The position numbers were made by a program, and so were the translations under genes. From a virus: DNA of 47,640 nt. Numbering within the stretch: the stretch's first letter is position 1; the number at the start of each line of letters is the position of its first letter. Location: IMG/VR virus record IMGVR_UViG_3300044858_003465, positions 1-47,640 of that record; one strand, given 5' to 3'. The notes below the pieces were generated by a model that ran no database searches, was not told the origin of the DNA, and worked only from the letters and a program-made list of their open reading frames with translations. Of the stretch, positions 1-47,640 are shown piece after piece.

Positions 1-39
1 CTGCAAGTTGTGCGTCAGCGTAAATGATCGGGGGTATTT
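1..39. repeat. Terminal direct repeat (circular closure)
   Basis: The first 39 bases are identical to the last 39 (47602-47640). Because one open reading frame continues correctly across the joint, the simplest reading is an assembly overlap of a circular or circularly permuted molecule. A genuine short terminal repeat is possible, but 39 bases is short for a packaged redundancy. Confidence 0.9.
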
Positions 40-235
40 GCAAAGAGCTTGCAAGGTCTGGGGGAAGAGTTAAAACTTCTGGACCTATTTCCGTGTCTCG
101 ATAAGGCCATAAGACAGCGTTGATCGCTAACTTCATTCTGTTATCACTGATTCTTGTGGCCATGGCCAAGTCATACCCAAGGTTTGGGTATGACACCCCA
201 TTGATAACTACTGGTTGCGGGTTTATAATTGCCAT
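1..235 (-). CDS. Tail-fibre-region protein, N-terminal part (crosses the circle junction)
   Basis: This is the first 78 codons of a gene that starts with ATG at 235 and runs off the window at base 1. Once the 39-base terminal overlap is removed it continues at 47601 and ends with TAA at 47507-47509, giving 109 residues. It begins MAIINPQPVVINGV and I see no catalytic motif. It lies between two fibre genes, one base from the gene before it, and overlaps the next by the shared bases of TAATG, so it is part of the tail-fibre operon. It may be a fibre chaperone or a small baseplate/fibre subunit; I do not recognise the family. Confidence 0.8.
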   Translation of the reverse strand, partial: MAIINPQPVVINGVSYPNLGYDLAMATRISDNRMKLAINAVLWPYRDTEIGPEVLTLPPDLASSLQIPPIIYADAQLA

Positions 236-236
236 G

Positions 237-569
237 CTAGGAATAGGTGAGGGAAGTACGGTTAGCCCAGATGCCGGTAGCAGTTAGTGGTCCAGTCAGC
301 CGAACGCCTAGCGCATTAAATGTAGTCCTTAAAATAGTCCATCCGGTGGCCGATTCGCTGGTTCCTGCCGGCGCCTTCCCGGTGTAGATCGTGTTGGCGG
401 TACTGGTGGAATCGTAAACGAAAAGGCTAGTGGCGCTAGCGCCGCCTGGCGTTTGCCAGGCAACGGAGCCATTAGCTTGCCGCGTTGGAACTTGCCCGGT
501 TGCGCCAGGCTGACCGTTGAGCAACAGGCCGGCTTTTAAGTTTGGGGCAGTCTCAAAGTCCCTCGCCAT
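237..569 (-). CDS. Small tail-fibre-like protein
   Basis: The product has 110 residues and is rich in Gly, Thr, Ala and Ser. It resembles a short phage fibre segment: an N-terminal stretch with a GQPGATGQVPTRQ loop like those in fibre linker domains, then beta-prone sequence ending WANRTSLTYS. The start ATG overlaps the stop of the preceding fibre gene as TGATG, so translation is probably coupled. Its role is inferred from composition and position among other fibre genes. Confidence 0.7.
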   Translation of the reverse strand: MARDFETAPNLKAGLLLNGQPGATGQVPTRQANGSVAWQTPGGASATSLFVYDSTSTANTIYTGKAPAGTSESATGWTILRTTFNALGVRLTGPLTATGIWANRTSLTYS

Positions 570-1363
570 CAGCCAATCACCACAACGCGATAGGCATTAG
601 TCGCGGGAGCCGTTGCAAACACCAGCGTTACAGCATTTACAGAAGTACGCTGCACATCAACTTCAACATCGTCGTACTGACCGCTGTTGGGAAAAAGGCG
701 AACAATTACATCACGGGTATTCAAGTTGTGCGTCACCGTAAAGGTAGTGGCACTGCCGTCTCCGATGTTCTCTCCTCTTTTTCTGACTCGGCCTGCAAGG
801 TTGGCAAGTTTTAATGCAGTGACAATGCGCGTATCATCGGTCCCGGCGTCTGCTTCGGCTTGCGTTGCCAGCTCGGCAACACCAGCCGTAACTTCGCTGG
901 CGGCAGGAGCGCTAGTCCCAAACGGAATCCAGGTAACTGCGGTAGTGCCAATGGTGCCGTTTACTGCTGTTTGCCTCCAGGTTGTTTGCGCGTTTACAGT
1001 GCCTTCGTCAACGCTAACGACTGCCGACTCAAGCTCGTCAAACGTACTGGCGTCAAGCGCCCGAGTCATCGGAGTGGCCGCACCATTCCAAACATAAATG
1101 CCGTTCTCAGCGGGAAGTGTTTGATCCCCCAGTAATGCCCTGTCTTGCGATGCAAACGTTACGCCGTTGAGCGATGCACCGGGAGACGCTATGTTTACGT
1201 TTCCGGTACTTTTAACACGAACGCTGTCCTTAGTCGATAGACCTTCAATCGCCGCGTTAAGCTGCGAAACGTTGACGGCATCGCCAGCAGCCGTACCAGC
1301 AGGCAGATTGGTGACTTTTGACACCGACTGCATGTCGATGTCGGTAAAGAACTTGCGTGGCAT
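569..1363 (-). CDS. Tail fibre protein
   Basis: The product has 264 residues. The N-terminal part (MPRKFFTDIDM, then VSQLNAAIEG) is typical of fibre proteins that trimerise through a short coil. A central AELATQAEADAGTDDTRIV segment is a widely shared phage fibre motif, followed by TALKLANLAGRV. The last 70 residues form a beta-rich knob-like domain (TFTVTHNLNTRDVIVRLF). A related NHNLGYRPSVELLD segment occurs in the neighbouring fibre gene at 1384-1719. Probable structural fibre contacting the host surface. Confidence 0.8.
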   Translation of the reverse strand: MPRKFFTDIDMQSVSKVTNLPAGTAAGDAVNVSQLNAAIEGLSTKDSVRVKSTGNVNIASPGASLNGVTFASQDRALLGDQTLPAENGIYVWNGAATPMTRALDASTFDELESAVVSVDEGTVNAQTTWRQTAVNGTIGTTAVTWIPFGTSAPAASEVTAGVAELATQAEADAGTDDTRIVTALKLANLAGRVRKRGENIGDGSATTFTVTHNLNTRDVIVRLFPNSGQYDDVEVDVQRTSVNAVTLVFATAPATNAYRVVVIG

Positions 1364-1383
1364 GGTAGTTTAAGTGATGGTAA

Positions 1384-1719
1384 CTAAAGCAGCCTGGCTT
1401 GGCCGGCGGTAGGTGGATTAAAAGGGCCAATTACCGTTTGGTTGACAGTGGGGTGAGAGACTTGGCCTTCAATCTCCTGGCTGCCAGCATCGAGCAGTTC
1501 AACACTCGGCCTGTATCCGAGATTGTGATTGATCGTCCAGACCGCAGCGGGGGTAGCTTGAGTATAGGGGAACCCTGCCGCTGCCGACGCCAGGTTCGCA
1601 ATGTCTTGGGTCGTCGCGTCCACAGTGGCGCCGGCCTGATCCATCACGATTCGCTCAGCGCCTGTTAGTGGCGTCGCTGCGTTTGGCAGTCCTGAGATCG
1701 TGGTAGTTTCAAGTGTCAT
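1384..1719 (-). CDS. Short tail-fibre-like protein
   Basis: The product has 111 residues and starts MTLETTTISGLPNA, a common opening of phage fibre proteins (ISGLP...LTGAERIVMDQ). The C-terminal half WTINHNLGYRPSVELLDAG resembles the HNLNTRDVIVRLF knob segment of the next gene, so the two probably share a fold. The start overlaps the end of the coiled-coil membrane protein gene by four bases, which suggests translational coupling. Confidence 0.75.
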   Translation of the reverse strand: MTLETTTISGLPNAATPLTGAERIVMDQAGATVDATTQDIANLASAAAGFPYTQATPAAVWTINHNLGYRPSVELLDAGSQEIEGQVSHPTVNQTVIGPFNPPTAGQARLL

Positions 1720-2138
1720 CTTGCTTTCTCGCTATACTGTGGCACTGGCGGCTCTGGATTGTAATGGGTGCCACGCTGGCCGGCTTGGTAGGTAAGCACC
1801 AGTCCGAGCACGCCAATTATCGTCCCAGCGATCCACTTGCCGGCATCAAAAGCGCCAGCCGCTTTCGATTGATTGATAAGTACGGCGTTGTCATTGTTAG
1901 CTGTGCTTTTTGCTAGATTTTTTATTTCTTCGGCTAAGCCTGAGACTGATTTTTCCATTTTCTCTCCTGACTTTTCCATCTTTTCTGCCAGCTCCCTTAG
2001 CGATGCCCGGTCTTCTTTGCGTGTTTCTAATGCTGCCTTGTGATCGTTGTCCATGCGAGTCACTAGCTGCCCGACCAGCGTTTCCAGGCGAACCATGCCT
2101 TGCTCTAGGACTGAGATTCGTCTATCCACTCCAAACAC
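1716..2138 (-). CDS. Coiled-coil protein with one C-terminal membrane helix (XhlA/holin-like)
   Basis: The product has 140 residues. Residues 1-80 are charged heptad-like sequence, including a repeated EKMEKSGEKMEKS run, and residues 101-118 form one hydrophobic helix (KWIAGTIIGVLGLVLTYQ) followed by a short polar tail. This long coil plus one terminal anchor resembles XhlA-type haemolysin/holin accessory proteins. A tail-anchored spanin or tail-assembly factor is also possible. Start is GTG at 2138 with no Shine-Dalgarno. It lies between a tail-tube-like gene and the fibre genes, a usual place for lysis genes. Confidence 0.65.
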   Translation of the reverse strand: MFGVDRRISVLEQGMVRLETLVGQLVTRMDNDHKAALETRKEDRASLRELAEKMEKSGEKMEKSVSGLAEEIKNLAKSTANNDNAVLINQSKAAGAFDAGKWIAGTIIGVLGLVLTYQAGQRGTHYNPEPPVPQYSEKAR

Positions 2139-2193
2139 TGGGAAACGTGGCCATGCCGGCTCAGCCTAGCGCCTGGCGGTAGCTGTCGTCAAA

Positions 2194-2673
2194 CTAACTG
2201 CGTTGTGGCATGAGTGCTCCGTCACCGCTCCAGCTCAGCACCAAAATAATTGGCTCTCCAGGGTCCGTGCAATCGAGCTTTACGTCTCCAATTACGACCG
2301 TACCAACAAGGCTTATTATACCAGGAATAGTTGTCCTAAAAATGTCGCAGTCTTCAGGCAAGACTTGATACGATTGCAGCATCAGTCTAAGATCAGCCTT
2401 TAGGCCATCGTCTACGCCAGTCAGCGCAAAATTTAGCATCTGCCAGGAGCTTTCAGCAACGCTTACATCGTCAGAGAATTGCAGGCGCATACTAATGTCA
2501 CCGCTCCAATCAGCAAGGCCGCCAGTACGCCTCTCGGCCTCATCGGCTTGCGTTGTAGTTCGCAGCATGTCGCGTCCCATATTTACATTCCAGGAGAATA
2601 TATTAGCAACGTACTTTAGCCCGCCGCCAAGGTTGACTTGAACACCTCCATCAGAGCCGACAATAACGCCCAT
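2194..2673 (-). CDS. Tail-tube-fold-like tail protein
   Basis: The product has 159 residues. The arrangement DMLRTTTQADEAERRTGG, then LADWSGDISMRLQF, recalls the loop and beta-sandwich of phage tail-tube proteins, where a short D-x-T-x-F/A loop is followed by a W-x-G strand. The main tube protein is clearly the one at 14821-15654, so this would be a second tube-like or tail-tip ring protein. It is two bases from the end of the gene upstream. The function is inferred from fold-like pattern only. Confidence 0.6.
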   Translation of the reverse strand: MGVIVGSDGGVQVNLGGGLKYVANIFSWNVNMGRDMLRTTTQADEAERRTGGLADWSGDISMRLQFSDDVSVAESSWQMLNFALTGVDDGLKADLRLMLQSYQVLPEDCDIFRTTIPGIISLVGTVVIGDVKLDCTDPGEPIILVLSWSGDGALMPQRS

Positions 2674-2675
2674 GA

Positions 2676-3713
2676 CTAAATAGTCCTTGCCAAGAAAGAA
2701 GCTGATGCCCCATCATTTAGGACTGCATTATTTGCAAAGTCCAATACTTGCCACTCGTTTACTGCTGCCTGAACCACGAAGCGGTCGCCAAGTGCAATGT
2801 CGTTAGCGTCATACCGCATGTAAACACCAAAATCATCAGCCAATCTTGTTGGCGTCCAAAAGCTCCATGGTATGTTTGAGCAGACCGGCACATAGTCACT
2901 GGTATATGCTGGGTTGGCGGAGTTTCTGCCAACGGGAAGCGGTGTTGCAGCGCAGTTGCTTGTAGTCCAGTTTGGGAAATTGTCAGAAGCGCTTGCGCCA
3001 GAGCCTGCGCCGAAGTAAGAGTAAACGTTATACTGCTGGCCGTGGTAGTTAAACCCATTAGTAGCTCCCCGCAGTGCCGAGCCAATAGAAAGGCACCTGC
3101 GTAAATTTTCGTCAATCTGAAAATTGACTACACCGGCCCTATTTAGCGTATATGCAGTTAAGCGAGTAAGGCCACTAATGCAACCCTTGCTTAGGTCAAG
3201 CGACGAATGCAGCGCCATATCTTTATGCAGAAAAGTAAATGGGCGCGATCTCGTCACGGTACTTGTTTGCCTAAATACGAACCAGCTTTGCTTTGTATCG
3301 CTGCCCGACGTAAATCTGTCTAGCGCAAGATTGGAAGCTGTAGAATAATTAAACAAAACAGTGCCGGTGAACTGGCTAACGCCACTATTCGCCGGCAGGG
3401 TATGCCAGTCCAGGTATTGCGTTCCGGTTGGGACATTGATAGGCGCAGGAGTTGTAGCGTCCCAACCGTTTGTGGCTAACGCAACAGCTATACCTGTATT
3501 GTCAATGGTAAAATAATAAAAGCATGTGCCATACGTTTTCGTGGGATCGTGAATTATCTGCAACACTCGACATATCTTGTCACCGCTAATTGTAAAGCTG
3601 TCAAACCATTCAGTCATCAGCCCTGCGTCGATAAGAGCAGACCGCAAGGCCGTTGCTACATCGGTGCTTGTAAAGCCTGAGCTTATGTTGTACGTCTGCT
3701 TGGTAACGGCCAT
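2676..3713 (-). CDS. Tail-associated protein of unknown function
   Basis: The product has 345 residues, starts MAVTKQTYNISSGFTSTDV and is rich in aromatic, Ser and Thr residues without long helices, typical of a beta-structured tail or decoration protein. I see no enzyme motif. It lies in the tail tip and fibre operon, so a distal tail or receptor-contacting role is inferred. I do not recognise the family. Confidence 0.7.
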   Translation of the reverse strand: MAVTKQTYNISSGFTSTDVATALRSALIDAGLMTEWFDSFTISGDKICRVLQIIHDPTKTYGTCFYYFTIDNTGIAVALATNGWDATTPAPINVPTGTQYLDWHTLPANSGVSQFTGTVLFNYSTASNLALDRFTSGSDTKQSWFVFRQTSTVTRSRPFTFLHKDMALHSSLDLSKGCISGLTRLTAYTLNRAGVVNFQIDENLRRCLSIGSALRGATNGFNYHGQQYNVYSYFGAGSGASASDNFPNWTTSNCAATPLPVGRNSANPAYTSDYVPVCSNIPWSFWTPTRLADDFGVYMRYDANDIALGDRFVVQAAVNEWQVLDFANNAVLNDGASASFLARTI

Positions 3714-3750
3714 ATTGAGCCAAGAAAGTCTGTTGGCAGTATAGCCGGCA

Positions 3751-4536
3751 TCAGGGCCGGGTCAGTCCTGTAGCGACCACGGCCATGCCCGACTCGAAGC
3801 CCAGGGCCAGTACCGGGCCAGCGCTCCGCAGGGCCGGTAGCAGCGGCACCAGGCCGACCGGGAGCGCAACAGCGGTAGCGTCTGTCGTCGGCAGATCGAG
3901 CATCAACACCACTGCCGCATCGCGCCGGATGGTTTTATCCAGGAAGACCGGGAACGCAACTGCGGTCAATCCGTCAATGGTTGCGTAATCTAGGTTGACA
4001 ACTGGGCCGGCACTTCGCAGCACAGGCAAGAACGGGTCGAGCGTAACTGGTACGGCTACGACTGACATTACGTTAGATAGGTTCAGCAGTAATGGATTGG
4101 CGCCTAGATTTGGTGGTGAGTTGCGCGGGCCATAGACAGACTCGAACGTTAGCTCATAGATAAGGTCAATGGTGACATTAAATCTGCCTTTCTTTACTGA
4201 CTGCTTGATTGGCTCTCTTTCGATTGTCCACGTTGTTCCCGTAAGTCTTTTTCTGAAGTCTGCGTTATTAACGCCTCCCGCCAATTCTTCGGGCAGTTGT
4301 GTTAGCGACCACAATCCGCAACCGCTGGCATACCATGGCAGCAACAGTGCCAATGCTTGCGCATCATTTACGTTTTCAAATGTTAGCTTCCATCTTGAGT
4401 CGCTAGGCAGTGAACCAAGAATCTCAGGGAATGAAGCCGACCGGAAACTAGCGACGATAACCGGATAACCAGGTAGCGTTAGCTCCCAATTTGTTGGAGT
4501 TATTGCCGGCAGTGTTAAGGGTAGGCGTACAGTCAT
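3751..4536 (-). CDS. Minor tail protein with internal repeats
   Basis: The product has 261 residues in two parts. Residues 1-140 match the neighbouring protein at 4533-4961: both have an ENxxxAQA segment, a W...G(L/Y)(W/Y)(G/S)SL strand, a TW segment and a GR-x-(N/T)V-x-(I/L) strand. Residues 155-261 hold repeats in which LRSAGPVVNLDY and LRSAGPVLALGF recur about 70 residues apart, each after a P-x-LP-x-LRSAGPV stretch. The paralogous N-terminus plus an added repeat domain suggests duplication in the tail-tip operon. The start overlaps the upstream gene by four bases. Confidence 0.75.
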   Translation of the reverse strand: MTVRLPLTLPAITPTNWELTLPGYPVIVASFRSASFPEILGSLPSDSRWKLTFENVNDAQALALLLPWYASGCGLWSLTQLPEELAGGVNNADFRKRLTGTTWTIEREPIKQSVKKGRFNVTIDLIYELTFESVYGPRNSPPNLGANPLLLNLSNVMSVVAVPVTLDPFLPVLRSAGPVVNLDYATIDGLTAVAFPVFLDKTIRRDAAVVLMLDLPTTDATAVALPVGLVPLLPALRSAGPVLALGFESGMAVVATGLTRP

Positions 4537-4961
4537 GGTGAGTAGGTGGCTGCCACTCGCGCTTTGATTGGCAGCTTCACCGTGCAGCGTCCCGCTTTAG
4601 CGGCGACAACCTGCGGCGAGCCTGCAAAATGCCACGTTGCGCCAGGAAAGGGTAGCGTCAAAAGGCTATTTAGCCCTCCACTTGTGCCAGCCAAAATCTC
4701 TGGCGTCAGATTGATCGAAGGTATCAAAGACAGAGAGCCGTAGATCCCGTAGTTATTGTCCCATACTATGCAGATTTGCTCTGCCTGCGCGTAAGTTATG
4801 TTTTCCCATGCAAGATCCATTGTATCGCCAGACGGCTTATTACAAAGCGCCCATCGCACCGTTCGGCCATTGCGCATCTTGGCACGCTTTTGCGGCCATT
4901 GGCCCATCGCAAAGGAACGCGCTGTAGGCACAATGCCTGGCAATGCGTTAATGATGTTCAT
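4533..4961 (-). CDS. Minor tail protein (paralogue of the next gene's N-terminus)
   Basis: The product has 142 residues. LAWENITYAQAEQICIVW and the later ATWHFAGSPQVVAAKAGRC region align by eye with LTFENVNDAQALALLLPW and TTWTIEREPIKQSVKKGRF in the protein encoded at 3751-4536. It is overlapped by four bases on both sides. It lies directly after the J-like tip gene, so a distal tail structural role is likely. The enzyme-free sequence gives no further clue. Confidence 0.75.
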   Translation of the reverse strand: MNIINALPGIVPTARSFAMGQWPQKRAKMRNGRTVRWALCNKPSGDTMDLAWENITYAQAEQICIVWDNNYGIYGSLSLIPSINLTPEILAGTSGGLNSLLTLPFPGATWHFAGSPQVVAAKAGRCTVKLPIKARVAATYSP

Positions 4962-7900
4962 AGCTCAATCACCCAATTTGCGTCAGTCCCGTATGTAGTC
5001 CAGTTTGCTCCAAGCAGACTATAACCGTTTGCATCGGTGGGATGGTGGAACGCTTCAATGGTGATAACTCCTTCGCCGTCGATATTCACTTTCTTTATTT
5101 CATAGACGCGGGGCTTTGTGGTGCTGTTTCTTATCGCAAAGAAACGCTCTGTTGGTGAAGCAAGGCCGTCGAGCACAACGATTTGCTCTTCTTGTGGGTC
5201 GTTGTTCATGTCCCAAGTGATCGCATCATAATAGCCGTCTGCTGCCGGCAGTAGCCATGGGCGAATGGTGGCGATGGTTCCGTCTCTTTGTATAAAGCCC
5301 TGGAAAGAAGTGCTGTAGCTAACGGCGTCAAAGTCCATTATGAAGAAACCGCTAGAGCGCAGTTGCGCCGCCAGTACGTCTGGCGATGTTGTGAAACTAA
5401 TTTGATGATCGTGTATGGTTACGAATCGAATGTAGTAGCAGGCAGCATCAATAGCTTGCCTGTAGTTGGTACACCACTCCGATAGGTCAAGGGTTTTGAC
5501 TGGAGCATTTACGCTGGTACTCGCTTCTCTCACCATCGCCACGCGCTCGCGGGCAAACAGTGGCGATTCTGCCCCTGTTGATTCTTCTCTCCATTTGACT
5601 TGTACTATAAACGGCTGCCTTGTTGCATAGTCAATAGTGTTTAGTCTAAAAGATCCCTCTTCAATGTTGCCGTTGTTAAATTGCGCTTCAACCTTGAGTG
5701 GTGCATCAAACTCAATCGCTTTCTTAAGATAATAGACACCACCAAGGCGAACCAGCTTGAGCAGATGCGCTAATGCAATCTCTGAAGCCCAGCTCAGAAT
5801 GTTTAGCGGTTCATCTTCGACCTTATCGTAAAAATATCCCCGGTCTTGGCACCATTGCGCCGCCTCCTGAAAACTTGGTCTATCAATTTGCGCCAGTTGC
5901 GTGCGAGGGAAAGCGCCCAGTTCGGGGTTCGTCATCACTTCGCGTAACCAGTCTGGCCATAGATGGCTTGACCCTTCTGTGTCGTTGTTTAACAGCCTAG
6001 GCATTTGATGGCCGTTATTGCAGAAGCCGCTAAAACCTGAAAGACTGTTGAACTCAAGCGATGCTGAGATGTTCACGCCTACAGGCGCCAGAGATTCGTA
6101 AGATGGCGTCATGTCAAGATCGCCATAATAGTTGATCTGCGTGATTTGATGCTCTGGACTATTGCTTACGCTTGATTGGATATTTTCGTATGGGAATGCT
6201 TCATCGAACCTCGCGTAACCGCCAATCATGGATTCGTACTCAGGGTCGGCCCAGCCAAGGCCAATGTCAAACTTAGGCTCAAGCTGTGAGATTTTGCGGT
6301 TCTTGCTATTTGTTGGGTTTATGATGTAGCCAGTTGATATTACGGTGACGCCGGCAGCAGTGGATTCCACCTCTTCGCCGCTGTTGGTATCGAGCACCAG
6401 GATTTGAGTAATAGCGCTTTGGCGAACTTCCCAACTAGAAACCGGCACGGTTCTAATCGTCCATCGCTTGTTAGATGGAAGAACGATCCTTAAGTAGTTG
6501 TGGATCTCTTCACCGCTGATGCCGGCGACTGCAAAAACGTCAGGGAACTGCGTCCATGTTGCGCCACGGTCCAGGCTGTATTGCAAGTTGAAACAGCTAT
6601 AGCGACGTGTCTTTGTAGTGATAGAATCTCCGCCGCTATCGTAGCGAGAAACCGATATAACGCCATTCGCCGTTTTGCCGACTTGGTTTTGGCCGGCGCG
6701 ACTGTTGATGGTCTGCACTTTCGGGCATGACCTGAAACCTGTTATGCCATTTACGGTTATGCCAACTCTTGACTTAATGATAATTTCGCAAACCTTAAAC
6801 TCTCTGACTGCGCTAAATGATGCTATTGCCATGCGAAAGACTTGCGCGGCTTGAGAGCATAACTTGTAGCGGCCTTGAGTACCGCTTTGCAGGTTGGCAA
6901 GATCATTGCTTGGGTTGTACTCTGGTGGCAGAATCGTAGTGCCGGATTCATCTGGAAACAGAAACTTGGGACCAATGAATTGCACGCTTCCGGCTTGTAC
7001 TACCGTAAAGACATATTCCATGCTGTTGCCATCGCCAACAGGCTCTTGCTCTGAGTCGCTAATGAAGATCGACTCGCTAGGGCTTTCCGATATTCTCTCT
7101 TCGAGTATCGCCCAGCAACTGCCTATCCTGTAAAGCTCGTTAGGAATTAAGGCAGAATCTGCTGAGTTTTGCACGCCGGCAACAGCAGCCGCAACGCCAC
7201 CCATTTCCGCTTCGGACTCTGCATCGTTATCTATGACCCGTGAATTGGTAGTATTAAATCGGATCTTTGTCTTAGCGTCAGTAGTGCCGTTGATCGCGTA
7301 GAGCAGCGAATCGCCAACAGCAACGCTTTGTGTAACGATTTGGTAGTCGCCGGTAGCAGGAGTCGTCCATGTCGAAGAGCCGCTGGCCTTGCGCTTGCGC
7401 AGGCCGCTTCGCATTGACCAATAAAACTTACCCTTCCATATCTCTACCAAGGCCGCTGCATCGTCATCAGTGCGTACCTTGTCGTCATCGTCAATCCTTG
7501 CTACGATGGTTGGCTGTATTGTTACTGGTTGCCTGTGCATCATCGCGTTAGGGCACCAACCGTACAGGCCAAACGCCGTACTGGTTGATGGCGTTTCGCT
7601 CATGCAAAATGCTGTCTTGTATTGACCGCTTGTGGTTTCAAGCGCAAATACATCTTGGCCGCCACTATTTTGCGAGTTGCCAGGATCTCTGTTTGCGCTC
7701 CTGCCGGCGATGAGTTGGGTTGAGTTAATCCGCCCACCATTGGGCGCAAAGTATATGGAATATCGCGCTCCCTGACTTAACGCTGTGCCGGTGTATGCGT
7801 AAGCGCCAAGTGTGTTGTTACCAAACGCCCAGCCTCTTTGATCCCAAGCATCTGCCGGCATTCCAGCGGTGCCGCCAAGAAAAATACCACGGAACATTAC

Positions 7901-8329
7901 TGAGCCGTTATTTGCCAGCATTTGCGACCAGAGCAGCGGCATTGCGACACGAACGCCGCCAAGGTTATTCTCGCGCTTGGCGATTACCACAGGAACGAAC
8001 TGCCCGATCCTGGCGGGTTCCTGCATCGAGTCGAACCCGAAGCGCGGCGAAGATCGTTGGTTGTTAGTTGTTGGAGTACCGCTTTTTCTGGTGGTAGTGA
8101 TTCTCGATTGTTGCCGCGCCGGGAACAGCAGCGAAGACAGTAGCGATACGCCAACTGAGATCGCTAAATTAACAAGTACAGGAACTAACGGCCCGCATAC
8201 TGGCCCTTCAGCGGCAGCAGGCCGTTCTACTGACTCCCTTAACGTAATCGCCTTCCATTCCCGGTACGCATCTTCAGATACGCCCAGAATTTGAGCAAGC
8301 CGTTTTTCGTAAGGGAGTAACTTAATCAC
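4958..8329 (-). CDS. Tail tip / host-specificity protein (lambda J-like)
   Basis: The product has 1,123 residues. The N-terminus has a charged region, then a hydrophobic segment at about residues 48-70 (LVPVLVNLAISVGVSLLSSLLF), as in central tail-tip proteins of the J type, followed by a Ser/Thr/Arg linker and a long beta-rich body. The order tape measure, L-like, NlpC-like, then this gene matches the lambda tail-tip order H, L, K, J. It probably forms the central fibre that contacts the receptor. Overlaps of four bases on each side indicate tight coupling. Confidence 0.8.
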   Translation of the reverse strand: MIKLLPYEKRLAQILGVSEDAYREWKAITLRESVERPAAAEGPVCGPLVPVLVNLAISVGVSLLSSLLFPARQQSRITTTRKSGTPTTNNQRSSPRFGFDSMQEPARIGQFVPVVIAKRENNLGGVRVAMPLLWSQMLANNGSVMFRGIFLGGTAGMPADAWDQRGWAFGNNTLGAYAYTGTALSQGARYSIYFAPNGGRINSTQLIAGRSANRDPGNSQNSGGQDVFALETTSGQYKTAFCMSETPSTSTAFGLYGWCPNAMMHRQPVTIQPTIVARIDDDDKVRTDDDAAALVEIWKGKFYWSMRSGLRKRKASGSSTWTTPATGDYQIVTQSVAVGDSLLYAINGTTDAKTKIRFNTTNSRVIDNDAESEAEMGGVAAAVAGVQNSADSALIPNELYRIGSCWAILEERISESPSESIFISDSEQEPVGDGNSMEYVFTVVQAGSVQFIGPKFLFPDESGTTILPPEYNPSNDLANLQSGTQGRYKLCSQAAQVFRMAIASFSAVREFKVCEIIIKSRVGITVNGITGFRSCPKVQTINSRAGQNQVGKTANGVISVSRYDSGGDSITTKTRRYSCFNLQYSLDRGATWTQFPDVFAVAGISGEEIHNYLRIVLPSNKRWTIRTVPVSSWEVRQSAITQILVLDTNSGEEVESTAAGVTVISTGYIINPTNSKNRKISQLEPKFDIGLGWADPEYESMIGGYARFDEAFPYENIQSSVSNSPEHQITQINYYGDLDMTPSYESLAPVGVNISASLEFNSLSGFSGFCNNGHQMPRLLNNDTEGSSHLWPDWLREVMTNPELGAFPRTQLAQIDRPSFQEAAQWCQDRGYFYDKVEDEPLNILSWASEIALAHLLKLVRLGGVYYLKKAIEFDAPLKVEAQFNNGNIEEGSFRLNTIDYATRQPFIVQVKWREESTGAESPLFARERVAMVREASTSVNAPVKTLDLSEWCTNYRQAIDAACYYIRFVTIHDHQISFTTSPDVLAAQLRSSGFFIMDFDAVSYSTSFQGFIQRDGTIATIRPWLLPAADGYYDAITWDMNNDPQEEQIVVLDGLASPTERFFAIRNSTTKPRVYEIKKVNIDGEGVITIEAFHHPTDANGYSLLGANWTTYGTDANWVIEL

Positions 8330-8709
8330 AGCAAGCGAAAAAGTTTAAGTGAGCCGCAAGCACTGACGGGACCGGCAACTAAGCAGCCATAATGCCTGAC
8401 AGTAATAAATGTGTCTGCATTAGGAAGCACTCCAACGCCAAAGGAACCATCTCCCCGGTCGAAGCGGATCAAGGCGCCGGCTTCAGGCTTCTCGATGGGT
8501 TCGGTCAGCTCGGTCCAGTCTTCGTCCAGCTCCCTCCAGTGGCCCCGCTCAGCCGCCGTGTACCAGCTCCGCATACGATCTGCCGGCCAAGACATTCCCA
8601 GCTCCTGACGTACCGCCTGGGCCGTCCTGAAGCAGCAGGCTCCCCGACCGTCCCGTGGGTCTGCGCCGAGTTGCCAGGGCAAGCCAGACCATTTGCGCCA
8701 AAATGTCAA
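8326..8709 (-). CDS. NlpC/P60-like tail assembly protein, possibly degenerate
   Basis: The product has 127 residues. The segment GRGACCFRTAQAVRQELG has a Cys at the head of a helix (Cys25/26), as in the nucleophile region of NlpC/P60 peptidases, and GALIRFDRG...FGVGVLPNADTFITV recalls the following strands. In canonical members a His precedes the GV strand; here that position reads FGVGV, and the only nearby His is H106. The lambda K gene occupies the same place, so a tail-tip peptidase or its inactive structural relative is likely. Confidence 0.6.
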   Translation of the reverse strand: MTFWRKWSGLPWQLGADPRDGRGACCFRTAQAVRQELGMSWPADRMRSWYTAAERGHWRELDEDWTELTEPIEKPEAGALIRFDRGDGSFGVGVLPNADTFITVRHYGCLVAGPVSACGSLKLFRLL

Positions 8710-9230
8710 AACGAAATCCCTCCGCTAGATGGCAGTGGCCCGACTTGGGCCGCCGTGAGTCTACGGGTTGGCGCGGTCCCTGTGACAAAATTAAGCGGAT
8801 TGCTAAGTTTTAAGGTAACAACAGAAAATGCTTCTTCTTCTCCTGGCACGGCATCGACATAGCTAAAGGTATCGCAAGCGCAAATGGTTGAGCTTAGAAA
8901 GTTTAACTCGTTCCATGTCGGGTATCCGTTTACGCTAGATGGTGGCGTGCCGACAAGTAGCACGGTCGAAACCTTGGCAAGCAATAAATCTTCAGACGCT
9001 TGCCATAGTTTTGCGGTTGAGATAATGTTTGCTGGCGCAATTAACTCATAGTCTCCGCTTTCGTTGCCATCAGTTGACAGGTCGCCGGCAATACTGTAAG
9101 GGCTAAACTTGTACTCCAGTCCGTTAAACGTTCTATTCTCTCCGATAAAGAAAGGCTGATAGCGTAACGGCAGCGGCAGCGGAGCGCCAGTAGCGTCAAG
9201 GAACTCAATGTAATGGGTTACGTCAATCAT
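8706..9230 (-). CDS. Minor tail protein (lambda L-like)
   Basis: The product has 174 residues. It starts MIDVTHYIEFLDATGAPL and contains VVTLKLSNPLNFVTGTAPTRRL, a strand and loop pattern typical of L-type minor tail proteins that bridge the tape measure end and the tip complex. It overlaps the tape measure gene by one base and the NlpC-like gene by four. Two Cys residues (TICACDTF) are close together, but I do not see the full four-Cys metal cluster of lambda L. Confidence 0.65.
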   Translation of the reverse strand: MIDVTHYIEFLDATGAPLPLPLRYQPFFIGENRTFNGLEYKFSPYSIAGDLSTDGNESGDYELIAPANIISTAKLWQASEDLLLAKVSTVLLVGTPPSSVNGYPTWNELNFLSSTICACDTFSYVDAVPGEEEAFSVVTLKLSNPLNFVTGTAPTRRLTAAQVGPLPSSGGISF

Positions 9231-12200
9231 CAGATGTTAATTGAATCACGAAGGGCGCCATTGTTCTTCATGCCGTTAATAGTCTTGGCAAACGCTCGCC
9301 TTTCAACCATAGCATTACTTTTGCGTAGCTGATCTTCTGTAACGTAACGCTCTCCCCTTTCTTCCTTGACAGTATAGCTAATGTCAAGAGAGTCCGATTC
9401 GCCTCCACTATTGCGCAATGCTTCTGCTTTTTGCATGTCAGAACGTGGGACGACCCGGCCAGTGACGCCAGGAAAGAAGAACTCTGGCTCTTTCTCGCCT
9501 ACGATATAGCCTTCGCCGGCCTTGGTGGTTCCGCCCTTGGCCATAAAGCCGCCGAAGGTGGGGGCCGAAAACGCCGATCCGATGTTGCCGAGCGACCCGG
9601 AGAGTGCCGCGCCAAGGCTGCCGCCCAGCCCGCCAGCCCCAGCGCCGCCAAGGCCGGAGAGCAGCCCCTGAGACGCTATGGCCTGGAACAAGCCGCCCAT
9701 TTGACGCTGTAGCAGCGTGGTTAGCTGTTGTTGCGCTGAATCGGCAAAGCTGCTAGAGATAGCCCTTAGCATGTCGCGCCCTATGTCTCCAATTTCCCTA
9801 GAGCCATCGGCAATGCTTACTAGGCCATTTGTTAATGCGCCGGAGATAGCGTCAGACGTAGCAACGATATTCTTTTCAAGGTCGCCCCAAACAAGTTGCT
9901 GATTTTCGAGCAGCTTGGTTTCGTTGGCCAGGCCAGTGGCCCGGTCGATATTGCCAGAGCGCTTCATCTCTTCCTCGAAAGCCCGTGCTGGCGCTCCGAT
10001 CATCCCTGCACGCAGGCCGGCGCCAGTGAAACGGGCTTCGTTTCTGATTTCGTTAATACGCTTGCGGAACTCATTTTGCTTGCTAAGCTCTTCGGTTTGC
10101 GCTGTAAGCAAGGCTAGCTTAGTCTTTTCAGCTTCACTTGCACGCTGATAAAGCTCAGAAGCCTTAAGCAATTCGACATTGCTCGCCTGTAGCTTGCCGC
10201 GTTCCAGTGCAGCAGCTTCCGCTTTGCCGGTTGCTAGTGTTTCCTGTAACTGCAGGATGGCAGAACGAGCCCGTTCTTGATTTTGCAGCTTATTGTTAAG
10301 GTCGAGATTTATGCGGCGCTGCTTTTCTTCATTCTTGGCAACGCCAGCAGCAAGGTCAGCCCGCTTGTTGACCATTCCCGTAAGCGCGGAATCATCGCCA
10401 TACTGTTTCTTAATTTTTGCCAGTGCATTGCTGCGGTCTAGCTCAAGCTGCGTGATTCGCGCCCTGCTCTCCGCTTCAATATCAGCAACTGAAGCAGCAC
10501 TATCGCTAAGGTCAAGAATCTTTTGCCTTGCTTCAATCTGCTGCTTAAGCGTGTCCCCTTGTTGCCTGAGTTGCGGTAGTTGGCTGGCTTGCAGTATCTG
10601 CTCAATTTGACCAAGTTCAATACCTTTTTGCTTGAGCTTATTTTGCTCTTCCAGGATTTGTTGTGCTTCTTTTTCTCCGCCGGCAAGTTGTAGCCGTGCC
10701 GCTATGTTGGCAGCATTGATTGGCGCAACAGAAGGCGTAGGGCCTATGGGAACCGGGCTAAACTTGGGGCCGGGAATGTTGCTAATTTGCGTTGCGGCTT
10801 GACCTTGGATGTTACTGGCCGCTCCCGCTGGAGCCCTGATGCTCGCCAGCACGTATGCTAGGGGTTCTAAGAGTTTGCCTAATTGATCGCGTAGCTCATA
10901 GTGTAAATGGGTGTTTCTGGGGTTAGGATCTGTAGTTACAGTGGCGATTCTTTGCCCAGCCTCTACCTTTTGACCTTGCCTTACGCCTGGCGTGGTGTGG
11001 CCGTAAGTGCCTTGCATTCCATCGTCATACCTAATAACTACAGCCCCTCCAACCTTGCCGAATCCGCTTGAGTAAGACTGCGTTACCGTGCCTGCGCGAC
11101 GGGCATGGATTGGATCGCCAACATCGAGCCCAAGGTCGCGCCCAGCATGTAAACGACCGCGCCCATAGCCTACACCTTCATTTATGTTTGGCCCGCCCTT
11201 GGTGCCAGGCAGCATATTGCCAACACCTCCTACCACGCCGGTACGGGCAGACCCGCCAGGCGCAGCAGCGGTGGCACCCATATCAGGCAATGTCATTGCC
11301 TGGCGCATTAAATCAGCGGCTTCTCTTGCGCGATCTCGAACATGATCCGCAACTTTCATTTTGTAGTCTTCTACTGAGCGCACATAGGAGAGTTTACGTT
11401 GCTCAATGTCTTCTATTTCGCGTGCATTTGTGCGCTTGTAATCCTCAACATCACGATTGAGCTTCGCCATCGCAAGCTCAAGCCTGTTTCTTGACTGCTC
11501 AATATCAGCTTCGCCTTCCTTTCTGGAGCGCACTACTTCGCGCACATTTGTTAGCAGTTGCTGTTCAAAGCCAACAGCCGCCGCAAACGTTTGGCGAGCA
11601 TTCAGATCGCTACCTTCAATGCGGTTTTGTGCCCTGGCGCGATTATTTTCAATCTGCTTTTCTGCCGCTTGTTGGCGCAAGTCGAATATCTCGCGTTCCT
11701 TTTTGTAGCTATAATCAGCAATGTCTTTATTTAGCTTTGCGCCATCGCGCTGCAAGTCATACGCTTGTCGTTGCAGGCTGAACGCTTCACGGTAAGCCGA
11801 CTGTATTTGATCTGCAAGTTTACGCGATTCTTGGACTCGCGCTGTTCCGGCGGCAAATTCGTCCTGAGGTTTTGCGGCCTGCCTGTTTCCCGCCGGTCCC
11901 TTTGCCAGCGCTTCCCCCCGCTGTCGAAACTTGCTAAACGGAGACATAATGCCGCCGAATGGATTTGCCGCCGTCAATATGGCGCCGCCGATTCCCTGCC
12001 CTTTAAGCGCTGAGCCAATGCCAGGCAGTTTGCCAACGCCACGCGCTACGTTAATGGTGTCAGCCATTACGCCAGTGAAGCCAACTAGCGCGGGAAGTAA
12101 CTCAGATTGCAGTGTGCCGGCAATCGAAGACCATTGCTCCTGTAATCGCCGCTGCTCTGACTCAAGTGCGTTAAGCTGGCGCACCGATCCAGAGCCAAGA

Positions 12201-14170
12201 CGCTTTTCGACCTCCTGAAGTACCAGCGTCTGCGCGTCATAAGCACGCCCAACTGATTCGAGTTGCTGAACTTGAAACTTCAGACTATTGCTAACATGGA
12301 AGCCGCTTTTAGCAAGCGCTTCCATCGTGTCACCTGGAGTTTTAAGTGCGCTGGCGAGATCGGTAAGATTTTTTGCGGTTGTATCAATGGCCTGGCCTAC
12401 CGCTGTGCCCACAAGGCCCAGACCGAAGCCAAACGAGCCACCCAGGGCGCCGCCTAGGCCCCCGCCCAGGGCGCCGCCTGCCGACGCCCCAAAGCCTTGG
12501 CCAAACAGCGCCGGGAAGGCGCCACCGATCAGCGCGTCACCGATTGCGCTGCGTGCATCGCCCTGGAAGAAGCCCTTTTGACCCTGCTGGCGTTTCTGCT
12601 CTGCCCTGAACTGTCCGATGCCAACCGGGTTGCCAGGGCCGGCAGGGGAAGCGTATTGATTGAACATACCTGGCCGACCGCCTTGGCCGCCCATCGGAAT
12701 TGCGCCGCCCCTTTGGGTCGAGCCGCTTGCGCGACTAGGAGCACCGATCCCCAGGCTTCGCTGCCGTTTCTCTTCACGCTCCACCGCCGCGCCAAAACGC
12801 CCCAGCGAGCCAGCGGCCCGCTTAGCTTCTTCCGCTAGCTGCTTTTGCTGTGCAGCCTGCAATTCGTCGAGCCTGCTTGGCTGCCTTTGTTGGGAACCTG
12901 CAACGCGATCCCTAAGCATTTCCTTGCTTGGGAGCGCTCTGGGCATAATTCCAGAATCAATCCCGCCGCCCATCGGGATTGCGCTAACACGTCGAGCCGG
13001 CCCGCCAATACGTTGCGGAGCATTAACGCCAATCCCTAAACTCGCCTGCCGCGCCTCTTCCTGCCTTAGCTTGTCGTTAAAGCGTTTCCTTGATGCGCGA
13101 TTTATTTCTGCTTGCGCATTCTGCATATCTTGCAGCGCTACCTGCCAACTGCTGTTTACGTTTACGTTGCGACCACTGGCGCGTTGCCGCTGCCCTAGCT
13201 CCGTCGCCGCCGCATTTAGTTCTCGCGTATATCTACTAATCGACGCATTCATGCGCCGCGCCGCTTCCCGTGAGCCCGCAATATCGCCCGTATTGCTAGC
13301 GAAAATTACATCTGTCGCTTGCGAGCGAAGCCTTCTAATTCGCGCTGGGTCTGCTCCCGGCATCGCAGACAGGGCGGTGATCCTTTCCTGGCCGCGTCTA
13401 CCCGTCTCGAAGCCGGTAGACCGCCCAGCGCGGCCACGGTTTAATTCGTTCTGCTGGCGCAATAAGCCCGCCATTTCGGTGGCGATTCGCTGCATCAGTT
13501 GCAGATTTTCTCTGCCGCCAGCAGTCGCTAAGTCCCAGGCGCCACGGACATTACGGGCTTGCTGTTGCAGCTCTGGGCTTAGGCCCATACCAGCGCCGCC
13601 TCGCGCAAATTCCCGTTGCCGGCCTTGGTATAAATTGGTAAGATAATTGCCACGACTTGCGTTACCAATACCTGCCGAAGCGCTTGCCACCTGAGTGGCT
13701 GCGTCTACGCCCCTGCGCTGTATGTTTTCCTGGATATTGCTAGTACGATTGAGCGCTTTTGCGTATCTACGCTCGGCAGCGGTAACTAAGCGGCGGTTTT
13801 GCAGTTCTTCTCTTAAGGCTCGATCCGACTCCCTTACGTCACGCTGGGCAAGCCGTAGTTGAGAGTTTGCCAGTCTTCGCGCCGTAGCGTTTGGCCCGCC
13901 GGCAACAAAGCGCCCAGTATCAGGATCGCGGCGCATTGCCACGTTTCCGACAGTGCGACTAGCGCTAGAAAGATCGCGCCCTGCTTGCGCCCTGCGACCA
14001 GCGGCTCTGTTGACGTTGCGAGTGGCAGATTGCGCAATCTGGCCTACGTTAAGCTGTGCGCTTTCAAGGTTGCCGTATAGCTGGTTAGCTCTTTCAAGCG
14101 CTGCGTTAAGTTGGCGAATCTCGCCAAGACCTTGTACGCCAACACTAATTAGCCCCCGATAATCAGCCAC
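9230..14170 (-). CDS. Tape measure protein with M23 peptidase domain
   Basis: The product has 1,646 residues. It is mostly coiled coil rich in Arg, Gln and Ala. A Gly/Ala hydrophobic stretch lies near residues 535-600 and another near 1495-1560, typical of membrane-penetrating tape measures. A LytM/M23 metallopeptidase domain lies at about residues 1000-1095, with H1008-A-G-R-D1012 and H1088-L-H1090 as zinc ligands. The peptidase probably opens the cell wall during DNA entry. Start is GTG at 14170 after a GGGACGGGAA stretch that may serve as ribosome binding site. The tail chaperone genes lie directly upstream, as expected. Confidence 0.95.
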   Translation of the reverse strand: MADYRGLISVGVQGLGEIRQLNAALERANQLYGNLESAQLNVGQIAQSATRNVNRAAGRRAQAGRDLSSASRTVGNVAMRRDPDTGRFVAGGPNATARRLANSQLRLAQRDVRESDRALREELQNRRLVTAAERRYAKALNRTSNIQENIQRRGVDAATQVASASAGIGNASRGNYLTNLYQGRQREFARGGAGMGLSPELQQQARNVRGAWDLATAGGRENLQLMQRIATEMAGLLRQQNELNRGRAGRSTGFETGRRGQERITALSAMPGADPARIRRLRSQATDVIFASNTGDIAGSREAARRMNASISRYTRELNAAATELGQRQRASGRNVNVNSSWQVALQDMQNAQAEINRASRKRFNDKLRQEEARQASLGIGVNAPQRIGGPARRVSAIPMGGGIDSGIMPRALPSKEMLRDRVAGSQQRQPSRLDELQAAQQKQLAEEAKRAAGSLGRFGAAVEREEKRQRSLGIGAPSRASGSTQRGGAIPMGGQGGRPGMFNQYASPAGPGNPVGIGQFRAEQKRQQGQKGFFQGDARSAIGDALIGGAFPALFGQGFGASAGGALGGGLGGALGGSFGFGLGLVGTAVGQAIDTTAKNLTDLASALKTPGDTMEALAKSGFHVSNSLKFQVQQLESVGRAYDAQTLVLQEVEKRLGSGSVRQLNALESEQRRLQEQWSSIAGTLQSELLPALVGFTGVMADTINVARGVGKLPGIGSALKGQGIGGAILTAANPFGGIMSPFSKFRQRGEALAKGPAGNRQAAKPQDEFAAGTARVQESRKLADQIQSAYREAFSLQRQAYDLQRDGAKLNKDIADYSYKKEREIFDLRQQAAEKQIENNRARAQNRIEGSDLNARQTFAAAVGFEQQLLTNVREVVRSRKEGEADIEQSRNRLELAMAKLNRDVEDYKRTNAREIEDIEQRKLSYVRSVEDYKMKVADHVRDRAREAADLMRQAMTLPDMGATAAAPGGSARTGVVGGVGNMLPGTKGGPNINEGVGYGRGRLHAGRDLGLDVGDPIHARRAGTVTQSYSSGFGKVGGAVVIRYDDGMQGTYGHTTPGVRQGQKVEAGQRIATVTTDPNPRNTHLHYELRDQLGKLLEPLAYVLASIRAPAGAASNIQGQAATQISNIPGPKFSPVPIGPTPSVAPINAANIAARLQLAGGEKEAQQILEEQNKLKQKGIELGQIEQILQASQLPQLRQQGDTLKQQIEARQKILDLSDSAASVADIEAESRARITQLELDRSNALAKIKKQYGDDSALTGMVNKRADLAAGVAKNEEKQRRINLDLNNKLQNQERARSAILQLQETLATGKAEAAALERGKLQASNVELLKASELYQRASEAEKTKLALLTAQTEELSKQNEFRKRINEIRNEARFTGAGLRAGMIGAPARAFEEEMKRSGNIDRATGLANETKLLENQQLVWGDLEKNIVATSDAISGALTNGLVSIADGSREIGDIGRDMLRAISSSFADSAQQQLTTLLQRQMGGLFQAIASQGLLSGLGGAGAGGLGGSLGAALSGSLGNIGSAFSAPTFGGFMAKGGTTKAGEGYIVGEKEPEFFFPGVTGRVVPRSDMQKAEALRNSGGESDSLDISYTVKEERGERYVTEDQLRKSNAMVERRAFAKTINGMKNNGALRDSINI

Positions 14171-14197
14171 TTCCCGTCCCGGCGCCAGTGTCCCACC

Positions 14198-14356
14198 TTA
14201 GCGCCTCCTGGGTTGGCTGGCCTGTGGGACGGCTGGTATCTGATCGGCCAGGATTTCAAAATATGCAGCAAGCATAATTATGTCATCCTGACTTGCGTTG
14301 TCTGCGAGCTGGGAAGGTGTCATTCCCAGCTCCTTGCATAATGCAAGTCTAAGCAT
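14198..14356 (-). CDS. Downstream tail assembly chaperone frame (lambda T-like)
   Basis: This 52-codon frame starts at an ATG (14356) overlapping the stop of the upstream chaperone. It encodes GMTPSQLADNASQDDIIMLAAYFEIL, which has the look of the downstream half of G-GT tail chaperones, typically a short acidic segment with AAYFE. It lies between chaperone and tape measure genes, where the frameshifted extension is always found. A run of six A residues on the coding strand (14370-14375) in the upstream gene is a plausible slip site. The frame is +1 (equivalently -2) relative to the upstream gene. It may be made alone, as a fusion, or both. Confidence 0.65.
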   Translation of the reverse strand: MLRLALCKELGMTPSQLADNASQDDIIMLAAYFEILADQIPAVPQASQPRRR

Positions 14357-14729
14357 CAGGGCCGAATCCTTTTTTATCGCTTCCTTGATCGCTTTTGGGA
14401 TCTTCGCCCACTAGCATACCTCCATTGAAGATCAGGGCTTCCATCATGGTAGTCAAGTCTGACTTGGCATATTCCTGGCGCATTACGCCTTTATCGACAA
14501 CAGGGTCGAACATCTTTGTGCCATCTTCGTACTCAGCACGCTTAATAAGCACGCTCAAGCCATAGGCGTTGGTATTCCTGTCATTCCTAACTGCTTCTCT
14601 GATTGTTTCGTCCTCTGCATCGGTAAGGGGCCACCAATACATGTCAAACGATGCGCCAGTGGATAGCGTGATCTCCACTTTGCGACGTTGGCGAGTTGCC
14701 TTGAGCAGCTCTTTGACGTTTTTGGCCAT
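14349..14729 (-). CDS. Tail assembly chaperone (lambda G-like)
   Basis: The product has 126 residues, starting MAKNVKELLKATRQRRKV. Its place directly before the tape measure and after the tail tube gene, and its small acidic alpha/beta character, fit the G-type chaperone that coats the tape measure. It ends SDKKGFGPDA; the codons for DKK form the A-rich slip site at 14370-14375. Initiation is from an extended -10 promoter at 14753-14758, leaving a 23-base leader without Shine-Dalgarno. Confidence 0.75.
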   Translation of the reverse strand: MAKNVKELLKATRQRRKVEITLSTGASFDMYWWPLTDAEDETIREAVRNDRNTNAYGLSVLIKRAEYEDGTKMFDPVVDKGVMRQEYAKSDLTTMMEALIFNGGMLVGEDPKSDQGSDKKGFGPDA

Positions 14730-14752
14730 GGGAAGGATGTTGTAACGAGGGA

Positions 14753-14800
14753 ATCATAGCACCGGGTCAAGGCATGAAAAAGCGGGACCGAAGCCCCGCT
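14753..14800 (-). promoter_or_regulatory. Terminator-promoter module between tail tube and chaperone
   Basis: On the minus strand, an eight-pair hairpin with a UUCG tetraloop (14781-14800) is followed by TTTT, an intrinsic terminator for the tail tube gene. The extended -10 box TGC-TATGAT (hexamer at 14753-14758) follows within about 20 bases and faces the chaperone gene. I find no matching -35. Confidence 0.75.
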
Positions 14801-14820
14801 GTGTGACGATCCGCAAACGA

Positions 14821-15654
14821 TCAGAAGTCAGTCAAGCCAAAAAGGTTGGTGGGGGTGTCCGAGATTCGATAGTTAATCGAAATCTCAGTCGGGCTATCAT
14901 CTTGTGAGATAGCGCCGCTGAGGCCAAGCAGGACGATGGGGAAGCTGCATTGCAGCGAAGCAGCATCGTCAACCATGTTCGGGTTGCCAGTAGTAGCGAC
15001 GGCACTAAAGTACGCCTTCAACTGGGCACCGTTTTGATCGTTAAACATCGTACCTTGAATAATACGATTGGTGAAAGCAAGACGATCCTCAGTAAGGCGC
15101 ACAGTCAAGGTGCCATTGCCATCTGCAAAACCGGCCTGATACCTGCGGAATCGAGCAAGTTTAGGGCCAGTACCAGAGCCAGGCTTACAAGGAAGAGAGG
15201 TAATGTCAATCTCGCCCCTTGTAAGGGTAAGGTCAACAGATGGCACTTCGCACATAGCGTAAGCCGTGGCAAAGCTCATCTCGATGTGATTGCCTTCCCC
15301 TGGAGTGTTCGCGCCACCAGTGCCACCGTTACCAGTAAAAGCAAGCGCAGCGCCGCCAAGAGTGGCAGAGATAGTGCAAGACGTGGGAGTGGGGCGGGTC
15401 TTGATGTAATAAACTGTTCCATCAGTGATGGCAGCATCAAGGTTAGCGGTTCCTTTTTCCGTGAAAGTTACAGGATCACCAACACGAAAATCAGAATTAG
15501 CAGGAATATGAAGAACCGAAGTGGTAGCAGGAGCAGTGGGAGCAGGGAAATCAGTTTTGTCAAGCAGGCAAGCCAGCGTGCCGGGGGGCTTCATGGCGAT
15601 CATGCCATCTTGGCCGGTGAGAACGCTGACAGGGCCGCAGTTAGCGACGGGCAT
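14821..15654 (-). CDS. Major tail tube protein
   Basis: The product has 277 residues. It lies immediately before the tail chaperone and tape measure, the canonical position of the tail tube gene, and has its own terminator, as highly expressed structural genes often do. The sequence combines a beta-rich fold with an inserted region at about residues 45-115 (VGDPVTFTEKGTANLD...) that looks like an immunoglobulin-type or decoration insertion. The SVDLTLTRGEIDITSLPC segment matches the characteristic D/E-x-T-S loop of tube proteins. Confidence 0.8.
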   Translation of the reverse strand: MPVANCGPVSVLTGQDGMIAMKPPGTLACLLDKTDFPAPTAPATTSVLHIPANSDFRVGDPVTFTEKGTANLDAAITDGTVYYIKTRPTPTSCTISATLGGAALAFTGNGGTGGANTPGEGNHIEMSFATAYAMCEVPSVDLTLTRGEIDITSLPCKPGSGTGPKLARFRRYQAGFADGNGTLTVRLTEDRLAFTNRIIQGTMFNDQNGAQLKAYFSAVATTGNPNMVDDAASLQCSFPIVLLGLSGAISQDDSPTEISINYRISDTPTNLFGLTDF

Positions 15655-15696
15655 AGGAGGTCCGACCCGTGGCCGGTGAGTGCAGTAGCCGCCAGT

Positions 15697-16128
15697 CTAC
15701 TCCCTGTGGCGAGCCATGAAGGGCATAGAGAACCGGGTAAAGTGATGCGCCCTGTCCTGTAGCTGCGCCTGGGTCGGCCCTGTGAGCGTGCCGACGCGAG
15801 CGATGATGGATTGCCCCGGCGGCGGGATCGAGCCGTTTAGGGCCGATAGCGCGTCGATCACAGGGCCGGCAATGACCAGCCCCCGGCCAGGGCCGATGCT
15901 TTTGCGGGTGAAGATTTCGCACACCAGGGAGCCTCGAATGTGCCACGAAGCCTGGGCGCCAATGGCTTGCTCTTGCATCAAGCCAAAGTTGACTCGAACA
16001 AGACAGTATTCATCATCATCTGCAAATTCAGTAGCAAGTTGATTTTCGACATAAACCTGCACTGGACTGGCGGCATCAATCACAACGCGCTCATAGATGC
16101 CACGAATTTGCTGAAAGGGGACTGTCAT
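15697..16128 (-). CDS. Tail terminator / completion protein
   Basis: The product has 143 residues, in a gene overlapping the neck protein gene by four bases and followed by the tail tube gene. Its compact alpha/beta character (YVENQLATEF, VRVNFGLMQEQ, then SLVCEIFTRK) and position fit the tail terminator family (lambda U-like; also DUF4128-type proteins) that caps the tube and joins head. The function rests mainly on position. Confidence 0.6.
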   Translation of the reverse strand: MTVPFQQIRGIYERVVIDAASPVQVYVENQLATEFADDDEYCLVRVNFGLMQEQAIGAQASWHIRGSLVCEIFTRKSIGPGRGLVIAGPVIDALSALNGSIPPPGQSIIARVGTLTGPTQAQLQDRAHHFTRFSMPFMARHRE

Positions 16129-16748
16129 CTTTTGTTTACAGGAATAAGGAAGCCGGCTTTTGCGCCCTTTTTAATAGCAGCCTTGAACTTGCCGCCTCCC
16201 ATATAGTTATCGTACCAGTCTTTCTCTGCCGTTGACATTGCTGGCCGCTTGCCTCGTTCCAGTATTTCTTCTGTTGACATTTTCTTAACATCGCCCCGAT
16301 ACTTGCCAACCCTTCTGCCTATTACAACTGGCGCTTTAATTGGATCTTCTTGTTGCCGTATAAACTTGCCAGGGATAAGATCCATTGCCTCTTGCGCGTA
16401 GGGGGAAGAGTTGCCGATAAGCAGCTCAATTTTGCTTCCGCTTGCTGGCAGGGAAGATGTAAACTGGCCCTTTGCGTTACGGCCTTGGGTCTTAAGCAAG
16501 GGGATGTTAAAAAGATTGTACTTACCATCTTTGCCGCCTGGCCTTGCGCCTCTTTTGCCATCGGCAGTTTCAACATACCAGCTATCCCTGAAGTCACCGC
16601 CCCAAGCTGGGCCAATAGCAGCAAGATCGTTTACTACTTCCTTGGCGGCATTACGCAATGCAGTAAATGCAGCGTCCCTAATCTCGTCAGACATTTTCTC
16701 AAGACCGAAGCCTTTGCCTTTCTTCGCTGGTTTACGCCGTCTCGCCAT
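16125..16748 (-). CDS. Neck protein, HK97 gp10-like
   Basis: The product has 207 residues with a basic N-terminus (MARRRKPAKKGKG), an N-terminal helix pair, and then WGGDFRDSWYVE, the G(D/S)-x-R-x-S-W pattern typical of HK97 gp10-type tail completion proteins. It sits between the head closure gene and the tail terminator gene with short overlaps to each. It is longer than the usual 120-150 residues owing to an insertion and a basic C-terminal extension. Confidence 0.65.
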   Translation of the reverse strand: MARRRKPAKKGKGFGLEKMSDEIRDAAFTALRNAAKEVVNDLAAIGPAWGGDFRDSWYVETADGKRGARPGGKDGKYNLFNIPLLKTQGRNAKGQFTSSLPASGSKIELLIGNSSPYAQEAMDLIPGKFIRQQEDPIKAPVVIGRRVGKYRGDVKKMSTEEILERGKRPAMSTAEKDWYDNYMGGGKFKAAIKKGAKAGFLIPVNKR

Positions 16749-17230
16749 TATTCTGCCCTCGCTGTAATCTTGCTTGCGTACATAGCAAAGGTTGGCCTTT
16801 CGTCTTCAGAGCCTTGTATGACAATGGCTTTGCCGCCCAGTGTAGTAATCATTTTACCGTCTAGCGTCGTCAGGTAAATTGGTCCAACAATAACGCCGTC
16901 AATACCACTACCATAGCTTTCGACTTCTGTTACCTTCCACTTGCGCCCCAAGTATTCGAGTCTGTCATTGGAACTGATAGGCCAAGGCACCGTGTCATGG
17001 TCAACCCATACGCTGACTTCGTTGCCTTGCTCGACTCCGTTGCGTTCTGACTTTTTAGAGCGCGTTACAGCACCGGCAGCATTAAATCTTGCTTCAGTAA
17101 TTGCAACCGTTCCTAGCGTTTCATTGTAAACGCCAGAAGTTACTTTGATGTAGGTAAGCGACTGGGATCTGTACTTATCTATCATCCGTTTTGACAACGG
17201 CTTTGCCCAGGCATCTTGCGGAGCGTTCAT
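16748..17230 (-). CDS. Head closure / head-tail connector protein
   Basis: The product has 160 residues and the gene lies between the adaptor and gp10-like genes. It has a helix-rich N-terminus followed by beta strands around RLEYLGRKWKVTEVESYG, a pattern common in head-closure (stopper) proteins where a Y-x-G-x-x-W/Y-x-V strand follows an N-D-R-x-x loop. It ends one base before the gp10-like start. I infer the role from order and strand pattern. Confidence 0.6.
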   Translation of the reverse strand: MNAPQDAWAKPLSKRMIDKYRSQSLTYIKVTSGVYNETLGTVAITEARFNAAGAVTRSKKSERNGVEQGNEVSVWVDHDTVPWPISSNDRLEYLGRKWKVTEVESYGSGIDGVIVGPIYLTTLDGKMITTLGGKAIVIQGSEDERPTFAMYASKITARAE

Positions 17231-17788
17231 TTAGCCTCGCACAATGCGAACAGAGCTTTCGTTCTGCCGGTCAACCCAGCAGCCGATTAAGTCCAGTAGC
17301 CACGGGTAAAGCCGTAGCACGGTGGGCGAATAACTGCCAACACGCTTGTCCTTCGGCAGCACCTGTGCCATGGTGGTAGGGGCAAAGTATTCTTGCTCGA
17401 ATACGTCGAACTTCTCTCGCTTAACAACTGGTGCCGGCAACTGGCTCGAAGCGCCAATAACTGCGGTACTGTTGTTAAAAAGCACCAGCGCAAGTTCTGA
17501 AGCGGCGGCAAGATAGCCTGCTGTTAAGCTGTTGCCGCAACAAGTCGCCTCATCAGTACACCAGCGTAATGTACGCAGCGCAGTCTGAGCAGAGTTAAGA
17601 GCCTGCGCCTTTTGCGTTGCGTTGAGCGCGGTCCAGGCAGCCGCCTTGAGAGTGGCCCCCATGTAGGTATCGGCCTGTTCCACCGTGACCAGCGCCGGGG
17701 GCGTGCAGTTGCAGGGACGCTCGCCATTGGCGCTGGAGTAGTAATAGGGATCGGCCAGGCGATGCCAGGGCCACCAGGAAGCGTTCAC
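17231..17788 (-). CDS. Head-tail adaptor protein (DnaT-like fold annotation)
   Basis: The product has 185 residues from a GTG at 17788 that overlaps the upstream stop as GTGA; longer upstream frames would start inside the previous gene. The segment LVTVEQADTYMGATLKAAAW followed by LNATQKAQALNSAQTALRTL is typical of the phage adaptor family often labelled DnaT-like: an N-terminal helix, W-x-A and then a helical bundle. It probably binds the portal to extend the connector. Confidence 0.65.
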   Translation of the reverse strand: MNASWWPWHRLADPYYYSSANGERPCNCTPPALVTVEQADTYMGATLKAAAWTALNATQKAQALNSAQTALRTLRWCTDEATCCGNSLTAGYLAAASELALVLFNNSTAVIGASSQLPAPVVKREKFDVFEQEYFAPTTMAQVLPKDKRVGSYSPTVLRLYPWLLDLIGCWVDRQNESSVRIVRG

Positions 17789-17979
17789 ACCGCGTACACG
17801 CGCCAGGCAGTGCCGTTGTACCAGCACTTCGCACTGGCCGCGCCGCCGCCCACGGGGGCGGCGCCTACGGTGGGGGAAGTGAGGCTGCCGACCACAAGAC
17901 TCATGCCTCGCCGGGGATTCGCGGGCAGAGTGGCGACCGTGTAAACCTTGCGATATTCGAGAAAATTAAAGAGCGCCAT
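17785..17979 (-). CDS. Small head-region protein
   Basis: The product has 64 residues, beginning MALFNFLEYRKVYTVATLPA and ending CWYNGTAWRVYAV. The LPANPRRGM...YNGTAW pattern occurs in small beta domains of phage fibre, decoration and capsid-associated proteins. I prefer the ATG at 17979 over an ATG at 18009, because the latter lies in the -10 box of the promoter at 18004-18009. It may decorate the capsid or be a fibre-type domain. Confidence 0.6.
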   Translation of the reverse strand: MALFNFLEYRKVYTVATLPANPRRGMSLVVGSLTSPTVGAAPVGGGAASAKCWYNGTAWRVYAV

Positions 17980-18003
17980 CGGGAGACGGTACGGGCCAGC
18001 CTC

Positions 18004-18061
18004 GATCATAGCTCAGATCGGGCCATGAAAAAGCCCCCAGGCTTACGACTTCCTGGGGGCT
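18004..18061 (-). promoter_or_regulatory. Terminator-promoter module downstream of the major capsid gene
   Basis: On the minus strand a ten-pair perfect stem (18052-18061 with 18032-18041) with a ten-base loop is followed by TTTT, giving a strong intrinsic terminator. A TATGAT hexamer (18004-18009) follows and faces the neck genes, about 24 bases before their first ATG at 17979. This separates high-level capsid transcription from the connector genes. Confidence 0.75.
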
Positions 18062-18129
18062 GAGTGCGTCCAGGTACTTCAACATCCCTGGGCTGTTGAC
18101 CGTTAGGTGGGCATGAACCCCATGACCGA

Positions 18130-19182
18130 TCAGATCGTACCACCGTAGGGGCTGTTTGTCACCAACCGGACCAGCGGGATCAGTCGCGCATCGTTGTAAG
18201 CAAGCGCGTGCTGAGAGCCGGTAGCCAGCTGAGCGTTGGTTGGGTTGTCAACAGCAGTACCAGACAAGGTAGTGCCAGGAACGTGGAAGCTGTGATGGTA
18301 GTCCACAATAATGCCATCTTGCTTGGATGGTGCATTGCGAACCGTCTCGATCTCAAGGGGAGTTTGTTCGCCCTCAAGCATGACGCCATCACCACAGAGG
18401 TAGCTAACAAACTGCCGCTGTTGGCCGCTGGTGCCAATGATCGGAAGTTGGTCATCAACCACGACCTTAACGTTGAAAGCGCTACCAATCAACAGGCGTG
18501 TGTTAATACCCCTGCGGTCAGCATCATAGGTCAAGAAGCCCACTTGCTCAAGATAGGCTTGAACAAGAGAGTGACAGAACAGAGTAGTGATCTCAGACTG
18601 CCGCTCACCCAATTTGTAACGAGCTTCAATAACGTTTTCAGCCGTCATCCAGTTGGCGATAGTGGAGCCAGTAGTGACCGACTTGTTTACGTTATTGGTG
18701 GCATTAAGCGGGCCGCCAGTGCCAAGCAAGCCCTCAAGTTGAGCAATCAGCTTACGGGTCTTGATCTTGTTAAGCGCTGGCTCAAGTTGATTGCCAAGCA
18801 CTTGCAAGGGGTCTTCGCCGCTGGCCAGTTTCGAGAGCTTGTCAACAGCGTAGGCAAAGCCCCGGTGGGTGATGGTGGCGTACTGAGTGGCGCTGGTGAT
18901 GCCCTGAAAACTAAAGTGCCCTTCGCCAGAATCGCCCCACTCACGGCCAGAATCCATCCTCTCTTCCACCGGGTCAATCGGTCGGAAAAACGGCGCTTCG
19001 ACCCGAACGCCGGTAGTGGAGGTGAGGAGCTGGTTGCTTCTGGCCAAAATGCCAGAGCGAACCATCATGGACTTGTTAAAAATCTCTTCTTGAAGGTAGG
19101 CGGCAAATTCACCAGAAGTAGCAAGCCGCGTAAGGCTTGTTACGTCGCCGGCAAAAGTACCGCCCAGGTTACCAAGGAACAC
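18130..19182 (-). CDS. Major capsid protein
   Basis: The product has 350 residues. It lies between scaffold and connector genes and has its own strong terminator, as expected of the most abundant virion protein. The N-terminal EFAAYLQEEIFNKSMMVRSGIL and the following HFSFQGITSATQYATITHRG are consistent with an HK97-fold coat protein without a long cleaved delta domain. It starts at GTG (19182) with no Shine-Dalgarno; no ATG occurs until residue 39, so the GTG is preferred. Confidence 0.85.
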   Translation of the reverse strand: MFLGNLGGTFAGDVTSLTRLATSGEFAAYLQEEIFNKSMMVRSGILARSNQLLTSTTGVRVEAPFFRPIDPVEERMDSGREWGDSGEGHFSFQGITSATQYATITHRGFAYAVDKLSKLASGEDPLQVLGNQLEPALNKIKTRKLIAQLEGLLGTGGPLNATNNVNKSVTTGSTIANWMTAENVIEARYKLGERQSEITTLFCHSLVQAYLEQVGFLTYDADRRGINTRLLIGSAFNVKVVVDDQLPIIGTSGQQRQFVSYLCGDGVMLEGEQTPLEIETVRNAPSKQDGIIVDYHHSFHVPGTTLSGTAVDNPTNAQLATGSQHALAYNDARLIPLVRLVTNSPYGGTI

Positions 19183-19258
19183 TGGAGGGAAAGCAGAGGT
19201 TGTTTAGTCGGCATGACCGCACAGCCGTCGATGCTTTTGCCCAGGGCTCGGCACAGCT

Positions 19259-19954
19259 TTACCCTTGGCTGCGAGCAGCAGCGCTCGCTTCAGCCTTCAG
19301 CTTAGCAGCTAAATCAGGATCTTCCTGCTGTATGGCGATGCGTGCAGTCACGTTTCCACCAGGAAGCCATGGGTTGGCGACAATACCGCCACCAGAAGCG
19401 GCAGGAGCGCCCGTAGCCGGCCTGGAGCCCATGCCACCGCTACCGCCTTGGGGCTTGAACAGATAGGCGTACTGAGGGTTTTTGCGGAGCTTGCCAGCAA
19501 GGTCGGCAACGCCAACTTCCAGGCCATCGAGAACCGCAATAGTTTTGCCGTTCCTATCTTGAACAAGCGAATGTAGCAATGCCCATGCGTGCTCAGGGTG
19601 GAACACTTCAGCGGCATTAAAGACAGCCAGAAAATCGGCTCGCTTGCGATCCTCAACGCGCTTAGCATCTGCTTCTAAAATAGCCTTGTCCTTTTCTTCG
19701 TTTTCTTTTCTTAGCGCTTCAAGGTTGTCGTTTGCTTGTTTGAGCAATTCCTGAAACTGGCCCTTTTCTTCCAGTTCCTTTTTTACTCGCGCTGCTTCTT
19801 TTTCTTCTAACTCCCTAAGCTTGTCGGCTGCTTTTTTCTTTTCAGCTAAGATTGCGTCCTTGTTGCCATTCACGGCTTCCAGTTGCCGCTTAAGGTCCTT
19901 GGCTTCTGCGGCTTCGCGTTGCAATTCTGCGATTTCTTCAGGAGTGAGTTCCAT
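19259..19954 (-). CDS. Capsid scaffolding protein
   Basis: The product has 231 residues. Residues 1-115 are a long acidic/basic coiled coil starting MELTPEEIAELQREAAEAK, with many E-K heptads. A short globular part follows (FHPEHAWALLHSLV), then a flexible Gly/Pro/Ala linker and a basic C-terminal helix (PDLAAKLKAEASAAARSQG), probably the coat-binding end. This architecture and the place directly before the coat gene identify a gp20/scaffold-type protein. Confidence 0.85.
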   Translation of the reverse strand: MELTPEEIAELQREAAEAKDLKRQLEAVNGNKDAILAEKKKAADKLRELEEKEAARVKKELEEKGQFQELLKQANDNLEALRKENEEKDKAILEADAKRVEDRKRADFLAVFNAAEVFHPEHAWALLHSLVQDRNGKTIAVLDGLEVGVADLAGKLRKNPQYAYLFKPQGGSGGMGSRPATGAPAASGGGIVANPWLPGGNVTARIAIQQEDPDLAAKLKAEASAAARSQG

Positions 19955-19970
19955 GGCTTGATTGGTGGAT

Positions 19971-19987
19971 GCGCTATACTGTAGCGC
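19971..19987. promoter_or_regulatory. Palindromic bidirectional promoter
   Basis: GCGCTATACTGTAGCGC is an inverted repeat with GCGCTA/TAGCGC arms. Read on the plus strand it carries TATACT, 26 bases before the ATG of the gene at 20007; read on the minus strand it carries TACAGT, 23 bases before the scaffold ATG. Both spacings match those of the other promoters in this genome. It could also be an operator. Confidence 0.6.
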
Positions 19988-20006
19988 GTAACTGATTCAT
20001 TGCACC

Positions 20007-20330
20007 ATGGCAACAGCCGCCCCGACTCCAACCCCTTCGGCAAAGCCCAGCGTTCCGGCTGCTCCCGCGCCCGCTCAGCCCGTGGCTCCTGCCGCGCCCG
20101 ATCCGGCTACTGAGATTGCACAGCTCAAGGCACGGCTGGCACAGCTTGAGCCGGCCTCTGACGATGAAAACAAGCCGACCGGCCCCGAAACGATTGACAT
20201 GGGCGGCCTTGTACTTCGGAAGACCGTTAATACGGACGGCGAATGCAAGACCGAAGTGTTGAAAAAGCCAATGATTGATCGTGAGTTGATTCGGGCCACT
20301 AAAGCCAGTCAGCGTGAGTCCGGCTTCTGA
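20007..20330 (+). CDS. Ala/Pro-rich protein of unknown function inside the head module
   Basis: The product has 107 residues. The first 33 are a low-complexity Ala/Pro linker like that at the start of the ERF protein at 43007, followed by a short coil (ATEIAQLKARLAQLEPAS) and a small C-terminal domain (IDMGGLVLRKTVNTDGE). It is the only plus-strand gene among the head genes. It has its own promoter (19971-19987) and terminator (20347-20386), so it looks like an independently expressed insertion. No catalytic motif is visible. Confidence 0.75.
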   Translation: MATAAPTPTPSAKPSVPAAPAPAQPVAPAAPDPATEIAQLKARLAQLEPASDDENKPTGPETIDMGGLVLRKTVNTDGECKTEVLKKPMIDRELIRATKASQRESGF

Positions 20331-20346
20331 TCGCAGCGCCTAACTG

Positions 20347-20386
20347 AAAGCCCCTGAACTGCTGCGTGTAGCGGTTCAGGGGCTTT
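20347..20386. terminator. Strong hairpin between convergent genes
   Basis: The arms AAAGCCCCTGAAC (20347-20359) and GTTCAGGGGCTTT (20374-20386) pair perfectly, with four further inner pairs including one G-T and a six-base loop. It ends TTTCTT on the plus strand and TTTCAG on the minus, so it can stop the 20007 gene and perhaps also portal transcription. The T-tracts are short in both directions. Confidence 0.8.
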
Positions 20387-20396
20387 CTTAGTGCCC

Positions 20397-21896
20397 TCAC
20401 GCACTGCCAGCGCCTGTTTTTCGACCAGCTCCAGAAGGCGGGAGCGAGCGTCCTGATCCTGCGGCACCATTGGCGTTCTGCGTTTTTTGCTGCTCAAGCA
20501 TAACACGTTCTGCCTCTTTTTTCAACTCTTTAACGGCTTTGCCTAGCTCAACTAGATCCACGTCCTCAGGTATCCATTCGCCTTGGGCCAGGATACGAAG
20601 AAATAGCTCAGTTGTAATCTGACCATTGGCTTCTATGTCGGCCAGCACGGCCACGTCTTGGCCTAGCAAGCGATAGAAGTCAAAGTCCTTGTCGAGAACG
20701 ACCCTAGGTGGTTCTATGCCTCTGTATTCTGCCGCCATTCTAAATGCTTCATTAAGCGCAGCCTGCGTTTCAGTCGCAGCCACTGATAGCACGCAGTTGG
20801 CTTGCTGGTGGTCGATACGCTTTGCGTCGGCACTTTCAGCTACATGCTTCTGACCTAGCAGTTTCGTGACGCCAAGATGCGAGATTTCATTTTCCAGACG
20901 ATCAAGTAAGGCCGCTTGCGCCGCAAAGGAACCGGCGTCACACTGGACCCAGTACGCTTTACTGCCGATATTCATTCTGATGGCATAATTCTGCCCCGTA
21001 ATTGCCTCGTTGCCATCGTATTCTTCCAGTACCAGCAAGCCAATAGCAGCGATATGCAACGAATGCAGAAGGTCTGCTAGGCGCCGGTAGTGAGCGATAT
21101 TTAGGTGCGCAACGTCAGCCAATGGGGGAGTAGCACATAAATAGCCCTCTTTCTCGGCATAGATATGCACTAAAGGAATATAGTCGAGAGGAGTAAACCC
21201 AATATCACCTATTGTTTTATTCGACTCAAACACTTCGTAAGCGCCAGGGACAAGAACGCGAGCAACAAAAACGTACTCTTCCCCGTAGGCGCCTTTAGCA
21301 ACTTTGCGCTCTTCCTGATAGCGAAACATTGTTAGCTTTGCGCCAGGATCGTCACTTTCTCGCCGGCTACCTAAATACTGCCATGGATCAACCGGCACAA
21401 AGTATGGGCGCAGTGGTTCGATTTGATCGTTGCCGGATTGCGCTTCGCGCCTCTCCGCGTCAACGATTATCGACGACATGCCATAAGTAAGCGCAACTTC
21501 TAGCCGCTTTAGAGCAAACAAGTCCAATGAAGTACCGTCGCCATCAACATCTTTCCTAAACTCCTCTTCCCAATATGGATCACCGCCTTCTAGCTTGATC
21601 ATCTTACGCATGACCATGCCGGCTGCGTTATGAATTAAGCGCTTTGTGAACGGCGCCAAAACAGAAAGATTAACGCGAGTCTTCCATGGGTCAATCTTGG
21701 TCTTCGGATCTTCTTGCTCTCTTGGTTCACGCGGCAAATAGATATGTGCATTTGCATGTAAATACTCAGTTCCCTTTGTGACGGCTTGCATTATTTCCCA
21801 CTTTTGCCGCATTCGCCTATTTATGTCGTCCATATAAAATGGACTATCTACGTCTATGTAGTTTGGCAGCGATATTTTTCTGGTTGCTAGGTTCAT
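20397..21896 (-). CDS. Portal protein
   Basis: The product has 499 residues, the usual size of a siphovirus portal. It contains TRVNLSVLAPFTKRLIHNAAGMVMRK near residues 75-100, the N-L-x-R/P-x-x-x-x-x-I-D-x-x-A pattern of portal N-termini (DUF4055-type), and long helices such as RLADLLHSLHIAAIGLLVLEE in the stem region. The C-terminal 40 residues are Gly/Ala/Pro-rich. It adjoins the terminase genes divergently, with 35 bases between start codons, and transcription continues towards the scaffold. Confidence 0.85.
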   Translation of the reverse strand: MNLATRKISLPNYIDVDSPFYMDDINRRMRQKWEIMQAVTKGTEYLHANAHIYLPREPREQEDPKTKIDPWKTRVNLSVLAPFTKRLIHNAAGMVMRKMIKLEGGDPYWEEEFRKDVDGDGTSLDLFALKRLEVALTYGMSSIIVDAERREAQSGNDQIEPLRPYFVPVDPWQYLGSRRESDDPGAKLTMFRYQEERKVAKGAYGEEYVFVARVLVPGAYEVFESNKTIGDIGFTPLDYIPLVHIYAEKEGYLCATPPLADVAHLNIAHYRRLADLLHSLHIAAIGLLVLEEYDGNEAITGQNYAIRMNIGSKAYWVQCDAGSFAAQAALLDRLENEISHLGVTKLLGQKHVAESADAKRIDHQQANCVLSVAATETQAALNEAFRMAAEYRGIEPPRVVLDKDFDFYRLLGQDVAVLADIEANGQITTELFLRILAQGEWIPEDVDLVELGKAVKELKKEAERVMLEQQKTQNANGAAGSGRSLPPSGAGRKTGAGSA

Positions 21897-21931
21897 TGCG
21901 GCAAAGCGTTTCCGGTCAGTCTACCCCTACA

Positions 21932-22630
21932 ATGGTGATGCCGGCGCAGTGGAACGCCCTGATCCGCTACCCTTCACCTTGTCGAAACATGCCAAAAGCC
22001 TGCAGCTTCCTGTCACTTCGCCCGGAGCAGGAAGCCGTGTTCAACGATCAGCGGCGGTTTCGCGCAGCTATCGTAAAGCGCCGCTGGGGCAAAACCTACC
22101 TAGCCTGCGCTGAGCTAGGACGCGGCGCAACCAACAAGGTTGGACACTACCTGTATCTTGCGCCGAGCCCCAGGATGGCAGAGGATGTTGGCTGGGCAGC
22201 AATGCGGGCCATTATTCCTGGCGAACTTATCGAAAAAACCATGCAATCCACTTTGTCGCTTAAACTTAAAAATGGATCGACTATTCACCTGGGAGACACA
22301 GAGAATGTTGACGCTTGGAAGGCATTTGCGCTTCGCGGCGTTGTACTTGACGAGTTTGCGCTTTATGACAAAGATGTTTGGCGCTGTGTTATTGCTCCCT
22401 CCATTGCCGACTCCATTGCCGACTTGCGCGGTTGGGCACTATTTTTGACGACAGCTAGGCAGGACGGAAGCCTTGGCCCCTGCTACGACAGTATAGGCTA
22501 TAAGTTGCAACCTATTTATCACCATGGCAGCTCACGGGGAGAAAATATCTCAGATGGTAATGTTGAGGAAGCGCGTAAAACGCTTTCTAGGCAGGCATTC
22601 AAGGTAGAGTTTGAGGCTGCGATGATGTAA
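21932..22630 (+). CDS. Diverged ATPase-only terminase paralogue
   Basis: The product has 232 residues. From residue 26 (FLSLRPEQEAVFNDQRRFR) it aligns throughout with the N-terminal ATPase domain of the terminase encoded next, and stops before the nuclease domain. Its Walker A reads VKRRWGKT (K54) where the full protein has AGRRGGKT; Walker B is VVLDE (D140, E141), and the coupling segment is LFLTTAR. The Walker A lacks the first Gly and has Trp for a flexible Gly, so its ATPase activity is uncertain. It may be a regulator or partner of the motor, or decaying. A 12-base tandem duplication (22399-22422) adds four residues. The start could instead be ATG at 21989; I chose 21932 because it leaves the same distance to the LSLRP block as in the paralogue. 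Confidence 0.75.
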   Translation: MVMPAQWNALIRYPSPCRNMPKACSFLSLRPEQEAVFNDQRRFRAAIVKRRWGKTYLACAELGRGATNKVGHYLYLAPSPRMAEDVGWAAMRAIIPGELIEKTMQSTLSLKLKNGSTIHLGDTENVDAWKAFALRGVVLDEFALYDKDVWRCVIAPSIADSIADLRGWALFLTTARQDGSLGPCYDSIGYKLQPIYHHGSSRGENISDGNVEEARKTLSRQAFKVEFEAAMM

Positions 22631-22634
22631 TTTT

Positions 22635-24014
22635 GTGACGACTGCCGCTGCCACTGCCCCCACGGGGCTTCGCCCAAGTGGCGACATTGTAGTAGGTAAA
22701 AACCGGCTTTCTCTGCGGCCAATGCAGGGGATGATTTTTAATGATCGACGCCGTTTTCGTGTTGTCTTAGCTGGCCGGCGTGGTGGAAAGACGGTGCTAG
22801 GGGCAATCGAAATGCTGCGCGGCGCTAGTGAGCGCAAGGGCAATTACTATTATGTTGCGCCAACGTATCGGATGGCAAAAGAGATCGCTTGGGATACTTA
22901 CAAGAGTATTATTCCAGAACGCTGGATAAGAAAGAAAAACGAATCAAACCTTAGAATAGATTTGATTAACGGATCTTGCATCTATCTCAAGGGCTCTGAA
23001 GATCCAGATGCTTTGCGCGGTCCTGCATTAAGCGGAGTAAATTTAGACGAATGCGCTTTTCAGACAGAATATACATGGAGATCAGTTATCCGCCCTGCAC
23101 TTTCTGACCGCAACGGCTGGGCGCTTTTTACTACCACTCCTTCGCCTGAAGGCACCGCAGGTTGGTTCTACGAAACAATCTTGCTTCTACAGAATGCTGA
23201 CATGGCCGATCCTGGCCTAGAAAGGCTTGACCCTAAGCAATGGTCATTATATGAGTACACATCCTTGCAAGGCGGCAACATTCCAGCATCCGAGATTGCG
23301 GAAGCCAAAAGAACGCTAGCGCCTGAAGTGTTCGAGCGCGAGTACGAAGCAAGGATACTATCAAATACGGGTCTTGTGGTGTCATGTTTCTCGATGGATA
23401 ATATCGACTCAACGATTGAAGACGATCCAAGGTTGCCGCTATATGTTGGAATGGACTTTAACAACGATCCGCTTACTGCTATTTGCGCAAACATTGTTAA
23501 GGTAAACGGCAGAGCTGTAGAATTGCGAATTTTTAATGAACTAAACCTAAAGGGCGCCAATACATGGGACATGGCAGACGTGCTAATTGATCTATATGGT
23601 GGCGAATGCTGGGCAAGCGAAGACGCGGATACTCGCCGCCGCATTATTGCTTGCCCTGATCCGACCGGCAAAAGAAAGCAAACGTCTGGCGTTGGTGTTA
23701 GCGATCACCAGATTCTTAGGAAGGCTGGCATTACTGTTTTTGCCCCTGAAGCGCCCTATAACACCGCTGACAAGATTCGATCCGTAAACGCAGCATTGCG
23801 CACAGCAGACGGGGAAGTGCATACCAAGATTCACCCACGTTGCCGGGAGCTGATAAAGTCGTTTCGTACACTAGGTTACGCCGAAGGTACAAGAATGCCA
23901 AACAAAAAACTTGGCGTCGATCATGCTTTCGACGCCTTTGGGTATTTATGTCTGGGTAAATTTAACCTTGCAAAAGGCGAATCGGGTACTGTTACTACCC
24001 ACAGAGTCTACTAA
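22635..24014 (+). CDS. terL: Terminase large subunit
   Basis: The product has 459 residues. The ATPase domain has Walker A AGRRGGKT (K52), Walker B VNLDE (D138, E139) and coupling motif TTTPS (166-170). The RNase H-like nuclease domain shows GMDFNNDP (D274), CPDPTG (D342) and GVDHAFDAFGY (D429/D433), the three acidic clusters of active terminases. It packages DNA into the capsid through the portal. Start is GTG five bases after the stop of the paralogue, so the two are co-transcribed; no Shine-Dalgarno is visible. It faces away from the portal gene. Confidence 0.93.
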   Translation: MTTAAATAPTGLRPSGDIVVGKNRLSLRPMQGMIFNDRRRFRVVLAGRRGGKTVLGAIEMLRGASERKGNYYYVAPTYRMAKEIAWDTYKSIIPERWIRKKNESNLRIDLINGSCIYLKGSEDPDALRGPALSGVNLDECAFQTEYTWRSVIRPALSDRNGWALFTTTPSPEGTAGWFYETILLLQNADMADPGLERLDPKQWSLYEYTSLQGGNIPASEIAEAKRTLAPEVFEREYEARILSNTGLVVSCFSMDNIDSTIEDDPRLPLYVGMDFNNDPLTAICANIVKVNGRAVELRIFNELNLKGANTWDMADVLIDLYGGECWASEDADTRRRIIACPDPTGKRKQTSGVGVSDHQILRKAGITVFAPEAPYNTADKIRSVNAALRTADGEVHTKIHPRCRELIKSFRTLGYAEGTRMPNKKLGVDHAFDAFGYLCLGKFNLAKGESGTVTTHRVY

Positions 24015-24018
24015 TTCT

Positions 24019-24270
24019 CTATATTTTGCCTTTTTCTGGCGATTCTGCTAGTGGCTCCAGTGTGACTGGCCCTTTCTTCGTCCAGATCAGCCGCCAGTTC
24101 TCGACTTGCTCTTCAGGCGGCTGCACGGTGTACCACAGGTGGCCGCAGCAAGCGCAACGCCGCCGTCTTGCGCGACTGCCGCACGCTGTCATGCGTGTTT
24201 CTATGATGGTTACGTCAAGGGAACCGCAGCCTGGGCTTACGCATTCAGCCAAGACGACTCGTTTGCCCAT
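24019..24270 (-). CDS. NrdR-like zinc-ribbon protein
   Basis: The product has 83 residues. Cys10-x4-Cys15 and Cys39-x2-Cys42, separated by TIIETR...RARRRRC, give the Cys4 zinc ribbon with an internal basic run found in the N-terminus of NrdR repressors (C-x2-C...SR...RRRR-C-x2-C). The NrdR ATP-cone domain is absent; instead there is a short Trp-containing tail (WYTVQPPEEQVENWRLIW). It could be a small DNA-binding regulator. Its stop lies five bases from the convergent terminase stop. Confidence 0.7.
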   Translation of the reverse strand: MGKRVVLAECVSPGCGSLDVTIIETRMTACGSRARRRRCACCGHLWYTVQPPEEQVENWRLIWTKKGPVTLEPLAESPEKGKI

Positions 24271-24276
24271 TACTGT

Positions 24277-24561
24277 CTACAGGCCAAGGCCCTTATCAGC
24301 GTAAAGCCGATCTTCCACCAACTTGGCGTAACCGGCAATATCGTGCCAGCTATCGCCGTAGTCAGGATCACCGCAGACAATGCGACCTATTTTGTGGAAA
24401 ATCATATCCAGCGCCTCCCGTTGATCTGCTGCCATGTGCGGGCGGCCTCCTTGTAAATGGGCGGCGACGACTCGCTTTAGGTCTTGCGTGACTTGAGCGT
24501 GATCCGTAAACTTGCCGTAACGCTTGCCGCGTTGTTCCAGTGTTTCTTTAAGGTTTGCCAT
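24277..24561 (-). CDS. DUF6378-like phage protein
   Basis: The product has 94 residues from the ATG at 24561, which has AAAGG about nine bases upstream and is preferred over the longer frame. It starts MANLKETLEQRGKRYGKF and contains QREALDMIFHKIGRIVCGD and DSWHDIAGYAKLVED, a pattern I associate with the DUF6378 family common in phages. This is a helical, MazG-like fold possibly acting on nucleotides. The six bases to the downstream zinc-ribbon gene suggest co-transcription. Confidence 0.7.
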   Translation of the reverse strand: MANLKETLEQRGKRYGKFTDHAQVTQDLKRVVAAHLQGGRPHMAADQREALDMIFHKIGRIVCGDPDYGDSWHDIAGYAKLVEDRLYADKGLGL

Positions 24562-24644
24562 AACTTTAACCTTTTGATGCAGTGACGGTTGCGGTGTCAT
24601 TCTATCACGTTGCTTGCCGGCAAGGGATGAGGTATGATTAAGCC

Positions 24645-24812
24645 ATGGAACGCCCCCGCGAGTTCACGATGGTCCGGCACAACGGCGAGATTGGCTGGAA
24701 ACTGCCATATTCCTACAAACTGTTACCATCTTCTGCAACGGCTGGCGTTGTTGTCGTGGACCCCAAGGGGATTACGCGACTTGTTGCTCGCAAAACGCTG
24801 ACGCTGCGATGA
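24645..24812 (+). CDS. Small orphan protein, probably leaderless mRNA
   Basis: This 55-residue frame encodes a basic protein (MERPREFTMVRHNGEIGWKL ... VARKTLTLR). A TATGAT box at 24633-24638 ends only six bases before the ATG, so the transcript would begin at or next to the start codon. The frame is divergent from the gene at 24561. The function is unknown. The adjacent promoter and normal codon use support it despite the short length. Confidence 0.6.
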   Translation: MERPREFTMVRHNGEIGWKLPYSYKLLPSSATAGVVVVDPKGITRLVARKTLTLR

Positions 24813-24818
24813 TTGTGC

Positions 24819-24824
24819 TATGAT
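24819..24824 (+). promoter_or_regulatory. Extended -10 promoter for the 24871 gene
   Basis: TGC-TATGAT is a perfect match to the motif seen before many genes here. A small hairpin (TCAGC-AAAGG-GCTGA) lies in the leader between it and the ATG at 24871, giving a leader of about 40 bases, longer than most. Confidence 0.65.
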
Positions 24825-24870
24825 TGATGGGTAATCAGCAAAGGGCTGACCACTTCCTTGCTCAACACCC

Positions 24871-25185
24871 ATGGCAAAGCCTTACAGCTACAACCAAATC
24901 AACCCTGTGGCGATGTTCCGCGCCTTGGGCGACGTAGCTGAGCGTTTCCCGTGCGTCGCGTTTAACCTTCAAAGTACAACTGATTTTGATTTTCTACATT
25001 CGTTTGGTGTACCCGATCAACTGGTGAATTCTGGTATTGACTGCACCGCTACTTTCCGTTTCCTTTTGGATCAACCGGCCATGCGGTTGGCATTAGGTGC
25101 TGCCTACAAGCAACACAGCGGGAATGATGCTCCATTCCTTTCAAATCCAGAGCGTGAGGCCGTTGATTCGGGTCGCTGCCCATGA
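24871..25185 (+). CDS. Orphan protein
   Basis: The product has 104 residues, beginning MAKPYSYNQINPVAMFRALG. The ATG is preceded by CAACACCC and no Shine-Dalgarno. It contains helical segments and aromatic pairs (DFDFLHSFGVPDQL) and has no recognisable domain. It follows an extended -10 promoter and precedes another small plus-strand gene, so the two probably form a short transcript. Confidence 0.65.
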   Translation: MAKPYSYNQINPVAMFRALGDVAERFPCVAFNLQSTTDFDFLHSFGVPDQLVNSGIDCTATFRFLLDQPAMRLALGAAYKQHSGNDAPFLSNPEREAVDSGRCP

Positions 25186-25231
25186 TTGACGCCACCCGGC
25201 TTCCGATGACCACCCAACCCAACAGACCACC

Positions 25232-25465
25232 ATGGATGAAGTTCTAACGCCAAAGCCTCAGCAGGATGTTCACCCGGACCCCGAAGAGGATCTAATGCAA
25301 AGGATTCTTGCTGAGTGCATGAAGACTGATCTTTCTGCTGTACATGCTGCTGGTACGTGCCACGCTGTTGGCGTGCTACTTTTGGCGCAGGCTTACAATT
25401 TGACACAGAGAGAAGAAGTGCAGCCCCTGCCGCTTGGGGATGACATTGAGTTTATTGAGCCATAA
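25232..25465 (+). CDS. Small acidic orphan protein
   Basis: The product has 77 residues and is acidic (MDEVLTPKPQQDVHPDPEED), with a central helix rich in Ala and Leu (DLSAVHAAGTCHAVGVLLLAQAY). The ATG follows ACAGACCACC without a Shine-Dalgarno, as in many genes of this genome. It is last in the short plus-strand block and is followed by a terminator at 25491-25531. The function is unknown. Confidence 0.65.
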   Translation: MDEVLTPKPQQDVHPDPEEDLMQRILAECMKTDLSAVHAAGTCHAVGVLLLAQAYNLTQREEVQPLPLGDDIEFIEP

Positions 25466-25490
25466 ACGCAACCCCTGCCCCGGTTGCATG

Positions 25491-25531
25491 TACGCCAACT
25501 TATACGCTAGCTTGTACGCTGGCGTATTTTT
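25491..25531 (+). terminator. Intrinsic terminator of the small plus-strand block
   Basis: TACGCCA (25491-25497) pairs with TGGCGTA (25520-25526), enclosing a loop that can itself fold around GCTAGC, and is followed by TTTTT. It lies 26 bases after the stop of the 25232 gene. Confidence 0.7.
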
Positions 25532-25650
25532 GTATGTGGGCATATTGTTTGGGAGAATGTTGGGGCGGGATATTATATTGGGAGAATACTGGTGCGAGAT
25601 GGGAGAGGTATGGGCACCCCCTCCCCGCTATGCGAAAACCGCAACCCTGC

Positions 25651-25675
25651 CCCCGGTAAGCATAACAAACCGGGG
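25651..25675 (-). promoter_or_regulatory. Promoter-like box in the loop of a hairpin
   Basis: CCCCGG and CCGGGG arms (25651-25656, 25670-25675) enclose, on the minus strand, TG-T-TATGCTTA, which matches the extended -10 motif. Downstream on the minus strand there is only a short antisense frame (25378-25545). It may be a terminator for the 25691 gene without a T-tract, or a promoter gated by the hairpin. Confidence 0.4.
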
Positions 25676-25690
25676 AAGGATTGGGAGTGA

Positions 25691-25855
25691 TTATTTAGGC
25701 CTTACCGACTCTAGTATTCTGTTATGATAGTTACCCTTAGAAAACCATAATTCAAGATCCTTGGCATATTTGTTTGCTTGTTCCAAGGTCTTAATTTGGG
25801 GGTGGGCGATTGTTCGCCTGTAACCGTCAGCGAACAAGGCGATGAAAGCGGACAT
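25691..25855 (-). CDS. Small orphan protein, possible paralogue of the 26104 gene
   Basis: This 54-residue frame begins MSAFIALFADGYRRTIAHPQ and has QANKYAKDLELWFSKGN in its second half. The opening M-x-x-FIA-x-F and the mid-protein (N/K)YA(Q/K) resemble the product of 26104-26292 (MATFIATF, NYAQALARGKEMEAD). It is the last gene of the long leftward run. Its function is unknown. Confidence 0.6.
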   Translation of the reverse strand: MSAFIALFADGYRRTIAHPQIKTLEQANKYAKDLELWFSKGNYHNRILESVRPK

Positions 25856-25894
25856 TGCGATAGTTGCGAGGGGAAGGATTGGAAAGTGATAATG

Positions 25895-26035
25895 CTAGTT
25901 ATACTTAATCAATTCTGTTTGTGTTGTAATAGGAAACTGTTTGAACTTGTCAGCTAAAGAACTAAGGAACGACACAGTGATAGTTCCGGTAACTAAATAA
26001 GCGCAGAATCCGACAAACAAGGTAGAGCGTGCCAC
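25895..26035 (-). CDS. Small membrane protein (GTG start)
   Basis: This 46-residue frame starts at GTG 26035. It encodes a short polar start (VARSTL), one hydrophobic helix (LFVGFCAYLVTGTITVSFL) and a polar tail ending TELIKYN. It directly follows a hairpin module at 26068-26093 that also precedes the next gene copy. The initiation codon is uncertain, as an overlapping 22-codon frame has an ATG at 26061. It may be a small inner-membrane or lysis-related peptide. Confidence 0.45.
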   Translation of the reverse strand: MARSTLFVGFCAYLVTGTITVSFLSSLADKFKQFPITTQTELIKYN

Positions 26036-26067
26036 GGGTTGGGTTTCGTTGGGTTGTTCATTTTGGG

Positions 26068-26093
26068 GTCAGATGCTACGCTTCGCATCTGAC
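26068..26093. repeat. Hairpin repeat copy 1
   Basis: GTCAGATGC and GCATCTGAC arms pair perfectly over nine bases around the loop TACGCTTC. The same stem core and the identical loop recur at 26337-26366. Neither has a T-tract, so this is not a standard terminator. On the minus strand the top reads GCGAAGC, a sequence known to form unusually stable mini-hairpins. Confidence 0.8.
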
Positions 26094-26103
26094 ACTAGAG
26101 TAA

Positions 26104-26292
26104 TTACTTAAATCTTACGGTACGCAGCTTAATATCCGGCCTCCCCTGGGAAGCCGCATCTGCTTCCATTTCTTTACCACGCGCCAAAGCTTGCGCATAG
26201 TTCACTATTCCGCTGTCTGTTATTTCTTTCTCAAAACCATAACCGTCGATTGGCCCCCAAGCTTGGGAGAATGTAGCAATGAAGGTAGCCAT
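26104..26292 (-). CDS. Small orphan protein
   Basis: The product has 62 residues (MATFIATFSQAWGPIDGYGF ... IKLRTVRFK). Its leader contains TAGAAT, a possible -10, and a short perfect hairpin AGGGC-TTC-GCCCT (26301-26313) directly before the ATG, which could affect translation. It lies between the two hairpin repeat copies. It may be related to the 25691 product. No function is apparent. Confidence 0.6.
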   Translation of the reverse strand: MATFIATFSQAWGPIDGYGFEKEITDSGIVNYAQALARGKEMEADAASQGRPDIKLRTVRFK

Positions 26293-26336
26293 GTTTGGAG
26301 AGGGCTTCGCCCTTGTGTGTTTGCCTGTTCATTCTA

Positions 26337-26385
26337 GGGCCAGATGCTACGCTTCGCATCTGGCCCGTAACAGTTAGCAAGGTGG
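26337..26385 (-). repeat. Hairpin repeat copy 2 with 3' gene tag
   Basis: GGGCCAGATGC and GCATCTGGCCC (26337-26347, 26356-26366) pair over eleven bases around the loop TACGCTTC, the same loop as in copy 1. Adjoining it at 26367-26385 is a copy of the shared gene-end tag (minus strand CCACCTTGCTAACTGTTA), just after the stop of the 26390 gene. Confidence 0.8.
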
Positions 26386-26389
26386 CTGG

Positions 26390-26680
26390 CTAGGCGCAAG
26401 ATGCAAGCAAGTCTAGCCATTGTTCCCTAATCTCTTTGGCAAGCTCCCTGCTGTTACTGCGTCGATATATGCTAACAACTGCCCAGTGAGGGTAGTGATA
26501 GGCTCCGCCAGTGTAAGAATTATCGCCTGTCTGATAACTCCATTCTCCTATTTCATTGATTCCGCAGGTTAAGTCAATCCTAGGTAAATCATCGCCTGCT
26601 TCTTTATACTCATCGCATATCTCTGGCTTAATCGACTTAATCAATTCAGACAATTCTTTGATTGTTGGTAGTTTAGGCAT
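26390..26680 (-). CDS. Orphan protein
   Basis: The product has 96 residues from ATG 26680 (MPKLPTIKELSELIKSIKPE), preferred over a longer frame because the latter starts inside the upstream gene. It is acidic with Tyr/Trp-rich strands (GINEIGEWSYQTGDNSYTGG). The leader has TTATCCCATCATCCCATC, similar to the leader of the 26719 gene. It ends LLASCA next to the 3' tag. Its function is unknown. Confidence 0.65.
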   Translation of the reverse strand: MPKLPTIKELSELIKSIKPEICDEYKEAGDDLPRIDLTCGINEIGEWSYQTGDNSYTGGAYHYPHWAVVSIYRRSNSRELAKEIREQWLDLLASCA

Positions 26681-26718
26681 GATGATGGGATGATGGGATA
26701 ATTGGAGAGTGATAGTGA

Positions 26719-27117
26719 TTAACGTTTCCAGCCTAATATCTTGCAAACCCTCAGCCAGCTTGCATCTGATAGTTGCGGTGGCTGGTGCACGCTAAACCCT
26801 ACCGACAACACGTCACCTATGTCAGCGCTAACATCTTGCCACAATGGACTAAGCCAGCCATCAGAATTACATTCTAATGTTATCCACTTAGGAACACTAC
26901 TACCGTCACCCTCCCATCTGCCAGACGGCAACCTGTCTAGCAAAGTCCTAAGATCCCAGCAATCCTGCTCGTCCTTCCAGTTACCCAGTGAGTCAATGTA
27001 TCCCCTTTGCTCGGCATCACCGCTTTCACATGATTCTGCTGTAACAACTTCGGCAGTAACGGGAAAAACGTAGCCCGCTGACTTCTTAAAACTGGAATAA
27101 TAACGGATGATTGTCAT
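26719..27117 (-). CDS. Orphan protein
   Basis: The product has 132 residues (MTIIRYYSSFKKSAGYVF ... LRVCKILGWKR) with several Trp and Cys residues and no recognisable motif. The leader TTTATCATCCCATC gives a possible TATCAT -10 box and resembles that of the next gene. It is in the leftward accessory run. I cannot assign a role. Confidence 0.7.
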   Translation of the reverse strand: MTIIRYYSSFKKSAGYVFPVTAEVVTAESCESGDAEQRGYIDSLGNWKDEQDCWDLRTLLDRLPSGRWEGDGSSVPKWITLECNSDGWLSPLWQDVSADIGDVLSVGFSVHQPPQLSDASWLRVCKILGWKR

Positions 27118-27150
27118 TGGGTTAAGGCGATGGGATGATAAAAATTAAGA

Positions 27151-27426
27151 TCAATCTTTATTCCAAGGGTGGAAGATATAAACCCCATCATTGTTACAGG
27201 ACAAAGCGCCATTAACGGTTTTGCCGTTAATGCTAGCACGGGCAGGTAAGGCAAAGGCATGTAACGCTTCGCCCGTTATTCTGGCAGCGCGACGTTCTGT
27301 AGTGCCAGACACTATGGCACCCTTGACATTAGCCAGGGTTGACCCACCTATCCATTCGGTATATCCTAGTTGTTGTTGAGAATCATGTGGGTTGGTTTCG
27401 TAGCGGTCGATTCTGTAAAGGGGCAT
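27151..27426 (-). CDS. Orphan protein
   Basis: The product has 91 residues from ATG 27426 (MPLYRIDRYETNPHDSQQQL), preceded by AACAAGCACC. The alternative ATG at 27453 lies too close to the -10-like box of the upstream module. The sequence has beta-prone segments (LGYTEWIGGSTLANVKGA, GVYIFHPWNKD). No domain is recognised. Confidence 0.65.
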   Translation of the reverse strand: MPLYRIDRYETNPHDSQQQLGYTEWIGGSTLANVKGAIVSGTTERRAARITGEALHAFALPARASINGKTVNGALSCNNDGVYIFHPWNKD

Positions 27427-27453
27427 GGTGCTTGTTTGCTTTGGTGCTTGCAT

Positions 27454-27510
27454 ATCCTACCATGCCCTAGCATGGCAGGATCTTGGACGCTTAACAGTTT
27501 GCAAGGTTGG
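27454..27510 (-). promoter_or_regulatory. Gene-end tag, hairpin and promoter-like box
   Basis: The tag (minus strand CCTTGCAAACTGTTAAGCG, within 27487-27510) contains the stop codon of the 27491 gene. A hairpin (27454-27481; CCATGC/GCATGG plus an outer ATCCT/AGGAT) follows without a T-tract. GGATATGCAAGC then provides a -10-like box before the 27426 start. Confidence 0.6.
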
Positions 27511-27754
27511 CGCGGTGGTCAATTAAGTATAGCAAATACTCTCTAGCATCCTCGCTTGCAGTACAATCATTACAACACCTGTTTTGCCATATTTCTATAG
27601 CTTCACTCTCAGACAGCGGTTTAGCGTTATTGTTTCGTGGGCGATCCGTCAAAATGTGCGGGAACTGTTCGGGGCCGCCATCGCCTGGCTTGTGCCATAC
27701 AAGCCAGAATGGGGCAAAAGTGATTCTTAGCCCTGATTTCGTTGTGCTTTTCAT
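27491..27754 (-). CDS. Orphan protein ending in the shared tag
   Basis: The product has 87 residues from ATG 27754 (MKSTTKSGLRITFAPFWLVW). The longer frame would overlap the upstream gene. Its C-terminal part has LSESEAIEIWQNRCCNDCTASEDAREYL, with a Cys cluster that might bind a metal. The last residues, LANC, and the TAA stop are encoded by the repeat tag at 27487-27510. Its function is unknown. Confidence 0.6.
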   Translation of the reverse strand: MKSTTKSGLRITFAPFWLVWHKPGDGGPEQFPHILTDRPRNNNAKPLSESEAIEIWQNRCCNDCTASEDAREYLLYLIDHRANLANC

Positions 27755-27776
27755 GAGAGATTGCCACAAATGAATG

Positions 27777-28046
27777 CTAGGCAGACTGACAAAGGAAAAA
27801 ATAATTACTAGCATCATGGCCCCTGCCAACTATTTTCAAGCTGTTCTCATAGGGCCAGGATGCCAGTAATTTTTCGGCAGCTTTTAAGTGGTTTTCCTCA
27901 TCGCTTAAGGCATTGTCAACATTAAGATAACAGCGCCAAGTTACATCATTGTCCCTTTTGTGTTTTGCCAAAATACGGGACTCTTTGCTGTCGGTAGCAC
28001 AGCAGTATTTTGTGATAATTACTGGGCCGAGAATTAGGTCAAACAT
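27777..28046 (-). CDS. Orphan protein
   Basis: The product has 89 residues (MFDLILGPVIITKYCCATDS ... SNYFFLCQSA) and is mixed alpha/beta. NALSDEENHLKAAEKLLASW is a clear amphipathic helix. It lies 18 bases after the 28065 gene, with TAGCATTCATT in the leader, a sequence also seen before the 27754 start. No family is recognised. Confidence 0.65.
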   Translation of the reverse strand: MFDLILGPVIITKYCCATDSKESRILAKHKRDNDVTWRCYLNVDNALSDEENHLKAAEKLLASWPYENSLKIVGRGHDASNYFFLCQSA

Positions 28047-28064
28047 TGGGAGGATGAATGAATG

Positions 28065-28361
28065 CTAAACTGCGTTAGTTTGGCGGAGATAAAAATGTAG
28101 GTAATCGTATATCTCAGTTGGTGCGTATTGGCCGACAGTGTATTCTGGCGTACCGTCAGCATGAATAGTCAACCTTTCATAGTTGCCTGGAATTAGCTCT
28201 TCTGTGCCCCTGTTAAGTCTGGCGCCAAACTCTTTACGAGTGAGGCTTAGGGCTTGATTGCGAGCATATACCGCCTGCCCCCAGCTAGCAGCAGTATGGT
28301 CGCATCGCTCAATTCTAGCCTGTTGTCTGCAATAAGCCAGGAGGTCTGCAAGTGTGGCCAT
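28065..28361 (-). CDS. Orphan protein
   Basis: The product has 98 residues (MATLADLLAYCRQQARIERC ... YDYLHFYLRQTNAV). The first 25 form a helix and the rest looks beta-rich. The ATG follows CCGCCCACC without a Shine-Dalgarno and is 25 bases after a TACTAT extended -10 box. No catalytic residues stand out. Confidence 0.7.
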   Translation of the reverse strand: MATLADLLAYCRQQARIERCDHTAASWGQAVYARNQALSLTRKEFGARLNRGTEELIPGNYERLTIHADGTPEYTVGQYAPTEIYDYLHFYLRQTNAV

Positions 28362-28388
28362 GGTGGGCGGTGCGTGGTTTGCTTGTTA

Positions 28389-28440
28389 ATAGTAGCATGG
28401 TTGTTAAGCGCCAGTGGTTGGACGCTTAACAATTAGCAAC
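28389..28440 (-). promoter_or_regulatory. Gene-end tag, hairpin and extended -10 promoter
   Basis: The tag copy at 28422-28440 supplies the stop codon of the 28426 gene. It is also one arm of a perfect ten-pair hairpin (28401-28410 with 28423-28432, core GTTAAGCG). TGC-TACTAT (hexamer 28389-28394) follows on the minus strand and drives the 28065 gene. There is no T-tract after the hairpin. Confidence 0.7.
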
Positions 28441-28653
28441 AATGGCAGTATTGTCAAGTCTTGCTAATTCTTTGCTTACTTCTGCCAATGTTGGCTTATA
28501 GAAACATTGGCCGCCAACTGTTTGTGCAAGCCATTTGTACTTTGATTTATTAGGGTTCATTTTAGTTATGCGCCAAGCATGTCGGCCACCATAGCCTACA
28601 TATTCGCCGCGGCGAAAGCCGCTTTTATCAATGTTAGGGAAGGATTTAGCCAT
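28426..28653 (-). CDS. Orphan protein ending in the shared tag
   Basis: The product has 75 residues from ATG 28653 (MAKSFPNIDKSGFRRGEYVG), preceded by AGAGG six bases upstream, one of the few visible Shine-Dalgarno-like sites. It is basic and aromatic (KSKYKWLAQTVGGQCFYK). The last residues VANC and the stop come from the tag. Its leader is almost identical to that of the 28718 gene, so the two leaders were probably duplicated. Confidence 0.65.
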   Translation of the reverse strand: MAKSFPNIDKSGFRRGEYVGYGGRHAWRITKMNPNKSKYKWLAQTVGGQCFYKPTLAEVSKELARLDNTAIVANC

Positions 28654-28713
28654 GAATGCCTCTGAATGAATGACTCCCATACAATAGCGCATGAATGGCA
28701 CACTAGGGGATTG

Positions 28714-28737
28714 ACGCTTAACAGTTTGTAACGGTGG
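28714..28737 (-). repeat. Gene-end tag copy
   Basis: The minus strand reads CACCGTTACAAACTGTTAAGCG, one of the closest copies to the consensus, and includes the TAA stop of the 28718 gene, whose product ends VTNC. Confidence 0.8.
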
Positions 28738-29110
28738 AAACGTTAGCCTCTGCCCACAAGCGCCGCGATAATCCGGCCAGTTCCGACCATGAAGCGCCGC
28801 GCAGATCGAGCCATAACTCGTCAATCGCACAAAGGGCATTCATGTATCTTGTGCGTGTTTTGCCGTTTTTCATTAACTCCCGGCCGCAAGATACTAGGAA
28901 AGGTTCAGAATGTTGGTTTGCCGCTAGGAATACTGTTTCGTGGCCTTTTAGGTCGTAAAACATAATTCCGTTTTTCCGCAACTTAAATGTTCCGCTAGCA
29001 GTTGTCGGTCCCCTGAATAGCGAATCTACAATCTGCGATTCTTTCGGCACAAAGAATACACGCTCATTGAATGCCAGAACCTGGGCACCTTTGGTTGCGG
29101 TGGCGGCCAT
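28718..29110 (-). CDS. Orphan protein ending in the shared tag
   Basis: The product has 130 residues (MAATATKGAQVLAFNERVFF ... NVSTVTNC). An N-terminal beta region (FKLRKNGIMFYDLKGHETVFLAA) is followed by a helical C-terminus with LWLDLRGASWSELAGLSRRL. A GAGG site lies six bases before the ATG. The leader (29108-29145) matches 28651-28687 apart from a one-base indel. Its function is unknown. Confidence 0.7.
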   Translation of the reverse strand: MAATATKGAQVLAFNERVFFVPKESQIVDSLFRGPTTASGTFKLRKNGIMFYDLKGHETVFLAANQHSEPFLVSCGRELMKNGKTRTRYMNALCAIDELWLDLRGASWSELAGLSRRLWAEANVSTVTNC

Positions 29111-29170
29111 GAATGCCTCTTGAATGAATGACTCCCATACAATACCACGCTAACAAGGCCAGCGCCTATG

Positions 29171-29190
29171 AATGCTTAACATTTAGTTGC
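29171..29190 (-). repeat. Gene-end tag copy (variant)
   Basis: The minus strand reads GCAACTAAATGTTAAGCATT, close to the variant at 35114-35132 (TTACTAAATGTTAAGAG). It lies between the small-terminase-like gene and the 29110 start, but 45 bases from the nearest stop. Confidence 0.6.
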
Positions 29191-29200
29191 ATGAATGGCC

Positions 29201-29311
29201 GTCTCACTTGAGACTCATTGCGCCGCAAGGGTTCTCAACAAGTCTCAGTCTCAATCTCAACCGTCTCATCGGTGAGACTGGCCGTTGTCTCATCTGAGAC
29301 TGGCTGAGACT
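29201..29311. repeat. Cluster of GTCTCA/TGAGAC boxes at the 3' end of the small-terminase-like gene
   Basis: About nine copies of GTCTCA or its complement TGAGAC fall in 110 bases, partly outside the gene (29201-29216) and partly in its last codons (DET and ETE repeats). A TTGCGCCGCAAGG box (29218-29230) lies among them. Both motifs recur at 30010-30200 on the other side of the gene. Confidence 0.7.
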
Positions 29312-29810
29312 CACCGGCAGGGAGTACAGGCTGCTCGACCGAGACGGTCAGCACCAGATCCTCCTCGCTCAGGCCAGCGCTCTCACGCATCTCCCCAGCG
29401 ATCTCGCCCGCCCTTTCAAGCCCTTTCAGCGCCATGCCCCATTCGCCCGTCCTGATGGCCCCCTGAATGGCTGTCTGGCGGGTCGCAGCCACCATGGCCC
29501 TACGCAGCTCTGGCGGGGCGCTCTCAGCGGCCATCAGGGCACGCTCAGCGCGGCGCTGAATGCGAGTCAGGGTGGCGTTGGTCAGGTATGAATGCGCCTC
29601 TGCCAGCTTCCATCTAACCTGAACCGGCAACAAGCCAGAGGCATAATAACTGAATGCCTCTCTTGTTAATGCTTCTAAATCTGGCGCTTCTTCTTGCTCG
29701 CTGCTTTGGTCCCAAGATGCCTGCCAAACATTATGTGTGCGCAACAATCTTTCGCTGTCTGGCCGGCAGTGAATGGGAGTGGGGTTAATGCGAGAAAGAG
29801 ACGAATCCAT
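29235..29810 (-). CDS. Possible terminase small subunit
   Basis: The product has 191 residues. After a polar N-terminus come several helices (LEALTREAFSYYASGL, AEAHSYLTNATLTRIQRRAE), then QTAIQGAIRTGEWGMALKGL and ERAGEIAGEMRESAG. A late helix that alternates small residues with G-x-W-x-x-A-L-x-x-L and ends in a Gly-containing turn is the pattern of the oligomerisation domain in small terminases. The tail is acidic. It lies 5 kb from the large subunit and is flanked by repeated boxes, as packaging sites often are. The assignment is tentative. Confidence 0.5.
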   Translation of the reverse strand: MDSSLSRINPTPIHCRPDSERLLRTHNVWQASWDQSSEQEEAPDLEALTREAFSYYASGLLPVQVRWKLAEAHSYLTNATLTRIQRRAERALMAAESAPPELRRAMVAATRQTAIQGAIRTGEWGMALKGLERAGEIAGEMRESAGLSEEDLVLTVSVEQPVLPAGESQPVSDETTASLTDETVEIETETC

Positions 29811-30329
29811 TTTGCGTTTATCTGTAGTTGCACAATACTACAACGCGACATACTTTCATGCTTTTATCTTGCCGGCAGGAAGAAAATGGTCTTATAGGCT
29901 TGACTTATGGCGGATAATCGCCTGCATTTTCAGTAACAGGCCCAAAAGCCTGATGGGAGCTGGTAGAGGTAGAGAGAATAGAAGAAAATACTTTTTTTCT
30001 CTTTTTCTACAGTCTCATGAGACTCATAGTGAGACTGTATCACCCTGATACCTGTTTCCCCCACCTTTTCTATTAGGCGTTCTGTCTCCTTTTGCGTTTT
30101 TCCCACGGATCGTTGCGCCGCAAGGCTTTTGAATATGTTGCTAAAAATGCAGGTTTATCTCCTCGACACCTTTTTCCTTATAGATCGTTGCGCCGCAAGG
30201 CTTTTGAATAGATCACTACTCGATGCAGGCCCCCAAAATGACCATAAGCCAGCCTGATCTGTCCAGGTTGAGAATCCAATGAGAAAGCTGGGACTCGAAA
30301 GCCCCAGCCCCCATGATTTACCTTGCCGG
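29811..30329. other. 519-base non-coding regulatory region
   Basis: No convincing gene is present on either strand. It holds an inverted repeat of TGAGAC boxes (CAGTCTCA 30010-30017, TGAGACTG 30030-30037, with a third TGAGAC between). It also holds two exact 28-base repeats at 30108-30135 and 30183-30210, spaced 75 bases, each containing TTGCGCCGCAAGG and a GCAA-loop mini-hairpin followed by TTTT. A poly-T/A stretch lies near 29985-30005. This is the longest gene-free stretch and a candidate packaging or replication site. Confidence 0.75.
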
Positions 30330-30542
30330 CTACTTCCAGAACGGATCATAAGCGAATGGCACTTCATACCATAAGCTCTTGTCAATGTTTGAACGAAATT
30401 GGCTATATGTCAAATTGCTGTTAGGCAGCAGGCAATGGTAGAGGATTATCGTCTCAGCTTTATCGCTGCACTTAACATGCAGGTTTGATCTGCTATTGCC
30501 GACTTCGCAGCCAGCAGCAGTAAGCTCTTCATAAAGTGTCAT
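30330..30542 (-). CDS. Orphan protein
   Basis: The product has 70 residues from ATG 30542 (MTLYEELTAAGCEVGNSRSN). The longer frame would start within the upstream gene. It reads as a small alpha/beta fold (LHVKCSDKAETIILYHCLLP) ending FAYDPFWK. A short hairpin CCGGC-AAGCAA-GCCGG lies just before the start. No function is apparent. Confidence 0.6.
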   Translation of the reverse strand: MTLYEELTAAGCEVGNSRSNLHVKCSDKAETIILYHCLLPNSNLTYSQFRSNIDKSLWYEVPFAYDPFWK

Positions 30543-30603
30543 TGGATGATCCGGCTTGCTTGCCGGCGGAATGGTGGGTTGAGAATCGAATGTAAGTGAA
30601 GGA

Positions 30604-30810
30604 TTAGACAGGTTGCAATCTAAAACCCCATTCAGGAGATTCACGCGCAACAGAAGCAAGTAACGCACTAGCATCACGCTTGCTATATGATCGCTCAGCG
30701 TTTGCTGTCCAAAGAATATGCCCGCCAACAGAAGTGTCGCTTGCATAGCGAACGTACATACTGCGAAGCCTTCCGCCGCTTAAGCGTGCTTCAGCGATGA
30801 CGTAAAACAT
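30604..30810 (-). CDS. Orphan protein
   Basis: The product has 68 residues from ATG 30810 (MFYVIAEARLSGGRLRSMYV). Longer frames run into the terminator and promoter upstream. It has beta-strand character with KRDASALLASVARESPEWGF near the end. It is 26 bases from a TATGCT promoter box. Its function is unknown. Confidence 0.65.
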   Translation of the reverse strand: MFYVIAEARLSGGRLRSMYVRYASDTSVGGHILWTANAERSYSKRDASALLASVARESPEWGFRLQPV

Positions 30811-30835
30811 TGGCTTTTGTCGTTTGAACAAATTA

Positions 30836-30903
30836 AGCATAGCACATAAAAAAGCGAGCTTGCTAGGCTCGCCCATAAACGCTTAACAGTTTGTAAGGTG
30901 GCT
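30836..30903 (-). promoter_or_regulatory. Cassette junction: tag, terminator, extended -10
   Basis: Reading the minus strand: the tag (30879-30903), then a terminator (GCGAGC/GCTCGC at 30854-30859 and 30867-30872, followed by TTTTTT), then TGTGC-TATGCT (hexamer 30836-30841). The sequence after the box, AATTTGTTCAAACGACA, is nearly the same as in the next two junctions. Confidence 0.85.
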
Positions 30904-31127
30904 TAAATGCTTTCAACCGGGGCAGGGTTGTGAAGCCTGGTCAGGCCAGCGACCACACCGCTGTTTGCGTTGATTGCTCGCCACTGCTCAGGCCAGCTAT
31001 CGGCGGTACGCTGGCAGTTGCGCCACCACCAGCGAGCCCCAGCACGCCTCTGGCGGCGAGTCATGGAAGGCCAGGCGGCACGCATTTGTTTGACTTTGCG
31101 AACGCTTGTCTCTGCAACGGGGTTCAT
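30903..31127 (-). CDS. Small basic Trp-rich orphan protein
   Basis: The product has 74 residues from ATG 31127 (MNPVAETSVRKVKQMRAAWP). It is strongly basic and Trp-rich (TRRQRRAGARWWWRNCQRTA), suggesting nucleic acid binding. The start is placed after the TATGCT box at 31153-31158; the longer frame would translate through it. It ends NPAPVESI just before the downstream tag. Confidence 0.6.
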   Translation of the reverse strand: MNPVAETSVRKVKQMRAAWPSMTRRQRRAGARWWWRNCQRTADSWPEQWRAINANSGVVAGLTRLHNPAPVESI

Positions 31128-31152
31128 CGGCCTGTGTCGTTTGGGCAAATTA

Positions 31153-31220
31153 AGCATAACACAAAAATGGGCCAGCGCAGTACGCCAGCCCATAAACGCT
31201 TAACAGTTTGTAAGGTGGCT
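31153..31220 (-). promoter_or_regulatory. Cassette junction: tag, terminator, extended -10
   Basis: Tag at 31196-31220; terminator stem 31167-31177 with 31183-31193 (eleven pairs, two G-T) followed by TTTTT; then TG-T-TATGCT (hexamer 31153-31158). After the box the sequence TAATTTGCCCAAACGACA matches the previous junction with two differences. Confidence 0.85.
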
Positions 31221-31666
31221 CAACCCTTGCCGCCTAGCAACTTAGAAAGCATGAACGAGGTAAAGAGCTTTTTCACGCCATCCGAATCGCCCCATTGTGG
31301 CATCCGATCAGCCTGAACCACGTTAATGGTTATAGTCATTGCGCTTGCGTCGTCGGCTATCTGTTTGCCGTCAATACCTGGCGGCAGAAAGCCGATTAAC
31401 GGCTTATTGTACAGATAAAATAGCGTGAATGGCGTATCTTTCAGTGGAGAGTAGCACTTCAAAACGCTGGCATCGTGAAGACGCTCCATAAAGTCACTAT
31501 CTGATTCGCCATCGGCTGGCCGCAGCTCAGAATCTGCGACAATTTGTTCGACTACTGCGCCAAACTCTTGCGCCCGAATATGCTCCGCAGCATGGCGGGC
31601 AAAGGTATCGCGGCGATTCTCTGGCGCAACTGACTCAAGATCAATGATCGAAGCGGTTGGTTCCAT
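31220..31666 (-). CDS. Orphan protein
   Basis: The product has 148 residues (MEPTASIIDLESVAPENRRD ... FMLSKLLGGKG). A helical N-terminal half (RRDTFARHAAEHIRAQEF) is followed by a beta part with TPFTLFYLYNKPLIGFLPPG and MTITINVVQADRMPQWGDS. It has its own terminator-promoter junctions on both sides. The family is not recognised. Confidence 0.7.
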   Translation of the reverse strand: MEPTASIIDLESVAPENRRDTFARHAAEHIRAQEFGAVVEQIVADSELRPADGESDSDFMERLHDASVLKCYSPLKDTPFTLFYLYNKPLIGFLPPGIDGKQIADDASAMTITINVVQADRMPQWGDSDGVKKLFTSFMLSKLLGGKG

Positions 31667-31707
31667 GTGGGGGTTCGGCTTGTTGCCGGTGTCGTTTGGA
31701 CAAAGTA

Positions 31708-31773
31708 ATCATAGCATGAAAAAAGCCGGACTTGCTAGGTCCGGCTGAAAGTGCTTAACAGTTTGTAGGGTGT
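31708..31773 (-). promoter_or_regulatory. Cassette junction: tag, terminator, extended -10
   Basis: Tag at 31751-31773 (CTACAAACTGTTAAGCAC); terminator AGCCGGAC/GTCCGGCT (31724-31731 with 31739-31746) followed by TTTTTT; then TGC-TATGAT (hexamer 31708-31713) with TACTTTGTCCAAACGACA after it. It drives the 31220 gene. Confidence 0.85.
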
Positions 31774-31908
31774 TACTCTTCGTGCAGCATTTGAACAGGC
31801 AGGATGGCGAAAATGCCATGGCGGCTTGGGTTGCTTGAACAAAGTAACTATACAGCATCCAAGCACCAACATACCAAGCTCAGTGTTGGATGCTTAACAG
31901 TTTGTCAC
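31774..31908 (-). other. Nearly empty cassette
   Basis: On the minus strand a tag (31890-31908), a hairpin (GCATCCAA/TTGGATGC, 31855-31893) and a -10 box TATAGT (31847-31852) with the usual downstream sequence TACTTTGTTCAA are followed by only about 75 bases before the next tag. The ATG at 31819 opens a frame that runs into the next terminator and promoter (to 31709). A second ATG gives a five-codon frame ending at 31774. No gene is convincing, so this looks like a cassette that lost its gene. Confidence 0.6.
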
Positions 31909-31928
31909 AAATCGGCGTTGCGCTTGCA

Positions 31929-32162
31929 CTATGAACAACGTTCAATAAGTAACGCCAACTCCTTGATTCCTTCGTCTCTTCCGTCATCGTCGGAGTGTGG
32001 ACCATTTACACAGGACTCTGGCCCATGCGCGTCTAGCACAATGAATACTGGCTTTATTCTTTCCTCTTTAACATCTTCGTAGCCATATTCGTAGCCGTCA
32101 ATAATAACACGCATATCTGGTGAGTAGGTTTGAAGAATCCCAATCAACTGCGAAACGTTCAT
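31929..32162 (-). CDS. Phage hypothetical protein
   Basis: The product has 77 residues (MNVSQLIGILQTYSPDMRVI). The pattern L-I-x-x-L-x-x-Y-x-P-D-x-x-V-x-x-D-G-Y-E-x-G-Y-x-D, then I-x-P-V, is shared by a widespread family of small phage proteins of unknown role. The leader contains AACCACCCTTTCGCCA, which recurs before the small gene at 34814. It is acidic. Confidence 0.7.
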   Translation of the reverse strand: MNVSQLIGILQTYSPDMRVIIDGYEYGYEDVKEERIKPVFIVLDAHGPESCVNGPHSDDDGRDEGIKELALLIERCS

Positions 32163-32216
32163 TGTGGTGGCTGGCGAAAGGGTGGTTTGTTGCAGGCTAA
32201 CGTAACATGCCGTTTG

Positions 32217-32492
32217 TCATAAAGCGGCATTTTGGATAAACTCTTCAAATGACATGCCACCAGCAGTTCTTGCAGATGCTGCGGTTTCATCCATGACCCG
32301 TACCATGGCAGCTTCCTTAAACCGTATCCTGTCATTCTCGATAGTATCTGCTGTTATCGCCATGTATCTCGATATTTTCTGATACCAGCGATAGCTGTAG
32401 TAGAATACTTGATTGATCCTAACCCTTTTGAATGTTAAGCGCTTAAGTCTTAACTCTCTGATCTTAGTGTCATGCGCGATTAGGTTAGCCAT
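32217..32492 (-). CDS. Small basic orphan protein
   Basis: The product has 91 residues (MANLIAHDTKIRELRLKRLT). The basic first half (LKRLTFKRVRINQVFYYSYR) is followed by helices ending GMSFEEFIQNAAL. The start codon overlaps the end of the HNH-like gene. A hairpin ATGCCG/CGGCAT just after the stop may act as a weak terminator. No family is recognised. Confidence 0.65.
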   Translation of the reverse strand: MANLIAHDTKIRELRLKRLTFKRVRINQVFYYSYRWYQKISRYMAITADTIENDRIRFKEAAMVRVMDETAASARTAGGMSFEEFIQNAAL

Positions 32493-32967
32493 CGGCTGCG
32501 TCTTCCCGCGCCGCCAGCCGTCTTGCCGCTGCCGCCTCTGCCTGCGTCAGGAAAATGCCTGGCAACAGGGCGCCATCGTACCGGGCTGTCCATTCGCCGG
32601 TCACCCGATTGCGCCTCAGGTCTTTCTTGAGCCAGCCAGGCCGCTTGGCTCGCCGGCCCAGGGGATTGCGGTAGATCGGCTTGACGTGTGTTGCCTTTAG
32701 GTTATCCCAGGCCAAATTGCATGGATTCTTGTCGCGGCACTCAACATAGAAGCCGTATGGCCACTCGCCATAATGAAGCGCCCAGGCAACATTGGCGGCC
32801 TTGTACTCTTTGCCGTGAATGTAGACAACAGGCAGGCCATTGCGTGTGCTATCGGCTAAATCGCCAGGCTTCTTGGGGCCACGCTGCTGAAGGTAGGTTA
32901 TAGTCCCATCTACTTGGTTGTAGTGAAATAGAGACTGAAGTAGCGCGATTGGTGGTAATGCTGTCAT
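32485..32967 (-). CDS. HNH endonuclease-like protein lacking the catalytic His
   Basis: The product has 160 residues from ATG 32967, which overlaps the upstream stop as TAATG. The segment YKAANVAWALHYGEWPYGFY followed by VECRDKNPCNLAWDNLKATH has the framework of phage HNH_3 endonucleases, where W-x-x-x-x-G-x-W-P precedes D-H-x-N-x-x-x-x-D-N-R-x-x-N-L. Here the D-H pair reads E-C, so the general base is missing, though the downstream N-L is kept. A C-terminal helix rich in Ala/Arg follows. It may be an inactive, DNA-binding relative. Confidence 0.65.
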   Translation of the reverse strand: MTALPPIALLQSLFHYNQVDGTITYLQQRGPKKPGDLADSTRNGLPVVYIHGKEYKAANVAWALHYGEWPYGFYVECRDKNPCNLAWDNLKATHVKPIYRNPLGRRAKRPGWLKKDLRRNRVTGEWTARYDGALLPGIFLTQAEAAAARRLAAREDAADG

Positions 32968-33203
32968 TAGATGCCGTCCCACTCCACTAGGCTTTCCCAC
33001 ATTGGCTGTAATTGGCTATCCATTTTAACTTCCTGTTCGATTGGGTAGCCACCCTGTTTGGCCGGGTGGCCATCTTGATAGACGGTTCGCTTGTACCAGC
33101 GCCAGGCGCCAAGGTTGTTTGCTGGTCCCATTAGACTCCAGCCGCCTATCGTCTGGGGCCACGCAAGCCTGCCAATCGTGCCGGTCAGCTCAGGATGATC
33201 CAT
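32967..33203 (-). CDS. Orphan protein
   Basis: The product has 78 residues (MDHPELTGTIGRLAWPQTIG ... WESLVEWDGI) and is rich in Trp and Gly, with no motif I know. Its start follows the 33204 stop and its end overlaps the HNH-like start, so these genes are translationally coupled. Confidence 0.6.
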   Translation of the reverse strand: MDHPELTGTIGRLAWPQTIGGWSLMGPANNLGAWRWYKRTVYQDGHPAKQGGYPIEQEVKMDSQLQPMWESLVEWDGI

Positions 33204-33533
33204 TTACTTGCCCACCATAGATGGATTACGCTCTGCTGCGCTCAAGCTAGGCTCTGGACCTAAATCCTCCTCTTCCCACTCTTCGCAGATCATCACCATT
33301 GCTTGATCTTTCAACCAACCATCGGCCTTGCCATTTTCGAGTAAAGCGTTAAGTTCATAAAGGCTGTCAGGGTCTAGTATTTCATTGACGGGATAATGCG
33401 ACCCATTAGGGCAACGGGTCGCCCGCCAACAACCCTGCCGGATCTCAACGGTAAGGGGGAACCGCAGATCCTTAAGTTCTGCCTCTAGCGTTGTCTCATC
33501 TGGAATGTTGTCAAAGTTAAAAGTTTTTTCCAT
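33204..33533 (-). CDS. Acidic orphan protein
   Basis: The product has 109 residues (MEKTFNFDNIPDETTLEAEL ... SAAERNPSMVGK). It is acidic, with beta strands (PLTVEIRQGCWRATRCPNG) and an EEWEEEDLGPEP tail. A TGC-TATTAT promoter box lies at 33611-33616, inside the possible small gene upstream. No function is recognised. Confidence 0.65.
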   Translation of the reverse strand: MEKTFNFDNIPDETTLEAELKDLRFPLTVEIRQGCWRATRCPNGSHYPVNEILDPDSLYELNALLENGKADGWLKDQAMVMICEEWEEEDLGPEPSLSAAERNPSMVGK

Positions 33534-33643
33534 GGTAGAAGGAGTAAGATTGCGGAAAGAAAAAGAATAGCGGAAGCATGTAGGACGGCGGTAGAACCGC
33601 TAAGCAATAATAGCACGGCTACTACCATGCTGCGCTTGTTCAT
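33485..33643 (-). CDS. Possible small membrane protein
   Basis: This 52-codon frame starts at an ATG overlapping the upstream stop as ATGA. It encodes two hydrophobic runs (SMVVAVLLLLSGSTAVLHAS and AILFLSAILLLLPW) and a basic tail. Against it, a TGC-TATTAT promoter box and small hairpins lie within, and the last third overlaps the 33204 gene in another frame. It is therefore either a real coupled membrane peptide or a leader region. Confidence 0.35.
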   Translation of the reverse strand: MNKRSMVVAVLLLLSGSTAVLHASAILFLSAILLLLPWKKLLTLTTFQMRQR

Positions 33644-33921
33644 GGGGGCGGGATCTCCAGCGGCGTAAGTGCGGTGACATGAATATGGTTGACTCGGCAG
33701 CCAGATCGCTTGGCGATGTATCCCGTGAGTAAATCTACGCAGGTTAGCGGGTCAAAGCTGTCAAAGTCAAAAGAGATTGTTCCGTTTATGTACGTTTGAC
33801 CTTGGCTTTCTGCCCAGAGTGTGGCTGCATAGAAAAACCATCGCTGTTTTCGGGCCAGTCGATTCTTACCTCGTAGCCTGAGAAACGATTTCAGAAAATT
33901 GTCAAAACTTAGCCTGTTCAT
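33640..33921 (-). CDS. Orphan protein
   Basis: The product has 93 residues, with a basic N-terminus (LSFDNFLKSFLRLRGKNRLA) and a beta region (YINGTISFDFDSFDPLTCVD), ending EIPPP. It overlaps the upstream gene by four bases (ATGA). Its function is unknown. Confidence 0.65.
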   Translation of the reverse strand: MNRLSFDNFLKSFLRLRGKNRLARKQRWFFYAATLWAESQGQTYINGTISFDFDSFDPLTCVDLLTGYIAKRSGCRVNHIHVTALTPLEIPPP

Positions 33922-34115
33922 GGGTCTTCTCGCGGTGAGTCAGTTAAGCGTCTGTCAGGTCGAACTTCGACCCTAAAAGTAGCGACTAAAGCAGTTTCAA
34001 GATCGAGAAGGATCGCAGCAAGCTCTTCCATATCGGATTGATCTCCGTGACAAAGGATCTTTGAGCCTGCTGGATCAGTTAGCCAAAGATTAAAGCGCTC
34101 CATCATTCTTTCCAT
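33918..34115 (-). CDS. Orphan protein
   Basis: The product has 65 residues (MERMMERFNLWLTDPAGSKI). The ATG at 34115 lies inside the previous gene; the second or third Met could be the true start. It is a compact alpha/beta protein with HGDQSDMEELAAILLDLETA. It ends with an ATGA overlap. Its function is unknown. Confidence 0.6.
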   Translation of the reverse strand: MERMMERFNLWLTDPAGSKILCHGDQSDMEELAAILLDLETALVATFRVEVRPDRRLTDSPREDP

Positions 34116-34603
34116 GTGATGTGAAACGCATTCTCGCTGCCTGTGCGAAGGCGAACCTCTCCGACTGCATCGCTGGGAATGGAGAGCAAAGCCTCGCGCA
34201 GCTTTCTGACGTTATCTGGGCTAATCTTTGCCCATCCGTCTCCCCTGGTGTTGCCTATGCTATCCTCCAGGATGTTTAGAGCTTGTACCTTTAGCGTTGG
34301 TTCGGGCTTGGGCTCCCAGATGGGGGTATGGAGCCAGGGAATACTCGTTTCTTCAATGTCTCGCCAGTGGCAATAAGTCCATCTACCCTTTTCAACACGC
34401 TGCACAGCTCCGTCAGCGTCTGCGTCTTCCTTGGTTACGGGCCTCATTAAAGGCTCTGGCCATTGGTGCTTAAGCGCATAGACGGCCTGCTCGGCGCCCC
34501 AGCGAGCGCTTAATATACAAGCGTCTCTGTAATTTGTTCTGCTAATTAGCCCCCGCATAAAGTCATCGGATGGCGTAATACTGTTAGGATCGAAGGTCGT
34601 CAT
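34103..34603 (-). CDS. Orphan protein
   Basis: The product has 166 residues from ATG 34603, which overlaps the upstream mini-gene stop as ATGA. A central RPVTKEDADADGAVQRV followed by TYCHWRDIEETSIPWLH is a pattern common to cyanobacterial and phage hypotheticals that display query-like text-rich loops. The C-terminal part is alpha/beta (REALLSIPSDAVGEVRL). Its function is unknown. Confidence 0.65.
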   Translation of the reverse strand: MTTFDPNSITPSDDFMRGLISRTNYRDACILSARWGAEQAVYALKHQWPEPLMRPVTKEDADADGAVQRVEKGRWTYCHWRDIEETSIPWLHTPIWEPKPEPTLKVQALNILEDSIGNTRGDGWAKISPDNVRKLREALLSIPSDAVGEVRLRTGSENAFHITWKE

Positions 34604-34719
34604 TTTTGGCAAAAACAGGAATTGGATAAGTGTTCAGTGAAGCGTTGAGGCAGGTTGCTCCTGCCAAGCAAGCTCGCCGCCATTAGGATAGCAAGAATAA
34701 CGGCGAGAAAGCGTGTCAT
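34600..34719 (-). CDS. Mini membrane protein
   Basis: This 39-residue frame (MTRFLAVILAILMAASLLGR then a polar tail with CFC) shares ATGA overlaps with the genes on both sides. One helix spans residues 3-19, possibly a signal or anchor. The double coupling supports it despite its size. Confidence 0.5.
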   Translation of the reverse strand: MTRFLAVILAILMAASLLGRSNLPQRFTEHLSNSCFCQK

Positions 34720-34814
34720 TGTCGGTTAAGTGTACTCTCGACAAAAACAATAACACAAGCTGACAGGCCAAGAAACCCTGTCAGGAATGCTAAGCATTTA
34801 AGAACTTCAATCAT
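34716..34814 (-). CDS. Mini membrane protein
   Basis: This 32-residue frame (MIEVLKCLAFLTGFLGLSAC ... ESTLNRQ) has one hydrophobic helix. Its start follows AACCACCCTTTCGCCAATCGCCCC, a leader element also found before the 32162 start. Its stop overlaps the start of the next mini-gene as ATGA. Confidence 0.5.
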   Translation of the reverse strand: MIEVLKCLAFLTGFLGLSACVIVFVESTLNRQ

Positions 34815-34854
34815 GGGGCGATTGGCGAAAGGGTGGTTGGTGCAAAAAGGTGGA

Positions 34855-35043
34855 CTAGCGCGGGCCGTTACAAGCCTCCACTCGAAGCTCTAACCAAAGC
34901 GCGTCCCATGCGGTTACGTGGGGGCCATTGGTGATTCGGTTGTAGGCCGCAGCTTCTTGATGTGCTGAGAAAATAGGCAGAGAAAGAACAAACACTATCA
35001 TCGCAATATAAAGAGCGATCATAATGCGGTCGTCCTTGTTCAT
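34855..35043 (-). CDS. Small membrane protein
   Basis: The product has 62 residues (MNKDDRIMIALYIAMIVFVL), with one hydrophobic segment at about residues 7-25 and a soluble C-terminus (AYNRITNGPHVTAWDALWLE). It has its own extended -10 promoter (TATGCT at 35074-35079) directly after the helicase gene, and is followed by two smaller membrane frames. It is a candidate for a lysis or membrane-remodelling role. Confidence 0.6.
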   Translation of the reverse strand: MNKDDRIMIALYIAMIVFVLSLPIFSAHQEAAAYNRITNGPHVTAWDALWLELRVEACNGPR

Positions 35044-35073
35044 GGGGCGGTTCGTTGTTGGTTGAACAATGTA

Positions 35074-35132
35074 AGCATAGCGTGTTGGCTGACCCTTGCT
35101 GCGCTGTGTTTCAATCTCTTAACATTTAGTAA
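35074..35132 (-). promoter_or_regulatory. Gene-end tag variant and promoter after the helicase gene
   Basis: The tag variant TTACTAAATGTTAAGAG (35114-35132) carries the helicase stop TAA. Downstream on the minus strand CGC-TATGCT (35074-35079) is followed by TACATTGTTCAACCAACAA, matching the other cassette leaders. I do not find a convincing terminator hairpin between them. Confidence 0.65.
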
Positions 35133-36532
35133 CATAGCTCCGCTTCGCCGCAGTGGCCATAAGGCAAGCTCATGGCACGCTCGATGCGGCGGCGCTGGTC
35201 GTTGCTAAGCCCCTCTGGGGAGCTGGCGAATGCGTCAAGGATCACCGGACTCCAACCTTTGCGCTCGACAAGGTGCAGGTTACGATTGGCACCTTTAACA
35301 CGCTTTTTAATTCTTTCTGCGTATATCTCTTCAATGGACAACTCTTTTAACTCTCTCCTGTCACCTTTGGCTAGTGTAACTCGCTCTTGTTTTTCTGGCT
35401 TTTCAACCACTTCCTTGTTTTCGTTAAGGTGAAACTTGGTCTTCTTAAACTTAACCTTGCCTTCTAACGTCCAGTCGATAGGTTCATGGGGTAATGGTAG
35501 ACGCTCCCAACAGTTGCCATGGTCAATAATCAGCGCTATCTTATCTGGATTAGATGGATCAGTGCGCAATACTCTGCCAATTAACTGTTTCCATAAGCGC
35601 AGGGAGCGTGTTGGTCTGATTAGTTGCAGGCACGTTGCTGCCGGCAAGTCTAAGCCTTCATCAATCAAGGCGACTGATACAATTACCTGTAACTTGCCGG
35701 CAGTAAAGCGCTCAAAAGCATAGTCTCTGTCGCGCTCTGAAGTAGTGCCGATAATAACTTCAGCGCTAACACCTTGCGCGTTGTACTCAGCGGCTATTTT
35801 GTGTGCGTGTTCTACGCTGACGGTAACTGTAATTGTAGGCTGCAAGTCTGGATTAAAGTGCAGCAGGTCGCGCAGGAAATCGCCTTGCACATTAACGATG
35901 CGCTCTTCAATCTCTTCTTTCTTAAAGTCTCCGCCTCTTATGGTGACACCTTCTGTATCGACTACAGCAGTATCACCGCCAAACATTTTGTATTTACATA
36001 ATGAACCTTCGTCCATTAGCTGTTTAGGCTGCGGTCCCAGGATTAGCTTGGTGATGCCAAACCTGCCAAGACCGGCACCAGTGGGAGTAATTGGCGTGGC
36101 ACTTGCACCGGCAAAGAATGCTGGCTGCATTGCACGAATGATCTCTTGGTATGTCTTTGCTTGAATATGATGGCATTCATCCAGAAGCAATACTCTGCCA
36201 CGAAAGGTAGAGATTGCATCACGCCTTCTAGCAAGTGTTGGCATCATCGTTACCATGATACCTTTGTCTTCCGTTGCACGTTTGGCGGTATAAAAGCCGA
36301 CCGACTCGTTACAATGACTGCGGCATGACTTAGCAAGCTGTTTAATTATCTCGTTACGATGCGCAGCTAGCACAACTGGATAGCCCCATGAACGGTAGAG
36401 CCGTGCAATTTCGGCCATCATTACTGTTTTGCCGCTGCCAGTAGGGGATACCAAACAAGGCGCCCCGCCTTCGTTCATGTGCGTGATAGTTTCGCGCACT
36501 AACGGGTTTTGGTATCCCCTAAGGTCAAACAT
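35126..36532 (-). CDS. SF2 DNA/RNA helicase
   Basis: The product has 468 residues. Motif I is SPTGSGKT (residues 29-36), motif II DECH (118-121), motif III SAT (144-146), and motif VI QLIGRVLR (316-323), with DEGLDLPAAT before it. This is a complete two-domain superfamily 2 helicase of the DEAH/DECH, UvsW-like or restriction-subunit-like type. A basic C-terminal region (ERIKKRVKGANRNLHLVERK) may bind nucleic acid. It probably remodels replication or recombination intermediates. It has the best -10 (TATAAT) on the minus strand. Confidence 0.9.
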   Translation of the reverse strand: MFDLRGYQNPLVRETITHMNEGGAPCLVSPTGSGKTVMMAEIARLYRSWGYPVVLAAHRNEIIKQLAKSCRSHCNESVGFYTAKRATEDKGIMVTMMPTLARRRDAISTFRGRVLLLDECHHIQAKTYQEIIRAMQPAFFAGASATPITPTGAGLGRFGITKLILGPQPKQLMDEGSLCKYKMFGGDTAVVDTEGVTIRGGDFKKEEIEERIVNVQGDFLRDLLHFNPDLQPTITVTVSVEHAHKIAAEYNAQGVSAEVIIGTTSERDRDYAFERFTAGKLQVIVSVALIDEGLDLPAATCLQLIRPTRSLRLWKQLIGRVLRTDPSNPDKIALIIDHGNCWERLPLPHEPIDWTLEGKVKFKKTKFHLNENKEVVEKPEKQERVTLAKGDRRELKELSIEEIYAERIKKRVKGANRNLHLVERKGWSPVILDAFASSPEGLSNDQRRRIERAMSLPYGHCGEAELCY

Positions 36533-36554
36533 TGATGCAGGTAGTTATGGGGAT

Positions 36555-36560
36555 ATTATA
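36555..36560 (-). promoter_or_regulatory. TATAAT promoter of the helicase gene
   Basis: A perfect TATAAT, with TG just upstream, lies 22 bases before the helicase ATG. Its TAA is also the stop codon of the 36556 gene, whose product ends GEHV, so the two functions share bases. Confidence 0.7.
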
Positions 36561-36864
36561 CATGCTCGCCATACGTTGGCCTGTTTCGGTTAAGCATCCA
36601 CTTAACATAACCAGGCGCTGTTCGTGGGTCCATTCTCCATTCGGGAGGATGGAATAGTTCGTTAAGGTCGTTGTATGTAGCGGTCATTTCGGTGCCTGCG
36701 TCAGTGACAACGATCCAGGCGTGGGAGCGCTTTAATACTAAAAAGACCGGCTCAACAATCACTGCGTTACCACATTTTCTGCCGTCTTTTGTATAAAGCC
36801 TGGAGCCAACCTCCCAGCCACATGACCTGCCAATAATTCTAGGTGGGGCAGCAATGTCGCTCAT
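36556..36864 (-). CDS. Orphan protein
   Basis: The product has 102 residues (MSDIAAPPRIIGRSCGWEVG ... NRPTYGEHV). It has beta-rich character with IVEPVFLVLKRSHAWIVVT and a basic Trp-containing C-terminus (RTAPGYVKWMLNRNRP). It is coupled to the micro-frame upstream through an ATGA overlap. Its function is unknown. Confidence 0.65.
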   Translation of the reverse strand: MSDIAAPPRIIGRSCGWEVGSRLYTKDGRKCGNAVIVEPVFLVLKRSHAWIVVTDAGTEMTATYNDLNELFHPPEWRMDPRTAPGYVKWMLNRNRPTYGEHV

Positions 36865-36920
36865 TTGTTTGCCTCGGTGCCTGGACGAAGCCTCTCGTTT
36901 GTGCCGATAGTGTTACTCAT
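36861..36920 (-). CDS. 19-residue micro-frame coupled on both sides
   Basis: MSNTIGTNERLRPGTEANK is encoded between two genes, starting at an ATGA overlap with the upstream stop and ending at an ATGA overlap with the downstream start. Such exact double overlap keeps ribosomes on the message and may be its sole purpose. It may encode a peptide or simply be a coupling device. Confidence 0.45.
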   Translation of the reverse strand: MSNTIGTNERLRPGTEANK

Positions 36921-37300
36921 TTCACAACCTGCGCTTTCCAGGTATGGGCTTTCTCGGCCATTTCTGCCTTGCCGGCATCAAGGAACAGTCCCTCGATCTG
37001 GCGCCTTAGGCTATCAAATTCTTCCTTGTATTCTTCATTTGGCTTAAAATAAGTGCCAGTCCCTTGACGGCTAAGGCGCACTTTTTTGGTGCTTTCGTCG
37101 CTAAACTTCATGTTTATATCGGTTTTTGTGGCAAATTCACTGCTTGAGTATCGTAACTCGCACTCTTCCTTGATTTCCTTGATTTCCTTTTCAATCTGTT
37201 TCTCTGTATTCTGCAAAAACATTAACCTGGCAGCTAGCTCACCGATGGTTTTTGGCGGCTTAGCTGGTGCTGGTGCTGCGTTGGGTGCTGGTGCTTGCAT
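36917..37300 (-). CDS. Coiled-coil orphan protein
   Basis: The product has 127 residues. A Pro/Ala-rich N-terminus (MQAPAPNAAPAPAKPPK), like those of the 20007 and 43007 products, precedes a coil (QNTEKQIEKEIKEIKEECEL). A beta segment (STKKVRLSRQGTGTYFKP) and a C-terminal helix follow. TGC-TACAAT (hexamer 37330-37335) is its promoter. It may be a replication accessory factor; this is a guess from the shared N-terminal linker. Confidence 0.65.
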   Translation of the reverse strand: MQAPAPNAAPAPAKPPKTIGELAARLMFLQNTEKQIEKEIKEIKEECELRYSSSEFATKTDINMKFSDESTKKVRLSRQGTGTYFKPNEEYKEEFDSLRRQIEGLFLDAGKAEMAEKAHTWKAQVVK

Positions 37301-37318
37301 GGCGTGTTGGGTTGAAGG

Positions 37319-37663
37319 TCAACTCGTTAATTGTAGCACCTGTTCAAGCCGTTCTAACACTCCGTCTCGATCATCGCAAACGATTCGCGTTCTACCGCTT
37401 GTCGAACGAAACTCGTAACTCACTTCATGCAGGTCGTAGGCGGGAACGTATTGGATTCTTAACATTTGGCCGATTTCCTGCCCGTCGAACAACACCGGCA
37501 GGGTGGCGAATGGTGGCGGTAGCTGGTCGGTCCCATGTGGTGGCTGACCAAGGGCAAGCGCCATTTTCAGGGTCAGATGGTCAGCAGGGTCACAGCCTGG
37601 CGGCCAGATCGCCAACTCGCCCAGGATCGTCATTTCACCAAACGTCAGGCGTGAATTGGTCAT
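37319..37663 (-). CDS. Orphan protein
   Basis: The product has 114 residues (MTNSRLTFGEMTILGELAIW ... ERLEQVLQLTS). It is beta-rich, then a strand pair (VSYEFRSTSGRTRIVCDD) and a closing helix. A TATACT box lies at 37695-37700 upstream, preceded by TTGACC at too short a spacing to be its -35. Its function is unknown. Confidence 0.65.
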   Translation of the reverse strand: MTNSRLTFGEMTILGELAIWPPGCDPADHLTLKMALALGQPPHGTDQLPPPFATLPVLFDGQEIGQMLRIQYVPAYDLHEVSYEFRSTSGRTRIVCDDRDGVLERLEQVLQLTS

Positions 37664-37709
37664 GGCTGCGGCCAGAATTGAGCGGAAAAAGGAAAGTATA
37701 AAGAATAGG

Positions 37710-38033
37710 TCAAGAGCCTTGCCAGGTTGGCTCCAGAAGCTCGGACGCCCAGTCCCAACACGCTGCCATCACCTCGCCAAAGCGCGTTAGGTCGCTTCTT
37801 TGGCAGCCATGTAGCATCACTCTGTCCTGTTCGTCGAAGTACCAGTTGCTGCAGCCGTCCCATTTTACGTTGCCATGAAGATAAGGCTCTGACTCGTTAA
37901 TTACAGGCGCATCTAAACGCGCATTAAAAAAGCCTTCGATGTCGTAAGCAACAAAGTCAACTGAATGCTCTTGAACTGTAGCATGAACCACAAATTGCAG
38001 ACTTGTAAACTGTTTGGTTAGTGGCTTGGCCAT
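37710..38033 (-). CDS. Orphan protein
   Basis: The product has 107 residues (MAKPLTKQFTSLQFVVHATV). It has a beta-rich middle (DVAYDIEGFFNARLDAP-like composition) and WYFDEQDRVMLHGCQRSDLT, and ends LLEPTWQGS. It starts three bases after the gene at 38037, so the two are in one operon. No recognisable domain. Confidence 0.65.
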   Translation of the reverse strand: MAKPLTKQFTSLQFVVHATVQEHSVDFVAYDIEGFFNARLDAPVINESEPYLHGNVKWDGCSNWYFDEQDRVMLHGCQRSDLTRFGEVMAACWDWASELLEPTWQGS

Positions 38034-38036
38034 CGC

Positions 38037-38207
38037 TCAGTGCGGGAAAAGAAGTTTGTAAGTGATTGCCGCGTCTCCTGCAGCCTTGACCGCGCTTGTG
38101 AGATCGGATTTACCTTGGGCAGCATCATGCTGCAGCAAGGTGAGCATAGCAGCAAGCAAGTCCACTATTTGATGAAGCAGTTGTACGATTTGCGCTAAAT
38201 CAGTCAT
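38037..38207 (-). CDS. Small helical orphan protein
   Basis: The frame encodes 56 residues (MTDLAQIVQLLHQIVDLLAA then MLTLLQHDAA). It is a leucine-rich amphipathic helix pair, ending KLLFPH. It starts three bases after the resolvase stop and ends three bases before the next start, so it lies firmly in the operon. Its function is unknown; oligomerisation through the helices seems likely. Confidence 0.65.
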   Translation of the reverse strand: MTDLAQIVQLLHQIVDLLAAMLTLLQHDAAQGKSDLTSAVKAAGDAAITYKLLFPH

Positions 38208-38210
38208 CAC

Positions 38211-38675
38211 TCAATACCTCTCGATTGCCCAACGAAGCAGCGCCAAAGCATCTGCTTCGTTATCGTCAACCGGATTGTGACCAAGTGCCTGCATGGCAGT
38301 AATCATCATCAGCTTGTTGGCGTTGCCTTTGCCGGTAGCGTGTTTCTTAATTGTGCCAACTGGCACGCCTTCGTAAGGAATCTTTTTTGTTTCACCCAGT
38401 ACCTCAACTTGACCCATCAGGCCACCATATATCTGAGCCGCGTCGGTGCCAGCGTGGCTGCGAACTTCCTCGAACACAATAATGTCAACAAGGTTAGCGC
38501 TTCTGCCGGGAGATATAACCTCTGACAGCCAACGATTAAAGCGAAGGTTGCGCATCCCGCCGCCTTCAAAACGTTGCGGCTTAAACGATTGGCTACCTGA
38601 AACAATCGAGCCATCGCGGCTTCGCAACGCCCATCCAGTTGTGGTGCCAAGGTCAAGCGAAAGGATGGACTTCAT
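38211..38675 (-). CDS. RuvC-like Holliday junction resolvase
   Basis: The product has 154 residues from ATG 38675, preferred over the upstream ATG because a TGC-TATTAT box lies at 38701-38706. D8 in SILSLDLGTTTGWA, E69/E70 in DIIVFEEV, and the DDNEADA cluster (D137, D138, E140, D142) reproduce the RNase H-fold resolvase catalytic set. It should cleave branched DNA, preparing replicated or recombined DNA for packaging. Confidence 0.85.
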   Translation of the reverse strand: MKSILSLDLGTTTGWALRSRDGSIVSGSQSFKPQRFEGGGMRNLRFNRWLSEVISPGRSANLVDIIVFEEVRSHAGTDAAQIYGGLMGQVEVLGETKKIPYEGVPVGTIKKHATGKGNANKLMMITAMQALGHNPVDDNEADALALLRWAIERY

Positions 38676-38700
38676 TGGCGATGAAGCGAGGGTCATCGCC

Positions 38701-38706
38701 ATAATA
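38701..38706 (-). promoter_or_regulatory. Extended -10 promoter of the resolvase gene
   Basis: TGC-TATTAT on the minus strand, 25 bases before the ATG at 38675. A TTGACA lies only 11 bases upstream of the hexamer, too close to act as its -35. Confidence 0.65.
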
Positions 38707-38719
38707 GCATGGCGCTATG

Positions 38720-38923
38720 TCAAGCGCAGGTTACCCTTTTAACGTCGCCACAGGTTTTGCAGTGCAGGATGTAAATAGCCTTTACTGGAAGCTCCGTAAG
38801 CGTGCCATCGTCAAGCCTTTCGTGAACTCGTGTAATTCCAATAGTTTCCCATTCGTGCTCATGTCTTTTGGGCTCGGGCTCGTTCCAGTAGCCGCTAATC
38901 AAAAATGCAAAAAGTCGTTTCAT
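38720..38923 (-). CDS. Small protein with a CxxC motif
   Basis: The product has 67 residues from ATG 38923 (MKRLFAFLISGYWNEPEPKR). The N-terminal hydrophobic run might be a short anchor. HCKTCGDVKRVTCA at the end has a Cys pair and a third Cys, a possible metal site with His. The promoter is TGC-TAAGAT at 38950-38955. Its function is unknown. Confidence 0.6.
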   Translation of the reverse strand: MKRLFAFLISGYWNEPEPKRHEHEWETIGITRVHERLDDGTLTELPVKAIYILHCKTCGDVKRVTCA

Positions 38924-38949
38924 GGTGCGCTTGTTGTGTGGGCCTTGGT

Positions 38950-38986
38950 ATCTTAGCACAAAAAAGGCGAGCTTATGACGCTCGCC
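38950..38986 (-). promoter_or_regulatory. Cassette junction: terminator and extended -10
   Basis: GGCGAGC/GCTCGCC (38966-38972 with 38980-38986) followed by TTTTTT ends the 39013 gene transcript. TGC-TAAGAT (hexamer 38950-38955) follows directly and drives the 38720 gene; the leader ends GCGCACCATG. Confidence 0.85.
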
Positions 38987-39012
38987 CTAAAGTGTTTGCC
39001 TAGCGCCTGGCC

Positions 39013-39279
39013 CTAGCCGTATGGTAGCTCAAAATGAGCGTGCGCTATTCTGGCTTGCGCATCTTTCTCAAGACACTCTAAGGCTTCCGCTGGCAACAGA
39101 AGCTCGATACATTCATCGGCGCCGATTGCGGTGCGTGCATAGCAGGAGTCCTCCCTGATGCCTTCAAAGTCAGGTGTGTTCAGTCCGATGCTGCCGGGCT
39201 CGCTCCACTCAAGGGAAAGCAACCAGTCGCAAACTTCTGGAGACGGCAGGTGTTCGTCTCGAATTTGTGCTTTGGGCAT
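39013..39279 (-). CDS. Orphan protein
   Basis: The product has 88 residues (MPKAQIRDEHLPSPEVCDWL ... AHFELPYG), acidic with a helix near LLLPAEALECLEKDAQARIA. It is separated from the preceding gene by six bases and followed by a strong terminator. Its function is unknown. Confidence 0.65.
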   Translation of the reverse strand: MPKAQIRDEHLPSPEVCDWLLSLEWSEPGSIGLNTPDFEGIREDSCYARTAIGADECIELLLPAEALECLEKDAQARIAHAHFELPYG

Positions 39280-39285
39280 GATTGA

Positions 39286-39765
39286 TTAGGCGATGGGGGT
39301 TTTGGGATCGACTTTGCCGCCAGTCTTGCGCGACGGCGGCTGAGTAAGCGCCGGTTTTACTTTTTCGCCGGCATCGGGGACTTTTTCGGCTTGGGCTTTT
39401 TCTTGCCCTTGCTGCTCTTGCTCTTCTCGTACTTCTCGCTGGACATTTGGGAAAGTGGCGGTTGGGATAGTGCGTGTGTGCTCGATAGATGCCGCCAACC
39501 GGCGGCACTGTGCGTTCAGTTCTTCAAGAAGCCCTGAACGTTCCGCAAGCATAGCAGCGCGGCACTCTTCAAAGGTGGGCCAATAGAAGACGTTTCCTTT
39601 GTCGTCACGCGGAACCTGCCAATTCATGCCAGCAAACTGGCCAAAAGTTTGCGTTTTGCGATCATAGGCAGCGAAAAAGCCGTCGTTTCTTCTTAGCACT
39701 GGCAATGGTGCCATGTCACTTGGATCGCCTGGAATAATCCAGACTTGCTCAACTGTTTCGTTCAT
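39286..39765 (-). CDS. Orphan protein with disordered C-terminus
   Basis: The product has 159 residues. The N-terminal domain (WIIPGDPSDMAPLPVLRRND then FFAAYDRKTQTFGQFAGMNW) is followed by a helix (LLEELNAQCRRLAASIEH) and a long Glu/Gln/Pro/Lys-rich tail. The start overlaps the 39762 stop as ATGA. Its function is unknown. Confidence 0.7.
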   Translation of the reverse strand: MNETVEQVWIIPGDPSDMAPLPVLRRNDGFFAAYDRKTQTFGQFAGMNWQVPRDDKGNVFYWPTFEECRAAMLAERSGLLEELNAQCRRLAASIEHTRTIPTATFPNVQREVREEQEQQGQEKAQAEKVPDAGEKVKPALTQPPSRKTGGKVDPKTPIA

Positions 39766-39914
39766 TTGCCTTTTGGTAGTTTGGCTGCGGATTCGGCTGC
39801 CTTTTTGGCTGCCGTTCTCGTCAGTGTAGCTGCTATTGCTTCCATCCTGCCAGGCGGCGGGATTATTTGGCTAGCTTGTTCAAGGGCGGTCCAATCAGCA
39901 AGGCGACCAATCAT
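39762..39914 (-). CDS. Small helical protein
   Basis: The product has 50 residues from ATG 39914 (MIGRLADWTALEQASQIIPP), with AGGA about seven bases upstream. It is a basic Ala-rich helical protein ending AAESAAKLPKGK. It is the first gene of the leftward block. The longer frame, starting at 40025, would run through a terminator hairpin and is rejected. Confidence 0.6.
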   Translation of the reverse strand: MIGRLADWTALEQASQIIPPPGRMEAIAATLTRTAAKKAAESAAKLPKGK

Positions 39915-39966
39915 GGTGTTCCTGTTACGATGCTTGTCCATTCTACGCCCTGGCGCGGGAGTGTGC

Positions 39967-39972
39967 CATAAT
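39967..39972 (+). promoter_or_regulatory. Extended -10 promoter of the replication operon
   Basis: TGC-CATAAT on the plus strand, one base from the common TGC-TATAAT form. The transcript would start near 39979 and carry the hairpin at 40004-40042 in its leader. Confidence 0.5.
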
Positions 39973-39999
39973 CTGAACCATGCCGTACCAGAGCGGCGC

Positions 40000-40042
40000 A
40001 AAAAAAGGGGTCGGAACGCCGCCAAGCAATTCCGACCCCTTT
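40000..40042 (-). terminator. Leftward intrinsic terminator in the leader of the primase gene
   Basis: AAAGGGGTCGGAA (40004-40016) pairs perfectly with 40030-40042 around a 13-base loop. On the minus strand the stem is followed by seven T residues. It should stop leftward readthrough from the replication operon, and on the plus strand it forms a leader hairpin with a weaker TTTAG end. Confidence 0.8.
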
Positions 40043-40069
40043 AGAACTCACTAACCAGGAAATTTTAGC

Positions 40070-42517
40070 ATGGAGCGTTGGAACCAGTCCAGCGAGCGTA
40101 ACCCCTGCCCGATCTGCGGTCGAACAAAGGACGGCGATTGTCGGACACGGCAAGATGGTGGGATGGTTGTTTGCCATCGCGGCAAGAGCCTGGGGCCTCC
40201 ACAGCGGCTAAGGAAGGGCCAGGTACTGACCGGCGCCGGCGACCGCCAATGGGCCTACACTGGAGAGTCCAGGGATGACAGCCGTGATGCGGCCATATTC
40301 GTGATCCACGTCGAGCAGGAGAACGCCAGTGGCCATGCGCTGCCAGCCTGCCAGCCACAGCCAGCCACAGTCCCCGTGCCGGCAGTAGACAAGGAAGGAA
40401 GCTGCCTGACGACAACGTATCAATACAGGGAAGACTTGCGTACGGTTCGCTACGATTATGAAGGCAATAAAAAGAAAAAATTTATAGTACAATTCTTCTT
40501 CAATGGGCGCTGGCATACAGAGTCTGGGCCTGATACTTGGCCTTTCTACGGATCGCTAGATCCAAACGGCAGTACGTCAGCGCTGGAGGTAGAGGGAGAA
40601 AAGTGTGTTGAGATTCTACGCGCTAACGGGATCGCCGCAATTACACACCCCGGCCACCAGCGAGACGAAACAAGTTGCAGGGCCAGGTATGCTGGACTCG
40701 CTACGGTTGGTATCAAGACCGTTTATTACATTGCCGACAATGATGCGCCTGGCAGAAAGAAGGCTGCATCATTCTTGGCCGCTGCCAAGCTGGCTGGGAT
40801 TGACTTACGGATTATACCTGCTGAGTCAATCTATGAAGTGCCAGACGGCGGGAGCGTTGATGATATGCCACCAGAACAACTCAGTTCTTTAATAGCGGTT
40901 GCGATAAAGGGGGCATCAGGGGCAAAGTTACCAGACCTTAATCGCGTCAGTTATGGCGCAATTAAGAAAGCCCTGCAAGAGTTTTACGAAACCAGCCCAA
41001 GTTCGAGTGCTGATATTCAGGCCGGCATCGCGGATATTGCCAGCGCCCATGATGCCTCAACGTTTGACGTTAGAAGGGTTTGGGATTCGCTTGAAGATGA
41101 CCGGCAGGTAGAAAGCGAAGCTCTCGGCGCTAGTGCTGCGATTGTCGCAAGACAAGGCATAGCAGATAAGCGCAAGGCCGTTAGGCTAGCTGACTACTTG
41201 CCGGAGTCGATTTGCAATGCTGTTGAAACGATAACAGCCAACCTCGCTTGCGATCCGCTAACGGCTGTATCTGTTGTGCTCACCACCGCTGCCGGCGTGC
41301 TCAAGGCGGGCCATCGAGTTGATGCAGGCGATGGGCTGTTTGTTAAACAGCCGGTGATTTGGCTGCTTTTGTCTGGCCCTTCCGGCAGTGGCAAGAGTCC
41401 AATAATGCAGCACCTTTGCTATTCTCGCCTGAAACCTATACACAATCATTACAAATTCTTGAGCGACAATGCTCAAGCCGCTTACGACGCTAGGTACGGT
41501 GGCATGGCCAAGAATGTTCGCCCAGAAGAACCTAGGCCATTTATGACATGCCTTACAAACTTTTCGACCGAAGAGTTTGGCAGGATTTTAGGCGACAATC
41601 ACAGTGTCGGCCTTGGGACTTTCATTTATTCTGAAGAGATTAAGTCCATTCTTGGCAACTTTGACGAATACAAAGCCCATGGCAAGGGCAAGGGCAAGGA
41701 AACATTCCTATGCTTATTCGATGGCATTGTTGATCCATCGCTTCGTGTTGGCCGCAGGGCAAAGCCGGTCGAAGGCAAGGTCCAGAATGCGTTGCTTGGC
41801 GGTGTTCAACCTGGCGTATTTCGCAAGATGGTCGAAGAAGGCGACGACGCTGGCTTGTTTGCTCGGTGTTTGATGGTCCCATTGATTGACGATTATGTAG
41901 AGCCTAACTTTTTTCGCTCGCCGGAAGAGTTGATGGCAGTACACATGGCTGAGCAATGCCTAGAGAACTTTTATTTGCGCTGCATGGAGGTAGCGCCGCT
42001 TGTTTTAAGACTTGAAAAGGAAGCGGTTGATTTGTTTGTTCTGTTATCACGCGACACTTACGACAAGTCAAAAATGGTAGCGCTCGAATCGCAAAGAGCT
42101 GTGCTAGGCAAAAGACTCGGCTATGTTCTGCAAGTTGCGCTTGCCATGCACCTATGCCGCGTTGCTGCCGGCGAAGAGGGCGTAGATGAGCTGTTTCTTT
42201 CCAAAAACACTTTAGCTAGGTCAGTGATCTTGGTTGACTTGTTACAAAGTTACGCGATTGTGGAGCAGCAAGAATCGCAGATGCAGCGTCATGGCGCTTT
42301 CGATATTAACAGAAGGATACATAACTTTGCAAAAGCGAACGATGGCGTTACTGCATCGCGCTTCTTTTCGAGCTGTGTTCCGATTAAGCATCGTAAAGAC
42401 ATGAAGGTGTCCGAGGTCAAGGCTGCAATGGATCAACTGGTTTCGATGGAGCTTGGCGAGTGGCGTGTCAAAGGTAAAACGCAAACTTTTGTAGCGCTTG
42501 GGAGGTTCCCAGATTAA
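40070..42517 (+). CDS. Primase-helicase (zinc ribbon, TOPRIM, DUF3987 ATPase)
   Basis: The product has 815 residues. Zinc ligands Cys13, Cys16, Cys24 and Cys35 (NPCPICGRT ... GMVVCHRG) form the N-terminal ribbon. The TOPRIM domain shows EVEGEK (E175) and IADND (D223, D225). The C-terminal RecA-like domain has Walker A GPSGSGKS (436-443) and a long DUF3987-type body (SVGLGTFIYSEEIKSILGNF). It synthesises primers and probably unwinds DNA for the host polymerase. An AGGA site lies nine bases before the ATG. Confidence 0.9.
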   Translation: MERWNQSSERNPCPICGRTKDGDCRTRQDGGMVVCHRGKSLGPPQRLRKGQVLTGAGDRQWAYTGESRDDSRDAAIFVIHVEQENASGHALPACQPQPATVPVPAVDKEGSCLTTTYQYREDLRTVRYDYEGNKKKKFIVQFFFNGRWHTESGPDTWPFYGSLDPNGSTSALEVEGEKCVEILRANGIAAITHPGHQRDETSCRARYAGLATVGIKTVYYIADNDAPGRKKAASFLAAAKLAGIDLRIIPAESIYEVPDGGSVDDMPPEQLSSLIAVAIKGASGAKLPDLNRVSYGAIKKALQEFYETSPSSSADIQAGIADIASAHDASTFDVRRVWDSLEDDRQVESEALGASAAIVARQGIADKRKAVRLADYLPESICNAVETITANLACDPLTAVSVVLTTAAGVLKAGHRVDAGDGLFVKQPVIWLLLSGPSGSGKSPIMQHLCYSRLKPIHNHYKFLSDNAQAAYDARYGGMAKNVRPEEPRPFMTCLTNFSTEEFGRILGDNHSVGLGTFIYSEEIKSILGNFDEYKAHGKGKGKETFLCLFDGIVDPSLRVGRRAKPVEGKVQNALLGGVQPGVFRKMVEEGDDAGLFARCLMVPLIDDYVEPNFFRSPEELMAVHMAEQCLENFYLRCMEVAPLVLRLEKEAVDLFVLLSRDTYDKSKMVALESQRAVLGKRLGYVLQVALAMHLCRVAAGEEGVDELFLSKNTLARSVILVDLLQSYAIVEQQESQMQRHGAFDINRRIHNFAKANDGVTASRFFSSCVPIKHRKDMKVSEVKAAMDQLVSMELGEWRVKGKTQTFVALGRFPD

Positions 42518-42522
42518 GGGGC

Positions 42523-42551
42523 TTGACAAGAAGGGGTCAACGTGCAATGCT
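42523..42551 (+). promoter_or_regulatory. Consensus sigma-70 promoter
   Basis: TTGACA (42523-42528), exactly 17 bases, then AATGCT (42546-42551) preceded by TGC. It is the only promoter here with a perfect -35 at ideal spacing, and it lies about 32 bases before the ATG at 42584. Confidence 0.75.
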
Positions 42552-42583
42552 TGGGTGTCCAACAGAAAAAACTTTTTCTTTCC

Positions 42584-42961
42584 ATGAAAACCTCTCCAGA
42601 CAAGGATCACATTTTTGGGCTTTCCTGCCCTTACAACGGCTTAACGTTTTACGCAACCACTGAAGAGCGCGACTTGGAGGCCGAGGACGTAATCCAAGAG
42701 CATTTACAGGAAGGCGAATGGTCTGAAGACGTAGGCGACGTTTTTGCGTTTACCGTTAGCCATAAAGCTGCGCAGGTTGACGTTAAGCATCCCGAAGGCG
42801 AGCTGGACGAAGATCGCTGCGACGAAAATGGCGATCATTGGCCTAGCAATGTTGACCTTGCTTGCAATTACGCTTTGAAGCCGTTAGCGCCTGACCTACC
42901 GCAAGCCGGATCTGAAAGTTCGCTTTCCGAGTTTGGGCCAAACGACTTACCGCTTGGCTAA
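42584..42961 (+). CDS. Acidic orphan protein in the replication operon
   Basis: The product has 125 residues from ATG 42584 (MKTSPDKDHIFGLSCPYNGL); the longer frame starts within the promoter. It is strongly acidic (EAEDVIQEHLQEGEWSEDVG, ELDEDRCDENGDHW) and could mimic DNA or bind a basic partner. The promoter suggests high expression. No family is recognised. Confidence 0.65.
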   Translation: MKTSPDKDHIFGLSCPYNGLTFYATTEERDLEAEDVIQEHLQEGEWSEDVGDVFAFTVSHKAAQVDVKHPEGELDEDRCDENGDHWPSNVDLACNYALKPLAPDLPQAGSESSLSEFGPNDLPLG

Positions 42962-42978
42962 CTTGCCCCGCTTCATGC

Positions 42979-42984
42979 TACACT
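42979..42984 (+). promoter_or_regulatory. Extended -10 promoter of the annealase gene
   Basis: TGC-TACACT on the plus strand, 22 bases before the ATG at 43007. A TTGGCT at 42954-42959 is a weak, slightly distant -35 candidate. Confidence 0.65.
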
Positions 42985-43006
42985 CTTTTAGTCCGAACGC
43001 TTCCCC

Positions 43007-43735
43007 ATGACACGATCCTCAACCGCTCCCCCGCAAGCGGTAGCACCGCCAACGCAAGCGCCGCCACCAATGGCGCAACCTATTGCACCAATCCCGCTCA
43101 TTGCGCCTCCTAGACCTTTCCTGCTCGAAGCAATCGCCGCTGCCAAAGCAGACTTTGGCGATCTTAGCAAGGATAGCGACAACCCTTACCTCAAGTCAAA
43201 GTTTCTGGGACTGCCAGGCTTGCTTAGGGCAGTTGAGCCAGCATTGCTTGACCAGGGCATTGTTATTTATTCGCAAATGCTTTGCGATCAAGGCAACTGG
43301 GTCATGCGAACTACCCTTGCATTCAAGGATGGTTCGGAAGAGCTGTCTTCGGATTTTCCCGTAAACGATATGACCACCATGCACAAAACGGCTGGGCATG
43401 TCAAATACGGTGTCCGTTACAACTTGTTTGCGTTGCTAAGCATCTGCCCTGAGGCAGACGATGATGGCAACAGCGTTGTTTACCCTGGCGAAAAGCCCCC
43501 ATCAACGCAACTCCCTGGCTTGCCTGCTCCCGCCTCTTGGCCGGCACCGGGTCAGCAAGTGCAACAACCTCAGGCGGTCTTTCCGCAGCCGGCATCACAC
43601 CCCGGCTACCAACCACAGCCGCCGATGGCGCCCAATTACGCCACTACACCCCAGGGTTGGCCAATCATTTCAACCATGCCGCCTGGCATGGTTAATCCCG
43701 TCCAGCCTCTTCCCGTCCTTTCGCAACCTTCCTGA
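43007..43735 (+). CDS. ERF-family single-strand annealing protein
   Basis: The product has 242 residues. A Pro/Ala-rich N-terminal arm (1-35) precedes the ERF core (about 37-155), with DSDNPYLKSKFLGLPGLLRA, the Q-x-x-G-x-x-x-x-Y-x-x-R-Y-x-L-like segment HKTAGHVKYGVRYNLFALLS, and an acidic end ICPEADDDGN, typical of ERF annealases. A disordered Pro/Gln tail follows. It should anneal complementary strands during recombination together with the nuclease two genes downstream. Confidence 0.88.
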   Translation: MTRSSTAPPQAVAPPTQAPPPMAQPIAPIPLIAPPRPFLLEAIAAAKADFGDLSKDSDNPYLKSKFLGLPGLLRAVEPALLDQGIVIYSQMLCDQGNWVMRTTLAFKDGSEELSSDFPVNDMTTMHKTAGHVKYGVRYNLFALLSICPEADDDGNSVVYPGEKPPSTQLPGLPAPASWPAPGQQVQQPQAVFPQPASHPGYQPQPPMAPNYATTPQGWPIISTMPPGMVNPVQPLPVLSQPS

Positions 43736-44358
43736 TGGCTTCCCGTAACAGACTCGCTTTTTGGGTTAATGATCGCAAGAGCGCTGCAAACCAGCCTGAC
43801 TACAAAGGCAAGTTTGAGCTTTCTTGGGAATTACTACAGGAAGCAAATGCTGCATTTAGCGCAGGTCAGTACGAAACTGACTACAACGGCCAGCCGTGCA
43901 TTAAGCTCGACGTTGGGCTTTACCTGCAACCAGTTAATCCCGGCGACAAGAAGCCGTGCCTGTCCGGCAGTGTTTCGACCTTGACCGAGACACAAAATAG
44001 CGCCCTTGCACGCCAACAGGCTGCGCAGGGGTATGCCCAAGCGCCCCAACAACAAGCGCCTCAGCAACCTCAGTACGCACAGCCACAGCAGCCCCAGGGC
44101 TATCCGCCCCAGGCGGCTCCCCAGGGTTACGCGCAAGCGCCACAGCCAACACAACCTCAGGCGCAACCTCAGCAGTTCCAGCAGCCGCAACCGCAGCCGG
44201 CCTATCAGCAGCAGGCTCCACAGGGTTACGCGCAGCCCCCGGCACAGCCTCAAGCGCCTATGCCCGTTGCCCCTCCAGCACCCGTTCAGCCCATGCCTGG
44301 CGCGATCCACGGCCAACCACCTGCTGGCCTTGTCCCCCAACTTCCCCCCGGCTTCTGA
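43735..44358 (+). CDS. Single-strand-binding-like protein with Pro/Gln tail (tentative)
   Basis: The product has 207 residues. Residues 1-85 form a compact domain (RLAFWVNDRKSAANQPDYKG, KLDVGLYLQPVNPGDKKP), followed by about 120 residues of Pro/Gln/Tyr/Ala-rich repeats such as GYAQAPQ. A small domain plus a disordered tail, between annealase and nuclease, is the organisation of many phage SSB proteins, but the tail does not end in the usual acidic tip. It is translationally coupled to the ERF gene (TGATG). Confidence 0.6.
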   Translation: MASRNRLAFWVNDRKSAANQPDYKGKFELSWELLQEANAAFSAGQYETDYNGQPCIKLDVGLYLQPVNPGDKKPCLSGSVSTLTETQNSALARQQAAQGYAQAPQQQAPQQPQYAQPQQPQGYPPQAAPQGYAQAPQPTQPQAQPQQFQQPQPQPAYQQQAPQGYAQPPAQPQAPMPVAPPAPVQPMPGAIHGQPPAGLVPQLPPGF

Positions 44359-44363
44359 TCCTG

Positions 44364-45260
44364 GTGCCTGAACTGCAACTACTCCCGGCTCAGTCGGGAG
44401 TTTTTTTTAGAGACGAAGATCATCGGTATTTTTATCGGACTCCACAGGAGCAGATCGAAGTCCCATCGTCTTCGCATATCATCGAGCTTGCTGGCGGCAA
44501 GGATTTTCCAAAAGAGCATTGGAAGCAATCCTTGATGCGCAAGGGGCTTACCGATATGGGCGCCGAGTATTTCATGGATCGAGTTCGAGACATCCGCGCA
44601 GACATTGGTACAAGGCTGCATGACATGGTTGGCTTGTCACTTGGCTCTTTCGAGCAGGAGAAAATTAGCGCTGATTTTCACAGAGACACGGAAGCTGCTA
44701 TCATTCATTCTCTTTGGTATGACTACGTTAGGCCGCGTATTGGCAAGGTGTATGTCATCGAAGAGCCGATGATCCACCCTGGCGGCTGCTACGGTTTTAC
44801 GCCTGACCTTATTGCTGAAGTTGACGGGATTCTAAGCGTTTGTGATTGGAAGACCAATCAGCCGGAGCATTTTGCTGAACGCTATAAGCGCCTATGCGAT
44901 TACGCTCCTGATGACAAGATTCTTGCTAGTATCTGCGAACTTCTTACAAAAGTTGACGCCGAAGCCGGCAAGGTGAGGGAGTCTACTTTTAAGGTGCGCG
45001 GTGGCTGGCAAATGCAACAAGGGTCTTACGCTTTTGGTGTCGAAGCCGTGGCCGGCCTGCGCGTTGAGCGCGGGATCAATTTTGGCTTGAGCGTCGATGG
45101 CGTCAGCGAAAAAACCTGGAATCGGCCTGACCTTGACCAGGGATGGCTTCAGTTTGCCGGTGGCCTTGCGCTTCACCACCAAAGAAAGGCGGCATCTGGC
45201 GGCCATCCGGTCTTTGGGGCTGCACTTAACGCGCTTGGCCCATTGATGCACGCTCGATAG
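44364..45260 (+). CDS. PD-(D/E)XK exonuclease
   Basis: The product has 298 residues from GTG 44364. FRDEDHRYFY and then VPSSSHIIEL match the N-terminal signature of Cas4/RecB-like phage nucleases; H86 in GTRLHDM, E134, D148 in FTPDLIAEVDG, and D161-x-K163 in CDWKT form the catalytic set. It probably degrades one strand to feed the annealase. An intrinsic terminator lies within codons 6-15 (44381-44408), so full expression needs readthrough. Confidence 0.85.
   Translation: MPELQLLPAQSGVFFRDEDHRYFYRTPQEQIEVPSSSHIIELAGGKDFPKEHWKQSLMRKGLTDMGAEYFMDRVRDIRADIGTRLHDMVGLSLGSFEQEKISADFHRDTEAAIIHSLWYDYVRPRIGKVYVIEEPMIHPGGCYGFTPDLIAEVDGILSVCDWKTNQPEHFAERYKRLCDYAPDDKILASICELLTKVDAEAGKVRESTFKVRGGWQMQQGSYAFGVEAVAGLRVERGINFGLSVDGVSEKTWNRPDLDQGWLQFAGGLALHHQRKAASGGHPVFGAALNALGPLMHAR
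44381..44408 (+). terminator. Intrinsic terminator inside the nuclease gene's start
   Basis: ACTCCCG (44381-44387) pairs with CGGGAGT (44395-44401) around a seven-base loop, followed by seven T residues. It lies 23 bases after the stop of the SSB-like gene and about 17 bases after the GTG start of the nuclease. Confidence 0.8.
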
Positions 45261-45265
45261 CGTGC

Positions 45266-45271
45266 TACGCT
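45266..45271 (+). promoter_or_regulatory. Extended -10 promoter of the cyAbrB-like gene
   Basis: TGC-TACGCT on the plus strand, six bases after the nuclease stop and 33 bases before the ATG at 45305. No clear -35. Confidence 0.6.
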
Positions 45272-45304
45272 TTCACAGGTCACACATTCATCCCTTTCCT
45301 TCCA

Positions 45305-45997
45305 ATGGCAACCCGCACCAAGAAAGCCCCTGAGGCTGAGATCGAGATTACTGAAGTCGGTCCTACCGATGCTGTCGAAGAAAACCTTGTTGACACTGAT
45401 TACGACGCAGGCGGCGAGCCTGGCGACTACCAAGAGCCCGGCGAAGACGACGGCTTGGAAGAGTTGCTCGATGCCCAAGTCGATGCTCAAGTCACCGATG
45501 CCGAAGTTGCTCCCGAAGCTCCCGAAGCTCCCGAAGAGGCCCCTGAGCTTCCCGCTCGCCTTGTCGGCCAAGAGCTGCTGGACTTCTACAACGCCAAGAA
45601 GGCCGAAGGTTGGAAGCATAACGCGATCGGTTTTCATGCCGGCTATGTTTCCATTACCAGGACCGGCCAGCAACGATTCCAGAAGTCTGCCTTCAATGAG
45701 GAATGGCTCAAGGTTACGGGCGTCATCGAAGAGAGCGAATCTACCTCCGGTGGCGGTCGATCCCATGCCGGCGAGACTCGCGCTCGGGTCACTGGTCAAG
45801 GCGTGCTGCTGGTCAGCCAGCTCGCCGTTAATCGAGTGGGCGCAGTCGCTGGCGAGGTGTTCGCCGTTTCCTATCCTGCCGATGGCCAGATCCTGTTGAC
45901 CACCACGGGAACCGTCGAAGCCGTTATCCCACGGGGCAAGCGGGCCGCCACTGAGCAGGCAGGAACACCCCTGCTCGATCAGACTTCCGAAGCCTGA
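45305..45997 (+). CDS. cyAbrB-like transcriptional regulator
   Basis: The product has 230 residues. An acidic disordered arm (1-80) precedes a domain at about 84-140 (LVGQELLDFYNAKKAEGWKH, then FHAGYVSITRTGQQRF and WLKVTGV). It matches the order L-x-G-x-x-L-L...GY...G-x-x-R...F...A-K-G of cyanobacterial AbrB proteins. The second part at about 155-205 (ARVTGQGVLLVSQLAVNRVG, GEVFAVSY..GQILLT) matches their C-terminal domain. Host cyAbrB proteins control carbon and nitrogen genes, so this may redirect host transcription or control phage genes. The acidic arm is unusual. Confidence 0.75.
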   Translation: MATRTKKAPEAEIEITEVGPTDAVEENLVDTDYDAGGEPGDYQEPGEDDGLEELLDAQVDAQVTDAEVAPEAPEAPEEAPELPARLVGQELLDFYNAKKAEGWKHNAIGFHAGYVSITRTGQQRFQKSAFNEEWLKVTGVIEESESTSGGGRSHAGETRARVTGQGVLLVSQLAVNRVGAVAGEVFAVSYPADGQILLTTTGTVEAVIPRGKRAATEQAGTPLLDQTSEA

Positions 45998-46332
45998 TCC
46001 ACAGCCCCAGGAGACGCCTCCTGGGGCTTTTTGTTGCGATCTAGCGCTGGGTTCAAGGTCCAAAAGCCTTGTTGATATTTTTCCGCTTTTTCCTTTTCTT
46101 TATTCGCCTGGCCGATAAGATAGCCGACAATAGCAACTGCGCTAACTGGCCCCCCGGCATTCATCCCGGCTATCGTCAAGCCCTTTTCCCAGCATTGCTC
46201 GAAATCTTCGCCGGCAGCAAGGCAGTCGTTTTTGTATTTGTGCCCTAGGAACGCTAGGGAAAGCAATACAGCTACGGCGCTAAACCGTCCAACGGTTGTA
46301 ACTGCGTTGGCTAACGTTGTTTTGCGTGTCAT
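45979..46332 (-). CDS. Two-helix membrane protein (holin candidate)
   Basis: The product has 117 residues with hydrophobic helices at about 13-30 and 54-74, a charged loop containing two Cys residues (CLAAGEDFEQC) and a basic C-terminus. Size, two helices and place after the fibre genes suit a holin, though no endolysin adjoins it. Its C-terminal coding end overlaps the convergent gene and the terminator of the replication operon. The start overlaps the upstream fibre stop. Confidence 0.6.
   Translation of the reverse strand: MTRKTTLANAVTTVGRFSAVAVLLSLAFLGHKYKNDCLAAGEDFEQCWEKGLTIAGMNAGGPVSAVAIVGYLIGQANKEKEKAEKYQQGFWTLNPALDRNKKPQEASPGAVDQASEV
46003..46032 (+). terminator. Terminator of the replication operon, inside a convergent gene
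   Basis: AGCCCCAGGAG (46003-46013) pairs perfectly with CTCCTGGGGCT (46018-46028) around ACGC and is followed by T residues on the plus strand only. It lies within the last codons of the minus-strand gene at 45979-46332. Confidence 0.9.
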
Positions 46333-47507
46333 GCGCTCGTCGCTCCCTGGACAATCGCGGCGACTTGATCGACAGTCGCTTTGTTGGCAAGCGCTGATTG
46401 CAGGTTCTCTATGGTTAAAATTGCAGTGCCGGTGGCCTGGCCTACCGCGACACCAAGTGCAACAGACCCCGTTACTGGCCTGGCTGACGTGCCGACAAAT
46501 TCTCCGCTAGGGCCGTATGTAATCCCTAGCTCTACATTGGATTGTAATGGGTATCCGTTTGATGGGTAGTTGTTTGCTGTGTACCAGGACACCTTGGTAG
46601 TGAAGTTGAAGTTTGGCACTTCCATAAACGATGCTGGGCTTCCCGCTGTGGCCCCCCACTTGACAGCCAGATTGTAATTTATGTTGCCAGTGGCGCCTAA
46701 TAGGAACGGGCCAGAGAGGCGAGTGACTTGATTTATGGAGCCAGGCCCAATCGCCGGCTGAGTTGCACTCGACTGGCACTGACCATTTATGGTCAAAGTT
46801 GACGATGATGCATTTTCTACACCTGGCGACCTGGCTGTGTTGGTGAATACAGCGGAAGCGCCGCCAGTGACAGCGCCGTTAATAGTCACGTTTGCGGAAG
46901 CCGCAGTTATGTAAACACCAGCAGTAATCCCGGTGGTAGTTGTGCCGCCAAATACTGGCCCAGTGTGCGTGTAAGTCCCGTTTCCCGAAACTGCTACGGC
47001 TCCTGTAGCGGCGTTACCATTAACGTTGAGTGGTCCGGTATTTGTTCCTATTGTGTTTAACGTACCCACGCCGGTTAGCTGAACAAGCCCACTACTTGAA
47101 GTCTGACCTGTGCTGGCGTTAATGCTTGATGTGATTGTTAAACTACCACTACCGCTATGGTTGCAGGCCACTCCATTCGATACCGCAGGAACTATCGACG
47201 GACCGGAAATGCTGGCAGACTGGCCTAACCCAAGCCCTGCGGTGGTAAGGACTGGATTAAGGGCAGATCCAAGTAGTCCCGAGGCATTAGTAAACGTTAC
47301 ATTGCCACCATTGAGCAACGGAAAAGAACCACCTGCTACTGCGCCGCCACCGGCAGCATTGCTTAACGCCTGCACAGTAATAGCCGTGCTAATTGGCGGC
47401 GAAAACCCGTTGGCAAATGCAACATCGCCAGGCCCTGGGACTACGTTGCCAAACCATGTGAGAGGGGAATCAAACGCGGTAGACGCTATTGCTCGAATGT
47501 CAGCCAT
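46329..47507 (-). CDS. Repetitive tail fibre / adhesin-like protein
   Basis: The product has 392 residues, rich in Gly, Thr, Ser, Asn and Val, with strand-turn repeats such as GSGSLTITSSINASTGQTSS and GNGTYTHTGPVFGGTTTTGI, typical of a beta-helix. The C-terminal segment (VGQATGTAILTIENLQSALA) is helical and could be an attachment or assembly part. It begins MADIRAIASTAFDSPLTWFG and is probably a receptor-binding fibre. Confidence 0.75.
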   Translation of the reverse strand: MADIRAIASTAFDSPLTWFGNVVPGPGDVAFANGFSPPISTAITVQALSNAAGGGAVAGGSFPLLNGGNVTFTNASGLLGSALNPVLTTAGLGLGQSASISGPSIVPAVSNGVACNHSGSGSLTITSSINASTGQTSSSGLVQLTGVGTLNTIGTNTGPLNVNGNAATGAVAVSGNGTYTHTGPVFGGTTTTGITAGVYITAASANVTINGAVTGGASAVFTNTARSPGVENASSSTLTINGQCQSSATQPAIGPGSINQVTRLSGPFLLGATGNINYNLAVKWGATAGSPASFMEVPNFNFTTKVSWYTANNYPSNGYPLQSNVELGITYGPSGEFVGTSARPVTGSVALGVAVGQATGTAILTIENLQSALANKATVDQVAAIVQGATSA

Positions 47508-47640
47508 TATTCAGGCATCCCCGCTTTTTTGTTTAGAAGCCGCTGAGAAATGAACTCCAAGGCTGTAAGAAATTCCGCCATCGGCATGTCACCCTGCGCT
47601 GCTGCAAGTTGTGCGTCAGCGTAAATGATCGGGGGTATTT
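47507..47640 (-). CDS. C-terminal part of the fibre-region protein crossing the junction
   Basis: This is the continuation of the gene starting at 235. It ends TAA at 47507-47509, sharing its last bases with the ATG of the fibre gene downstream (TAATG). The C-terminal residues include AEFLTALEFISQRLLNKKAG, a helix that could be an assembly or chaperone interface. Confidence 0.8.
   Translation of the reverse strand, partial: IPPIIYADAQLAAAQGDMPMAEFLTALEFISQRLLNKKAGMPE
47602..47640. repeat. Right copy of the 39-base terminal repeat
   Basis: Identical to bases 1-39. See the left copy for interpretation. Confidence 0.9.

Follow-up and report, generated by a model that had tools for sequence, protein, structure and literature searches.

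The window analyzed here, a virus record of 47,640 bases, has its head genes in minus orientation, and its ORF list places two TerL-like genes in tandem on the plus strand, divergent from the portal gene. The portal protein gene (20397..21896, minus; phrog_145, 1.9e-74) is followed by a leader (21897..21988, plus) with a TACAAT -10-like box at 21928-21933, by a predicted stand-alone TerL ATPase-domain gene of 213 amino acids that lacks the nuclease domain (21989..22630, plus), and, after a gap of 4 bp, by a complete large terminase gene of 459 amino acids with a GTG start (22635..24014, plus). This downstream TerL has both ATPase and nuclease domains; profile searches matched it to Pfam Terminase_6N (2e-11) and to the TerL family phrog_2 (8e-37), with phrog_10250 matching its second half. 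A candidate small terminase of 191 amino acids lies about 5 kb from terL, at 29235-29810 (minus), and is conserved in the related contig L021; PHROG and Pfam searches with this protein gave no match.

A prior sequence-only reading of the locus had described the first gene as encoding a 232-residue protein that aligns with the ATPase half of TerL and ends before the nuclease. The alignment stands (40% identity over 222 amino acids, E = 3e-49), as does the end point: the ORF stops opposite TerL residue 242, the nuclease domain boundary, and the RNase H-like C-terminal domain is absent. The start, and with it the length, needed revision. In the homologue on the related contig L015, the frame from the 21932-equivalent position is shifted and stopped, and the gene has its own ATG at the equivalent of 21989; in the window, ATG 21932 overlaps the TACAAT box. 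Position 21932 was therefore rejected, and ATG 21989 (213 amino acids) is the more likely start. The earlier suggestion of a profile search against terminase families was borne out for both proteins, with the short one also matching phrog_2 (5.5e-14). Its AlphaFold model (pLDDT 77.7, pTM 0.77) had the TerL ATPase of P74-26 as its best PDB match (E = 5e-10, TM 0.68), followed by T4 gp17, D6E, and Sf6; the Avs3-terminase complex 8dgc was also among the fold matches. Because both fold and profile are those of a TerL ATPase, a disguised small terminase was rejected. No HNH, GIY-YIG, or LAGLIDADG endonuclease motif was found in the short protein, whose profile matches were to TerL only. As had been proposed, then, the protein encoded 4 bp upstream of the full terminase is, judging from its sequence, a diverged, nuclease-less paralogue of the adjoining TerL.

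Doubled or divided terL genes have precedents in the pair around a homing endonuclease in Enterococcus phage vB_EfS_SE (PMC11510935) and the domain-split terL of phiPDS1 (PMC10773633). Here, however, division of one terL by a mobile element and an assembly artefact are each barely credible, and both were rejected: the TerL encoded downstream is complete and includes an ATPase domain, the domain is thus present twice, the two versions are mutually just 40% identical, and the junction between the short gene and terL occurs in five contigs that bear different IMG sample numbers. The ATPase domains of the TerL proteins of P74-26 (PDB 4zni), T4 (gp17), and D6E are like the short protein in fold, Walker A and B motifs, coupling motif, and lid region, but in those phages the ATPase is one half of a nuclease-bearing packaging protein, whereas here it occurs naturally as a separate gene beside a complete TerL. 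The gp16 of phi29-type phages (PMC7672431) is likewise a packaging ATPase without nuclease activity, yet it is the sole motor ATPase of its phage and has a folded vestigial nuclease domain; the window, by contrast, encodes a full TerL, and its short protein has no such domain. Jumbo phages have been described with two TerL homologues in tandem (PMC11273794). The literature searched, which included few subscription journals, yielded no description of a mobile TerL ATPase that stands alone next to a complete TerL.

The short protein has all of the TerL-type nucleotide motifs: Walker A (RRWGKT, residues 31-36; 22079..22096, plus) and Walker B (VVLDE, residues 118-122; 22340..22354, plus), each invariant in 5/5 short proteins, and the coupling motif (FLTT, residues 152-155; 22442..22453, plus). 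The Walker B Asp-Glu and the coupling threonines are thus kept, as the earlier reading had stated. The Walker A that it had called altered is not degraded: every residue of the TerL version (RRGGKT) except the first G is retained, giving the pattern RRxGKT, and the difference it noted comes down to the two residues just ahead of the motif, VK in the short protein versus AG in TerL. Among 81 columns invariant in TerL, 45 are retained in each of the five short proteins (Q14, R31, R32, G34, K35, D121, E122, and T155 among them, in short-protein numbering) and 36 are altered in at least one copy. K111 (22319..22321, plus) is a more telling change than Walker A: it aligns with the trans-acting arginine finger R139 of P74-26 TerL, of which PDB 4znj is the R139A mutant. 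Arg is invariant at this position in 28/28 TerLs compared. Among the short proteins, those of the window and L015 have Lys and those of contigs L003, L004, and L005 have Arg, so that the altered finger is an inconstant feature of these proteins. Since a Lys at the finger position of Sf6 has been proposed as a possible finger (PMC5727402), loss of function at K111 cannot be assumed. The window copy also has a 12-nt in-frame tandem duplication (TCCATTGCCGAC twice; 22400..22423, plus) that is missing in the four relatives.

The five contigs with a short gene (counted, like all contigs below, after removal of duplicates) are the window, L003, L004, and L005 (93-95% identity), and L015 (67%), the other four being from IMG/VR. 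The reading frame is intact in all five, with no stops or frameshifts. Among the window and its close copies dN/dS was 0.27-0.43 (Fisher p 0.002-0.07 for individual close pairs), and between the window and L015 it was 0.29 at a dS of 0.79 (Fisher p = 2e-11), compared with 0.06-0.10 for portal and about 0.1 or less for TerL. These values indicate that selection acts on the short product, though less strongly than on TerL. Two signs of a decaying duplicate had been named beforehand, namely absence of the short copy from related phages and relaxed selection on its frame. The first is indeed seen, in that most related phages lack the copy, but the second is contradicted by the dN/dS values; together with the five intact frames, these led us to reject a pseudogene in favor of an accessory, horizontally exchanged gene.

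Between portal and terL, the short gene was found in 5 contigs, an HNH endonuclease gene in 3, and neither in at least 41. The phages with an empty site include some with TerL 95-98% and portal 91-100% identical to those of the window, and L175, which has 88% DNA identity to L015, also does without the short gene. With so patchy a distribution, a core role in packaging is unlikely. Alignment searches found no relative of the short protein in GTDB genome contigs and no further short gene in IMG/VR, although both need exact short peptide patterns, so that diverged copies may be missed. GenBank phage records that matched the short protein (610) and TerL (1243) did so at one place each, such that the tandem pair is absent from them at that sensitivity, and a DNA search of the phage collection gave no match.

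Most empty alleles have a 76-bp gap between portal and terL with a conserved TACAGT box. The HNH_3 endonuclease genes that occupy the same site lie on the minus strand of their contigs (L182:3400-3906, L188:846-1352, and L189:615-1124; Pfam 2e-13 to 5e-12). A leader of roughly 60 bp that precedes the short gene recurs before the HNH gene; the likeness is clearest for the short gene of L015 and the HNH genes of L188 and L189, and the version in L182 is more diverged. Empty alleles lack this leader, and the rest of the window and of the scanned loci yielded no further copy of it. No consensus sigma-70 promoter was found at the leader, and the TACAAT box is a putative promoter element. The short gene likely occupies a homing-type insertion or has replaced its cargo, and homing may have moved it. 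Free-standing homing endonucleases of T-even phages (seg/mob; PMC2988022) are similarly optional, intergenic, situated beside essential genes, and spread in mixed infection; unlike them, the short protein has no endonuclease motif, and just the site and leader are common to it and an endonuclease gene. In phage vB_EfS_SE, too, a homing endonuclease site is associated with a pair of terL-like ORFs; the endonuclease gene separates the two and was proposed as their cause. Here, in contrast, the first gene is a diverged ATPase-only paralogue and the second a complete TerL, and the window genome has no endonuclease gene at the portal-terL site.

Silent divergence offers a further view of how the gene has moved. 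At fourfold sites, the window and L015 differ by 0.34 in the short gene (95% interval, 0.23-0.46), compared with 0.55 in MCP, 0.56 in portal, and 0.59 in TerL; the interval for the short gene is separate from those of portal and TerL and just touches that of MCP. The short gene is also less diverged than portal at fourfold sites between the window and L003-L005. This lower silent divergence relative to flanking genes suggests that the short gene probably moved between phages after the phages themselves had diverged, the alternative being slower silent evolution of the short gene (GC3 is similar). In a tree built without the paralogues described next, the short proteins formed one clade (100/100) on a long stem, sister to the TerLs of the group (100/98); when these paralogues were included, the wider placement became unstable, owing to their long branches.

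At a second site, downstream of terL, four related contigs encode further nuclease-less TerL ATPases (L021:2314-3009, plus; L113:4016-4699, plus; L187:494-1165, minus; and L022:4759-5391, plus). Against a profile of short and TerL ATPase sequences, these scored 4e-21 (L021), 7e-25 (L022), and 4e-29 (L187), in very small search sets. The paralogues of L021, L113, and L187 stop at the domain boundary where the short protein ends, and that of L022 breaks off earlier and has lost Walker A; the finger position is Val in L021 and L113, Ser in L187, and Arg in L022. The L021 and L113 proteins are 95% identical, and their genes differ by a dS of 0.04, far below the 0.42 of TerL, which suggests that the second-site gene has been exchanged too. 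A 4-residue repeat, WLSPWLSP, sets L021 apart from L113 and resembles the 12-nt duplication at window 22400-22423. Other proteins of 138-194 amino acids at the second site (L010, L019, and others) were rejected as paralogues, as they have at most a P-loop-like N terminus in common with TerL. They belong to a variable small gene 1.3-2.6 kb downstream of terL (146-147 amino acids in L008, L010, L014, and L027; 194 in L019 and L026; 138 in L020; and 98 in L011), the product of which has a conserved C terminus (DLKPRxxVDRLRxADILQAM...PEEWMDEL) and an N terminus that is P-loop-like (SGRQCGKSA) in some copies and degraded or missing in others. L008 also encodes, on the strand of terL, a 184-amino-acid protein of the endolysin family phrog_10051 (4e-67) at 3844-4395 (plus); similar ORFs lie at that place in several relatives, and none was seen there in the window.

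We regard it as nearly certain that the short gene is accessory and intact and encodes a TerL ATPase domain that stands alone, derived from a sister lineage of the group's TerL and horizontally exchanged at a site that can also hold an HNH gene; its identity, intactness, purifying selection, accessory status, common site, and younger silent divergence are established. What such a gene does is a separate matter. It could be a partial terL copy, neutral or slowly decaying, that homing-type recombination created or moved and that is kept via frequent exchange at the site. The site and leader in common with the HNH gene would fit this, as would a dN/dS of about 0.3 where TerL and portal have 0.05-0.1, the 36 altered columns, and the loss of Walker A in L022. 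We consider such passive carriage rather doubtful, however, because dN/dS is well below 1 across a dS of 0.79 without a single stop or frameshift, the catalytic motifs are all invariant, and three second-site paralogues end at one and the same domain boundary.

Alternatively, the short protein, made just before TerL, might form mixed rings with it or bind TerL, TerS, or DNA and thereby tune initiation or speed of the phage's own motor. The two genes are probably cotranscribed, to judge from their layout, because the allele with the short gene stands in place of the gap in which the promoter-like box of terL lies; terL, 4 bp away, would then be read through the short gene. Isolated TerL ATPase domains are able to oligomerize (PMC5727402), and the last 13 residues of the short protein are 92% identical between the window and L015 despite an altered middle. 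Yet phages with near-identical TerL and portal proteins do without the gene, it differs from terL in silent divergence, and similar paralogues occur at another site away from terL, all of which make a modulator of the resident motor unlikely.

Since the nuclease domain and C-terminal arm are absent, the short protein would not be a packaging motor alone. In D6E, the isolated TerL ATPase domain is reported to be pentameric, loss of the nuclease to take kcat from 7.8 to 458 per minute (about 59-fold), and the C-terminal arm possibly to touch the portal (PMC5727402). Given a gene that is optional, mobile, and at a site common to an endonuclease, we favor action against competing phages, at a probability of roughly one in three: the short protein would act in trans on the TerL rings, or on TerL partners, of co-infecting relatives without the gene. 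It most likely retains an ATP-bound TerL ATPase fold and, with the pocket kept and the nuclease and arm absent, might join a ring yet neither dock nor cut. Through entry into TerL complexes, or their titration, it would favor its own genome, and its 40% identity to the resident TerL would limit damage to its own motor. ATP binding, ring entry, and interference are here what we infer; the case for competition is drawn from mobility, location, and patchiness, which a neutral hitchhiker could show too, and the short protein may fail to bind rival TerLs.

A TerL-like fold might instead occupy a TerL-sensing receptor of the Avs/AVAST type without triggering it. Avs1-3 recognize the large terminase (PMC12724215, PMC12931631), the Avs3-terminase complex is among the fold matches, and an accessory, mobile, fold-conserving gene fits what is expected of counter-defense; an intact ATPase domain might itself trigger the sensor, however, and no comparable decoy was found in the literature searched, which renders an immune decoy improbable. 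Tentatively, the genes at both sites may form one class of exchanged TerL ATPase domains that serve either as dominant competitors of the packaging motors of other phages or as decoys for TerL-sensing immunity.

Few phage proteins are as conserved as TerL, which bacterial immune receptors also target. A natural, selected, mobile, TerL-ATPase-only gene would be a tool to probe whether motor rings tolerate foreign subunits, and would help ask whether one phage can sabotage the packaging of another and whether defenses that sense TerL are blunted by mimics of it.
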